DNA of 64,000 bases. Origin: Alternaria dauci (taxonomy: Eukaryota; Ascomycota; Dothideomycetes; Pleosporales; Pleosporaceae). The first letter of the stretch is position 1. Every line of letters begins with the position of its first letter. A program made the position numbers and the translations under genes. Positions 1-64,000 of the stretch are shown in pieces. The DNA is taken from positions 1,178,001 to 1,242,000 of the forward strand of contig NC_091277.1 of NCBI RefSeq assembly GCF_042100115.1, read 5' to 3'. The notes beneath the pieces are model-generated. The model made no database searches and was not told where the DNA came from. It was given only the letters and a program-made list of their open reading frames with translations.

Positions 1-1771
1 CAAGACTGTGCGACTTTTAACATTTCCGTGGGACCGCTCTTGCCGGCCGCCAGTGTCAGCGTTCTTGCACTGCGCCACCAAAAGGTGCTCGCGATGCAGG
101 GGTGGCGACGGTGGCCCATTTTCTTTTTCAGTCTCTGAGGGTGTATTGTAGACGGAGAGTGGAGAATTCGCCATCATCCAAGATTGGCTGCCCACCATGA
201 ATCACGGAGTCTCCGCTGACACACGGATACCTGGAGCGCTGTCCTCCATCCCACCCCCTTCCCCAACATCTTCATACTCAGTCCACCTAAACCTGTGATG
301 AACTGCACCCGCGATCGGCGATTGTCTGCGATCTCTCGGTCTATACCAGTAGGCTTACCTAGGTAGTCCCTACACGACAGATATGCTTACTGCTCAGGCA
401 CCGGAGTCATCCGATCCATTAACGGGACATGGTCAAGTGTGCTCTGATAGCTCTATAAGGCTGAATCCGCTTCTTTTTTTCAAGCCAGCCTCGAGCCGAT
501 CTTGTCACTCCGGCCTCCCGGGCGGCAGTATTGCTTTCCACAATCAACAGCCCGAATTTCATGCCAACCATCGAGCCCCAGCAAGGCTGGACATCGCCTT
601 CAGTCAAGCCATCGCCCACACCCCAATCGAAACCAATTGGCAGTCTATATAACTTCAATTGGGCCACCCAACGGCCATGTAGCTCATTCATCTTCCTATT
701 TCACCTGCGGTTGAAGAAGTCTGCGGTATTGCCACATTTCGGAGCGGCTTTGAGCCGCTCACACAACAGGTCTTAAGAATCTTCTAAATCTGTACTGGCC
801 ATTAATACTAGTCGGACCATGTGCGCAAGTAACCTATCTTTGGATGTTTCGAATACCGAAAATGCCGATCTCCACTGTTAGGATATCTCTTTGAGTTGCT
901 GATGCAATTCTGTACAATGCTCCTGTACCCAATGGAACGTAGATGATAACTAGACATACGTGTGGGGATATTCTGTAAGATGATAATATTCTCTCTATTA
1001 AGGATCGCTATGCTGGAAGCGATCTATCTGCATCGTAGGTACCTTTGTTTCTTCCCACCCCTTCCCTATGAGACGACCAATTGCACATACTCCCTCCAAT
1101 CTTGCGTCTGTTCTACAAATGTTTTGTGGCCAAATCAAAAATCACTGGGGATCGAGGAGACGAGAATTCTAGTTAACAAGTAACAGCAGGTACAGATCTT
1201 GTTTTGGGTGCCTGTCCATCATGCTGGTACGAGAAAGGTGCGTGAGTATCTCACTGTACCTGGAGACATTGTAGAAAGTCTCGTCGATAATTCAGACTCC
1301 ACTTCCGTGTGTCGCGTATGTGATGAAGCTGTTCGAGGCACGCGACACGCTATCGAAAGTCTAGCAATGACGTGACCTAGCTCCACAATCACCGCGGGGC
1401 GACAGTCGGCCGCGCAGCATCGCCGAACGAGCACGACGGCAACAAACGGAGGTATTGACGCCGTTGAACAATAGTCGAAAAATGATCTAGAACGTAACTC
1501 GATGGCGTCGCACATGTTCAGGTGTGAGTCAGGGTGTCAGGCAAGATGCAGTCTCTTAGTTTAAACCCGTCTCGGGTTTAACGCTCACACTAACAACGCA
1601 GGTTGCCGCCAGCCTTTTGTAGGATGAGACCTTTTCCGTTCTTCTCCAACCGTTCTTTATCCGATCTCTGTAGAAAAAAACCCAAAAATTGATACAGGAT
1701 CTGTATTTTGTTACCAGCCATTGTTCCAAGCCCTTTGAGTACGAACTTACGACGCAGCACGCATTACCAAT
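1..1771. other. Intergenic, upstream of MFS gene
   Basis: I see no convincing gene here: open frames are under 105 codons, overlap one another on both strands and resemble no family I know. A 9-bp perfect hairpin stem with a 3-nt loop lies at 1561-1581 (arms TTAAACCCG and CGGGTTTAA), about 190 bp before the MFS start codon. The last 150 bp are A/T- and pyrimidine-rich, as expected for a fungal promoter and leader. Confidence 0.5.
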
Positions 1772-3319
1772 ATGGCTCCTACAGCCTTGACGCGAATCGC
1801 CGGATTTCTCGGATTTACATCCCTCAACGCAACAGGACGAGATGCATACATTATTATCACGTTACGGTCTCTAAGAATGTTCACAGCAGGCATTCCGTCA
1901 TTGATCCTCGCTCTTTTCTTCTCCTCGCTCAAGTTTCCGGATTCGAGAATTGGAGTCTTTATGACATTGACTTTGTTGGGAGATGTCCTACTGTCACTGT
2001 TGCTTACCCTGGTAGCGGATAAGCTCGGAAGGAGAAGGATTCTGTTCATGGGTAGTGTAATGATGGCTTGCTCGGGTGTTGCATTTGCTCTGTCGGAGAA
2101 TTTCTTTATCCTTCTGGTCGCGGCGGTGTTTGGCATCATTTCCGTCACTGGTGCGGACTGTGGCCCTTTTAGGGCTGTCGAAGAGAGCATACTGAGTGGT
2201 TTGACAGATGAGACAACAAGGAGCGACGTACTCTCGTGGTATGTCACAGCGACAACCATGGCTGGAGCTGTTGGTGCGGAAGTCGCAGGAAGAACAGTAC
2301 ATGCTCTCGAGAAGAGCAGCGGCAATGTGACCAAAGCATACCATGCTCTATTTTGGGGCTATGCAGCTTTCGGGGTGCTTGGAAGTATTCTCTGTCTTGG
2401 TCTCAGTAGCAGATGTGAAGCTGCTGGGGAGAAGACTGCGGACATGAAAGAACGAGGACGTGGTGGCGGTCATGATGCCGAAGAGGAAGAGGTACTGCTA
2501 GAGGCCATGACACCAAGCACAACGGATGGATTCGATCAAGACCGCGAGAATGTAGGACGACCGGCAAATATCAGGAGCCCACCGTTGCATAAGAAACAAA
2601 GCTACTTCAGCCAAATTTCAAAAACCACACGATCAGTCATGTACAAGCTTTGGATTCTTCTAGCCGTCGACAGCTTAGCAGACGGCATGACACCCTATTC
2701 GCTGATGAATTACTACGTCGACCAGAAATTTCACGTTTCAAAGTCTACGCTTGGAGATATCACTTCAGCTTCTCAGTTCCTCTGTGCCGTTGGCGCGATC
2801 TTCGCCGGACCGCTAGCCAAACGTATCGGCTTGATCAACACCATGGTCTTCACGCATCTTCCTTCTTCGATAGCCAGCGCTTTTATCCCACTTCCTTCAA
2901 GCGTCGGTTGGACAGTCAGCCTACTACTTTTCAGAGCTACTCTCAATAGCATGGATCAAGCTCCACGTACAGCATTCATTGCTGCAGTTGTGAAGCCCGA
3001 GGAGCGTACAGGAGTTATGGGTATCACAAGCATGTTGCGGACTTTAGCCATGAGCGTCGGACCATCGATCACAGGGTTCCTCTCGGGTAGCGATAACTTT
3101 TGGGTGGCTTTCTTAGCTACTGGCATCTGCCGAATCACTTATGATATCGGGTTGTGGATACTTTTTGTGAATGTCAAGGTAAACAAGGATATTGGACGAG
3201 AGGAAGACGCGGATAGTGTTGATGACGATGCTTGGAACGGATTGCTCAGCGATACGGAAAGCGAGATTAGTAGTGAAGGAAGAAAAAGCAAGGATATTGA
3301 TCACGGAAGCAGGGTATAG
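1772..3319 (+). CDS. Major facilitator superfamily (MFS) transporter
   Basis: This intronless gene encodes 515 residues and is a polytopic membrane transporter of the MFS. The loop between transmembrane segments 2 and 3 carries the family motif DKLGRRR (residues 83-89). Hydrophobic helices fill residues about 35-220 and 290-460, split by a polar, acidic cytoplasmic loop (about 220-285), the usual 6+6 layout. The C-terminal tail is acidic and Ser-rich. The start ATG sits in a good fungal context (CCAATATGG). MFS proteins move small solutes with or against H+; the substrate cannot be read from the sequence. It stands alone on its strand, facing the DUF3176 gene tail to tail with only 60 bp between the stops. 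Confidence 0.88.
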   Translation: MAPTALTRIAGFLGFTSLNATGRDAYIIITLRSLRMFTAGIPSLILALFFSSLKFPDSRIGVFMTLTLLGDVLLSLLLTLVADKLGRRRILFMGSVMMACSGVAFALSENFFILLVAAVFGIISVTGADCGPFRAVEESILSGLTDETTRSDVLSWYVTATTMAGAVGAEVAGRTVHALEKSSGNVTKAYHALFWGYAAFGVLGSILCLGLSSRCEAAGEKTADMKERGRGGGHDAEEEEVLLEAMTPSTTDGFDQDRENVGRPANIRSPPLHKKQSYFSQISKTTRSVMYKLWILLAVDSLADGMTPYSLMNYYVDQKFHVSKSTLGDITSASQFLCAVGAIFAGPLAKRIGLINTMVFTHLPSSIASAFIPLPSSVGWTVSLLLFRATLNSMDQAPRTAFIAAVVKPEERTGVMGITSMLRTLAMSVGPSITGFLSGSDNFWVAFLATGICRITYDIGLWILFVNVKVNKDIGREEDADSVDDDAWNGLLSDTESEISSEGRKSKDIDHGSRV

Positions 3320-3379
3320 AGATTCAAATGCTCTGAATCCCATCCTATTCATTGGAACATGAATGAATCTCCGTCAAAA

Positions 3380-5534
3380 TTAGCATGCAGCCTTCTCTAC
3401 TCCCAACATAGAATTGTCTCGATCATCCGTGTACAATTTGACCTTGACTGCTTTCGCCTGTTTCTTCTTAGCTGCCAAACTGTCATTGGTATCAAACCTC
3501 TCCTTTGTTTGGTGATCCAACCCATGTAGGAACGAAACAAGCGCGCTGCTTTTCCACACTTGCGTACCCGACGTATGTGTCATTGTCATCGCAGCGAGCA
3601 GGAAAACCAAAGTGGCCACAACGGCCGCGATCGGTAGTACTGCGAAACCCCATCGGACGTGGACGTATGACTCCACCGTTATTGATTTCCCATTCGTTTC
3701 CACAGCGCCATTGAAGCCACGGAAGGCGGTGGTCATCGATATAGCCAGATCGCTCATAAGCATATTGATTCCGTCGGCATACTCGTAGTAGTTCCAGTAG
3801 AATGCTGTCACGACGTCTGTGTCAAAGAAGGTTTCGCCTGATGAAATTCCGACTGTGAGGTTAACCACAACAGCCCGGTCTGGATCGGTGACACTACGGG
3901 TGAAATCGCTAGTCGTGCGTGTCGCGGAGCCGTTTGTAAAGATCGCACTAAACCAGCCACGTATGCTCAAAAGCGCCTCCATACCGAGCATGTACGCAGT
4001 GTCGTCTGATTCACCAGCGATGTACACGCCATAGTCGGCAGTAGGATCAGGTGAACTCATGTCAACGACAGTATGGTTGAGTACTGAATGCGTGATGTTT
4101 TCCTTATGTGTACCATTGGTGACCGACGCGGACAGCGTATTTGCACATGCTTGCAGGCTACATTGCGATGCCCAGGGGCTCAGCTTATCTGGTGTGTCCT
4201 GGAGCTCCGTACCCATGAAGATGAGCCGGATCATCGTAGAGTGAGGCATGTCTCCGTAGGCAGATGGTATGAAGGACGTCATACTAAATACATCAGAACT
4301 GGTGTTTACTAGATCAGGGTACACTGAGTCAGTACTCGTTCATGTACAATCGGTGGGCAGATGCTACTCACGATGTGCTCCCTGCGGAACTTGCCACCCA
4401 CAAGAAGACATGTTTGGTGATACACCCAGTTCAGGTGGACAGTACCGCGTGATGAGAGAGCTGATGTCAGTGCATTCGTGACAAACGGCAAGGGTTTCGA
4501 AAGGCTCCCAGACGCAGGTACCACTTTGGCACTTGAATGGTAGCGATGCTGCAGGTCTGTTGTTTTCCGCGAACAGGCCATTGTAAACTGCTGCTTTAAG
4601 TGGAAGGATAGGCACAAAACCAGCTGAAACAAAGTCAGTGTTACAGTATCATAAAACGAACGACTACTCACTCGTGCTCGTGTTACCTGCCAATGCAGGA
4701 GTAAAGTTGAGAGCCCTGGGCATGATGGCACCTATGTCGCTTTCCACGCTTCGGATCTTATAGGTTGCGATCTGCTGAGAGAAAGGCCCCAGAGCAAGGG
4801 CGACAACAGCAACAGTAGCTCCGAATGATCCGAGAACTCTGATAGAACGTGGGTCAGTCACTTCGCAAGCGAATCTGGAGTTAGAGACGTACCCTCCTCG
4901 AGCAGTTCCCAGTAATTTCATGGAACCCCACGAACCACGACTAGCGTCATCGAAGGCCTCCATATCAGACAGCGGCGTCGACGCCTGCTTGAATCTGATC
5001 CACTTGGCCTGTGATATTCCACTCGAAAGACAGACGGACATGGCGGCGTTTGCGAAGGTGGCCAATAGAGCGATCAGAGCGTTCAAGGTGATGTCGTGAG
5101 GCCAATCAGGTAACGCCCGCCCATTGTATTTCGATACTACACCAATTATTGAGGCGACGGCACCAAGACCAATGATAACGGCCATAACTATGAGTGCGTG
5201 TATAATATCAGTACATATCTTGAATGAAATTCATACAGGATCGTGTCTTACTCTCGAAAGCCCAGGATCGTGCACGAGACAATCCAGCCTGGCTATCAGA
5301 CTTTGCGCTACATACTTCTGAGGTCACAGCTGTACTGTTTGTAGACGAACTCCACTGTGGTACGTGCTTCTTTATAGACGGTGACTTAACCGTTGAACGC
5401 GGACTGGTAGGACTGAAGTCGAAGTCGCTTATCTATTCATAGTTCTGCAGGGTAGACGAAGGCGGGGTGAAGTCCTCATTGACTTGTGTCACTTCCACGG
5501 CGTGCTGCAGTTTAGGTAGTTGTTGGTAGGCCAT
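3380..5534 (-). CDS. DUF3176 membrane protein, with an in-frame TAG or short intron near its N-terminus
   Basis: I read exons 5534-5252, 5187-4893, 4838-4672, 4623-4372 and 4323-3380. The joined frame is exactly 647 codons, the usual length for this fungal family of unknown function. Family hallmarks are visible: an N-terminal helix followed by LPDWPHDITLNALIALLAT, the ISQLKW-like ISQAKW, the FDDASRGSWGS block, a Cys-rich segment (CQSGTCVW, then CHEC) and a final transmembrane helix before a basic tail. Four membrane helices are likely. Introns are 48-64 bp with good borders. The oddity is a TAG at 5433-5435, in frame after codon 33 from the ATG at 5534. Either it is a nonsense mutation, or 51-60 bp around it form an intron (donor GTGACA or GTCAAT, acceptor GAATAG). 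The core is secure; the first 100 residues are not. Confidence 0.8.
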
Positions 5535-7201
5535 ATCGAGGCTGATTTTGGAGCAGATGGTCGACGAAAATGGGCCTTAACGTCAATGTCTCACAACCAG
5601 ATGGAAGACTCAGGCTTGAGTAACCTAGATATCCAAGGATGTATAAGGGATTTCTTCTCCAGTCAGCCGCATCTTTCGAGCGTGATAAGCACAGCTCAAA
5701 GGCCCTACAGACACGGTAAGTATATGCCGCGATGCCCACGTTAGGGTTGGATCCATCCTGCGCCTCATCCACGCAGCTCTGTGGTGAGGTCGTAGCGGCT
5801 TCTATTCGTCAGTTAAAATGCACAGATTACCTGCCACACGCTGACCCCTTGTATCTCACTCTATTGTCACAGGGACAATAGGCGATCTTGCCGATAAGCA
5901 AGATAGCGGTGCAGCATGTTTCTAGAACATCAGGTCGGCGCTCGCGGCGGCGCGTTGTGGCAGGAAGCAACCTAAATGATCGGGAGACTACGCAGAAGTT
6001 CTGGAATATGTTCAACACGCCACCTTCATACTCTGAGCCTGGTCAGTATTGTCAAAAAGTATTTTCACTAAATATAGAGCTGCTGCAATCCTTGCACGTC
6101 CCGCTCCATACCCGGCCAATACAGCTTCATCTAGCTTAATTGATCTTGGCATGCTCAGCCTGCAGAGATAAGCCAGAACACCATTCGCTGATAGATATGA
6201 GGGACATAATGCGAGCAGGTTTTGTTTCTAGGGTCGGTGGCAATGGTATCGTAGTGCATGTGGTGTGAGAAAGTGGAAGGATAAGCGTTCAAGGGCCCCC
6301 TGGCGACTGATTACGGTAGATTGGGCCGAACAGGTATCAACTGGTTAAGCGTATATCGACGTTTAGCTCCAATATGAAGACTTTGAACTCCAGTATGTAC
6401 GTTGAATGATTAAGGCGAAGGCGAAGGCTCGGATAACGCGGAAATTTGTACAGTGGTCTTAAAAAGAGGCGTGCATGCGAATGCATGGAGCTTGGCAGCT
6501 ATGAGAGGACAAAGGAGGATCTTTGCAAGAATGGTCGAAACCTCAGAAGTGTTCGTCTTCGTCTTCAGAATCATCCTCAGCTATAGTGGCCGCTGCATTC
6601 ATTACATCCAGGTTAGCCTTCATCTGCTGAATAGTTTGCTTTTGGTTCTTCTACCTCATGAGCTTCTGGGTCTCGCGGTCCACAACTTCTCTAGACCTAA
6701 CATATGGAGAAAAATAGACTGCGATTGACGTAGGCGAAAATATTTTGGCTGCAGTAAAGATGGCTAAAATGGAAAGGTTGGTTTACAGGCAGGAGGTACA
6801 CAAAGGAAGGTGGAGAAGCCCGGAGTGGTGGGGACGGTGACGCAGGAATCCGATAAAGTTCGGTGATCCCCAATCACGCATCGAGGGACCACACCCCAGC
6901 CAGTTTCCTCTCTTTCTCTGCTCTTCCTCAATTTTTCCCCCTTCATCCGCAAGGCCGACCTTTTTTCTCATGAAATCATAAGTTCAGATTACGCTGCGAT
7001 GTCTCTAGTCCCATCCCACAGTGTGTCCTGGACATGTGTGTTGGAAGTATTTGAATAGACTTGGATCCAGAGAAGACTACCGGTAGTGGCCCAGATGCAT
7101 CAAGTATCATTTAGTATTTGGGTCCTGACGTGTGCCTAGCTAGCCATCCATGGCATACTTGGGCCATGAGAGGCACGATGCGTACGCGCTGATAATCCGA
7201 A
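5535..7201. other. Intergenic with a possible gene relic
   Basis: No intact gene is visible in this 1.7 kb. The only coding-like signal is the broken minus-strand frame at 6543-6784, listed separately. The rest has short overlapping frames in all six readings. Confidence 0.45.
6543..6784 (-). pseudogene. Possible gene relic, acidic C-terminal fragment
   Basis: On the minus strand one frame stays open from about 6784 to a TGA at 6543-6545 except for a single TAG at 6651-6653. The text after the TAG (KNQKQTIQQMKANLDVM, then an Asp/Glu-rich tail ending DEDEHF) looks like a helical segment with an acidic C-terminus, and the 12 codons before it (REVVDRETQKLM) are equally protein-like. There is no start codon, no clear splice site and no family I recognise. 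It could be the decayed 3' end of a gene or chance. Confidence 0.25.
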
Positions 7202-8740
7202 TCAGCTTCCGTCCCTCAAATCTCCCAACATTCTCTCAAGGACAGTGTCAGTAAAAGCCCAAACAGTTGAGCTGTACTGTGCTCCCCAAGCATATCCAGT
7301 ATACCACATGTTACTATATCCTTGCAAAGCATATAAGTCTTGTAAAAATCCTGCTCTCAACTGCTCAGCTGATTGCGGCCACCAAGGCCGGCTATGATCT
7401 GAAAGGGCCTTGAACTCTGCGTCGCAGTTTGAGGAGACAGTCCCTGCATTTTGAATGTCTTCGATACTTTTCAAGACTAGGCTGGTGAACTCGTCCTTGG
7501 TCACCGTGTAGTTGGCACCGAAAACGACGCGGAAAAGGCCTTGGCCTGAGGGCCCTGTTGAGTCCAGACGCAAACTGTATGGCCAGTCCTTGATCGCAAG
7601 CTGGTCAGCCGGTACCGCTGATGAAGGTAGATATGTGATTGAGTAATTCTCCGGTAGACAAGATGCCTCTAAAACTCCTACGAACTCAGCTCCTTGGATC
7701 CACTCCGAGAAAGTAGCCGTTTCTTTTTCGTCAGGATGGAAAGGAGCCAAATTATCCAGACTTGGCCCTGCAGTGTATAGAACGCGACGTGCTTTGATCA
7801 CGTAATTCGTATCCCCTTGTTTGACTGATAGCTCTACTCCGTTGGCAGTTCGCACCGCATCCTGTACAGTGCTCGATAGCAGTACATCCGGTTTCAGAAG
7901 CTCCAGTGCGCGTTCGTAGAGAACACCGTTGTTGTCAACCGGTTTGAACAAGGTACCGCTCAGTAAGTCTAAACCCAGTGAATTAGTACGTCTACAGCAA
8001 GAAATTTCCCTCAGCATGAAGAACAAAAGGTAGTATACTAGCTGAGCCTGCTAAGCTGACTGACCTCTCGTAAGCGACGCCCCAAAAGCCTGTAAGACAT
8101 TGAGAGTCAAAAGGTCGCGAACACCACCATACCCCACCCCAGATATTGTCACTATGCGTGGGACGGCAGCCTCCAGCTTATTGAGCTTGGCAAATTCACC
8201 AAAGGGAGTGAGTAGATCTGCAGGGATGTCCGCTGGAGACGGGAAGTCCCAGTAACCGGGCTCCAGGATTTCCTCATATTTTGACGTGATAGAAAGCCAT
8301 CGCTGGAATGCTTCGTTGGTCGCATTCGCACTTGGGGCGCTGTAGTCCTCCAGTATCTCACCAGTCTCGACGTCGACATTCAGGGCAGTCAATCTCCGGT
8401 TGGTAGGAATCGCCGTGGCGATCCCAAAGCGAGCGAAGAAATCGCTAGCTGGCCCGTACGGCAAGTAGCTTTGAACTCCGAAGTCGATTGAAGTGTTGGT
8501 ATTGGGAATGTGGTAGGTACTAGTATGACCTCCTAGGTTTGGTCTGGGTTCGATGAGCACTATGCTCGTATTCAAGTCCTCGCGGAGTCGAACGGCGGCA
8601 TATGTGCCTGATACACCTCCGCCGATGATTGCAACATCTCTGATCAGCTCGATAGGTTCTGAAATACTGCTCTCCTCAGCAGCTGCTAGGATGGCGTATA
8701 CACAAAGGGAGTGTGCTAGGGTACTGATCAATCGAGACAT
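7202..8740 (-). CDS. Secreted FAD-dependent oxidoreductase (amine oxidase-like)
   Basis: Two exons, 8740-8065 and 7968-7202, joined across a 96-bp intron with a good branch site (TACTAAT), give 480 residues. The chosen ATG at 8740 starts a clear signal peptide (about residues 1-21); an in-frame ATG 10 codons upstream would bury it. The FAD-binding dinucleotide motif is GGGVSG (residues 40-45), followed by the GGHT box typical of flavin amine oxidases. Many NxS/T sites fit secretion. The overall form resembles fungal flavoproteins annotated as beta-cyclopiazonate dehydrogenase-like, but no neighbouring biosynthetic genes support that pathway, so only the general class is claimed. Confidence 0.82.
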
Positions 8741-10635
8741 GATGAGCTTGAAGTGACGGGACAGCCACACAAAGTTCGCCTGAGCGTTTTAAGTACAGTC
8801 CAACGGGTCAGCAAACTATGTCTGACAGTCATTGCGACTATTGATAGACAGTTGCACAAAACAAGCTGCTGGGACGACCGGGGCGAAACGAGCATTAGAC
8901 GAGCGATATTAATATGGAAGCTTGGCGCAGCGGAGGAGCTCCAATAACTATTGTTGTCTGCAAGGTATTTTGGCATGCAGTTCGGAGACCTTCCCCATTA
9001 AGGGTGTCTGTCAGGCCATGTGCTGTTGAAGAATGGAGGAAATATGTACATCCTTTCAAGGTTGCCATAAGCCATGCAGGAACCGCAAACCCCTCTATTT
9101 CCACAAGAGAGGGTAACGGCTGCGGTGAACAAAACCATGCTCGCTGCCATACTTCTGCCCGACCACGAATGAGCTGATCCGTTTACCTCGCGAATATCGG
9201 CACATGTGCAAGGGGCACTGCCCTCTGAACGACATTCCGGCAGGTCCTCATAGAATGTGGGGCGTAGCGATTGGCATGGTTAGACTATTGACTGGGATGA
9301 GAGGCCATAGGACGTGATGAGCGGTGGAAGCGGCCTGGTGCGTAGTAGCGAGATCAATCCATGGCTGGAGCGATGCATCCTCAGGAAAACTTTGACGGAC
9401 AGGGTAATGGTGCTTCGGTGCACTCACTGTGTTGTTGAAGTCAAGGACACAAGGCGCAGGCAACGGTTACATCACATGGAGTGGTGAGAACGACTGTAGG
9501 AAATAGGCGGGGCTGGAGGATGCGCAAAGCGGCGAAGCTGCATCCTCAACAACACGCTAATCTGACACGCGCCGCCAACCAACATCCTAAACGAGATACA
9601 TGTGCGTTTTGTATGCACAAACGATGGCTCGGTAGCTACGTTACGAACAACGTGTCTTGTTGAAGACATTGCGCCATGACATGTTGATTCATGAGTCTAT
9701 ATTGTCAACCGATGCCCGCGGAGCTAGACAGACCCTCAACCCCCCACAAGACCAACCTCTCGACGGAGAGGCAACTCTAAATCGACGAAACAAAGGGGGG
9801 TAAATATTAGCATACTCAGGTTATCGTGTTGAGAGGGTTTGAGGAAGGGTGAGAGACATGATTACATTACTATTACTTCCGTTTGGTGAAATATTCGAGT
9901 TTGCTGTACATAGGGAGCGTCTCGGTTGGAGAGCAGCGGGGGAAGTGCATCTCAGATCTGGATGAAATTCCTGGCTCCGTCAGCTGTTCGGGCAAGGAAC
10001 AGTGAAAACTGGTGAGCGCAAGTAGGATTGCCAGACTGCAGCAGTAGCTGTGCGAGATGCAGGCGACGAAGACAATGGCAAGTTGACTGACATGGGGCGA
10101 GGGGCCAGACACGCGAATTCCACATAGTAGTAGGGGGTTGAAATGGGAAAATCAAGGCTTCGTCCTGGACTGCCCAATTCTACCTAGAATCACGGATCGT
10201 GGAGCAGTGAAAGTGCCAGTCGCGTGCTGTGCCCGGCAACACGAACGTGCAGAGGCAGATGCGACAGGGATGGTGGGTGCGGCCAGAAGCCGCGGACGTC
10301 CGCCCATTCGTCACCACGCGCGGGAGGCTGTCGAGCTGTATCTGGCCAGTTTGGCTACCTATTATCGCGCAACAGGGCCTCATGCACCAGCCTCCAACTG
10401 TATAGCTCTTGGATCGGGTTGGATTGTTTCTTGAATCTTTATACGCGCTGCGCTCAAACGATTGCGCTCCGTTTACACGTACGCCACCGCGGCGCATCGA
10501 CTGTTTCAGATTGCCAAGCGTCATTGGGGCTGCCGCTGCATAGCTTCGAGGCTGTCATTCTCCAACAGCCAGCTGTTCTTTCAACTGTACACGAATCTCG
10601 GACCTCACCACACACGTTCGTCATCGCCTCTATGC
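8741..10635. promoter_or_regulatory. Divergent intergenic region, FAD oxidoreductase / VPS10
   Basis: This 1.9 kb separates two genes that point away from each other, so it holds both promoters. No open frame here looks coding, and I see no repeat or RNA gene. Confidence 0.5.
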
Positions 10636-13600
10636 ATGATGAAATCCCTTAAGGGCCTCCTGCTGCCCGCCCTGCTGGCACTAGCATCCACCGCCGCCGC
10701 CAAGAAAGAAGAGCCATTCGTCAAGACAAGGGCATTCGACAATGACATCGTTAACCTCATGTACTTTGACGATTCCGGCGTCGCCTTACTGCAAGAACTT
10801 GAGACGGGAAGCATCTGGCGGTCACAAGATGCTGGCAAGGGCTGGGAACAGCTGGAAAATCTACGTGGGCTGGGCATATTCAAGAGTCCATATGATAACA
10901 AGGTCGCATTGGTCTTGGGCGAACGGAAGCATTGGATCACGTACAATCAGGGCGAGAAGTGGAACAGCTTCGAGACAGAGCTTCCACCTTCGCCCCAAGT
11001 ACCCGTAAATTGGCACGCGCAGGACAGCAAAAAGATCCTGATTAACGAGATCGAGAACTGCCTTACTGCGCCGTGTCTCGGACGGGTATGCTTTGTATTG
11101 CCCTGCTTATAACTCAGCGGCTAACCCTGGCCAGACCTACTATACGACCGATGGCTTCGAGTCACAACCCAAGGTCCTCATCGACGACCGCCGAATGTGC
11201 CAATGGGTCAAGGGTACCGAAAGCTTCCTCGAGGGTCAGGACAAGTACAACAAACGCATATTGTGCATCACAAGAGGCAAATACTCTGACAGGTCGGAGG
11301 ATTTTAGGCTCTTAATGTCCGACACGTGAGTGGCAGCGGGCTACAGGCATGGATAGCAGCTAATGAGCGCAGTTTTTTCGAGGATGAAGAAGAGCCCGAA
11401 ATGTCGTCCGGACGTACCGTGCAGGGTATGGCCAACATGGCTGCTGTCAAAGGCTATATCGTCGTCGCCGCCAAAGCCAACCACGCAAAGGAACTCGCCC
11501 TCTACGTAACCCAAGATACCGAGACATGGCATCACGCCCAGTTCGGCGACCACAAAATCGAGGAAGATGCATACACCATCCTCGAGTCGACCAACTACAG
11601 CATACAAGTCGATGTCATGACTTCAAAGTTTGTGGACATGGGCAACCTCTACACGAGTAATTCAGAGGGTACCCACTTCACCAAAAACATGGAGCATACG
11701 AATCGCAACGGGGAAGGATACGTCGATTTCGAGAAGATTGCCAACATCCAGGGCGTGGTTCTGGTAAACATGGTTGACAACTGGGAACAGGTAGAAAAAT
11801 CTGGTCAGGGCAAAAAACTGAAGTCGCGAATTAGCTTCGATGACGGCAGATCTTTCGAGAAGCTCACGATCAAGGGCAAGAAAGACGCTGAATTGCACCT
11901 GCATTCTGTTACCAACCTACACAACAGCGGGAGAGTCTTTTCGAGCCCAGCACCAGGCATCGTCATGGGTGTCGGCAATACTGGAGATTACCTGGGCAAG
12001 TACACCGACGGCGATCTCTACGTCTCTGATGACGCCGGTCTGACATGGGAATTGGCGCTTGAAGATGCGCACAAGTATGAAATTGGCGACCAGGGTTCCA
12101 TTCTGGTAGCCGTCTTCGATGAGGGCGATACCGACGAGATTAGGTACTCGTTCAAGCATGGACGAAAGGACACTTGGCAGAAGATCAAGCTTGACTACAA
12201 GATCCGCGCGCGCGAACTCACGACCCTACCTGACTCGACGAGCTTGAAGTTTATGCTCTACGCATCCAAGAAGAAGGATGGTGGTGGTCGAGAACAGGTT
12301 ATTATCCACCTCGACTTCACTGACATGCTGAAGAAGTGTGGCGATAGCGATTTTGATGAAGAATGGTCTGTGCGCAAAGACGCAGATGGTGATCCCAGCT
12401 GCGTCATGGGTCATAAGCAGCTTTTCCGCCGGCGCAAGTGGGATGCCGAGTGCTTTGTTGGAGAGGTCTTCAAAGACCCGACACCGAACTTCAAGCCATG
12501 TGATTGCGACAAAGTCAGAGATTACGAATGTGATTTCGGTTTTACACCTACCGGAGAAGGCAAGGAGAAGAAGTGCGAACTTAATGATTCCTTCAAATTA
12601 CCCAAAGGCGCTTGCGAGGGCGACGCAAAGACATACAAAGGCAGCTCCGGCTGGAGAAAGATACCTGGCAACCAATGCAAAGGCGAAACCGAAAGGGACA
12701 AGGAAGTCGAGCGCGAGTGCAAGGACGCAGAGAGACCGCCACCAAAGAGTGACAAGATTACGAGCGAAATCACCAAGTTCAAGGGAAGTGAATTCCTGGA
12801 GCAGTACTATCTCGAGGGCAATACCCAGAGCGACGACGACAAAGACGAAACAGTCGTAATGCTGACCGATGAGCGAACGGCCTACATCACTCACGATCAT
12901 GGAAAGAAATGGAAAAAGGCTGTCGATGATGAGATTGTTCGAATTTACCCTCACCAGTACGATAATAACAGGGTTTACTTCTTGACCGCTGGCAAAAAAT
13001 TCTACTACTCCACAGACCGGGGACGTCGTGATAGCATCCGCTCTCACGAGGCACCTGTCATGCCCAACAAGGAACGACTCTCGATTATGCAATTCCATCC
13101 AAAAGAGGAGAGCTGGATCATCTGGATGGGTGGAGAGCACTGCGAAAAGACCGGCGATAAAGACTGTCGTACAACGGCTTATGTCTCACAGAAGAACGGT
13201 GCGGACAAAAGCTGGGAGTCGCTCGAATCCTATGTCAAAAAGTGCGCATTTGTTTGGCGCGAAGCCGGTCGAAGTGTCAAGGAGGAGCAGATTTTCTGCG
13301 AGCAACACGCAAACGAGGAGTTGGGCGCTCCGCTTCAACTCATTTCCAGTGAGGATTGGTTCAAGAAGACGGATGTCAAGTTCAAGTCTGTCGTGGAATT
13401 TGCGACAATGTCCGAGTTTATCGTTGTTGCGACCAAAGCTGACGACGGAACTCTCCATCTGGATGCCAGTCTTGACGCCAATATTTTTGCCGAGGCCAAG
13501 TTTCCACCCAAGTTCTTTGACGTTCACCAGACGGCCTACACTGTTCTAGACAGCTCTACGCATGCGATCTTCCTTCATGTCACCGTCAATCCAACACGGG

Positions 13601-15228
13601 ACCAGGAGTATGGTTCCATCATCAAGAGCAACAGCAACGGCACATCTTACGTCATGAGCCTGGCCGCTGTGAATCGAAACGTGGAAGGCTACGTCGATTT
13701 TGAAAAGATGCAAGGTCTTGAGGGAGTCGCCGTCGCCAACGTCGTCGTCAACGTTGATGAGGTCAACAAGGGATCCAAGAAGAAGAAGCAGAGTCGCATC
13801 ACGCATAATGACGGCGCTGATTGGGAACCCCTTCAAGCGCCTGAGAAGGACTCGGAAGGCAAGGCATATGAGTGTGATGTTTCGGACAAGAACAGGTGCG
13901 GCCTGCACATTCATGGATACACAGAACGTGCTGATCCTCGGGAGATGTACTCGTCCCCGACAGCAGTCGGGATGATGCTTGCTGTTGGTAATGTTGGCTC
14001 AGAACTGACCACCTTTGGTGAAGCCAACACCTTCATGACAACGGATGCAGGTATCACCTGGACCGAGATTAAGAAGGGTACCTATGCCTGGGAGTTTGGT
14101 GACCAAGGCTCCGTCATCGTCATCGTTCGCCGTGGAGAAGACACTGACCACGTCTATTACTCTCTCGACAGCGGCTCAAAGTGGGACCTCTACCCATTCT
14201 CCGACCATAAGATACGCGTCGAAGCCATCACTACTGTGCCTAGCGACACTTCTCTAAACTTCCTCCTGTGGGGTAAAGACAGCAAAGAACTTGTTGCTGT
14301 CAACCTCGACTTCTCTGGTCTACCGGAGTTTAGCAAGAAATGTGAGCTCAACGAGAAGAATCCTACAAGCGGTGATTACGACCTCTGGATTCCACAGCAC
14401 CCACTCCAGCAAGAGGAACCTCAGTGTCTCTTTGGTCACGTAGCACAATACCACCGCAAGAAGAGGGATGCCAAGTGCAGAAACGGCCAGCGTATCGACC
14501 AAATGCACGACATTGCGCGAAACTGCTCCTGCACCAGACGCGACTTTGAATGGTAAGACACGTTTACTGCTTTTGACGGGTGACACATGCTAACGTCGGG
14601 TAGTGCATACAACTACGAGCGCGACGCAAGCGGTGACTGCAAGCCTGTCGCTGGTCTCACGCTGCCCGACCCGTCTGCGGTATGCAAAGACAAGAACGTC
14701 AAAGAGTACTACACGGACGTCCGATTCCGCAAGATCCCCCTCTCCACGTGCCAGGGCGGTCGGGAGCTTGACAAGACGGGTGAAGCACATCCATGCCCCG
14801 GCTTCGAAGAGGAATTTCAGAAGAAACACGGCATTGGTGGCTTTTCTCTGTTCCTGGCCATTGTCCTTCCTTTTGTTGCGGCAGGTGGTGTCGGATACTA
14901 TGTGTGGAAGCACTGGGACGGCAAGTTTGGTCGTATTCGCTTGGGCGATGGGAGCGGCAGCGGTGCATTTGACTCGGATGCGCCATGGATCAAGTGGCCT
15001 ATTGCTGCAGTGTCTGGCCTTGTGGCTGTCATCAGTGCACTGCCTCTACTAGTAGGCAGCGTTTACAGGTGGGCTGCTGGCAGAATGGGTGGTGGTGGGG
15101 GTGGCTATGGGAGTTATGGCAGGACGTATACTTCTAGAAGCAGTTTTGCGCGCGGCAGGGGAGATTACGCGGTGGTGGATCCCGACGAGGGTGAACTGCT
15201 GGGTGACGACAGTGACGAGGATGTATGA
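10636..15228 (+). CDS. VPS10: VPS10, vacuolar protein sorting receptor (sortilin family)
   Basis: Exons 10636-11085, 11135-11325, 11373-14552 and 14604-15228 give 1481 residues, the usual fungal length. The product is a type I membrane receptor that sorts vacuolar hydrolases such as carboxypeptidase Y from the late Golgi. It begins with a signal peptide (MMKSLKGLLLPALLALAS). Two VPS10 domains are marked by repeated Asp-box motifs: SQDAGKGW, SDDAGLTW, THDHGKKW, THNDGADW, TTDAGITW, SLDSGSKW. Each domain ends in a Cys-rich module (for example CDCDKVRDYECDFG). Two hydrophobic segments lie near 14830-14920 and 14990-15080. The tail has a YAVV (YxxPhi) signal and an acidic ELL stretch, fitting Golgi-endosome recycling. 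Introns are 47-51 bp. An overlapping ATG four bases upstream (10632) opens a 6-codon frame. Confidence 0.96.
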
Positions 15229-17959
15229 GGATGTCTATCATTGGAATGGCTATGGCGAATATGGGGGATTTGGCATTGGTCACGGTCATGACAGGTTGGC
15301 AAGTGTGAAACGGGGGATGTAAGGTGTATGATGGTATGGTATTTGTACAATCTTTGTATCAATCATGTTGTTTGATGGTTATGTAGGAACGGGCGGTGGT
15401 CTTTTCTTTTTCTTATGCGCATGCCTTTATGAGGTCTGACTCTACTTTTTTTTTGCTCCAGCCATGTCGCATCTCGGGTATGAGGTGCTCGAACGACGTG
15501 CAGATGTAGCTGCACAGGCGGAGCTAGATGCTGTCCCGTGCTTTGGACGATAGAATCAGACGGACTCTCGGGTGGCTCAAAGCTTGTCCTATGTGTCAAA
15601 AGTGTTGTGCGTCATGACCCTGAATCTAGTGGGGAATCGCGTAGAATTCTGTACCCTGACAGTTGAGTTGACACAGTAGCGACAGGTGCTTTGACGTAAA
15701 GATTGCTGGACCTGTCGTGGCAGAACCGACCTACTTGTACTCCACAATACGATCGGAGAGTTTTGATTCCTTACCAAGCTTGACATGTCAACCCGCTTCC
15801 TGCATGGCTGGCTGAGATAGATTGAATTTCGCAGATCTCCATCTGGTGGCGATGCAGATTTTCCCATCTGTGTCGAAGCGAAGGATTAGTAGTGTGGTTT
15901 CACGCGCCGCGTCTAACCCCAACTCGAGTGGGCATGATTCAATGGTCCAAGCCACGATGCGGCGCAGATTGATTGAGGGTCTTCGTCCTGCGACCAGGGT
16001 GTCCAAACCAATCTCCTGGGCTTTGCGGACACGAGGCGCCGTTTGCAGTTGGATCGTTCAGAGCAGGCCATTGTTGGTCAAACATGTCGTCTTGTTTGTT
16101 TCCGGCCGCTTTATGCACATGTCATTACATCTCTTGACAGGTGAGACTGTTCATCGCACGGATTAACATTGTTTATGCCGTGGTTGTTACTATTCAGGCT
16201 GAGATGATGTTACTATGGTATGATTGGGGGTGTTGCTGTTTCTTATGCGTGCTATATTCCGACTTGGCCAGACTCGAAACACAGGGCCTCGGGTGGTATG
16301 AGTGGAGCACGAAACGTTGGGGAACTGGGCGCTGAGTCCATGGCACTACGGCAACGGCAGTGGCGGCGTGAGAGAGGTGCTGCTAATGATTGGGGTATTG
16401 GCTGTCAAGTCGAGGGAGGTGCACCGTAGTTATGCATGCCAGAGACAGGACAATGTGCAGAAGCAGGATGAACCTGTTCCCCAGTACCCGGGCATGTATC
16501 GCCATGAGTTCGTACGAGTCCCCTTAATAAACATTGAAACGCCCCGTTTGGTTTTGTGGCTCCGGGGGTCTAGTCTGTGGATGTTGGACGGGTTGACACA
16601 TTGCGGAGAGGGCCTGTTGTGTCAAACGGTAGCACTCGACGGTGGCGACTGGATGGAGAGAGGGACAGCCGTTGCAGTGCCGAGTGGCTCAGGCCGTGAC
16701 GCGGTCATAGGACGCGCCGGCTCCGTCTGCGGTAGTGCATGATTATTATTTTTTTTGACGCGCAGTTGGGCCCCTTGGCCGTGCGGACGGTTGTCTGGAT
16801 TTTCTTGCGTTAAGTGTTGGTTCATGCATGCGGTGGGGATTGGACGTGGGCGCTTGCCCAGTTTGGGTTGTGACGCACGCCCGCGCTGTTTCAGAAGGGG
16901 ACAGCCAATCAGGACAGGGGACGGCTAAGGCCGGCTTCTTCGCGCTGTGTCCGGTGGTTAATGGCCAGCACGACCGTCGCAGGGCGAGTGTGAGGATTCA
17001 ATCTCCGCAGCCTCCAAATAGAGCGACGGGACAAACGCAGTGCTGCAGGTGTACGACCAGAAGCGATGTGGTGCTTCCAGATAGGTGACTACCCGCCAGC
17101 AATCTCCCGAGGCGCCCCAATCGTGCGTCGAGCGTCACTAGAGCCCGCTCTCGCTTGCAGCACCCCCCTGGCTAGTAACCTGATGCAGGCCGTCAGGCTT
17201 GGCTACCGGCGCGCAACAGTGAATTGGGCCTGGTACTCTCGCGGGAACAAGCCCACCGCCAAGCCGTTTCACATCCACACGCCTCTTCGCTGAGCTTGGT
17301 GACTATGGCCTCGACACTTGCGACGCAGTACATGAGGCCGTCTCGTCCGCCTGGGCAGCCTCCCACCACTCCTTCCCAACCGTCTTTGGTCCTTCTTTCC
17401 TCGTCTAACCCCACACTCTCTTTCTCTTCATTTAGAGTGCTCTGTCTCTCTCTTCAACACTCACTCTCACTCACTTTGCTTCATTTCCTCACACTCCCTT
17501 TCTTCTCCTTCTTCTTCTCGCGTGCTGGCACGTCTTGGCCGATACGCCTTCCTCCTCAGACCAGTCTTGCCTGATATACGACTCCGTCGCACCTTGGTTG
17601 CCTGCACGTTGATGTAAGTCCCCAAGCTTCTTGCTCTCTACATCGAGCCTGCCACACATTGTACAATGCGTGTGCTCTACCCCCAGTCACTCATGTATCT
17701 CGAACCCCCCCGCACAGCGCCCTTGTGGTCTGTTTGTATGACTGTCTCCATTAGCGTAGCTCCAATCGCTTTATAAAAGCGAAGTAGACTGTCGCTAGTC
17801 CATGGCTTCACGCGCCGTTTGTTCACAACAGGGCTGTCACTGACTTGCGCCCGTATAGCGTTCCTCCTGCATTCATTCTCAGTGACTACCAAACTCACCA
17901 CACTTTCGCTTCTACGCCTTCAACAACTTCTTGCCGGACCGGATCCCCCCGTAATCAAC
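15229..17959. promoter_or_regulatory. Intergenic, 3' of VPS10 and promoter of the subtilisin gene
   Basis: I find no gene in this 2.7 kb; the longest frames (146 codons at 16302, 114 at 15822) lack protein-like composition. From about 17380 to 17580 the plus strand is strongly pyrimidine-rich (runs of CTCT, TTCTTCTCC), a feature of strongly expressed fungal promoters. A GTAAGT at about 17612 could open a 5'-UTR intron of the subtilisin gene. Confidence 0.45.
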
Positions 17960-19372
17960 ATGAAGTCTTTCTTCGCCATCGCTGCCGGTCTCTTGGCCGT
18001 TGGCTCCCCAGTGTTCGCGGCTCCCACAACTGGCTCTGAGGGCTTCATTAACAAGTCCGCCCTCCCTGCAAACCACTCCCTCGAGACCAAGGAGTACATC
18101 ATCACCTGGTGGCGCAACGACACAGATCACAGGAAGATCGAGACCTACCTGGACAATCTATCGCTCAAGACGGGAGATGTGCTCAAGGCCGAGTCCTCAC
18201 CCGGTGTAAACCCTCAGTGGGCCGTTGTGGAAATGTGCGACGACCACGCCAAGATTTTCAAGGAGCTGGCCGAAATCAACGTCGTGGAAGAAAAGGCCGA
18301 TGTCAAGTCTTTCGCACAGCAGCAAGGCGCTCCCTGGGGTCTACAAAGAGTCTCGAGCGCGGCCGGCGCCACTGGATCCCCCACCCAACAGGATTTCGTC
18401 TACTCTTTCGATGATTCAGCCCTCGGTGCTGGTGTTGACATTTACGTCATTGACACTGGTGTGCGAACCTCCCACGCTGTTTTCACTGGACGCGCTACTG
18501 AAGGTTTCACTGCTACCGGCTCCTTCGTTGACGGTGATGGCCACGGTACTCACGTTGCTGGTACTGCTGGTGGCGCAAAGTTCGGTGTCGCCCAGGGTGC
18601 CAACATCATCGAGGTCAAGGTACTCGGAGACGACGGATCTGGTGCCTCTTCCGACACCATCCAGGGTATGGACTGGGTCATCGCCAATCACAACAAGCGC
18701 AAGACACAGCCAGGCTTCGTCGGTTCCATCATGAGCATGTCTTGGGGTCTCCAGGGTACCGCCAACTCAGTCGACGAGATCATTTCTGGTGCTTCAGAGG
18801 CTGGCATCCACGTTTCGGTCGCTGCTGGTAATGATGGTGTCGATGCTTGTGGTAGCACTCCTGCTCACCTGGGTGGCAAGAACTCCAATGTCGTCACTGT
18901 CGGCTCCGTGAACATCGACAACGAGATCTCATCTTTCTCCAACATCGGCCAGTGCGTCGACATCTACGCCCCCGGTGAGCAGATCTTGAGCTCATGGAGC
19001 ACTGGCGATGCCGTCATCAACTTCCTTTCGGGTACATCCATGGCCTGCCCTCACGTAACTGGTGTAATGGCAACCCTCATGACTCAAGACGTTGCTGGTC
19101 TTGGTCAGAACCCTGCTGCTCTCAAGGCCAAGCTCCTTGAAACTGCCCGCCAGGGCGAGGTCAAGGGCAACACTGGTGGAAGCGCAAACCTGCTACTCAG
19201 CAACGGTGTTGACGGAGCTGTCAAGCGTCTTACAAAGAACTACGTTCTACCAGACCACAGCGGCCTGAACGGCAGCCCAGCTGCGCGCGCCGCTGCCGCT
19301 GTCATGGCCAAGGACATCACTCTCGACAAGCGCTTCCAACTTCATTCGCGCGAGGCCAAACTGCGATTCTAG
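17960..19372 (+). CDS. Secreted subtilisin-like serine protease (S8, proteinase K type)
   Basis: This single-exon gene encodes a 470-residue preproprotease. The ATG at 17960 opens a signal peptide (about 1-20); the frame is also open 47 codons further up but without a better start. An inhibitor I9 propeptide spans about 45-118, followed by the mature domain starting near PWGLQRVSS. The catalytic triad is visible: Asp165 in YVIDTG, His195 in DGHGTHVAG, Ser360 in GTSMACPH, with oxyanion Asn291 in AAGND. Paired Cys residues fit a disulfide-stabilised extracellular or vacuolar enzyme. After residue 435 there is an Ala-rich extension with basic residues that may be removed or span to a vacuolar form. 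Such proteases degrade external protein and are often allergens or virulence aids in plant-associated fungi. Confidence 0.95.
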   Translation: MKSFFAIAAGLLAVGSPVFAAPTTGSEGFINKSALPANHSLETKEYIITWWRNDTDHRKIETYLDNLSLKTGDVLKAESSPGVNPQWAVVEMCDDHAKIFKELAEINVVEEKADVKSFAQQQGAPWGLQRVSSAAGATGSPTQQDFVYSFDDSALGAGVDIYVIDTGVRTSHAVFTGRATEGFTATGSFVDGDGHGTHVAGTAGGAKFGVAQGANIIEVKVLGDDGSGASSDTIQGMDWVIANHNKRKTQPGFVGSIMSMSWGLQGTANSVDEIISGASEAGIHVSVAAGNDGVDACGSTPAHLGGKNSNVVTVGSVNIDNEISSFSNIGQCVDIYAPGEQILSSWSTGDAVINFLSGTSMACPHVTGVMATLMTQDVAGLGQNPAALKAKLLETARQGEVKGNTGGSANLLLSNGVDGAVKRLTKNYVLPDHSGLNGSPAARAAAAVMAKDITLDKRFQLHSREAKLRF

Positions 19373-21885
19373 AGCGAGCAAGAGAGCATCACATGAGTGC
19401 ATAGCCATTGCATGATACCCCTCATTGTTGGTACCTCTTCGGAAAAGTTTCCACGGCATTTCTGTCTCATCTTTGGGTTCTTTTAGCCGCCCTGTAATAA
19501 TTCAATATACCTGCATCAGCGCGGACTGGTCTCTTTTCTGTCATCAAAGTGGGTTCTGTGTGTTGGAACCCAATAATTTCGCTGTCAATACTTTTTATCC
19601 ATTGCATTGACCGGCCGGGGTGAAAAAGGACATGGGGAAAAATGTTTACGTACGGCATGATTCTTTTGGGGACAGTTCTATGTGTAGCCAACCAAACCAG
19701 TCGGCATTCTAGTCATGTACTACTTAGAGTCAATCGAGCCATTGTACATATCATCTCCTGCTTCTTCATCCAATCCTCGATTTTCGCTCCAACGATTCTC
19801 TAGACTAGAGTTCGTGCGACTGTGTCCTACCCTTCACCCAGGTGACAGTGAAACGCGAACAGCCAGCATTACATGGCGAACAGATGTCGGTGCTTGAAGA
19901 CAACAGTCCCACACTCACCCGAGTCGTGCATGCACCGCCACTCTGACCGAAATGGTACACGGTGTTGCGCGTAAATTGTTCGCCTGCTGTGCCGTCTTCC
20001 ATATATCCGCGATGCTGGACGTTGATCATACGGCAGATTTTTTTTAGAGTGTCTTGGCCATGTCAGCGCCGCAGATACAAGCGATGCGGGTCGATTCATG
20101 CTGGTAAATCTATTCCTTGCGGTCGATCAAACGGACCATCTGAAAATGTATGAGTCCCTAATGCATACCTAGGTAATGCACAATGCACTGTGCTAAGGCT
20201 GTCATCTTCTAGGAGACGGTGAGTCTTGCCAGGAGAAATCCAGTGATGTTGGTTTTCCCTTGGAACCGAAATATGCATCTGTTTGATCAATTTAATCATG
20301 CAATTTCATTGTGGAATCACTCTTATGATTCTGTCATCGATAGAAATTTAAGACTTTATATATGAATTCCTAGCGCAAGACTCAAAAACGGGCTTCATCG
20401 CGTTTAATAACTAGGTAGCATGAATAACAGGCTGTATATCTGCTTCGTTTATATACTCTCTCACATTCTTGCGTTAATGCAATACAAGTTATGCTGAGGC
20501 TGGCACAGTCTTAACAGAAGCAAGGCACTTGTTTGTAGAGTACGTGATAGACACAAAAGCTCAATTTATAATAAGATGAGAGATGCTGCCCAGCTATCCC
20601 AGACAGTGAGGACTACGTTAAGTGGCATTCTCTATAATGGTTTTTTTGAGACCCTTCTTTGTTTCTTCCTCAAGCAGCCCTAATATGTCGTCCTAAAGCC
20701 TATAAGATCTCAGCTCGACAGGTAGTTCGAGTTTGCCTGTGGCGACACCTCTAGTCAAACTCACAATCTCAGCAAAACTGCTTATTTAAACCCATCTCTT
20801 GCTATTAGCAATGAAGTACTTGGATTTGACATGTATAGCATCTCATTCCTTTCTGTTAAATTTCGTAATAATGTCGAGGGCTCGCACTGAGTATAGTCGA
20901 AGGACGCAACAAATACGTACCAGCCGCTCGTCTTATCGGCGTGATCAAGGGAGGCTTTGAAGGCTCCGGCGACCTTTCCTATCGTAGAAGAGGCAAGGGC
21001 GCTGACTTCATCATCGGTCGAATTTGCGGCCGTGATTGGAAGGCCGAAGCCGAAGAAGCCGTCTCCTTATATCCTATTCGAAGGACCCACCTGTTATAAG
21101 GACTGTACACGATATTTGGTTTCTCTTCGTTCGAAGGTGGTCAACGAGAGCTTTCTCGTACGGGGCACTATTAGGCTAGAGCTCAAGTATCTTGAGATAC
21201 CTGGTATAGGCACTGTGTTTGCTTGGTAAACCCCACTTGACACAAGTTTCAACAGCGGCATCTACAAACATCTGTTGATTCCATGCTGTATAGCCGCCCA
21301 CGTTACTGGTCACAGCATCTTGCCTTTCCATGGCAGCCTTACACGAGTGTGTAGAGCTGCCTTTGGGTCTCCTAGAAGAGGCCTGTTGCACGGCAACGGT
21401 CATCGGGTTGTGCTTTGGGGAACGGTTGGACCGTATGGCTTTGGTTTTGTTTGCCATAAAATCTTTGAAGAACCGACGTGCCATCCTGATGCCTAGATGA
21501 GTTGATAAAGCTCTCGCTGACGGATTCGTAGATGAGGTTGATGTTGGGATTGAAATGCTGGGCAAACATTGATGTGCTGGGCGGAACAGCTCGCGCTTGC
21601 CAAGTCAACGGAACCCCACTCGCCATAACAGTCCAATGCTGGAGTGGGAAGGGATATCTAGCATGCAAGGATGGCTATTCAATACCGCCTGCAGCATCTT
21701 CTGGACATGCATCATTCGACGAAAAATTACTGATACAAACACAATACAGCAATCAAACTTGGAAGATTCGATTCTCAATTCAGAAGGGTTTATGTTCTCA
21801 AACATGCTAAAACATGCAATCCGTCATCCGAAGTACATAGAATACAAAACACACCTGTCGCTTTCCTTTCTAATCCAACCAACCT
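19373..21885. other. Gene-poor, partly AT-rich region
   Basis: This 2.5 kb lies between the subtilisin stop and the SDH1 stop. The part from about 20280 to 20940 is visibly AT-rich compared with the flanks, as in decayed or RIP-mutated DNA. The only coding-like stretch is the minus-strand frame at 20782-21066, listed separately. The 129-codon frame at 21176-21565 (-) has no recognisable family. Confidence 0.45.
20782..21066 (-). pseudogene. Possible gene fragment, coding-like frame without start
   Basis: On the minus strand 94 codons are open between a TAA at 21067-21069 and a TAA at 20782-20784. The translation reads like a globular protein (FFGFGLPITAANSTDDEV, then an amphipathic stretch and GWYVFVASFDYTQCEP) but has no early Met. 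No family is recognised. It could be an exon of a small secreted protein, a decayed remnant, or chance; the AT-rich surroundings favour decay. Confidence 0.25.
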
Positions 21886-24150
21886 CTAGTAGGTACGCTT
21901 GAACGGTGGAACAGCCTTGCACTCAGCCTCATCCAAAGTGGTACCAACGACCTTCCTGTAACCTAATTGGGTCTCACCATGGGGCTTCTTCTGCCACGAG
22001 AGTGTGTGCTTCATCCATTGTTCATCGTCACGATCGGGGAAATCCTCACGGGCGTGGGCACCTCGTGACTCCTTGCGGTTGGCAGCAGATTCGGCGGTTT
22101 GAACGGCGCAAGTGAGGAGGTTACGAAGCTCGAGGGTCTCAACAAGGTCGGAGTTCCAGATCATGCTGCGGTCCTTGATACCAACGTTGGCGAAGTCGGC
22201 ATCGACGTCGTGAATCTTCTTAACACCCTCGTCGAGCGACTCCTGGGTTCGGAAGACGGCGACATCGGTCTGCATGACCTTCTGCATCTGGAGGCGGATT
22301 TCGGCAGTCGATTTGGGGCCATCAGATGTGCGGATCTGGTCGAGAACGGAGATGGAATCAGCACCAGCGTCAGCGGAGACGGGATCAGCCTTCTGGCCAG
22401 GGCTGAAGTTGTCGCGGATAGTGTGGGAAACAGCACGGCCGAAGACGATCAGATCGAGGAGAGAGTTGGCACCAAGACGGTTGGCTCCATGGACGGAGAC
22501 GGAAGCAGCCTCACCACAAGCGAACAGACCTGGAACGACCTGGTCATTACCTTGGGCGTCCTGAGTGATGACCTCACCGGTGTACTTGGTAGGGATACCA
22601 CCCATGTTGTAGTGGACAGTGGGGAGAACAGGGATGGGCTGCTTGGTGACATCAACACCGGCGAAAATAGCCGCAGTCTCAGAAATACCAGGAAGACGCT
22701 CGTGAAGGACTTCGGCGGGTAGATGGCTGAGCTGGAGGTAGATGTGGTCCTTCTCGGGACCGACACCACGGCCTTCACGGATTTCGAGGGTCATCGATCG
22801 TGATACGACATCGCGGGAGGCAAGATCCTTGGCAGTTGGCGCGTAACGTTCCATAAACCGCTCACCCTCGGAGTTGAGAAGGTAACCACCCTCTCCACGG
22901 GATCCTTCAGTGATCAGACAGCCAGCACCGTAGATACCAGTGGGGTGGAATTGAACGAACTCCAGATCCTGGTTGGGAAGACCTGCGCGAGCAACCATAG
23001 CCATACCGTCACCAGTGCAGGTGTGGGCAGATGTGCAGCTGAAGTAGGCACGTCCGTAACCACCAGTGGCCAATACAGTGTTCTTTGCAATAAATCGGTG
23101 AATGGTTCCGTCTTCCTGGTTGTATGCGACAACACCCTTGCAGACGCCGTCCTCCATAATTAGATCCGTGGCGAAGAACTCAATGAAGTACTTGGTGTTG
23201 TGTCGTAGCGATTGTCCGTAGAGAGTGTGGAGGAGAGCGTGACCAGTACGGTCAGCGGCAGCACAGCATCGGTATGCTTGACCACCCTTTCCGTACTTCT
23301 GGGACTGTCCACCGAAAGCACGTTGGTAGCTAGAGTGCGTTAGTATGCTCTACAAAATTCCGGCGCGGGGTTATTGGTACATCTTGCCATCGTCTGTTCG
23401 CGAGAACGGGCAACCGTAGTTCTCGAGTTCGATAACGGATTGAGGCGCCTCTCTTGTCATGTAGTGAATGGCGTCCTGGTCGCCAAGCCAGTCGGATCCC
23501 TTGACTGTGTCATACATATGCCACCGCCAGTCGTCCTCGTGCATGCTACACATATCCGTCAGCTTCTGTCACCTCGACTGGGCACCCGTCTTCTCTACAT
23601 ACTTGCCAAGTGCAGCGTTGATTCCACCCTGTGCGGCTACCGTGTGCGACCGTGTGGGGAAAAGCTTAGATATGCAGGCGGTGTTGAAACCAGCTTCAGC
23701 GAGACCGAACGCGGCGCGAAGACCAGCTCCTCCAGCGCCAACAACAATGGCATCGTATTCGTGGTCAATGACGGGGTATTTGCTAGAAATGAAGCCCGAT
23801 GCTTCCTTTGCCCTCAGGTTCTCGGTCGCGAAAATGCGTTGCGCTGGCCGGGTGGAAGAGAAAGCTCGTGTGGTTGGGCGGAAGCTCCTCGCGAGCTATG
23901 AGGCGAATGTCAGCCATTGAACAGGGAAAGAATTGTAGGAAGATGTAGAAGGTCCAAGGGCACTGTCCGCCACGGCAAACGTGTCGTGTTGGCTTGCGAC
24001 GATGTGCCAGAGCCATGTGGGATGTGGCACACGCCTCGGTGCGGCGGATGCCGAGTTTCTCGTCCATCGAATGCGAACGTGTGGCATGGAAGGCGCGCAG
24101 AGACTCACCTGGCTTGCAAGCTGCGTACGACGCATCCTAAGACAACTCAT
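21886..24150 (-). CDS. SDH1: Succinate dehydrogenase flavoprotein subunit, mitochondrial
   Basis: Exons 24150-24109, 23895-23603, 23545-23381 and 23329-21886 give 647 residues. The enzyme oxidises succinate to fumarate and feeds electrons to complex II. A mitochondrial presequence rich in Arg/Ser occupies about residues 1-45; the first exon codes only 14 residues and is followed by a 213-bp intron. The FAD-binding GAGGAG lies at 67-72, and His98 in [10 protein letters not shown] is the residue expected to carry FAD covalently. Further signatures: [16 protein letters not shown] with the catalytic Arg, and [13 protein letters not shown]. One exon ends GGCAAGAT and rejoins at CTACCAACG, restoring the expected KIYQRAFGG. 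Length and order match other fungal Sdh1 proteins. Confidence 0.97.
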
Positions 24151-25170
24151 TTTGGCGGCAGCCGAAGAGCAGAGAGTATACGGGAGTACGAAAGATCCTG
24201 GTGGATTCAAGGTTGGAGGTCAATGATGGCAGTTGCGACCGACAGCGTTACTTACAAACTAAAATCGGAGGGCGCTAATTGGATCGGTAGGCCTCGGCTG
24301 CATTGCCTCTCAAGTATCTGCCATTCATCCCGGCTTTTCTTCTTGATGAACGCGGTGCACGTTTGCCTCCACTCCAGGGTCACGCAGTCCATATAGGCTA
24401 TTAACACATGTGCCGTGAGTTTGTGTGCGCGTCTTGCTGCACAACACGTCCATGGCCATGGACAGGATCCTGCCTAGCAATTCTCATCCACACAAGATAG
24501 CTACATGCTCGATACCCCCAACTTTGGACACTCGAAGCCGTGTTGGTACTTGTGAGGCCTGACAACTGCTGTCATCTGGGCTGACTCGTGCGACTTGTCT
24601 GGCCGACAATTGTTGCCGATGGCGCTCTAGATATGGACCCTAATTCGTCGTCGTCATAGACCTTCTCACACGATCACACGGCCTTTTCCCAGTCACTGTA
24701 CTAGGCAAACTTCTCCGCACGTTGCATATTCAAGTACAAGCGCGTCTACAGATAGTAGTATATATGCAGTCCCTGTTCTTTAATACGGCCTCGTCGATAC
24801 ACCACATATACGACAATTGAGACTTCGAGGGAAATACCAGTTCTCCTGACCTACCCGCGCTTTATGCTGCGCGTCGTTAGGGTGCAAGTTTGAGCCATCT
24901 GCCCGCATTCCGCCCAATCACTCCCCACGCCGCAAGTACCACTAGCTACGCGAAACCAAACCGCGCACCAAGACATCAAGGAGAACAACTTTGCAGCTGC
25001 TGACCGCCGAAACAATCATATACATCACCACATGAAAAACACATTTTGAATTGGGGAATCGTTGAATTTTTGTTCAATCACTCATGACCGGCATCCATGT
25101 TGTAGACCTATCCCGTGCGCCCAAGCCCATGAGAAGAAAGCATGCACTCCGTAGCACCACCGCAAGACTT
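24151..25170. promoter_or_regulatory. SDH1 promoter and RPL3 3' flank
   Basis: About 1 kb between two minus-strand genes. No open frame looks coding. It should hold the SDH1 promoter on its left and the RPL3 3'UTR and terminator on its right; I see no distinct motif. Confidence 0.45.
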
Positions 25171-27035
<1,865 letters not shown>

Positions 27036-28829
27036 ATGGTAGAAGCCGAAGGCAATCCCACGACGTGGAAATTCACACAGTACGTACCCCTCTCCCGACT
27101 ACCCGCCCCTGTCAGCTCTCTCGCCTTGCCGATCGCTGTGTCTGCTCGTTTGCGTGAAACCGCTGTGGAAACGCCACTGACCTGACCAGATGCTTCGGCG
27201 ACAAAGGCGATGTTGAAGATATAACCGAAGGTACGTACCCATTTCTTACCGCTCTGTCTTCTGTACATTCGTTAATACCTGCATGCGATTGCTGACAGCG
27301 AGCGCAGCCGACATCATCTCAACCGTCGAGTTCGACCAGACGGGCAACTACCTCGCAACTGGTGACAAGGGTGGTCGTGTGGTCCTGTTCGAGAGGAATG
27401 AGACGGTATGCTCCCGCCCTACTAGAAGCCTCCGCCGGCGGAAAGACTAACACGAAGCAGAAAAAAACCTGCGAGTACAAGTTCCACACCGAATTCCAAT
27501 CGCACGAGCCAGAGTTCGATTACCTGAAATCTCTCGAGATCGAAGAGAAGATCAACAAGATCAAGTGGTGCCGCCGGCAAAATGCCTCACACTACCTGCT
27601 CTCTACAAACGATAAGACAATCAAGCTATGGAAGGTATTTGAGAAGTCGCTGAAGGTGGTGGCGGAGAACAACCTGTCACACGAGCTGACACCTGGAGGT
27701 GGGGTTGCTGGTGGAGGCGGTCCCGTCAGGAACCCGAACGCACAATTCCGCAGCGCCACTGACCTGAAGCTTCCACGGCTCACACACCACGACACGGTCG
27801 TTGCCGCAGTACCACGAAAGACGTATGCGAACGCTCACGCCTACCACATCAACAGCATATCGGTCAACAGCGATGGAGAGACCTTCATTAGTAGCGACGA
27901 TCTGCGGATCAACCTCTGGAACCTCAACATCCAGGACCAGAGCTTCAATATTGTCGATATCAAGCCGGCCAACATGGAGGAGCTCACAGAGGTCATCACA
28001 GCTGCTGAATTCCATCCGATCAGCTGCAATTGGTTCATGTACGCAAGCTCCAAGGGCACGATCAAGCTGGCCGACATGCGCGAAAGTGCATTGTGCGACC
28101 AGCATGCGAAGCGTAAGTCGTCGGTTGTGTGCCCAAAAGCCATACTAACCACTGTCCTTAGAATTCGAACAAGAAGAAGACCCATCTTCGCGATCCTTCT
28201 TCTCCGAGATCATCTCATCCATCTCTGACGTACGGTTTTCACACGATGGGCGATACATCCTGTCCCGCGACTATTTGACTGTCAAGATCTGGGATGTCAA
28301 CATGGAGAAGTCCCCAGTCAAGACGATTCCTATTCACGAGCATCTCCGACCAAGGCTCTGCGACACCTACGAAAATGATAGTATCTTCGACAAATTCGAG
28401 GTCGTTTTCTCTGGAGATGCGAAGAATGTCATGACTGGCAGTTACAACAACAACTTCATGATATACCCGTCTGATAACGACAAAGATACCGAGGTGGTAT
28501 TACAGGCAGACAAGTCTGCCTTCAAAGCCAAGAAAGTTGGAATCCCAACACCTATGAACTCGTCGACGAGCCCGACAGGCAGCAACACAAGTAAAAAGGG
28601 TGGCTCGAGAGCCGGTAGCCCGGCTGCTGGTGCAGTTGGACAAGGGCAACGCATGAGGAAGGAAACAGACGCAGACCAGATCGACTTTAACAAGAAGATC
28701 TTACACATGAGCTGGCATCCATTCGAAGACAGCATTGCTATCGCGGCAACAAACAACGTAAGCATGCATATCCTCTTAAATAACCACCAAACTAACAATC
28801 GGCAGCTTTTTGTCTTCTCCGCATTGTAG
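27036..28829 (+). CDS. cdc55: Protein phosphatase 2A regulatory subunit B (B55)
   Basis: Exons 27036-27079, 27190-27230, 27308-27405, 27461-28112, 28162-28757 and 28806-28829 give 484 residues. The product is the WD40 B55 subunit that directs PP2A in mitosis, septation and morphogenesis. Telltale segments are [83 protein letters not shown] and [14 protein letters not shown]. The last exon encodes only LFVFSAL plus stop, supported by a good intron (GTAAGC ... CTAAC-CGGCAG). A Gly-rich insert ([11 protein letters not shown]) and a Ser/Gly-rich loop near residue 410 are typical of filamentous fungi. Called by homology to yeast Cdc55; in Neurospora it is rgb-1. Confidence 0.96.
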
Positions 28830-29666
28830 GAGCAACCTTGATTCACGAATATCGTCAAAGAATACATGTAAACCGGAGCATCAGCCTGTTAGGTTCTTGG
28901 TCATCTTTACCCTTCCATCTTCCTTTCAATGTTGGCAGCAGCCTGCCAGGCGGCGCTAGGATGATAGAACAGGAGCATTCTTGGCGAATTGGCGTGAGAA
29001 TGCAGATGAGAAACGTCGCAACGTGGTCAACGACCAGACAGCTGCAGATCAGTGTAGATTGCAACACCACTATAATGACTCTGAGTGGTGCAGAGAAAGA
29101 ATAAAAGAAACTATAAATAATGAGTGCTACTCCCATATCGCGTGAGACAGCGCTCAAGGTGCCTGGCAGGAGCTGGCAGTACATGACACGCGCATTAACA
29201 AGGCGTGTACGCATCTTTCCACAGAATGAGTGGGAAATATTTGACAGGCAACTTGATGGACGTCTTCCATCTAATGCGTAAGCAGTTGGGAACTGAAACT
29301 TCGTTCTAGAAGTTTGCTTGATCCGGCAAGATCTAAGGTTGATCCCGTTAGCGTCCGTGAGGCTCATGACATCCCAGACTTCCACGTTGCGTCTCACCCG
29401 TGGACTGCTTCAAGTTCTCTTCTGCAACATTCACAAGATTGCAAGCCATGATAACCACATAGATAAGACTTCACAACCGCGTTCTATGTAAGTGCATATA
29501 TTGCAATACCTGCGCACATAAGTTGGGCTCGAGGGTGTTTTTCGCCGTCATCTGTCGCTCACCTACTTCACCAGTCTAACAATCTCAGCTTTGCCACTTT
29601 TGCTTCAAAAGCCTGACAATATCCAAACCCCACTTCGGCAATCCATCTCAGCTTGTGTGCTGCTCA
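28830..29666. promoter_or_regulatory. 3' flank of cdc55 and promoter of the sugar-nucleotide transporter
   Basis: About 840 bp without a supported gene. A 180-codon minus frame at 28855-29397 covers much of it but has no recognisable domain and opposes both neighbours; I treat it as chance. Confidence 0.45.
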
Positions 29667-30875
29667 ATGGTCATCATGGCCGCTATCGCACCCGTTATCA
29701 GCAGCTTTCCGCTCATTTTCGGAGGATGCTGTGCCAATGTAAGTTTGCTAGCGCCATTGCGAGAAAAATGCTAAGAACATAAAGGTATACTGCTTGGAAG
29801 CGATAGTGAAGTAAATGGGGTCTAGTTGTCGATGGGAGCATAATCGCTGACAACACCCAGACAGGAGCCTGATAGCGGTTTGCTTATCACGCTCTTCCAG
29901 TTTGTGTTTACATGTCTATCAACGTTGCACTACCAGTTCGATCCAAATGGGCGCTACTTCATGAGGAGTTCGCCCGTGCCTTTCCGGAAGTGGTGCGTCA
30001 GCGCTGCGTTGTTTTTCACAGTCAACATGCTAAACAACTGGGCGTTTGCTTTCAACATCTCAGTCCCTGTTCACATCATCCTCAGAAGCTTCGGTAGTGT
30101 GACTACTATGGCGGCTGGATGGCTCCGTGGCAAGAGATATACTCCTTTGCAAGTCTTCTCGGTCGCAGTTTTGACGCTAGGCGTTATGGTATCCGCATGG
30201 GCAGATGCGCAATCGAAGGTACGCTCATACGTTCTACTACCCATTCGCAGATGCTGACCCTGAATCAAGGGCAAGAACATGGAGGCTTCAAGTTCCAATG
30301 AGTCAAACTCGTCTCTTCAAGCTGGTCTCGCCATCCTGCTCATCGCACAGTTGCTTTCTGCGTGGATGGGAGCCTACGTTGAAGACGTTTATCGCGAGCA
30401 TGGCAAGGACTGGCAGGCTAATCTCTTCTACTCCCACCTGCTGTCCATCCCGTTCTTCGCAGGATTCACCCCGGTCTTGACTGAACAGTTCAAGCGCCTA
30501 CAGGCATCGCAGTCATTTGAGGTGCCACCTAAGGTGGCCGAAAACCTTCCTCCAATCGTCAACAGTATCTTAGCCTCGACATCGCAGCATGTCATCTACC
30601 TTACCGCCAATGCCCTGACGCAACTACTCTGCATCACCGGCGTCAACATGCTTAGTGCAAACACGTCTGCCGTTACTGTTACAATAGTTTTAAACATCAG
30701 AAAGCTGGTGAGCTTCTTGCTGAGTATTTGGCTCTTCGGGAACCAGATGAGTGGGCTGATGAAGGTTGGGGCGGCAATGGTGTTTGGTGCGGGCGCTCTG
30801 TACGGATGGGAAACATCGTATCGCATTCCACAGCAAAAGAAACTGGAAGCCGAACAGACAAAGAAGGGCCAGTGA
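29667..30875 (+). CDS. YEA4-like UDP-sugar transporter (ER nucleotide-sugar transporter)
   Basis: Exons 29667-29738, 29785-29810, 29861-30218 and 30270-30875 give 353 residues with about ten membrane helices. The UAA/SLC35B family signature is clear: FGGCCANVYCLEAIVKQEP, then TLFQFVFTCLSTLH, HIILRSFGSVTTMAAGW and a C-terminal helix pair ending GWETSYRI. The second exon is only 26 bp, yet its splice borders and frame recreate the conserved NVYCLEAIVK. The protein ends KKGQ, a KKxx ER-retrieval signal, which fits Yea4, the ER UDP-N-acetylglucosamine transporter that supplies chitin or glycosylation. Substrate is inferred from family only. Introns are 46-51 bp. Confidence 0.9.
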
Positions 30876-31342
30876 TTACAGAGTGTATACTGCTGGAAGG
30901 GACTTGATGACGTGGTGTCAGCAGCACTCTAGACCCCCGGCAATGATATGCAAGGAAGCAGGCGGCGGTGGTATCTCGGAACACATTGGTAGAGCACATG
31001 AAGATCGTTCACATCACCATGCCAAGAATAGATATCCGAAATCACTCTCACCAGAGCCCCATTACCCCTCGCTGGGGGGCTGTGATCTTGGTGGACCAAT
31101 GACCGCTAATGCAGGGGTCAAGTGCAAGCGAGAGAGCCCATTAGGGATTGGCTCTTCCGGACCCTGAACTCGCGATTAGGTGTCGTGTCTCTTAGAGCGC
31201 AGTCCCAACTCTCTTTTCAATTCCATCAAATCCGTTCTTTTCTTTGCGGGAGGTGAGCGCACTCCAACTTGTTCAACCATTTCTGCGGCATTGCAAGCTA
31301 ACCGCCAGAACAATAGGTAGCTTCATCGAGCTATAGCCCACC
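30876..31342. promoter_or_regulatory. Promoter region of PMT4
   Basis: 467 bp between two plus-strand genes. It should contain the transporter's 3'UTR and the PMT4 promoter. No gene or repeat is seen. Confidence 0.45.
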
Positions 31343-33811
31343 ATGTCTTCACCCGCTGGCAGCGTCCGCCAGCGCCCAGGCAAGGACAAAAAGCGAGGAA
31401 CCTCACCCAACCCAGAAGCCCTTGCCGAAAAGGTGTCAGAAAAGGTCGCCAATGTCGTTGAGAAGGCCAAACCATACAAGCCGGCCCAGGTTCAGCAGGG
31501 CAAAGAGTGGGACTACAAGCTTGCCATCGCAGTAATGACCGTTCTGGCCTTCGTTACGCGCTTCTGGGGCATCAGACATCCCGATCAGGTTGTGTTTGAT
31601 GAAGTGCACTTTGGAAAGGTGCGGACAATCATCACAAGGACTCTTACAGACGGCTAACCGCACGCGCAGTTCGCTTCGTACTACCTGCAACGAACCTACT
31701 TCTTCGATGTCCATCCTCCCCTCGGAAAGCTCCTCTTTGCCCTCGCTGGCTGGCTCGTCGGATATAAGGGCGACTTTCTGTTTGAGAATATTGGCGATTC
31801 CTACATCACCAACAAAGTTCCTTACGTCGCATACCGCGCCATGCCCGCCTCGCTCGGCGCTCTTACTGTTCCCATTGTCTTCATGATCATGTGGGAATCC
31901 GGCTATTCGCTACCCGCCTGCATCACTGCCGCCGGTCTTATGCTTCTTGACAACGCTCACATCGGCCAGACGCGTCTGATCCTCCTCGATGCTTCGCTCA
32001 TCTTCTTCATGGCGCTCTCTGTGCTATCCTACATTCGCTTCTACAAAGAGCGACACGTTCCTTTTGGGCGCAAATGGTGGAAGTGGCTCCTTCTGACGGG
32101 TATCAGTCTGAGCTGCGTCATCTCCATCAAGTACGTCGGTGTCTTCACCTTCTTCTCTATTGGTGTACCGGTCATGATCGACCTCTGGGACTTGATGGAT
32201 GTCAACCGGCGACAGGGTGCCTTGACTCTGGCCGAGTTTGGCAAGCACTTTGCTGCCCGTGCTGTTGGCTTGGTCATCGTTCCCTTCTTCCTATACCTTT
32301 TCTGGTTCCAGGTGCACTTCGCCATCCTCACTCGATCTGGGCCTGGTGACGACTTCATGACCCCGGAATTCCAGGAAACCCTGAGCGACAATGTAATGAG
32401 CCTCCAGTCTGTCGGCATCAACTACTACGACTCCATCACCATTCGTCACAAGGAGACCAAGGTCTATCTTCACAGCCATCCCGACCGCTACCCGCTGCGC
32501 TACGACGATGGACGTGTTTCTTCGCAGGGACAGCAGGTTACTGGATATCCTCACAATGACACCAACAACCACTGGCAGGTTCTTCCTTCGAAGCCCTTGT
32601 CCAGCGAAGTCGGTCAGCGCGTCAAGGTCGGAGATGTCATCCGTCTTCGCCACTTGATAACAGACACCATTCTCCTGACTCATGACGTTGCTTCTCCCTA
32701 CTATCCCACCAACCAAGAGTTCACGACTGTGAACAAGGAAGAAGCAGCCGGTACACGTTACAACGACACACTCTTCGAGTTGAAGGTCGACAAGGGCAAG
32801 GGCGATTTCAAGACCATGTCAACTCATTTCAAGCTAATCCACGTGCCAACAAAGGTTGCCATGTGGACCCACACTAAGCCTCTCCCTGACTGGGCCTACA
32901 AGCAGGCTGAGATCAACGGCAACAAGGCTGTCCAGCAATCCAGCAACCTCTGGTATGTGGATGACATTCCATCTCTTCCAGCTGAGGATGAGCGCAACAA
33001 GAAGGAGCCCAAGCAGGTCAAGCACTTGAGCTTCCTCAGGAAGTGGGTTGAGCTTCAGCGCGCCATGTTCCACCACAACAACGCCTTGACTAGCTCGCAT
33101 CCATATGCATCTCAGCCCATCTCCTGGCCTTTCCTGCTTCGGGGTGTGTCCTTCTGGACCCACAACGATACTCGCCAACAGATTTATTTCCTGGGTAACC
33201 CCGTCGGATGGTGGCTTGCTTCCTCGCTTCTTGCTGTCTTTGCTGGTATCATTGGTGCCGATCAACTAGCTCTCCGCCGTGGCATGGATGCCCTTGATGA
33301 TCGTAAGTTACTGTCACCCTACAGTCAACCCAGGTTGTCTGCTTTCATTTTGGCATTTGTATTTGAAGGGGAGGTTCTAACATTCATGTCTGCAGGCACT
33401 CGCTCCCGTCTTTACAACTCCACTGGATTCTTCTTCCTGACCTGGGCTGCCCATTACATCCCCTTTTATATCATGGGTCGTCAGCTCTTCTTGCACCATT
33501 ACCTCCCTGCGCATCTCGCATCTTGTCTAGTCACTGGCGCGCTAGTAGAGTTTGTGTTTTGCATTGAACCTCAGGATCCCGAGATGCTGGCCTCTGCCAA
33601 GGGTCACCGCCGCACTCGCTCACGTCCTGTACGCGAGCGTGTTGCTACTTCCAGCCTGATGGGCAGCTGGATCGCCTGTGGCGTCATCCTCGCTGCCGTG
33701 TTCTGGTGTTTCCTCTTCTTTGCACCGCTCACGTACGGCAGTCCTGGTCTTACCGTTCCCCAGGTTCAGTCGAGGAAGTGGCTCGGCTACGACTTGCACT
33801 TTGCCAAATAG
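31343..33811 (+). CDS. PMT4: Protein O-mannosyltransferase, PMT4 subfamily
   Basis: Exons 31343-31618, 31670-33302 and 33396-33811 give 774 residues (yeast Pmt4 is 762). The ER membrane enzyme transfers mannose from dolichyl-phosphate-mannose to Ser/Thr of secreted and membrane proteins. The first luminal loop has the catalytic Asp-Glu pair (86-87) in FDEVHFGKFASYYL, the spelling that separates PMT4 from PMT1 (HFGGFASKY) and PMT2. Next come TYFFDVHPPLGKLL and GQTRLILLDASLIF, MIR-type segments (VYLHSHPDRYP, NHWQVLP) and a hydrophobic C-terminal block. The 93-bp second intron (33303-33395) has no stop and a length divisible by three, so retention would add 31 residues; family alignment (DALDD-TRSRLYNSTG) argues that it is removed. 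Confidence 0.93.
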
Positions 33812-34414
33812 ACAGAGCATGAGTGAAAGCCACACGTATGTGGGGGGTTGGAGAACTTTCTATTGGGTCCACTAGGGTAAAACGTTGCACACCGTGGAGT
33901 GCTGGCGGTGCGATTCAGAGGGTTCAATGTATTTTATAGTGTTTTTCCGCCTTTGAGCACGAAGGTATTCTCCTATGTATTAGATATAAAGTAAGATTGC
34001 GAGCCATGCATGATCGAATGATGGGTGTACAAATGTGCAAGCTTCTAGCATGGTATTTTGGTCATGTGTCTACATGCTTCCTGCGAGAACAGATCGGGAT
34101 TTTGAGCAACAGTGAAGAGAGATCAAGTACTAGATTCTATATGAGCCAGTGAGCGACAAGGTAATATCTACATCGTAGCGATTGCCCATGCGTCTTTGAT
34201 GATTCAAATGCCTCCATGCAGCTTCCAAACGCAATCCGTGCCAATCTCTACTGTGCGTGTGCCAAAGCAACAGCTATCGCCGAGATCGCCCTCGTCCCAT
34301 TCATCTACCCGCAGTGTCTTGACTTTGCGTTGTAGAAGCCAGTCATCGTAGCTCTCCTCACCATGATGCTCGTCCTCTGGTTTTGCTATGACAACAGGTT
34401 CGCTATCATTCTTT
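33812..34414. other. Convergent 3' flanks of PMT4 and PEX5
   Basis: About 600 bp between two facing stop codons. It holds both 3'UTRs. A 98-codon minus frame at 34204-34500 overlaps the PEX5 end in another frame and is not supported. Confidence 0.5.
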
Positions 34415-36417
34415 TCAAAACTCAAACTCGCCTCGAAAACGCTCAACATCCATGGCCGGACCCACGATATCAGAAAGATCCCTGCGGCCCATCTGGCCAA
34501 ACACTCTTCGTAACGTATCGTACAAGTTTGTGCTTTGGTTTTGGTGAATCATGTTGTTAAGTTGGCTGTCCGAGACACCCTCGCCGACAACTTCCCTGGC
34601 CTTCTCCTTGCCTTCGCGCTCGACGACCTTGTGCATAGCTAGCGCACCGAGCAAGTGCTGTGCGGCCTCAGTGTAGCAGCCGATGTTGATGCACGACACA
34701 CCGAGATTGTAGCGTGCGCGGACGAAATTTGGTCGGAGAGCGAGAGCGCGCGAGTAGGCGTCGATGGCTTCTTCGCTGCGGCCTGAATTTGCAAGGGTAG
34801 CGCCGAGACGGTTCCAGAGAAGATGGACTTGTGACGACGAGTTTGAGACGCCGGATTCGGTGGATGCGAGGGCGGCGCCGAAACAGTCGACTGCTTTGTC
34901 GTATTCTTCTACGCCATAGAACAGCACACCCAGGCCTACTTGCACGTCCGGATCCATTTGCTCGCCAGTTGGTGAGAGCTGTGCAGCTTCGATGAAGAGG
35001 TTTGTGACTTTCTCGTGGAGCAGGTGGCGGTCTGTGAAACCCATCTCAGCATCTGAAGAAAGTGGCTCTTTGATTAGTGATGGGTATTTGGTGGCCAACC
35101 AGCGTTCCAGGGTTCGGTATGCGGTGCTCTCGTAGCCTTCGTTTGTGTAGGATACCGCCAGACCCATGAGAGCCTCCAGATTAGACGGGTCCTGCTTCAA
35201 AGCATGTTCCAATGCTCTTATCGCCGGTGTTTCCTTCTCGTTCTGCGCTTGCGACTCTCCCAACCGTACCCAAGCTGCAATGTGATTTGGGTCTTTCTGA
35301 ACAGCCGCTTCAAACGCTAGGGCTGCCAGTGAGAGGTTGCCGCCGTCTTCCATAATCTTGACACCTTCCTCAAACGGATTCGTAACGTTCTTGAAGAGGT
35401 TCTCCTGCTCGAATAGGTAATCGCCCATTGCCGGATCGCGGACCGAGTGCGTGTTGAGCCCGTCGAAGCCTTCCCATTGATCCATGTCGCCCATGTGTCC
35501 TTCGACGAAGTTCTCCTCGTTGGCAAGTTGCCTAGCGTATTCAGTCTCAGCTTGGATACCCTTCCAGATGGACTCGAAATCGTCGAAATCAACGGCATCT
35601 TTCTCTACTGACCTGTCCATTTCGTTGAGCTCTGCCTCCATGGCCTTGTTCGCCTCGGCGTCAAGAGCACTCAGGTCCTGCTGATCTGTTTGCTCAAGTT
35701 GTGCAAACTGAGCCTCCCAATCGTGATCATCAAGCTCCACCATGCGCCCCTTGCCCTTGCCTTCCTGCATGGGCTGTTGAAAGTTCTGCGGAGCGTACGG
35801 CTGCTGCATCATGCCCATACCGCCCATGCCCATACCCATGTTGCCCATGCCCATGCCCATGCCCATTCCGTACATAGGTTGTTGGTATCCCGTCATCGAA
35901 GGCTGGGAGGCGGTAGTTGGGCTCGCTGTCCGCGCGGCTGGGTTCATCTGCTGGAACTTTGCGAATTCAGCAGGGTTGAATCCTGCTGGTCTTTCCTGCA
36001 TAGCCGGTCCTCCCATTTGTGGCGCTTGCATGCCTGGGTCGAACTCGGCTGCCCATGCTGGTGATCCGCTGTGCTGTGTCCGCTCCAGTTCTCGTCGCAT
36101 CTGCTCCATGGCGAATGGAGACGCAGGGCCGGGCCCCTGTGAGAGTTGGACGTTCTGGTTCATGAACTCGTTCATCATCTACGCAACGCTCAGTTAGCCA
36201 TGTTTCTCGCCTGTTCGCATGTCGTCGACTGCTGCTCCCAACTTACGCCATCTGACGGACCGCCCATCTGCTGGCTCCGCATGCCCTCTTGCATTCCGCC
36301 AGGCCCCCGCCCAACCAGGCGGTCTCTCTGTAACGACTTGTCATCCTGCACGTGTTTGGTGAACTGGCTGAGCGGGTTTGCGCCCGTGGAGCACTCTGCG
36401 CCACCAAGAAAAGACAT
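34415..36417 (-). CDS. PEX5: PEX5, peroxisomal targeting signal 1 receptor
   Basis: Exons 36417-36247 and 36178-34415 (68-bp intron) give 644 residues. This soluble receptor binds proteins ending in SKL-type signals and carries them into peroxisomes. The N-terminus has the conserved Cys (residue 9, in GAECSTGANPL) used for recycling by monoubiquitination, and the WxxxF/Y docking motifs WAAEF (99-103) and WEAQF (211-215). A Met-Gly-rich low-complexity run lies between them (about 160-182). The C-terminal half is a set of TPR repeats, for example AALAFEAAVQKDPNHIAAWVRLGESQ, here split for brevity: AALAFEAAVQ then KDPNHIAAWV, and later ALRPNFVRARYNLGVSCINI, the signature of the last PEX5 TPR. 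No PTS2-co-receptor fusion is visible. Confidence 0.96.
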
Positions 36418-36981
36418 GGTAAAGGGTAGCTAGCAAGGAGGTTGTGAAGTGATTGCTATGACGCGATCAATGAGGAAGAAGAGAGCGTGTGCAAGTCGGG
36501 GTCGAGCGGGAGGTGCAAGAGGCGCGTCGGCCGGTCTAATTGATCAGCATGTGGAGAAGGTACGCGGGGCGGCCGAGGTCGCTGGAGCCGCCACACCGAG
36601 CGGCTCGCTCTGCCCTGGAACAGCACAGCTTTGCACCAGCACATGGTAGTAATCTTGGCCACACCAAGTTTCTTCACAACAACCGTGGACAATGTGAATT
36701 CGCAAGAGTTTTATTGGGTCAGCGTGCCTCTTTTAGACTTTGATCCCCGATCGTGTACAGAAGGAAGAGGGTAATTTAAGAACGCCGGACGCTCATCGAC
36801 TATGATACAAAAGCCCTATCTATCAACACATTATGCAACCAAGGGGATACTTGTCCCAATGGAGCAATCGTACAGACATGCCGACCATTTCCACCGTACA
36901 TCATTCCTTGCAGAAGCGAGGCGGGGGCGACTCTCTCATTGCATCGTCTCGTAGTTCTCGGCCTCCTGGTCTCGTTGTCCT
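36418..36981. promoter_or_regulatory. PEX5 promoter and 3' flank of the RRM gene
   Basis: 564 bp between two minus-strand genes. No supported gene. The stretch 36480-36640 is GC-rich. Confidence 0.45.
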
Positions 36982-38071
36982 TTATTCCTGGGTAGAGTCG
37001 GAACGCTTGCCGCGCTGTGTTTCCGTGCCAGGCCTGCTGAAGTCGACGCGGAGTTGCCTGCCGTAGATGGTCTTCTCCTTCAGGACCTCCCTGGCCTTGA
37101 CAGCGCTAGCAACATCGATGAAGTCTGCGTGGGCAAAGCCTCTGGGCTGGCCGGTCCTCCTGTCAATGGCCACACGGACATCCATGACGTTGCGAATATC
37201 GCGGAAGAGGTCGTTGAGATCCTTGTCAGACATCTCGAAAGACATGTTGCCAATGAAGAGTGTCTTGGACTCGGGGTTGGAATCGAACGTGTTTGTCCTC
37301 GTGTTGCGGGTCCTGGAGTTGGGCTTGGGCTCGTGGAACTGGACGACGAGGTTGCGACCTTCGAAGACCTGCATGTCGAGGTTGTCAATGGCAGCTTGCG
37401 CGTCTGAGACGTTGTTGAATTCAACATATCCAAAGCTGCGTGAGAGTTAGCACGTGTGCTCAAAGAGTAACTGACCAACCAACATACCCTCTGCTAAGGC
37501 CCCGGTTGTCGTAGACAATCTTGGTGCTCTGAACATCGCCGAACTTGGAGAAGACACGCTTCAATTGCTCTGCAGTGACTTCGTAGTAGAGGTTGCCAAT
37601 GTATAGCATGTTGTTGGGTGTAGTGCTTCTGGGCGTCCGTGGCCTACCCTCTGACCTTGGGCGTCTCTCTGCACGTTCGACAGCAGCATCTAGCGCATCG
37701 GCGCCGACGGTAGCAGAGGCATCGGTGGGGTCGGCTTGCACTTCCTGCTGGGCCGGTGTCAGGTTCTCCTCGACGGGAGCCTCAGCGGCCGTCTGCGCAA
37801 AGTTCTCTGGGGTGTCGGCGGCAGCAGCCTCAGCCTTCTCAGTCTTGGTAGCCTCATCGCTAGCGAATCGCCTCTGGAAAGATGATATGGACCATTGCTG
37901 TTGCCTCAGACGCAAGGCCGAAGGGGTGGCGGTGTTGATGCACCGGGGCTTCGCAAGGAACGCCTTGGAAGGCGACGCAGTGATGGCGCGGACGGCAGTG
38001 CGGCGGAGAAGAAACCTGCATTGACTGATCAGTGTCCCCACTCGGATTGCAAATGGGGGCGAGTCTTACAT
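36982..38071 (-). CDS. Mitochondrial two-RRM RNA-binding protein
   Basis: Exons 38071-38070, 38015-37488 and 37435-36982 give 327 residues. The start codon is split: AT, a 54-bp intron (GTAAGA ... AATGCAG), then G. No other ATG precedes the conserved frame, which otherwise begins only with GTG. The resulting N-terminus (MFLLRRTAVRAITASPSKAF) is a classic mitochondrial presequence. An acidic Ala-rich linker follows, then RRM1 (MLYIGNLYYEV as RNP2, RGFGYVEF as RNP1, created by the second splice) and RRM2 (TLFIGNMSFEM, RGFAHADF). Its tail is basic. Likely role: mitochondrial RNA processing or translation; no one-to-one yeast ortholog is recognised. Confidence 0.88.
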
Positions 38072-38875
38072 TGTGGGCGATGTGAGGGACGTTGGCAATT
38101 TGACTTTGTTGCTGAACATCGTCGGAATCCCGTAAATTTTTGGACATGGGTCATAGATTCGCGCTAAGCGTCCAGCACGTGAGCGGCCTTCACTCAAGCG
38201 TCTTCAACATGTATGTTCGCGCTTCTTGATGACGTATTGCACATTTCAACAAGCGATAGGCGAACCAGTATTCTTTTCTCTTCTGCCCGCTGCAGGGCGA
38301 AACTATCGGCATCTCCAAGCGCACAGTACTCTCCTCGCATGTGGGTAGAGATAACCGTGCGGGGGCGTGTTCCAATTGGCAGGAGGGGCACCTCACCCAC
38401 GCAACTGAGTGCAAATGGCTCTAACCAAATATTCGCTCCGATCCGACATCTGAGCCTGCCGCCTCGTCTTGTTTTGTAGAGCACATTCACAAGTAGAATA
38501 TTTCAGAATGCCGTGTAGGTGGCATTGCAGACCATGCACGTCTGTCTGTCTGTCTGTCTTAGGAACAATGCGCTTGACCCTGCTGATAGCATTCACACAA
38601 GCCGAGGATGGAGGGGTCGCCGACTAAACATCGTAAACCCCCCCAAATAAAACATGAATGCTTATAGCCTTCATGTCTCGTTCGCCATAGGCTGTGTACT
38701 GGTACCACAAGAGTCTGCAGAACGAGCACGTCATGGAGTCATCGAATCCATGATTTACAAAATGGCACGAGGCCAGGCGACAGGTCGGCGGTCTCCGAGG
38801 CGCGTCCTTGGTGAGGCTCGACTCTAAAGTTTGTGTTCGCTCCAGCAACCGCAGCTACCACCTCTCCACAACACC
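38072..38875. promoter_or_regulatory. Divergent promoter, RRM gene / AMD1
   Basis: About 800 bp between outward-facing starts. It includes a (TCTG)n microsatellite of 19 bp at 38541-38559. Short open frames on both strands are not supported. Confidence 0.55.
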
Positions 38876-41800
38876 ATGTTGAAAGGTAGTACATCCCAAT
38901 TTCTCCATACAAGAGAAGCAGAGACTGATTTGGGAACCAGGAGCCTTTTCTGCCGACGCAGATGCGTCGCCGGACTTTGGTCCTACCCACGATGACCAGA
39001 TGCCGTCCTCTGAAGAGGAAGAACTGGGCCATGACTTGTCTGAAACCGAACCAGGCGGTAGCGGGCGCACACGACTCCATAACGGTGCGACTGCAACGGC
39101 GCAGGACAACGCCGGCACCAGCGACGAGGAAGAGGATGGCAATGGCATGCTGCCCCGCGACAAGCAGCGACGAACCGCCTTCTACGACTACACCGCAGAG
39201 AAACAGATGAGCCACACCGAAGCCAAGCAGTTCTACCAGCGGCATCAGCTAGAGACGCAGTATGGAGGCTCACAAGCAGGAGAGGCGTACAGCCCTGCTA
39301 TGCGCGCAAAGACCTTTCCTGTCAGCTTCGGCGCCACAGACGGTGTCGATTTCCACGGCAAGGCAGAGAGCATTCGCTCGAGGAAGAGCAATGTCACGCT
39401 TGCGAATCAAGGGCACCGGTCCAACCTGCCTATCGGGTTGTCACACACAGAGCAGTCACAGGATCCACGTCGACACATGACTCAACATGGAGCCAACACT
39501 GCAGGTACCGGCAATGACGGCGACGCCTTTCTCCAAGCCGACCAACAAGCCCGATCCCATGCACAACACCCCGGTCTCCCTCACGAAGACAAACCGCTTT
39601 TGGCTGAGGAAGGCATCCACGGCGCGGGCGCAGGTATAGGTGTTGGCACAGGAGCAGGCGGCTTCGCCATGAATGATTCCAGTATCACCACTGAGCTTAG
39701 CTCAATCTATACGAATATCCAGAAAGTGCTAGATCTACGTCACAAGTACATTCGCTTGTCTCTACAGCGCAACTTCGATAACCCCAAAGATGACCCCGCT
39801 TGGCGCATCTACCCCTCTCCTCCTGAGCCAGTATGGAACGACTCGTCTAAACAGCGCCGCAATGCGGGCAGCGACTTGCAGAACAGTGGCGTTCTAGAGC
39901 CCAACGAAGCCCCCAAGCCCCCTCGCAAAATGGGAACCAACATTGGTGAAGACTTCCATCTGGAAGACTGCCTTCCAGTACCAGGCCCTGGAGAGATGTC
40001 GTTTCGCTTGGATGAGAGCGGCGTGTATCAGGTTTATGAGACAGCTAAATCTGCTGAGCTCGACACGCCTATCGTAACGATTCCTACATTGCGCGAATTT
40101 TACATCGATCTCGACGCCATCCTTGACATATCTTCGGATGGACCGAGTAAGAGCTTTGCCTTCCGTCGTCTTCAGTATCTTGAGGGCAAATTCAACCTTT
40201 ACTACTTGTTGAATGAATATCAAGAAACGGCCGACACTAAAAAAGTGCCGCACAGAGACTTCTACAACGTCCGAAAGGTAGACACACACGTTCACCACTC
40301 GGCATGCATGAATCAAAAGCATCTGCTGCGATTCATCAAGTCAAAGATGAAGAAGTCTCCGGATGAAGTGGTACTGTTCCGTGATGGCAAACATCTTACG
40401 TTGAGGGAAGTGTTCGAGTCGATCAACTTGACCGCGTACGACCTGAGTATTGACACTCTAGATATGCATGTAAGTATAGACATTCGACACCGTGACAATC
40501 TACTGACTCTGTAGGCGCACACGGATTCGTTCCATCGTTTCGACAAGTTCAACTTGAAGTACAACCCTATTGGTGAATCACGTCTCCGAACCATCTTTTT
40601 GAAGACCGATAATTTTGTCAAGGGCCGATACCTAGCTGAAATCACCAAAGAAGTCATATCGGATCTCGAAGCGAGCAAGTATCAATTCGTCGAATGGCGT
40701 ATTTCCATCTACGGTAGAGACATTGAAGAGTGGGATAAGCTTGCGGCCTGGGTCATTGACAATAAGCTGTTCTCGCCCAATGTACGTTGGTTGATCCAAG
40801 TACCTCGTTTGTTCGACGTGTACAAGGCCACTGGTCTCATGGATAACTTCCAGCAAGTCATTGTAAATGTGTTTCAGCCTTTGTTCGAGGTCACCAAAGA
40901 TCCATCAAGTCACCCTAAGCTTCACATCTTCTTGCAAAGGGTCATCGGGTTCGATAGCGTCGACGATGAGAGCAAAGTGGAGCGACGTGTGTACAGAAAG
41001 TTTCCGTTCCCGAACGAGTGGTCCACAAAGCAGAACCCGCCGTACAGCTACTGGATGTACTACCTCTTCGCCAACATGTCGTCACTCAACGTCTGGAGGA
41101 AGCAGCGCGGCTTCAACACTTTTCTTCTGCGTCCGCACTGTGGAGAGGCTGGTGACACGGATCATTTGGCTGCCGCTGTGCTATGTTGTCACAGCATCAG
41201 CCACGGCCTCCTGCTCCGTAAGGTGCCGCTTCTCCAGTACATTTTTTACCTTGAACAGATTGGTGTCGCCATGTCGCCTCTTAGCAATAACGCGCTTTTC
41301 TTGGCATACGAACGCAATCCGTTCTTGAGCTACTTCCGCCGGGGTCTCAACGTCTCACTGTCGACAGACGATCCTCTGCAGTTCGCCTTTACCAAAGAGC
41401 CCCTCATTGAGGAATACTCGGTGGCGGCGCAAATCTACAAACTGAGCGCCGTGGACATGTGTGAGTTAGCTAAACATTCTGTGGAGCAGAGCGGCTTTGA
41501 GCATGTTGTCAAGCAGAAGTGGTTGGGTAAAAACTACCACCTTCCTGGTGTCTCTGGCAACGACATGGCGAGATCCAATGTGCCTAGCATTCGCGAGGCG
41601 TTCCGGCACGAAACACTTATGGGTGAACTAGCCATGTGAGTTCTTTGAAGCAGGAGATGTAATTTGTTGGATTTATATACTGACTCGGGATAGGATCGAT
41701 CGCTATACACGCGCCGCACAATCTGGTAGCCACGATCTCACGAGCTCTAACCTACAATCCGAAGTACCTCAAACACCAAAGTCACTCCAAGGAACGCACC

Positions 41801-42231
41801 CCACGTCTCCTACGCACGCTTCTGCAGGCGGCAATCAGATGTTCACCAAACTACCCCCGGCCCAAGTTGCTCGCCTCAAGCCCTCGACCTCGACAACCGA
41901 CATGGGCAGCTTGCACGGCCAGCCAGCCTCGCCTTCTGGCACTAGAGACGGCGGCAGCTCTAGCATAACTGTCAACCCCAGCACTATCTCAGTCGCTCAG
42001 CCGACAGAAGCACACGAGGAGCCTGACCAGGGTCTGACGCGCTCAACGAGCACTGTCACGCTAGACGGAGAACCTAGGTTGTTCCCTGGCATCGTCAGCA
42101 GTAGGAGCAGGAGACGGAGCACTAGGACCAGTCAGGTGGAAGATGGGGATATGACAAGTTCGCGTTCGAGACTCCGAGCGGGAGATGCAGAGAGCGTTAT
42201 GGAGGAGAGGGATACTGATGACGAGGACTAG
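38876..42231 (+). CDS. AMD1: AMP deaminase
   Basis: Exons 38876-38885, 38941-40469, 40515-41635 and 41694-42231 give 1065 residues. The enzyme converts AMP to IMP and ammonia in the purine-nucleotide cycle. The catalytic domain spans roughly residues 400-880. Zinc-binding and active-site motifs are visible: [11 protein letters not shown] near 40285, [20 protein letters not shown] across the 45-bp intron, [16 protein letters not shown], and the family signature [10 protein letters not shown] near 41357. The long N-terminal part is acidic and low-complexity, the C-terminal 180 residues are Ser/Thr-rich; both are usual in fungi. The start is the uncertain part: a 10-nt first exon (MLK plus G) spliced to GAGCC keeps the acidic frame that runs into the Met at 39000. 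If rejected, 39000 is the start. Confidence 0.94.
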
Positions 42232-42549
42232 AAACGTTTCTGGCTTGCTGGGTACTGTGTATGTTTGCTGATAGAATGAGGACTACGAATTGTACATGGT
42301 CTTATGAAGGACCCGGAGATATTGTCGGTAATATGATACTCATGATGCTTGCTATGTACATGGTGCGAAAACAGAATGGCTGGCATGCTCATGAGGCCGA
42401 AGCCCAGGGACTGTCGATGAACAAAAATTATGATGCTCGATAGTCTCGCAAGGTGCCGCTGGTAATATTACACAAACGCCCGCTTTGCTCCAATAAACAA
42501 CCCAAAAACAAGCCCCCTCCACGTCCAAATCCACGTCCTCTCGTGACGC
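42232..42549. other. Convergent 3' flanks, AMD1 and Cys-rich protein gene
   Basis: 318 bp between facing stop codons; no gene seen. Confidence 0.5.
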
Positions 42550-43247
42550 TCACGAGTTGAGGTTGCGCGAGTAACAGTCCAGGCACCAAGCATCCCCCTC
42601 TTCGCCGACCTCTACTATGCACTTGTTGCAGATGGCCTTGGTGCACCCAGCACATTGCCTTGCGCAGATGAAGCACGTCCGACCCTGGCACCTCCTGCAG
42701 TCGAGATAATTCTCCAAGTCTTTCCGTCGCTTAGGCGCCTTGTTACAGGCGTGACAGGGTCGCAAGTCGGAAACGGCGTGTGATTGGCTTTGACATGTCG
42801 GTGCAAGGTCAAAGTCAACATCCATCAGGTGTGATGTCGACTTGACGAGAGGCGCTTTTGGACTGAGGCGTTTCAGCTGCTTGACCGGCCGTCGCTCTGA
42901 TGTATATTCGTGTTGTTTTGATGGGAGGAGGGAGCAGGGCAGGTTGCTGTTACTGTCGAAAGGCGGGGTATTGTGGAGATGTAGGCGGTTGGAGTCGCGA
43001 CTGGGTGACAGCCGATGTTGGCGTGTGGTGTTTCTGGAGACGTTGTTAGTATTGGAGCGTCATGTTGATAATGCATGAGTTGAGTTACTCACTGTTGTGG
43101 TCCATCGTCGGCGGCCATCCTCTTTCTCTTGCCCAAGCCGGCGGCATGTTGCTGGTGGGCCATGGCATGCCAGTAATCTGGCGAGCCGTCGTACTGTCGC
43201 TCGTGTGGTGTGTTCGGCCCGAAGAGGTCGGAGGTGATGTAGACCAT
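42550..43247 (-). CDS. Uncharacterised Cys-rich (zinc-binding) protein
   Basis: Exons 43247-43093 and 43033-42550 (59-bp intron, GTGAGT ... CTCCAG) give 212 residues. The N-terminal half is polar and ends with a basic stretch (GKRKRMA). The last 75 residues contain seven Cys pairs, CHAC, CRRC, CFIC, CAGC, CNKC and CLDC among them, spaced like a RING- or FYVE-like treble zinc cluster and ending WCLDCYSRNLNS. I do not recognise a named family. It is probably nuclear given the basic motif. A start upstream in the Pro/Leu-rich frame has no ATG. The gene is divergent from the ELMO gene. Confidence 0.8.
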
Positions 43248-43867
43248 ATCGGCGGGTTGCGGTGACAATGACGGTGAAGGTGCTGTCGGCCTCGAAGGCG
43301 GAAAGTGCAGCGGTAGCGGCAGCGGCAGCGGCAGCGGCGTCAATACGGAAGAAGGAACACCAGGCTAAACAAAGACGGAGGATATCGAAAGACGGTAGCG
43401 CTAAAGCGAGGGGACGCAAAGGGAGCGGACAGAGCGATGGACGGCGGAAGGGGGGAGGGAGGGCGTCACCTTGACGGACTGGAGGGCGATGGGATGTTGT
43501 CGGCGGCCTTGATTGATGCTCGGCCATGTACATACCAGTAAGTCCAGTACCTGACTAGCGCAAGCCACCTGGGCAGGCAGCCAACAGGCGGGCGAGTGGG
43601 CCCCCACAACACGCTTCACGTGTCGCCAAGCAAAAGGTCGCGACTCAGCGACGCGCGACGGCGCAGGGCCAGGGTGAAGCATCCACGACGGCTGGCGACA
43701 GACGACACCACCACCACCACCACCACCCCGACCTTGGCATATCTGCCCCTCCCGGCCCTCTGGCGATTGTGTGATGCTTGCCACTCGTACGTGATCTGGC
43801 ATCAATGCATCATCTCCGCAATACACTTACCCCACATTCTCGCATCCTCCCCTGCCGAGCTTGAGCC
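43248..43867. promoter_or_regulatory. Divergent promoter with microsatellites
   Basis: 620 bp between outward-facing starts. It contains a GCGGCA hexamer repeat at about 43308-43339 and an (ACC)n repeat of 22 bp at 43707-43728. The purine-rich and pyrimidine-rich halves create several long open frames on both strands that are low-complexity artefacts. Confidence 0.55.
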
Positions 43868-46172
43868 ATGGATAGCGTCAATGTCTCCGAGTTGGTCGCG
43901 CGACTCGGCGCAGAGGAGGAGTCGGTGCGCAAGATGGCTGTCTTCAAGCTGCAGAGTGCCATTGGCGACCCCTCGTTTGCCGACGTCTTCATCTACGAGG
44001 GCGGCCTGCCCAAACTCCGATTCCTGGCCCTGCATTCCACGGGCAACACACTGGCATATTGTCTTACCTCTCTGGCGCGCCTGCTCGAGCTGGACAAGGG
44101 ATGGGATCATGTTACCGACGACTTGGTTGCGAGAGTAAGTAGACCACCAGGGAACCATCAACGACGTCTAACACAGCGGTGCCACAGATAGTCGACCTGG
44201 TAGTCGCGCAACCTCTCGTCAACGTCAATCGTGGTGCCATGTCGGTCCTCGCAGCCATCGTCGGCCACCCCTCCCATCGCAACTCCCAGGACGGAACCAC
44301 TGGCTTCCAGCGCCTGAAGCCTGCCGTCGATGCCCAGCCCGACTTTCTACCTTCCCTCGTCGAAAAGATCACGTCGGCCGATCACGCGCTATGTGCCAAC
44401 TCGCTGCAGCTTATCAACGCCCTCATGCGAGATGCCATTGCAAACGACGCGGCTTTCGAGTGGCCCAAGTTTATAAAGCAGCTGCAAGAGCTGGGTGTGA
44501 TAAAGAGCGTATATGGGCTCATGCAGAGCTCTGCGATACACGACCTGGCCCATCCATTGCTCGACTTCCAGTCCTTGACCAAGATACTGTTGCGAAACTG
44601 GAGGGAAGAAAAGGTTGACTTGGAGAACCCCGATCACAGAAGGGCTATCCGGGGGCTGCACACGGCGAGCAGGCCGGAGAAGCCAGACTCGGACTCCAAG
44701 GGAAGCAAGAAGCAAAGTCCAGACAAATGGAAACGTCTGGGCTTCGAGACGGAATCGCCTGCGTGGGAATTCGACAACATTGGCTTCCTGGGCCTCATGG
44801 ATATTACCGATTTCGTCTACAAGAACGAAGACGGATTCCAGAAGCTATTACTAGAGCAGTCGGCAGAGCCCCTCGAGCAGCGGTGTCCAATTGCGCGTGC
44901 CAGTTTGTCCGTCACCCAGACTTTGTACGAGCATTTCGAAGTAGACAAGTCCGACGATTTTGAGTCGCACAGGCATACTGACTCGCGAGCCAACTTTGAC
45001 CGCGCGTTCAGACCCCTCCTGCTCCACTGGTCTAGATTACACACGAGCGGATTGAACGCCTTCATCCGACTGTGGAAGGCCGCTGGCGCACAGACGGAGG
45101 ACTTTGAGAAGATCGAAGAGCTTATCCGCATCTTGATCGAGCAGGTGGTGGGTCAGGCGCCACGCACCAGGGACGTCAAAGATGTTGAGGAGGATCTGGC
45201 TGAATTTGAACTCAAGCGTCTGAGAGAGCTCCAGATGGAAGTGCTGGAGCTGACGTATGAGGACGCGTGGGGCCATCATTTGCGGTATGCTGCATGTTCC
45301 CACATAATCCGCGCTAGGCTAACACTCAACAGTCAAGTTCGTGACGAACTCAACCACGAGGCTCTGCAATTTGTAAAAGAGCAGCGTATAAGATGCCTGC
45401 TACAAGGGGCGTGGTTCCCTATGGGTATGGACTACGGCACAGGAGCGGGGCCTGTGACCAGCAAGACCCTGAATTGTTCTGTGCCCTCAGCATGGCGTTT
45501 TGTTCGATTGTCACACAACCGGCGATATCTGCACTATGCTGATTTTGACGACAAGACGGCGACTGAGCCGAGGTTAGACACGCTGCAGGAGAAGAGTGAG
45601 TGCAACGCCTCCACGCGTCCCCTATGGCTTGCGTTACCGCCATGGCTAACACATGCACAGTCGATCTATCAATCGTCTCTTCGGTCGTGAGCAATGTTTC
45701 GGCTTCGGCTCCGTCGACCTCATCATCTGACAGTACAGTCAGAACTCTGCCAGGCCACGAGCGGGCTTCCACGTCGACCAAGATCACGATCCACGGCTAC
45801 CTGCCGCCATCCAATCACTCGCGGCAGACTTCCAGCGGCTCGGGTGCAGGGCGGAAAGAATCTGTCCTGCTGCATCTGCATCCTCAGAGCCACACCCTTG
45901 CTTCCGAGTGGCTTGATGGGTTGCTGATGCTGTTGAACCAACAGCCCATTACCGCCGACACGAATAAGTTGGCGACCTTCATAGGCGGCTACGGGTTGAA
46001 GATCCGTCTGCTCAACGTTCGATATGAAGACGTTGGGCTGGAGGAGCCAGTACTTCCAAGCCGTGAGGGACTGGATGAGGAATATTACTGTACGTGCGCT
46101 TTCCTAACAAAATGTGGCACGGACTCAATACTGACCTGTCCCCCAAACGCAGATGACATTGCAGGCGCATGA
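43868..46172 (+). CDS. ELMO/CED-12 domain protein
   Basis: Exons 43868-44134, 44188-45284, 45333-45595, 45661-46089 and 46153-46172 give 691 residues. Order of domains: armadillo-like N-terminus with EGGLPKLRFLALHSTGNTLA (residues about 44-63), the ELMO core (KWKRLGFETESPAWEFDNIG to about residue 330), then a PH domain opened by RIRCLLQGAWFP and SAWRFVRLSHNRRYLHYADF. ELMO proteins act with DOCK-type Rac exchange factors in cytoskeletal control; budding yeast lacks this gene but many filamentous ascomycetes have one. The 48-bp second intron is stop-free and divisible by three, so unspliced RNA would add 16 residues (including AACSHIIRARL). The last exon encodes DIAGA only. Confidence 0.9.
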
Positions 46173-47398
46173 AGATCTGGATGATGCTTGTTTGTGGACA
46201 GGACCCTTCGACAACAAACGTTGATCTCGTGCAGGACTTGGTGAAATTAATGCATCCGCCAATATCCAAGCGACAGGTTGTTGGGAAGGCTAGGTAGACG
46301 CTTCCGAAAGCCTAATCCTTCTCGATGCGGAACTAGAGGATGGGCGGGGTCTGCCGCGATCGCCATGTTCTGGACAGACGTTTATCAGCCTTCAATCTGG
46401 GAATCAGGTACCGCCCCGATATTTGGGGAATTATATTGGAGACATTGCAGGGGCGGTGGTGGCATTTGCGTTGGAACTGGAGCTGGATGCGCTTCTCTTG
46501 AGATACCCTTGCTTGTACTTGTGCAATAGACTGCAATTAGACAGAGTATATGGAGCGTGCATGCGTATCGCTCAGCTTGTCGACGTTACACAGCGCATGC
46601 TCAATGTTGCACAAGGCAGTCTGGTTGTCCACGGCGATCTGTGCGATATTAACCCCGTGGCACGTTGGCTGAGGTGCTGATCCGGCGGCTTGGTCGGCAC
46701 GCGATAGGGCAATGGGGCAATAACGCAATCATGCAATGTTCCAGAAGCAAGCATATTGATGCCGGGGCTAGCCAAAGGTACAGTGGGAGAGAGAGGGTAT
46801 ATCGACACCACGAGCCAGGTAGCTCTGGCAGCGGTGTGTCGCACGCTAACCATCGTGGCCCCGCTGATGGAGTGTACCTGGCGGCCGCGGGCCTGAAACA
46901 ACGGACGGGCAAGGTGGAGAGAAGCGGGGAGGAGGCATGCCTGTCCAACCTGACTCAACCAACGAACGCACACACCCAGGCCTGCTCTCGGATACTTCAG
47001 CCACGGCTCTACTAAGAGCACGAGTGCGTCTTTGGCGGCGCGTTAGCCTGCAGCTGTGGCATCCCGCGACACGAATATGCAGCCGCCCCAAGTGCGAGCG
47101 ACAGTCGTACGGTGCTAGGCTCGCAGATTGTTTCTGTCTCCCCAGCGGTCGTTCTGTTGGCCTTCATATAATTCCTTCTTCTCCAGACCTTCGCTCGCTG
47201 CTGTTCGGATAGCCCTCCGGTCGATCATCGAGAAAGAAAGCATAGCATTGCTCAACCAGCCTTTACGAGACGTGCCCGACGCACCGCTTGGCCACGGCGT
47301 CAAGGCCGCCATTCGCAGCATCGATCGAGCAAACGACCGCACATGTGCCTGCATCCAACGTTTGCGCCTTCGCCGACGTCGAGTTCCGAGCCGAAGCC
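46173..47398. promoter_or_regulatory. Intergenic, promoter of the Ser-rich unknown gene
   Basis: 1.2 kb without a supported gene. Overlapping frames up to 149 codons on both strands (for example 46572-47021, -) have no recognisable features. Immediately before 47399 the frame is open for about 50 codons without an ATG, so it may be 5'UTR. Confidence 0.45.
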
Positions 47399-49009
47399 AT
47401 GAGGAGCAAGGCCAAAGGCACTATTCTGCCTTTACAACAGGCGGAATTCGACGCCCTGCCGTATTCAGTCCAGTAAGTAAATTCCAGGCCTCTGATTTGT
47501 TGGGTCGTGTGATAAGGGCGCGCGTTATGCACGCGCATGTACCGAATCCCCCACCATGACTTTTGTGTACCTTGCAGTAGATGAAGGGTTTGTCAATTAT
47601 GCCATGATGCCAGTGCTAATGCGTGCCGCTACAGGAGAAAGTACTTTTCATCCCTGGAGCGTTTGCAGATCCGACAGCAGGCCTCGGACGAGCCTACATC
47701 AGGCCGCTCGTCCCAGGCCAGCACCTCGTCCAGATCCCACCGGCCTTCGCTATCACTCGGCACCGGACGACGCAGACGCAAATCCGAAAAGGCCGTGCAA
47801 TCTCACGACATCTCCCAGGTTGACCTGGACTTTTTCCTTTCTCTACCTGAAAAGGTACGCAAGCAACATTTTTCCCGCGAAGAGCAGGCACTCCTCCTAG
47901 AAAGGCACCAACAGGCCTTCCTTCCCGACGACCAAGACATCGAGTGGGCACAGCAACGCTTCGACGACTTTCACTTCGACGTTCCTGGCCCCCCGGTCGA
48001 CCTTCCTGAACGCGGTCGCTCACGACGACGTTCTCTGTCGGCCTCTTCGACTGTCAGCCCTTCCCGCGCTTCTTTCGGCCCGTCTGCTACCCTTGACACG
48101 AACAAGGACCGAAACAGCCATTTGCTATTTCTCGATACCATGGCCACGCCAATGTTTACGCGCAGAGAGATGCCAATAGACAATATGAGACGAACAATGT
48201 CACTTACCTCCCACCCCGTCCGCCACGGATTCTCAAACATGTCGGACCCTCCCTTCTTCAATGCTAGGCCAAAAGGTTTTCACCACCGTGCGCACTCCTC
48301 TTCGCTCGCAGGTCATATGTTACCACGCACGCCTTCTCCCCTTGTTGTCGATACCGAGACAACCCATTACCAAGATCCAGAGGCGCGAAAGAAGTTGCGC
48401 ATGTACCTTGCGTCACCCCAGAAGTTCGATGAAGCCATTGAGTTCGGTTTCCCATCGTCGGCAGGGAATGATTCTGCTACACCGCATTTCCAGCTACCCC
48501 AGATCGACAGCCAAGCCCGTAAGTTCAGTCGAGACATGCGGACCTTTCTTAGAGACGGAAAATTGTCCTTTTTCGAAGACAACAAGGAAAATCAAGGACT
48601 CGAGTCTGACGCTGGCTCAGTGGCCGACATGGACTCACCCGCTACGCCTTCTAGCACTGGCTTGTCCTTCCGTATGCATTCTCGCCAGCTCTCACATCGC
48701 AAATTCTCAGTTGAATCGCCAGCTCCTTCACCCGTTCAGTCCGCCAGCGGGCATTTCAACCGAGAAATGACACTCCGGATGACTTTGACCCGGCCCGATT
48801 TACGAGCTGACGAAGATCAACTGTATGGCTGGCAAGGCTCAAACTCAAGTCCGAAAGCTCCGAAAGATGACCCATTGGCACTCGAAGACCTGGTCTTTAC
48901 CGATGATATGACCGGTACCAAGGGCGCCTTCTACGTCAAGCCCAAACCTCGTGGGAACCTCGTCAGCCGCCTATTCAAGCGTGCCAGTCTCAAAACGACG
49001 AGTCGCTGA
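47399..49009 (+). CDS. Conserved fungal protein of unknown function, Ser/Pro-rich
   Basis: Exons 47399-47472 and 47635-49009, joined over a 162-bp intron, give 482 residues. The splice creates a well-formed N-terminus (MRSKAKGTILPLQQAEFDAL, then PYSVQRKYFSSLERLQIRQQ), which I believe is a conserved ascomycete motif, though I cannot name the family. Further on there is an acidic helical block (FFLSLPEKVRKQHFSREEQ), a long Ser/Pro-rich disordered middle with many possible kinase sites, a KENQ box-like sequence (residues about 340) that could be a degradation signal, and a basic C-terminus (LVSRLFKRASLK). No membrane segment. It may be a cell-cycle-regulated or cytoskeletal protein, but that is guesswork. 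Confidence 0.82.
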
Positions 49010-51408
49010 TCTACACTTCAACTTGCATTTGTTAACACATTTCACACATACTTTTCCTTCTCTTCCCTAATAAAGACCAGGAGGTCTGCTGCGTTTTAGC
49101 GAGCGGTTTTTCTTTTCCTTGTTCAAACTTTTTAGACATTTTCCGGGCTTCCAACTGTACGATTATCACGATGCACGAACCGAACGATTCGAACGATTCA
49201 GATGCATGAACGAGGCGTTTTCCTTTCATCTCCCACCACCAGCTACCCTGCTGGCTTCTACCTAGCTAGCCAAGACCATTATCAAGAATGATACCCAGCC
49301 GGCAGTAACCAACATTGGTCTGTCGCTTTGCCAAAGCCACACCTTTCCTGTCCATGCCAACATCACGTCTTCGGCCTGTTTTCTTTCCCGTTCTCATTCG
49401 GCAGTCGGAGACTCACCATCTCAAATAGATGAGCTTGTCGTTTCAACTATTAGACTTTTGCAGAAGGATTGACCACCCTCAACGATCACGACTAAGTCTT
49501 CGCGCCCGGGACTTTGTCTATCCGTCTGCAATACCCAATCTTATCCCTCCACATGTTTCGCCAAAGTCCGACTAACGATATTACCCGCAGTGGAGAGATC
49601 TATATCGCATAGATGCTAAGGACATGGATTGTGTATAATGATGCTCTTTTCATCCTATGACAGGGAAAGGATCAACATTACAGTACACGTACAATTTGCA
49701 TGCAGTAGCTCTTACTAGACGCATTGTATGCGTGTCACTGTGCTAGGTTTTGGAATGTTTTGGTGGCGATGCCAAAGACGCATGTGGGTTGCAATAACAT
49801 GAACAGGATTGTTGGTATAGCACAAACACTGCGTTTTCCGAACAAGCCACCTTCTTTGGATCTTCCTCGCCAATCAGTTCCTCATACCCCTCTACGCAGA
49901 ATCATATCTCACCACGGCCTCAACTAAATGTACCCATTCGCCCATCGCCCTCATGTTAGGCAAATTATACCATGGCGTCGCGCAGCACAACAAAGATCAT
50001 CTGATGTCAATCGCTCCCTGAAACAACCATCAACTCTTATGCTAACCTCAACTCCACCTTTTTCTCTCCGGTCAAGCTCCACTTTCGACGTCAGGCTGAA
50101 CCTTGAGTTCTCAGGTCTCCCTTGTCGGTATGTACACGCGAGTGACACTAACGAACTAGATGCCGAGCCGAACTGCTCTCATGGTATGGTACGCTAAGTT
50201 TCAGCTTCCGTCCAGATTTTCGCTCCCAGCAGCACTCTGGTACTCGATCTTGCGTTCGCAGCGCGTATCGCGCTCGGCTCAGTTACGGCTACGGTATTCC
50301 TTAGTCATGGGTGGTCCGGATATCAGACGGATGAGGTTTTCCTTGTGCCTGGATGCCTGCAGATCGTTGTTTGTATATAAAGTCAAAAGTATAGGCTGTG
50401 GCACTACATGCGGTAGTGCCATAGCTTCGAGGTAATCGCCGACAGAAAGAAGAAAACGTAGGTTTGAGAAAAAGCTACGACATGTGCATATCATTGCTTG
50501 TCGTGTGGAAGTGCCCATGGGAAAGCCGTTGGACAGAGTACGGTGGCTGAAGACAAGGTTTTCTGTAGTCAGTTGCCTTTTTTCGCGCCGTTACTCGTGT
50601 GACGTTAACGTAGCAGCACCTGTGGCAGGTGTTAGGCTGGGAAGCTGAATAGTTAGGTTCGAGATGGCTGTTGTATTAGTCATTGCACGTATGTTTGGCT
50701 TTCGTTGATGCATGTCATGGGTGTGTTGACATCCTTAGCCTGCCGCCTTGGAGTCCTTCTGTCTAGACATCTAGACTAGTATATTCGTGGTGTGATCTGC
50801 TAGCTGCAAGGCCACAAGTCAATATTGTGCTACAATCAAAACGGTTATCATGTTGTGGCATCCTGCAACATTAGGTGCACGACAAAGTCGTTGGGCTAAG
50901 GTGATTGCATTATCTTGGCCACGTAGTACACGTATACACTGCGTATGAGTACAGCACAGTAAAGCCGAAAGGCACTGCATCTGCTGCTGATCAACTAGGC
51001 GAGTGCGAGATCGGCAACGGGAATAACTATTCAGTACACACGCAATTGTCCACGGCCGCGGTTTTCATTTTTCGAGTGAGCCAAGTCAGAAACATCACTC
51101 ATTCCAAGCATGCATACCGTAAGATGAGGTTGTCCGAATGCGGAACGTGGAAAAGCAAACACGATTCATGGGCTATCTCATTTTGGCAATGTGCAGAAGA
51201 CAACGTGTCCCGCTACTGCAGTTCCACACTTTCCACGTGCAGACTTTGATTACGACAATCATGCGCTAAATGCATTGTGAGTGTTTACATTCACATGCAA
51301 GGTCGGGGCATTCTCCAGATGAGTACTTGACATCAACAGCTCTTCGAATTTTTCATTACTCGTGGTATACTGCTTCTTTCGCTGCTATGTCGGCCATTGT
51401 GCTACTCT
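49010..51408. other. Long intergenic region with a hairpin
   Basis: 2.4 kb between the unknown gene and the CCT4 stop. No protein gene is supported. The notable structure is the 15-bp hairpin at 50393-50427, listed separately, with a TATATAAA about 20 bp upstream. Confidence 0.45.
50393..50427 (+). ncRNA. Possible structured RNA or hairpin element
   Basis: Arms 50393-50407 and 50413-50427 pair without interruption over 15 bp (11 Watson-Crick-rich positions around TGGCACTAC / GTAGTGCCA plus two G-U pairs), closing a 5-nt loop ATGCG. A TATATAAA box lies at about 50374. No known RNA family is recognised; it may be a transcription signal, a small-RNA precursor or a relic of a mobile element. Confidence 0.25.
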
Positions 51409-53258
51409 TTACCTCGACAGGGCGATGTCGTCGATTCGCAGAATCATCTTGACTGTCTCGGCTGCAAGCTCGATAGCGCTGGTGCTGACTAGCAGTGGCT
51501 GTAGTACATTCTCCTCGCTGATGTCGTTCTTGACACCCCCGCTCTTAATGCTGATACCTGCATTCTTCTGTTCTTGTGCGTGTCTATGCCTTAGCTCGGT
51601 GACAACTTTGATGCTGTTAAGACCGGCATTCTCCGCCAGCGTTGTTGGGATGACCTCCATGGCGTCGGCGAAAGCTTTCCAGCAAATAGCCTCGGTTCCG
51701 GAAAGCTCGCGAGCCTTGAGGGACAGCTGATGCGCAATCTCAATCTCAGGGGCACCGCCACCCGCAAGTAGCGCCTTCTTCTTGACTAATGAGCGAATGG
51801 CGCAATGAGCGTCGTGTAGAGACCGCTCAGTCTCGTCCAAGATGAGGCTGTTGGCGCCTCGGCAGACGATGGAGACTGTGTTGGCTGCTGTCTTCACACC
51901 CGAAACCTTGACGTATCGCGCACCTGATGCCTGTACTTCTTCGACAAGATCTGCCGAACCGAGCTTGTCTTCTGTGAAAGAGTCGATGTCGGCGATAGGC
52001 TTGCAGCCAGTGCTCTGCTTTGTATTAGATTTTATACACGCAAGATTTTCATGATACGTACCTTGCAGATGAACTCGATCTCATCACGCTCAATGTCCTT
52101 GACAACCAGGATCTTGAGCTTGGATAAGAAGTGCAGACTGAGGTCGTTGACCGCATCTCGAAGAATGGACTTTTGGATAAACAGGACATTGCACTTGGCT
52201 TTCTGGATCTTCTTGACCATGTTCAGCAGATATGTGCGCTCCTCCTTGAGGATCTTGTCCATTTGCCTGTAGTCGTTGACGACAATCTGGTTCTCCATGT
52301 CCGGCTTCGGTGGGCTCAACTGGAATTGGATGAGGCCTATCCGTGCCTTCTCCTTCAATGTGGGGCCACCAGCGCTCTTGACTACTGGCTGGTTGAGTAC
52401 CAAACCATCGATCATCTCGCTATCTTCGATGGTGCCACCCGACTTCTTGATCATGCGAATGTTCTTCAGATCTACGTTGTCTGCAGTCTTGGGGTCGATG
52501 ACTTTGAGCACCGAGTCTACAGCCATGATGGGTAGCTTGGGCTCTTGGGCGACGATCTTGGAGGAGAGTGAGGTTGTGGCGGTCTTGAGGAGAGTTTGCC
52601 TGTCCGTGAGCGAGATGGGAATGGCCATGTCGGTCAATATCGATATGGCCTCTTGCGCAGCGCGCTGGAAAGCTTCTGATATGACTGTAGGGTGGATGCC
52701 CTTGCCCAGTAACCGTTCAGCAGCGCCCAACAGACTTCCAGCAATGACGACAACCGATGTTGTGCCATCTCCAGCTTCGATATCTTGGGCGTGTGCGAGG
52801 TCGACGAGCATCTTGGCGGATGGGTGCATAACGCTCATCTGGTTCAACATAGTGGCTCCGTCGTTTGTGATGATGGTCTGGCCTCTGGCAGTTTGGATCT
52901 GGACGAGTCAGCGACGAAAGCCAGAGAATTGCGCCTTCTCTTACCATTTTGTCCATGCCCTTTGGTCCCAAAGACTGCCGAAACATTAGTATTTGGTTCT
53001 TCCCCGCACCCCATGGTGGGACATACAGTTCGGATCGCATCTGCGACAGCTGTACAATAGAAGTTAGCGAGACTCTTCTAGACAGTCGTAGTCGAGCTGC
53101 GTACCTCTTGCGGCAATGATGTTGGCGCTGCGAACAGCTCTGGGCTTCTCCTTGTCCTGGCCCAAAGTCAGTCAATGTTTTCATAGCTCAGCATTGCCGC
53201 GCACCTTGAAAGCGGTGTTACCGCCACCGGTACCGCCGTTTGCAACTTGAGCAGCCAT
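51409..53258 (-). CDS. CCT4: T-complex protein 1 subunit delta (chaperonin CCT4)
   Basis: Six exons, 53258-53205, 53156-53105, 53049-53027, 52974-52945, 52898-52062 and 52014-51409, give 533 residues, as expected for a CCT subunit. CCT folds actin, tubulin and WD40 proteins in the cytosol. The ATP-binding motifs are present: [11 protein letters not shown] made by two splices, [11 protein letters not shown], and [10 protein letters not shown] near 52770; the C-terminal part has [13 protein letters not shown] and ILRIDDIA. The delta identity rests on NKY-like [20 protein letters not shown] and [19 protein letters not shown]. Exons three and four are only 23 and 30 bp. It is head to head with RPT1. 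Confidence 0.95.
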
Positions 53259-53588
53259 CTTTCAGTGTGTAGTAAGGACAAAGCTAAAAGAGGGGTATCG
53301 TAAAAGGTTTGGCGGGGAAGTCGTGGTGCCTGGCTGGACGCGAACTGACAATATTTCGAGAACGCGATAGACGTAGCGCACGGCCAATCCACAAGCTCCG
53401 ACTCGCCGGGCCATTGCCGCATCACAGCTACACCTTCACCCGTTACACCACCAACAACCCCATACACTCACCCGAACCCCCGCATCTGCTCTGCCTGTCG
53501 CTTCTACCCGGACTCTTTCCCAACTCTACCGCACGCATAGCCCAAACATCATCTTGGCCGCCCGACAGTCGCCGCCTGCACCGTCAAC
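53259..53588. promoter_or_regulatory. Shared divergent promoter, CCT4 / RPT1
   Basis: Only 330 bp separate the two start codons, so the two proteostasis genes probably share control sequences. A CCAAT box lies near 53383. I see no clear heat-shock element or Rpn4-type site. Confidence 0.65.
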
Positions 53589-55006
53589 ATGCCTTCAGCC
53601 ACGGGCCAGTCCTGGGAGAAGTACCAGAAGAACTTTGCCGACGACGAGGTTGAGGAGAAGAAGATCACACCTCTGACTGACGAGTAAGAGGCGAGAAGAC
53701 ACGGATGCATGCATGGGCTAATGACGTGACAGGGACATTCAGGTGTTGAAGACATATGGAGCCGCACCCTATGGCGCCGAACTCAAGAAGCTGGAGAAGG
53801 AGATCAAGGACAAGCAACAGACGATAAACGAGAAGATCGGCGTCAAAGTATGTGTTCCTTCAAACCCCTCCGGCCATGCCCTGCTGACTCGCCCAGGAAT
53901 CAGATACCGGTCTCGCACCTCCACATCTCTGGGATATCGCCGCCGACCGCCAACGAATGCAAGAAGAGCAACCGCTTCAAGTCGCACGATGCACCAAGAT
54001 AATACAGGACGAGAAGGACTCGGAGAAGAGCAAATATGTCATCAACGTCAAGCAGATTGCCAAGTTCGTCGTGAACCTCGGAGAGCGCGTCTCACCCACC
54101 GATATCGAGGAGGGCATGCGGGTCGGTGTGGACCGGAACAAGTACCAGATCCTGCTTCCTCTACCGCCAAAGATTGACCCTTCGGTTACCATGATGACGG
54201 TCGAGGACAAGCCTGATGTCACTTATGGAGATGTTGGAGGTTGCAAAGAGCAGATTGAGAAGCTACGAGAAGTCGTCGAGATGCCACTGCTGTCACCAGA
54301 GCGTTTCGTCAACCTCGGCATCGACCCCCCCAAGGGTGCTCTTCTCTACGGTCCTCCGGGAACTGGAAAGACGCTTTGCGCCCGAGCTGTTGCCAACCGA
54401 ACCGACGCCACTTTTATCCGAGTTATCGGATCCGAGCTTGTTCAGAAGTACGTCGGAGAGGGAGCGAGGATGGTACGCGAGCTGTTTGAGATGGCGCGAA
54501 CAAAGAAGGCGTGCATCATCTTCTTTGACGAGATTGATGCTGTTGGTGGCGCCCGTTTCGATGACGGTGCTGGAGGCGACAACGAAGTGCAGCGTACCAT
54601 GTTGGAACTCATCACACAACTTGACGGTTTCGACGCGCGCGGCAACATCAAGGTCATGTTCGCGACCAACAGACCTTCAACTCTCGACCCTGCCCTTATG
54701 CGTCCAGGACGTATTGACCGAAAGATTGAGTTCTCGCTACCAGACATGGAGGGTCGGGCCAACATTCTCCGCATCCACGCAAAGAGCATGAGTGTAGAGC
54801 GCGACATTCGTTGGGAGCTCATCTCTCGTCTCTGCCCCAACAGCACAGGTGCCGAGTTGAGGAGTGTAGCTACCGAGGCGGGCATGTTCGCAATTAGGGC
54901 TCGAAGAAAGGTCGCCACCGAGAAGGACTTCCTGGCTGCTGTGGACAAGGTCATCAAGGGTAACCTCAAGTTCAACTCGACTGCTACCTACATGCAGTAC
55001 AACTAG
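53589..55006 (+). CDS. RPT1: 26S proteasome regulatory ATPase Rpt1
   Basis: Exons 53589-53683, 53733-53847 and 53897-55006 give 439 residues. Rpt1 is one of six AAA+ ATPases of the proteasome base that unfold substrates. An N-terminal coiled coil ([20 protein letters not shown]) is followed by the Rpt1-specific block [20 protein letters not shown] and QVARCTKII. The AAA domain has Walker A GPPGTGKT (222-229), Walker B IIFFDEID (277-284), the pore-loop [14 protein letters not shown] and the second region of homology ending [14 protein letters not shown]. The C-terminus ends YMQYN. Introns are both 49 bp. Confidence 0.98.
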
Positions 55007-55154
55007 ACGGCGCCATTTGCGATCCGCCGAGAGTTATTCTATGGATATGTAGTAGAAGGCATCACTGGCTTTGTATGAGTAATCATGAAGGTACTTTTCT
55101 TCCGCCATGAGCATAGACATAATGCATTTTTCAAATCATTCTCAACTACAAGTT

Positions 55155-55262
55155 CCCCCTCCCCTCCCCCGGTCGAGCTTCCTGGCAGCCGGGAGAGATA
55201 GCGTTCAGTTTTTCCCTTCCCCGGTGTGCCAGGTAGTTCGACCGGGGGGGGGGGGGGGGGGG
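55155..55262. repeat. Long inverted repeat with C-tract arm and G19 run
   Basis: The left arm (55155-55187: a 16-nt C/T tract, then GGTCGAGCTTCCTGGCA) is complementary to the right arm (about 55227-55259: TGCCAGGTAGTTCGACC followed by the run of G). Only two bases mismatch in the 17-bp mixed part; the C/T tract can pair with the G run through G-C and G-T. The loop is 39 nt. The homopolymer at 55244-55262 is 19 G. It lies 150-250 bp past the RPT1 stop and could form a hairpin or a G-quadruplex. Confidence 0.75.
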
Positions 55263-55269
55263 TGAGGGA

Positions 55270-55694
55270 GACTGTAGTGCATATATCATGAACAGAGACG
55301 CCACCCCTGTATTTGCCTGGGTAGAGTATCGTTATGTACAGGAAGTTTGTTGATCTCCCTGTAGTTGCCAAGTATGGTGTTCAACTTGGGAAAACTTTTT
55401 CTGATCCCCCTAAGAAGATCAGATGGAAGCAGAATACCCCTCAAAGACCAGATGGAAGTAGAACACTTCAAATAATCACCCCCAAAGACTAGATGGAAGC
55501 AGAACACTTAAAACAACCCCCCTAAAAGAGTAGATGGAAGTAAAAGACTCCGAAATAATTGCCTAAATAGGTAATAGGAGTAAGGGGTGTGAATCACTTC
55601 AGATATTATATACATGTACACCTTTCGTCTCATCTGATCTTGCTGGGGGGATCCGAAGAAGTTTTCCCTTCAATTTCTTCTCTTGTATAGCGTG
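55270..55694 (+). mobile_element. Degenerate relative of the CACGC-TIR element
   Basis: Two units like those of the intact elements begin at about 55306 and 55357 (CCCTGTATTTGCCTGGGTAG and CCCTGTAGTTGCC), and the right end (CTTGTATAGCGTG, ending 55694) matches the element's terminal repeat. Between them lie four copies of a different unit around AGATGGAAGYAGA at 55421, 55450, 55491 and 55532 (spacing 29, 41, 41). No clean left terminal repeat or target duplication is seen, so this copy is decayed or composite. Confidence 0.5.
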
Positions 55695-55766
55695 AGATGG
55701 TATAGTGATCGAGCCAAGTATAGAGAAGCTCGAAGGAGCGCGTGGCAACTGCACCAAGTACCACAG

Positions 55767-56056
55767 CACGCCATACAAGGGAAAAGTCAACGCCCCCTCT
55801 GTAGCTGCCTAGATGGAGTATCGCCATATCAAGATGGATTAAACGCTCCTCTGTAGCCGCCTAGATAGAGTATCACTGTATAAAAAAAGGATCCAAAGCT
55901 CCTCTGTAGCTGTCTGGGTAGAGAGTATTACTATGTAGGGGAAGATGAATTAATCCCCCCGTAGTTGCCTAGGTAGAGTATTTCCATACAGGGGAGATTG
56001 ATAGATCTCCTGTAGATGCCTAGGTAGGGTGTTCGACTTCTCCCTTGTATAGCGTG
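55767..56056 (+). mobile_element. MITE-like element, five internal 52-bp units
   Basis: This 290-bp element begins CACGCCATACAAGGGAAAAG and ends with the inverse of CACGCTATACAAGGGAGAAG, so its terminal inverted repeats are about 25 bp with a few mismatches. It is flanked by ACAG on both sides (55763-55766 and 56057-56060), a 4-bp target duplication. Inside are five tandem units of about 52 bp starting near 55797, 55849, 55902, 55957 and 56009, each opening with (C)TGTAGYTGCCTAGRTAGAGT. It has no coding capacity. It ends 15 bp before the stop codon of the NAPE-PLD-like gene. See the two sister copies at 59195 and 63855. Confidence 0.85.
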
Positions 56057-56071
56057 ACAGTCAAAACACTG

Positions 56072-57220
56072 CTATACCACGACCGTCCCGCCGATATCAC
56101 AGAGGTCGACATCGACTCCCCACCTCAAACCATCCGCCTCTGCACCATTCCGCCAGCGTTCAGGCGGCTCAGTAACTGGTTCGTAGCTCGCCGAGTAGGC
56201 GCCACGGAACGTACCAAAGTGCATACCTATACTCTTCTTACTCTTCACATCCCTATGTATGGCCAAAGAGTCCTGAGGACTAGAGTGCTGGCCAGACAAG
56301 ACAGACCTTGGCTTGAAGCAACCAATAGGCACAAGCGCCAGATCAAAGGGGCCGTATAAATCGCCAATCTCCTTGAAAGCCGGACAAGGTGGATGTGGCG
56401 CGTCGTGGTGCGAGTATTGGTCGTCGGAAAAAACATGACAGTATCCTGTATCTCCAGCAAAGAAGAGTTTCTTGCCGGACGATGAAGGCTCCTTGACGAT
56501 CCAGCTACACCACAGCGTACCGTCAAAGTTCCAGGGTGTGCGCCCGGATCGGTGTTGGGCAGGTGTGCATACCAATTCTACGCCTCCTACGCCCTTTTTG
56601 AATACGGTTATGCCATCCCACCAGTCCATCTCCTCGACCTGGTCGGCCTTGATGCCGGCGCCGAGCCCTGTCAGGACGGTCTTGACACCCAAACCGCAGA
56701 AGAAGCGCAAGTCTCCATTCTGTTTGGCATTCAACTTCTTCAGCGTGTCGGAATCGAGGTGGTCGTAGTGGTCGTGGCTTATGCAAACAGCATCGATTTC
56801 TGGCAACTCGTCGATGGTGCATGGTGGAGGTGTAAAGCGTACGGGGCCCACCATGCCATATGGTCCGACGCGGTCACTCCATACAGGATCGAGGAGGATG
56901 CGCATACCCCTCTCGTTCCCCTCTGAAGCCGTTGTTTCGATGAGGAAACTCGCGTGTCCTATCCATGTCGCCTTCAACCCGTTGGTCGTATTGCTGAAGT
57001 CGGGCTTGTGCACTTGGACCAGGCCTGACCGATCGGCAGGTACAGGGACAAAGTTCTTTGGGGTGCTGAAGCGTGTGCGGAGGGCGGCAACTATGCCGTC
57101 ATTCTTGTACGAGGGCCATGGGTTCTTGAAGTTTGTGGGTGGCTTGCCGATGTGATGGGCTGTGGCGTAGTTGTCTGGCCTGTGTGGCGGCAGCGCGGTT
57201 ATGGAGGACGAGGGAGACAT
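56072..57220 (-). CDS. NAPE-PLD-like metallo-beta-lactamase-fold hydrolase
   Basis: This intronless gene encodes 382 residues. The metal-binding motif HDHYDH (residues 149-154, H-x-H-x-D-H) is preceded by the strand TWIGHASFLI (85-94) and LLDPVWSDR, and later by TPAQHRSGR, the FFAGDTGY loop and a final SIGMHFGTF, the order seen in N-acyl-phosphatidylethanolamine phospholipase D and yeast Fmp30. The family releases N-acylethanolamines or works on mitochondrial phospholipids; substrate is inferred. Its 3' end abuts a MITE, so its 3'UTR probably runs into the element. Confidence 0.88.
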   Translation of the reverse strand: MSPSSSITALPPHRPDNYATAHHIGKPPTNFKNPWPSYKNDGIVAALRTRFSTPKNFVPVPADRSGLVQVHKPDFSNTTNGLKATWIGHASFLIETTASEGNERGMRILLDPVWSDRVGPYGMVGPVRFTPPPCTIDELPEIDAVCISHDHYDHLDSDTLKKLNAKQNGDLRFFCGLGVKTVLTGLGAGIKADQVEEMDWWDGITVFKKGVGGVELVCTPAQHRSGRTPWNFDGTLWCSWIVKEPSSSGKKLFFAGDTGYCHVFSDDQYSHHDAPHPPCPAFKEIGDLYGPFDLALVPIGCFKPRSVLSGQHSSPQDSLAIHRDVKSKKSIGMHFGTFRGAYSASYEPVTEPPERWRNGAEADGLRWGVDVDLCDIGGTVVV

Positions 57221-58020
57221 TTTTGCTGTCCCGTAGTGCCTAAAAAACAGCGCGGGCTTGGGATGGGCTTGAGATGGGCGCGCATGGCTGTGTGTCGTGT
57301 TGCTGATGCTATGACGACGAAGGGCGGATGTGGAGGCGGAGATAGGCAGTGCCCATCGGAGCGCGAGCTGGTCCGGTATGCCGTTGGAGGCGCTGTTTGG
57401 GTTTTGAGGATACGGGGCAGGCCTAAAAAGCCTCCGGGTCGTCTGCCTACGATCTCATTGTCCTTTGAGTAATACAGCCATCGCGTTGGATGCGTCTTCC
57501 GTTATGGGGAGCGTCATGGGGAGCAGGTCCAACCAAGCCAGACCCTGTCATCTCACCCACGTTCTGTCCCGGCCATCCTTCGACACGCAACTCCAACCTC
57601 TTCCTGCATTGGTTAACAGAAGCCGTCATCAGGGCTGACCTAACCCACCAATCTCACATCTCGACGCACACCTCGAGCACCATGGCCTCGGAGACTGCTC
57701 AAGTGGGTACAAGCACCACGGCGCGGCATGCGTAGCCTTGCTCTCTTATCTACCAATAGGACCGACACGTGAGCGCGTCTAGCTTACATGCAGGTACTGT
57801 GAATCTTTCGCTCATCGCCGCCGCCGGAGCTCGAACCAGAAATCTGGAGAATGTACCTTCTACATACGGTAAGGACCGGCTGGGGCTGCAGCGGCCTGGG
57901 TAGGCCGTGGCCAAATTTTTTGAGAGCTTTATAGATGCCGGCTTCCCAGCATGATTGGATTTCCCCATCGCAGTGTATCTCTTTCTCAATTCACCGTCTA
58001 GCTTTAAGGATAAAGACAAG
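57221..58020. promoter_or_regulatory. Divergent promoter, NAPE-PLD-like / RNase T2
   Basis: 800 bp between outward-facing starts. A TTATAGA box lies at about 57930, 90 bp before the RNase start. A possible two-exon frame at 57682-57903 (+) is described under findings; otherwise nothing is seen. Confidence 0.5.
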
Positions 58021-59105
58021 ATGAAGACTACCTTTTCCAAGGCCGGAGCTGCGGCTCTGCTTGCAGCCACGGCAAATGCACAGCTCTACCCCGACCAAAG
58101 TCCCCTGAACCACACATGCCAGCTGCAAGAGCCATTGCTGTCTTGCCCTGCGCAAGACCCCTCCAAAGTGGATTCTTGCTGCGTCGAGACTTTTGGTGGA
58201 CTTTTGCTAAGCACTCAGTTCTGGAACACATACACCGGTCGCGAGTCTGAAGGCCAACTCTTGCCCACCGACACATGGACCCTCCATGGTCTATGGCCAG
58301 ACTTTTGTAACGGTAGTTATACGCAATACTGCGACCTGAGCCGCCAGTACGACCCTATCCCCGGACCAAACACCACCAACGGTCTACCAAATGGAACATT
58401 TGTTCCCCCATACAACGGATCCAACATCGGCACCTTCCTCGAGCCATTTGGCCGCTTCGACCTACTAGAGTACATGAACACTTACTGGATTGCATGGCAG
58501 CAAGACAACCCCGGTTTCTGGGCCCACGAGTTCTCCAAGCACGCAACCTGCTTCTCTACCTTCAACGTTCCCTGCTACGGTCCGCAGTACCGCGAGCACG
58601 AAGATGTCGTCGACTTCTTCGAGACGACCATCAAGTACTACAAGAGGTTCCCAACTTTCGATTGGCTTGCCGCCAAGGACATCACACCCTCAAACTCAAC
58701 CACCTACTCTTACTCTGATCTCGTCGACGTCCTGTATGAGCAGCATGGCGGCATCCCGTTCTTGGGTTGCTCTGGCCCTAGGTACAATGCTACAGATGCT
58801 GGAAAGAACACCACTGACAGGGGTTACACCATTCTGAGCGAGGTCTGGTACTACGAGCATGTAAGTACCACAATGGACAAGTATCTGCGGCTTTTCAATT
58901 AATACTAATGTACGAATAGGTCTATGGTCGTCCCCAGGAAGGCAATGTTATCCCTGTCAACGCTTCCGCTAGCTACCTCACCAACTGCGCTACCACAGAA
59001 GGTGCCATTCACTACCCAGAGAGGACCAACGGGTCAGAGAAGGCTCCTGTAGTTCCGTTTTAAAAGCACGCACAGGGTTAAAAAAATGTATTGTAGTGAT
59101 TATAA
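58021..59105 (+). CDS. Secreted ribonuclease T2
   Basis: Exons 58021-58860 and 58920-59105 (59-bp intron) give 341 residues. The enzyme cleaves single-stranded RNA via 2',3'-cyclic phosphates and is secreted or vacuolar. A signal peptide covers residues 1-20. The two catalytic boxes are present: CAS I with His89 in LHGLWPDFC, and CAS II with His169, Glu170, Lys173 and His174 in FWAHEFSKHATC. The many Cys and NxS/T sites fit an extracellular glycoprotein. The splice restores EHVYGRPQEG, the usual end of fungal RNase T2, and then YPERTNGSEK. After that the frame runs on for 20 residues (GSCSSVLKARTGLKK...) to a TAA at 59103, an unusual tail compared with proteins that stop soon after GSE. Confidence 0.92.
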
Positions 59106-59558
59106 AACCAACGTGTAATGAAAGATAATTCTACCATTGGATTTGGGGTACAAACTTTGTATTGTGATACGTCTGTTTCTAAGGAGATTCGTACCACACT
59201 ATACGAGGAAAAAATCGAACGCTACTCCTGTAGTTGCCTGAGTAAAATGTTCGGTCTTTCTCTTGTATGGCGTGGTACTGTCTTCCTCCAATACTAAGCT
59301 TTTAGTAAGGTGATTTCCGGCCCAATTAATAAGAGGAATAGGTACAGGAATTATGACTTGGTCTCGCATATACGCACGTAGATGAGATCAATGCCTGTGA
59401 CGTCACGCTAACCCGAGGTATGGGTTCTTCTGCACTAGAACTGATCAGACATGGGGAAAGAAGCTTCTCCGTGTAAAGGAATGTCACTGATGAACTAGCA
59501 ATTGATATACAATGCCAAAATAACCTCTAGCTTCTACTCCTATCACTGCACCGTCTCG
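59106..59558. other. Convergent 3' flanks, RNase T2 and Mis18-like gene
   Basis: 453 bp between facing stops; holds the 80-bp MITE and AT-rich 3' flank sequence, no gene. Confidence 0.5.
59195..59274 (+). mobile_element. MITE-like element, single internal unit
   Basis: An 80-bp copy of the same family: left end CACACTATACGAGGAAAAAA, right end the inverse of CACGCCATACAAGAGAAAGA, flanked on both sides by GTAC (59191-59194 and 59275-59278), a 4-bp target duplication. It holds one 52-bp unit (CCTGTAGTTGCCTGAGTAAA). The length difference from the 290-bp copy (210 bp) equals four units. It is inserted 90 bp after the RNase T2 stop. Confidence 0.85.
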
Positions 59559-62500
59559 CTATTCGGTCTGGGTAGACCCCGCTCCAATTGTGACCGAACT
59601 ATCGACAGCCTGCGTCTCTGCAACAGTCTGTGAAGCAGCTTGGGTGCTATTATTCTCCTTTGTAATCACATCCTGAGTCTGATCTTCCGACTGTACACTA
59701 CCTCCGACTTGACCGCTGCTCTCATCAGGTGTTTGACCCTCGTCATCCTCATGGTCCTCAGCTCCATCCATATCTACGTCTGCGTTTTGCTCTTGTGGAC
59801 TTTGTGTCTCAGAAATTCTGTTCCGATCGACTTGTTCATTCTTAATCTGAACCGCCGTCCTCATTGCAGAGCCACTGTTTCGCGATCGTGGGTGTGCAGT
59901 GTGATCGCGATTCTCCTCAAAGACTTGACGTGTGTAGTCTAGTTTCTTTCGTCCGGCGTCGATACCATCCGGAAACATTTTCCCCATGATTGCGTTGTGT
60001 TTATCGGTCGCGCTTGGGTCGGCAGCGTAGCAACTTGGGCTTGGTGTATCTGGCGCCTGTACCGAGGCCGCGTACTGGAGATTGGAAGGCGTAAAGCTCG
60101 AGCCTGTAGGCGAGTGACTTACTTGACTGTCTCTGCGCTCGTGTACTTTGCGGAGATTAGCTGCTGAGGATTGCGAACGCATATCTGGCCGGCCGTCTTT
60201 GCGTATCAACACGCCATCTGCGTTCCTAATGGGCTTGGTGCGCGTCTTCTTTCCCGACCCATACAGATCGCCGGGCGATCCAAAGCTCAGCGCACCTGTC
60301 ACGCCCTGTAAACCGAGACTGCTAGCATGGTCGCTGATTGCGTAGCCGCCACGACCACCTCCGCCACCACTGCCGCGGCGTGCAATGCCTCCTCGTCCTG
60401 CTTGCCCTATGTGGTTGTAGTATCCAGCCGAGGTGGTCTGCGAATCGGGAACACCTTGCCAATCGTCCCTCTCCCATTCGGGTGTTCCGAGTATACCGTG
60501 GTGTTGAACTGGCATGCTCTTCCTTCCTCTACCGCCCCGACTTCCAGGACCTCCGCTACCACGTGGACGCCCGCGCGGTCGATGCTCAACCGTGCGCTGA
60601 GACTCGGGTTGCCAGCTGGCGTCCGAAGGGCCATCTTGTGTGGTGTATGGAACGTGGTATGACTGTTGCGGTTGCGATCCCAGCGTCGATTGGGGAACAG
60701 TTTGCTGAGATGGTATGACCTGCGTAGGTGTCTGGAACCGATCATCTGTCATAGGAGTTTGCTGCGAAGCTGTGTAGCCCGAAATACCATCTTCCACTAT
60801 TTTCTGCCTCTTGGTAGCTTCAGTTGCATAAGCATTGCTTCCCTGCGGAGTCTCAAGGCCATTTTGGTGGCCCCGTTTCACGCCTGCGTTGACGGTAGCC
60901 CATCCGCTAGTCTGGCTGTTTGTAGGCTGAACACCCACTGTGACAGACGTTGTAGGAGGAGGTTCAAACAAAGATTGCTGAAGCTGGCCATTGGGTGTTG
61001 GCTGAGATGTTCTGTTGCTCGACGTCACTGTTGGTGTACCTTGATGTGATGTAGTGGTGGTAGGAGCAGGCTGGGAAGGCTGCGTCACTGATGTATGTGG
61101 CGCCTGGTACATGGAGGGCGGTGCTTGTGAAGGCTCGGGTCTGGCGCGCTCCTCCAGTCGATAGATTTTGTCCTTCATGATCTCAACATGAAGCTTCAAG
61201 TTGTCTAGGTCAGTCGTCTTATGCGACACGTCATTCAACTGCCGCGCCAGAAGCTCCATTGCTGAAGTTTGAGCCACGGGTGGCGCAACTGAGCTAGCTG
61301 ACTGCCTTTGCATCCGAATTGCCTGTAGCTCATGGTTAATGGATTCCATCGTATGGTGGATGCCTTGCATCTCGCTTTGGAGTCTTGCAGCCAGCGTTTC
61401 GATTCTTTGGATATCGGCACTTTGTCGAATGAACTTGGTGTGGAACTCCTGGATTGTTTCTTCCATTGCTCCAACCGCCTCCTGACCGGTTTTTATGTCG
61501 CGAGTGTGCGCAGCTAAGGCGCCACTATTCTGAGACATCTGCGTCTGTAGACGTGCCATAGCATCCATATTGACATCTTGTGGTGAACGAGGGTAGTGAT
61601 GACCGTTTATTGGAGCCCTCTCGACACGAGACCATTCTCGGGCTGTCATTGCGGGAGCTTCAAACTGGCCACTCGTCGATTTAACGTCAGGTCGTATATG
61701 AGACCCATGGGCCCCTTGATGATGGGACAAAGAAGATTGCAATAAAGTTTGGGCCATGTCTTGAGACACAACGTGTGGAGAATCTCGTATCGAAGGAGAG
61801 TGCTTGGACGATGGTGCTATCATTGACTGCTTGCTGCCTCCGATAGGCTGCAACGACTGCTGTTGTATTATGTCACGCTCCTGAGATTGCTCGTACCAAC
61901 TGCGTAAGTGATCTGCGTGCTCTACAGATGGCGCACGCGAGTCGATCTCCATGGCCTCAGCTGACGATGCGTTTGGTGTTCCAGCCGACGATGACGGACT
62001 GGGTGTGTCTTCATTCACTAGCAAATCCGCTCAAGTGTCGAGTTCAGGTCCGACCACAATGAACTGGTTTGTTGCTATCTCGCATTGCAATTCAATGCGA
62101 CCCAGCTTGAAGAAGTCTCGTCCACTGAAGCGAATCACATGTCAGCCACCATGCTAATGAATGTCGATGACTTCCATCATAGAAAAAAACTGGGAATAAG
62201 CATGCACGAACATGTGAAAACTTGCAACGTCGATGGGTGATGTCACTTACCGAAAAGATCCCTTTCCTGCGGGTGCAGCAATAACAGTGAACCCAATTGC
62301 TGTTTTGTGACAGTCAGGGTTGGGACAAGACAAAGGCTGGATGGTACTGTTGCGACGTCAGTCCAGAAGCCTCGGGGAGTTTGAAAGAACAACAATTAGG
62401 AATGCGGGATGTAGAATGCGGGCGGACCGGTTCGATGGATGTTAATCTATAGTGCGAGAAGATTTGGTACGACTAGCGTGGGTACGCTTATAGGATGAAA

Positions 62501-62966
62501 CTTAAAATATCGTACAACCCGTTGCAGCCGGGATAAACCCGCTTATATGTTAAGAGTTTGTTGATAGCCGGTAAAAGGTATAATAGGGAGAGATATGACA
62601 AACGGATGGGAAGAAAGGACTAATGTGGGGATTAGATTGAGCTTACCATCCTGCTAATTCGGTGCCCTTTGACGCCGCTTTTCGTTTGCCCATGGGTCGC
62701 AAGGTAGAGCTGTAAGAGCCCAGAAGCGAGGGGACGTAATAGCTGCCGGTGACCTTGTACCAGGAGTTGTAAAAATCTCCTATGTTGTTCTTGCATCTCT
62801 TACAGAATGCTTTGGTCGCACGACTGGCTGGCGGTGGACATGGAGACGCCTCATCAGCAGTTTCCGCACCCCCAGCTGCCAGCGGCTGGGCCATGGATGG
62901 CTGGAGTTGATGTGTTCCCAGATCTAGATTCATCTCACCAATGCCGGATCGTCTGGAGCCCGCCAT
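59559..62966 (-). CDS. Mis18-like zinc-domain protein with AT-hook and coiled coils, interrupted by an in-frame TGA
   Basis: Exons 62966-62647, 62346-62251 and 62124-59559 join in one frame of exactly 994 codons, but codon 170 (62031-62033) is TGA. Before it, 169 residues carry a Mis18/yippee-like zinc domain: CKRCKNNIGDF (Cys55, Cys58), GCTIQPLSCPNPDC (Cys107, Cys114, Cys119) and FKLGRIELQCE. After it, the same frame continues ADLLVNEDTPSPSSS for 823 residues with no usable ATG near its start. That part has two coiled coils (about 61570-61290 and 61290-61130), an AT-hook-like HRPRGRPRGSGG near 60570 and a conserved-looking ADGVLIRKDGRPDMRS. Mis18 proteins load centromeric histone; the assignment is inference. 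Explanations: nonsense mutation, sequence error, readthrough, or a non-obvious intron (donor GTCGCA, acceptor AATGAAG) that would remove conserved residues. Confidence 0.7.
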
Positions 62967-64000
62967 GGACACAGCCCATTGATGCAGTTGTGCCTCGTCG
63001 GTAACTGCAAGTGAGCGGAGATGGTGCACGAAAGAGTTTAGATAGCAACAACTCAAAGTTTGGCGATAGAATGTGTACACAGGGTAGGCGGAACTATCGG
63101 TTTTCTGGTACGCGACGAACGTACGCGTCTCAATCCAGGATACCGTTTCAGCAAGCGCAGTGAGATTGGAAGCGAAGAGGAGGAGAATGGTATGGCCCAA
63201 CAAAAAAAATAAGCGGTTGCGGCGGAGGACGAACCTTGAAATCGAGAGCTAGTTCAGAGGAAGGAAAGGACAAGCAAAATAATTAGCAGGAGTTATTCCA
63301 TGATTAGCCATGCATGAGGCCGAGTGGAGTTAGCGCGCCTCGCTATCAATTTAGATGGGCTCTATTGCGAAAAAGCCGTGAAGGCGTCTCGTGTCGCAAG
63401 CGCAACACGCTAGCTGTTCCATCTCGCGCGATAGCGGTCCTGGGCCTTCCAGCTGTGATTTCCTCTTGTCATCGGACATGAGTGATTCTTCACTGTCCAA
63501 TGCACGCATGTGCCGGCTTGTACAGGCATGGCCTTGTGTTACTGCAGGTCAATTACTGGTAGGTATTATCGACGGCGCAGTTTATTCGTCCCGGGCCACG
63601 CGCCGGCTATCTTTATTGCTCTCAGATTGCAACGATCACAAGTGCCAAGTCTGACCCACAGCATGTGCCAATAAGCATAAACACCTAGGAAAGTCGAGGA
63701 TGATACAATGTCTGGGGCTATATGTTTGCATGCGTGACTATATCTGGCTAGACCAAGTGTCCTGGCTGCGATCCATGGCTTCGTCAGCGGCATTATCCTA
63801 ATTTGTACGTTGCTGTCATGATGCCGGAATGATTACCGGCGGACTCGAGGCAGCCACGCCACACAAGAGAAAAATCAAACACCCTATCTAGACAGCCGCT
63901 ACTAGAGAGCGTTTTGTTTTCTTTTTCTGTAGAATACCCTACCTCGGCAACTACAGGGGGAGTGTTTAATCTTTGTATTGTGCGGCAACTCGGACACTCC
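62967..64000. promoter_or_regulatory. Promoter of the Mis18-like gene and right flank
   Basis: About 1 kb without a supported gene. The minus frame stays open from the ATG at 62966 up to 63203 without another ATG, so some of this may be 5'UTR. The right end holds a third copy of the MITE-like element. Confidence 0.45.
63855..63984 (-). mobile_element. MITE-like element, two internal units, reverse orientation
   Basis: The left end on the plus strand is CACGCCACACAAGAGAAAAA; the other end near 63984 (CTTTGTATTGTGCGG) is a degenerate inverse. Reading the minus strand, two units are visible (CCCTGTAGTTGCCGAGGTAG and a weaker TAGTAGCGGCTGTCTAGATA). The length, about 130 bp, is the size expected for two units. 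Flanks are CAGC (63851-63854) and CAAC after 63984, a possible 4-bp duplication with one change. Confidence 0.65.

What the first reader, a model, noticed from the sequence alone, without database searches (positions are those of the whole stretch)
55767..59274. A MITE-like family whose copies differ by whole 52-bp internal units
Copies of 80, about 130 and 290 bp share about 25-bp terminal inverted repeats (CACGCYATACAAG...) and hold 1, 2 and 5 tandem units. Two have perfect 4-bp target duplications (GTAC, ACAG). Mobile elements with minisatellite cores of changing copy number are uncommon; I know of no described fungal family with this end sequence.
Basis: partly seen in the sequence, partly recalled or inferred. 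Interest (0 to 1): 0.75.

Follow-up and report, generated by a model that had tools for sequence, protein, structure and literature searches.

The report
Fungal mini-transposons with 52-bp modules
A fungal genome carries a family of short DNA elements that once jumped and left 3-4 bp footprints; they come in sizes differing by whole 52-bp modules, and those modules look like old, inherited parts of the elements rather than a live minisatellite.

Summary
Genome-wide, a 26-bp end pattern (2-unit consensus CACGCCATACAAGGGAAAAATCGAAC) matches 175 times with up to 3 mismatches; the reversed control matches 0. Of 64 curated short elements, 31 have a perfect 4-bp target duplication, 8 an exact 3-bp one and 0 one of 5-8 bp. 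Lengths form a ladder of about 79, 130, 181, 236 and 290 bp, read as 1 to 5 units. This is a MITE family. CAC...GTG ends with 3-4 bp duplications are a stated hallmark of Chapaev transposons (PMC4079192, passages), but I found no transposase with these ends.

The architecture is (left-end-like sequence + 20-bp core)n + right end. Units inside one element are no more alike than units of different elements (0.610 against 0.611 permuted), and first and last units have their own character. So "minisatellite of changing copy number" is only half right: unit number most likely changed in ancestral masters, which then spread with a fixed number. MITEs with internal tandem repeats are known elsewhere, so this is a new family of a known kind, as far as my searches reach.

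The parts
55767..56056 (+). 5-unit element of the family (290 bp)
   Evidence: perfect 4-bp target duplication ACAG
55763..55766 (.). target duplication ACAG, left
   Evidence: direct reading
56057..56060 (.). target duplication ACAG, right
   Evidence: direct reading
55767..55792 (+). left terminal inverted repeat (26 bp)
   Evidence: direct reading against the 26-bp consensus
56031..56056 (-). right terminal inverted repeat (26 bp)
   Evidence: direct reading against the 26-bp consensus
55800..55819 (+). 20-bp core of unit 1 (cores of units 2-5 start at 55852, 55905, 55960, 56011)
59195..59274 (+). 1-unit element (80 bp)
   Evidence: perfect 4-bp target duplication GTAC
59191..59194 (.). target duplication GTAC, left
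   Evidence: direct reading
59275..59278 (.). target duplication GTAC, right
   Evidence: direct reading
63855..63987 (-). 2-unit-length element, degraded (the only roughly 130-bp copy found in the window)
   Evidence: nhmmer E 1.5e-20; end with 1 mismatch
55283..55694 (+). truncated copy of the family (right end 55682-55694), split by the insertion at 55388-55668

Best explanation
A family of non-autonomous cut-and-paste DNA transposons (MITEs), mobilised in trans by a transposase that recognises the 26-bp inverted ends and makes a 4-bp (sometimes 3-bp) staggered cut. By end sequence and duplication length a Chapaev/CMC-type transposase is the likeliest source (about even odds on its own). 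Each element is (left-end-like sequence + 20-bp core)n followed by the right end, with n from 1 to 5. Whole units were gained or lost in ancestral master copies, by recombination or slippage between units; masters with a given n then transposed, which gives discrete size classes with the 2-unit class commonest in my sample. Shown: ends, duplications, ladder, unit architecture, lack of within-array homogenisation. Inferred: past transposition itself, the transposase type, the recombination or slippage step. The direction of unit change is unresolved. The confidence is for the MITE reading with old arrays, not for the transposase type.
For: Ends: 175 against 0 control, 81 against 0, on all 10 contigs. 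Target duplications: 31 of 64 curated copies perfect at 4 bp, against 0-2 of 64 at nine outward-shifted offsets, and 0 of 64 at 5, 6, 7 or 8 bp; 8 of 64 exactly 3 bp; 28 of the 61 copies with at most 3 end mismatches are perfect. Every size class holds perfect-duplication copies: 2 of 7, 22 of 45, 5 of 7, 1 of 2 and 1 of 3 for n = 1 to 5, so each form moved as a whole. Ladder: best period 52.2 bp, R 0.93 over 64; without lengths 125-135, R 0.84 over 23, reached by 0 of 10,000 sets of uniform random lengths. Internal copies of the left end: consensus alignment score 12 against a shuffled mean of 2.6, reached by 1 of 5,000 shuffles; for last units 10.5, reached by 0 of 5,000. No homogenisation within arrays: units; junctions 0.685 within, 0.679 between. 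Chapaev hallmark: PMC4079192 passage.
Against: No autonomous partner: among 165 distinct listed ends, 15 convergent pairs lie 351 bp to 15 kb apart, but each has at least one end belonging to a short element, and 0 pairs join two unpaired ends; the listings are capped. PF02992 gave 0 matches, though no control genome rang either; PF13359 gave 0. No listed end lies within 10 kb of 3 Plavaka, 42 DDE_1 or 1 hAT matches. 21 of 64 curated copies match the other flank at 2 of 4 bases or fewer. No empty site was found. The first 127 bases of the 5-unit copy form no unusually stable hairpin (z 0.48). Two elements (L005, L029) have internally similar junctions (0.88, 0.82). Unit number was set from length before cores were placed, and a few splits are poor (L040, L063).
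Confidence: 0.85

Rival explanations
1. A live minisatellite that happens to sit inside a MITE, with unit number changing at each locus by slippage after insertion.
For: Whole-unit length steps. Two 4-unit copies have similar junctions within the copy (0.88 in L005, 0.82 in L029).
Against: Within-element unit identity is no higher than between elements, 0.610 against 0.611, p 0.53, for 11 elements with 3 or more units. Many last units share a variant, CCTAGTAGGG, that the inner-unit consensus lacks. L002 and L005 share their last junction at 0.97, and 3-unit L027 matches it at 0.84-0.87.
Confidence: 0.08
2. Repeated tandem or nested insertion: each element is several single-unit elements inserted side by side.
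For: Each unit begins with a left-end-like sequence.
Against: I saw no right end or target duplication between units in the split copies, and the internal left-end copies generally lack the terminal CAC (ATCGC or similar). Not scanned systematically.
Confidence: 0.03
3. As the best explanation, but the transposase belongs outside CMC, for example to Academ- or Sola-type elements that also make short duplications (their duplication lengths are recalled, not from a call).
For: No CMC partner was found, and end sequence alone does not fix the superfamily.
Against: CAC..GTG ends with 3-4 bp duplications match the stated Chapaev hallmark.
Confidence: 0.35
4. Composite reading: the whole 55767-59274 interval is one 3.5-kb mobile unit bounded by two family copies.
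For: Convergent outer ends 3,508 bp apart.
Against: Each copy has its own perfect target duplication (ACAG, GTAC), and the outer flanks (ACAG left, GTAC right) do not match.
Confidence: 0.01

Closest known systems
Chapaev (CMC) DNA transposons (PMC4079192, passages)
   Same: Ends CAC..GTG and target duplications of 3-4 bp
   Different: No transposase found with these ends; the Chapaev3 members examined there use TWA targets, whereas the 31 perfect duplications here are diverse, with a mild bias to C or G first and G last
BrickBuilt MITE of Porphyromonas gingivalis (PMC4596501, abstract and part 1 of section 7)
   Same: MITE with inverted ends around a tandem array of short units
   Different: Bacterial, IS5-like ends; 23-bp unit; the leader and tail that hold the ends are described as non-repetitive; duplications of inconsistent length
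Xenopus MITE with tandem repeats (Hikosaka and Kawahara 2004; seen only as a cited reference in PMC2872659)
   Same: Tandem units carried inside a MITE
   Different: Not compared in sequence; [quoted passage not shown]
Tetris and Galileo foldback elements of Drosophila (PMC4079207, passages)
   Same: Internal tandem repeats that for Tetris may derive from the terminal repeat; for Galileo, repeats holding extra transposase binding sites are cited there
   Different: Tetris repeats are about 220 bp and sit in its terminal repeats, with 8-10 bp duplications; here the array is one-sided with 52-bp units
Coral CMITE (PMC2872659, abstract and passages)
   Same: Small MITEs with a strongly conserved internal region; tandem arrays
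   Different: TTAA targets; arrays are of full elements, attributed there to replication slippage

Membership tests
MITE (non-autonomous terminal-inverted-repeat element) | Short, shared terminal inverted repeats, many dispersed copies | tested here: met
   64 curated copies of 77-291 bp, too short for a transposase gene (coding not tested otherwise); 26-bp ends, 175 matches against 0 control; listed ends on all 10 contigs
MITE (non-autonomous terminal-inverted-repeat element) | Target-site duplication of short, near-fixed length | tested here: met
   31 of 64 perfect 4 bp, 8 of 64 exact 3 bp, 0 of 64 at 5-8 bp
MITE (non-autonomous terminal-inverted-repeat element) | Demonstrated empty site or polymorphic insertion | tested here: inconclusive
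   Joined flanks of 31 perfect-duplication copies against the loci held, not the whole genome: no two-sided match; no related genome was held
Chapaev / CMC superfamily | CAC..GTG termini with 3-4 bp duplications | tested here: met
   against the hallmark quoted
Chapaev / CMC superfamily | CMC-type transposase encoded by an element with the same ends | tested here: inconclusive
   PF02992 0 matches, but no control rang; 3 broken Plavaka copies, the one boundary read lacking these ends; no pair of unpaired ends 351 bp to 15 kb apart among 165 listed
Minisatellite | Homogenised tandem units, more alike within an array than between arrays | tested here: not met
   0.610 within against 0.611 permuted, p 0.53, 11 elements
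Foldback element (Tetris/Galileo type) | Long inverted arms made of tandem repeats on both sides | tested here: not met
   Array one-sided with a single 26-bp right end in the copies split; one head-to-head copy, L043, is an exception

The most novel reading that the evidence does not exclude
Each unit is a spare recognition module (left-end-like site plus a 20-bp core), and unit number tunes how well the shared transposase picks up an element, so the 2-unit class (45 of 64 curated copies) won because two modules worked best. The core is the best-kept part of the 17 inner units (0.83 against 0.67 for the end-like part; re-located on their own, 0.83 against 0.56-0.65), though units were first located by the core, which favours it.
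Probability: 0.15. Interest if true: 0.6.

Novelty: new member of a known kind. Interest (0 to 1): 0.42.

Why it matters
It adds a fungal family to the few MITEs known to carry tandem modules. Its modules hold copies of the element's own end, and it exists in five size classes in one genome. That makes a natural series for asking whether extra internal sites help a non-autonomous transposon compete for transposase. It also warns that tandem units inside a MITE need not be an active minisatellite.

Tried and rejected
Autonomous partner: PF02992 (0 matches, no control rang), PF13359 (0 matches, 1 control rang), PF18759 Plavaka (3 broken copies), PF03184 (42), PF05699 (1). No listed family end lies within 10 kb of any of these 46 matches. 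Two Plavaka regions were read; one boundary was found, without a CACGC-type end, and the other was not reached. Not every end could be listed: one search lists 100 of 263, 81 of 81, 100 of 175, together 165 distinct. A first scan for long pairs used a hand-made list of 159 ends that had left some out; one search repeats it with the full listings. A long element with ends outside these lists is not excluded.

Unpaired good ends: of the 30, 16 were read; 14 are short family elements with a decayed or missing second end, and 2 (L009, L049) look like chance matches. Two more lie in the window itself.

Empty sites: no two-sided match. Hairpin folding: strong for the 80-bp copy (z -2.37), not for the first 127 bases of the 5-unit copy (z 0.48). 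Introner reading considered and dropped because the borders show no GT...AG pair (reading; not tested on transcripts). RIP: in 44 two-unit copies 502 transitions against 212 transversions, with C>T 146 and G>A 127 against T>C 110 and A>G 119, so no clear sign.

Literature: four spellings of the end are in 0 papers. Listings (several capped, e.g. 20 of 526 and 20 of 44) showed no title or abstract describing such a fungal family. I looked at passages on MITEs in PMC4112212, PMC6034849, PMC3538342 and PMC4522978; PMC3538342 mentions a MITE family of over 200 members in Pyrenophora tritici-repentis, sequence not seen.

Rows dropped: 79 called elements became 64 after length (70-300 bp), end/duplication quality and duplicate filters. 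Three more (L041 no true left end, L043 head-to-head unit, L040 failed split) were dropped, and the window's 80-bp copy added, before the unit statistics; L005 and L027 were added. The 64 still include L041. The caller used duplication match as a tie-breaker, so 31 of 64 is somewhat favoured; 28 of 61 is the count for copies with at most 3 end mismatches, chosen by the same caller.
Full report
The window is part of a 34.9-Mb, 10-contig genome. A ribonuclease T2 exon in it matches a protein cluster named for Alternaria sp. at 96%, and named clusters of other Pleosporales at about 80%, so the host is probably Alternaria or a near relative. That is the only organism evidence I have.

Observation. 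The 290-bp copy at 55767-56056 and the 80-bp copy at 59195-59274 are as described, with perfect ACAG and GTAC target duplications. No 130-bp copy lies between them. A profile built from 44 two-unit copies finds a degraded one at 63855-63987 and a truncated one at about 55283-55694.

The family genome-wide. The exact 13-base end occurs 70 times; with up to one mismatch 263 times against 71 for the reversed control. Longer patterns are cleaner: 81 against 0 and 175 against 0. From fetched loci a simple caller listed 79 elements, of which 64 passed quality filters. This is a sample: loci were chosen from capped listings. Lengths cluster at 77-80 (7 copies), 119-142 (45), 179-184 (7), 234-238 (2) and 279-291 (3). 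The best period is 52.2 bp. Leaving out lengths 125-135, the remaining 23 still show the period (R 0.84; reached by 0 of 10,000 uniform random sets).

Target duplications. 31 of 64 copies have a perfect 4-bp duplication; at nine outward-shifted offsets the count is 0 to 2; none matches at 5 to 8 bp. Eight have an exact 3-bp duplication. Of the 64, 12 match at 3 of 4 positions and 21 at 2 or fewer. Perfect duplications occur in every size class, outside the whole element, so each class moved as one piece. The 31 duplicated sequences are diverse, with C or G first in 26 and G last in 19.

Architecture. Unit number was set from length, and cores then placed at their best matches. This gives left end, core, zero to four further units, and right end. 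The core consensus is about TGTAGTTGCCTAGGTAGAGT. Most splits are clean; L040 and one L063 copy are poor. The stretch before each internal core resembles the left end without its first bases: consensus alignment score 12 against a shuffled mean of 2.6, reached by 1 of 5,000 shuffles, and 10.5 for last units, reached by 0 of 5,000. So a unit is a worn copy of the left end plus core. One copy, L043, has its first unit reversed.

Age of the arrays. For the 11 usable elements with three or more units, mean unit identity within an element is 0.610, and 0.611 when element labels are permuted within position classes (p 0.53). Junctions alone give 0.685 within (29 pairs) and 0.679 between (499 pairs). 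First units agree with first units (0.80) and last with last (0.675), better than first with last (0.58). Many last units carry the variant CCTAGTAGGG, and last units of some 3- and 4-unit copies resemble it. L002 and L005 (4 units) share their last junction at 0.97; L027 (3 units) matches it at 0.84-0.87, while its first junction matches the first of L005 at 0.85. So related masters differ by a whole inner unit. Against a wholly ancient array, L005 has two inner junctions 0.88 alike and L029 two 0.82 alike, which may mark later duplications. I cannot say whether loss or gain prevailed.

Age of the family. 44 two-unit copies have mean pairwise identity 0.79 and a closest pair of 0.96; a GAAGG-ended group of 13 averages 0.88. 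This looks like old, successive bursts; nothing here shows current activity, and nothing tests it directly.

Source of the transposase. CAC..GTG ends with 3-4 bp duplications are given as hallmarks of Chapaev transposons (PMC4079192, passages); lineages of the wider CMCT clade are said to share CA..TG ends in most cases and to make 2-5 bp duplications (PMC12730594, passages). No partner was found: family searches gave nothing near the listed ends. Among 165 distinct listed ends there are 15 convergent pairs 351 bp to 15 kb apart, each with at least one end that belongs to a short element, and none joining two unpaired ends. End listings were incomplete, so absence is not shown.

Known relatives in kind. 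MITE-borne tandem units are described for Porphyromonas (PMC4596501) and Xenopus (reference in PMC2872659), and terminal-repeat-derived repeats for Drosophila Tetris, with Galileo cited beside it (PMC4079207). For Galileo extra transposase binding sites in the repeats are cited there. The present family fits this kind, with a one-sided array and 52-bp modules. My searches listed no paper with these ends or such a fungal family; Repbase was not searched, and the large MITE family of Pyrenophora tritici-repentis (PMC3538342, passage) could not be compared.

Possible role of the units. In 17 inner units the core is better kept than the end-like part (0.83 against 0.67). Units were located by the core, which inflates this; when each part was re-located on its own the figures were 0.83 and 0.56-0.65. 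That is a hint of a repeated functional site, no more.

Noticed in passing
window 55388-55668; L100 (G000:C4, near 1185.7 kb): A second inverted-repeat element, 281 bp, ends GGGAAAACTT..., with 41-bp internal tandem repeats, inserted inside the truncated family copy. Its flanks TTCAACTT/TTCAATTT fit an 8-bp duplication (7 of 8), and the one other copy found has a perfect one (ATAACAAA), which suggests a hAT-type MITE.
   Followed up: partly
window 55157-55262: Imperfect inverted repeat CCCCCGGTCGAGCTTCCTGGCA...TGCCAGGTAGTTCGACCGGGGG ending in a G tract, just left of the truncated copy; perhaps another MITE (reading).
   Followed up: no
G000:C4:2344294-2344426 (L043): A family copy whose first unit is reversed, giving a head-to-head, nearly palindromic element (reading).
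   Followed up: no
G000:C9:248124, C5:980782, C10:416585: Three Plavaka-type transposase remnants, each with 25 in-frame TAG/TAA stops. The two regions read (C5, C10) share at least 6.5 kb at 99.4% identity, and the C5 region is 21-31% G+C per 250 bp: it looks heavily mutated, perhaps by RIP, before being copied.
   Followed up: partly
G000:C3:3003820-3003875 (L039): A 56-bp copy with perfect ACAG flanks whose right end is nearly gone, possibly an internal-deletion product.
   Followed up: no
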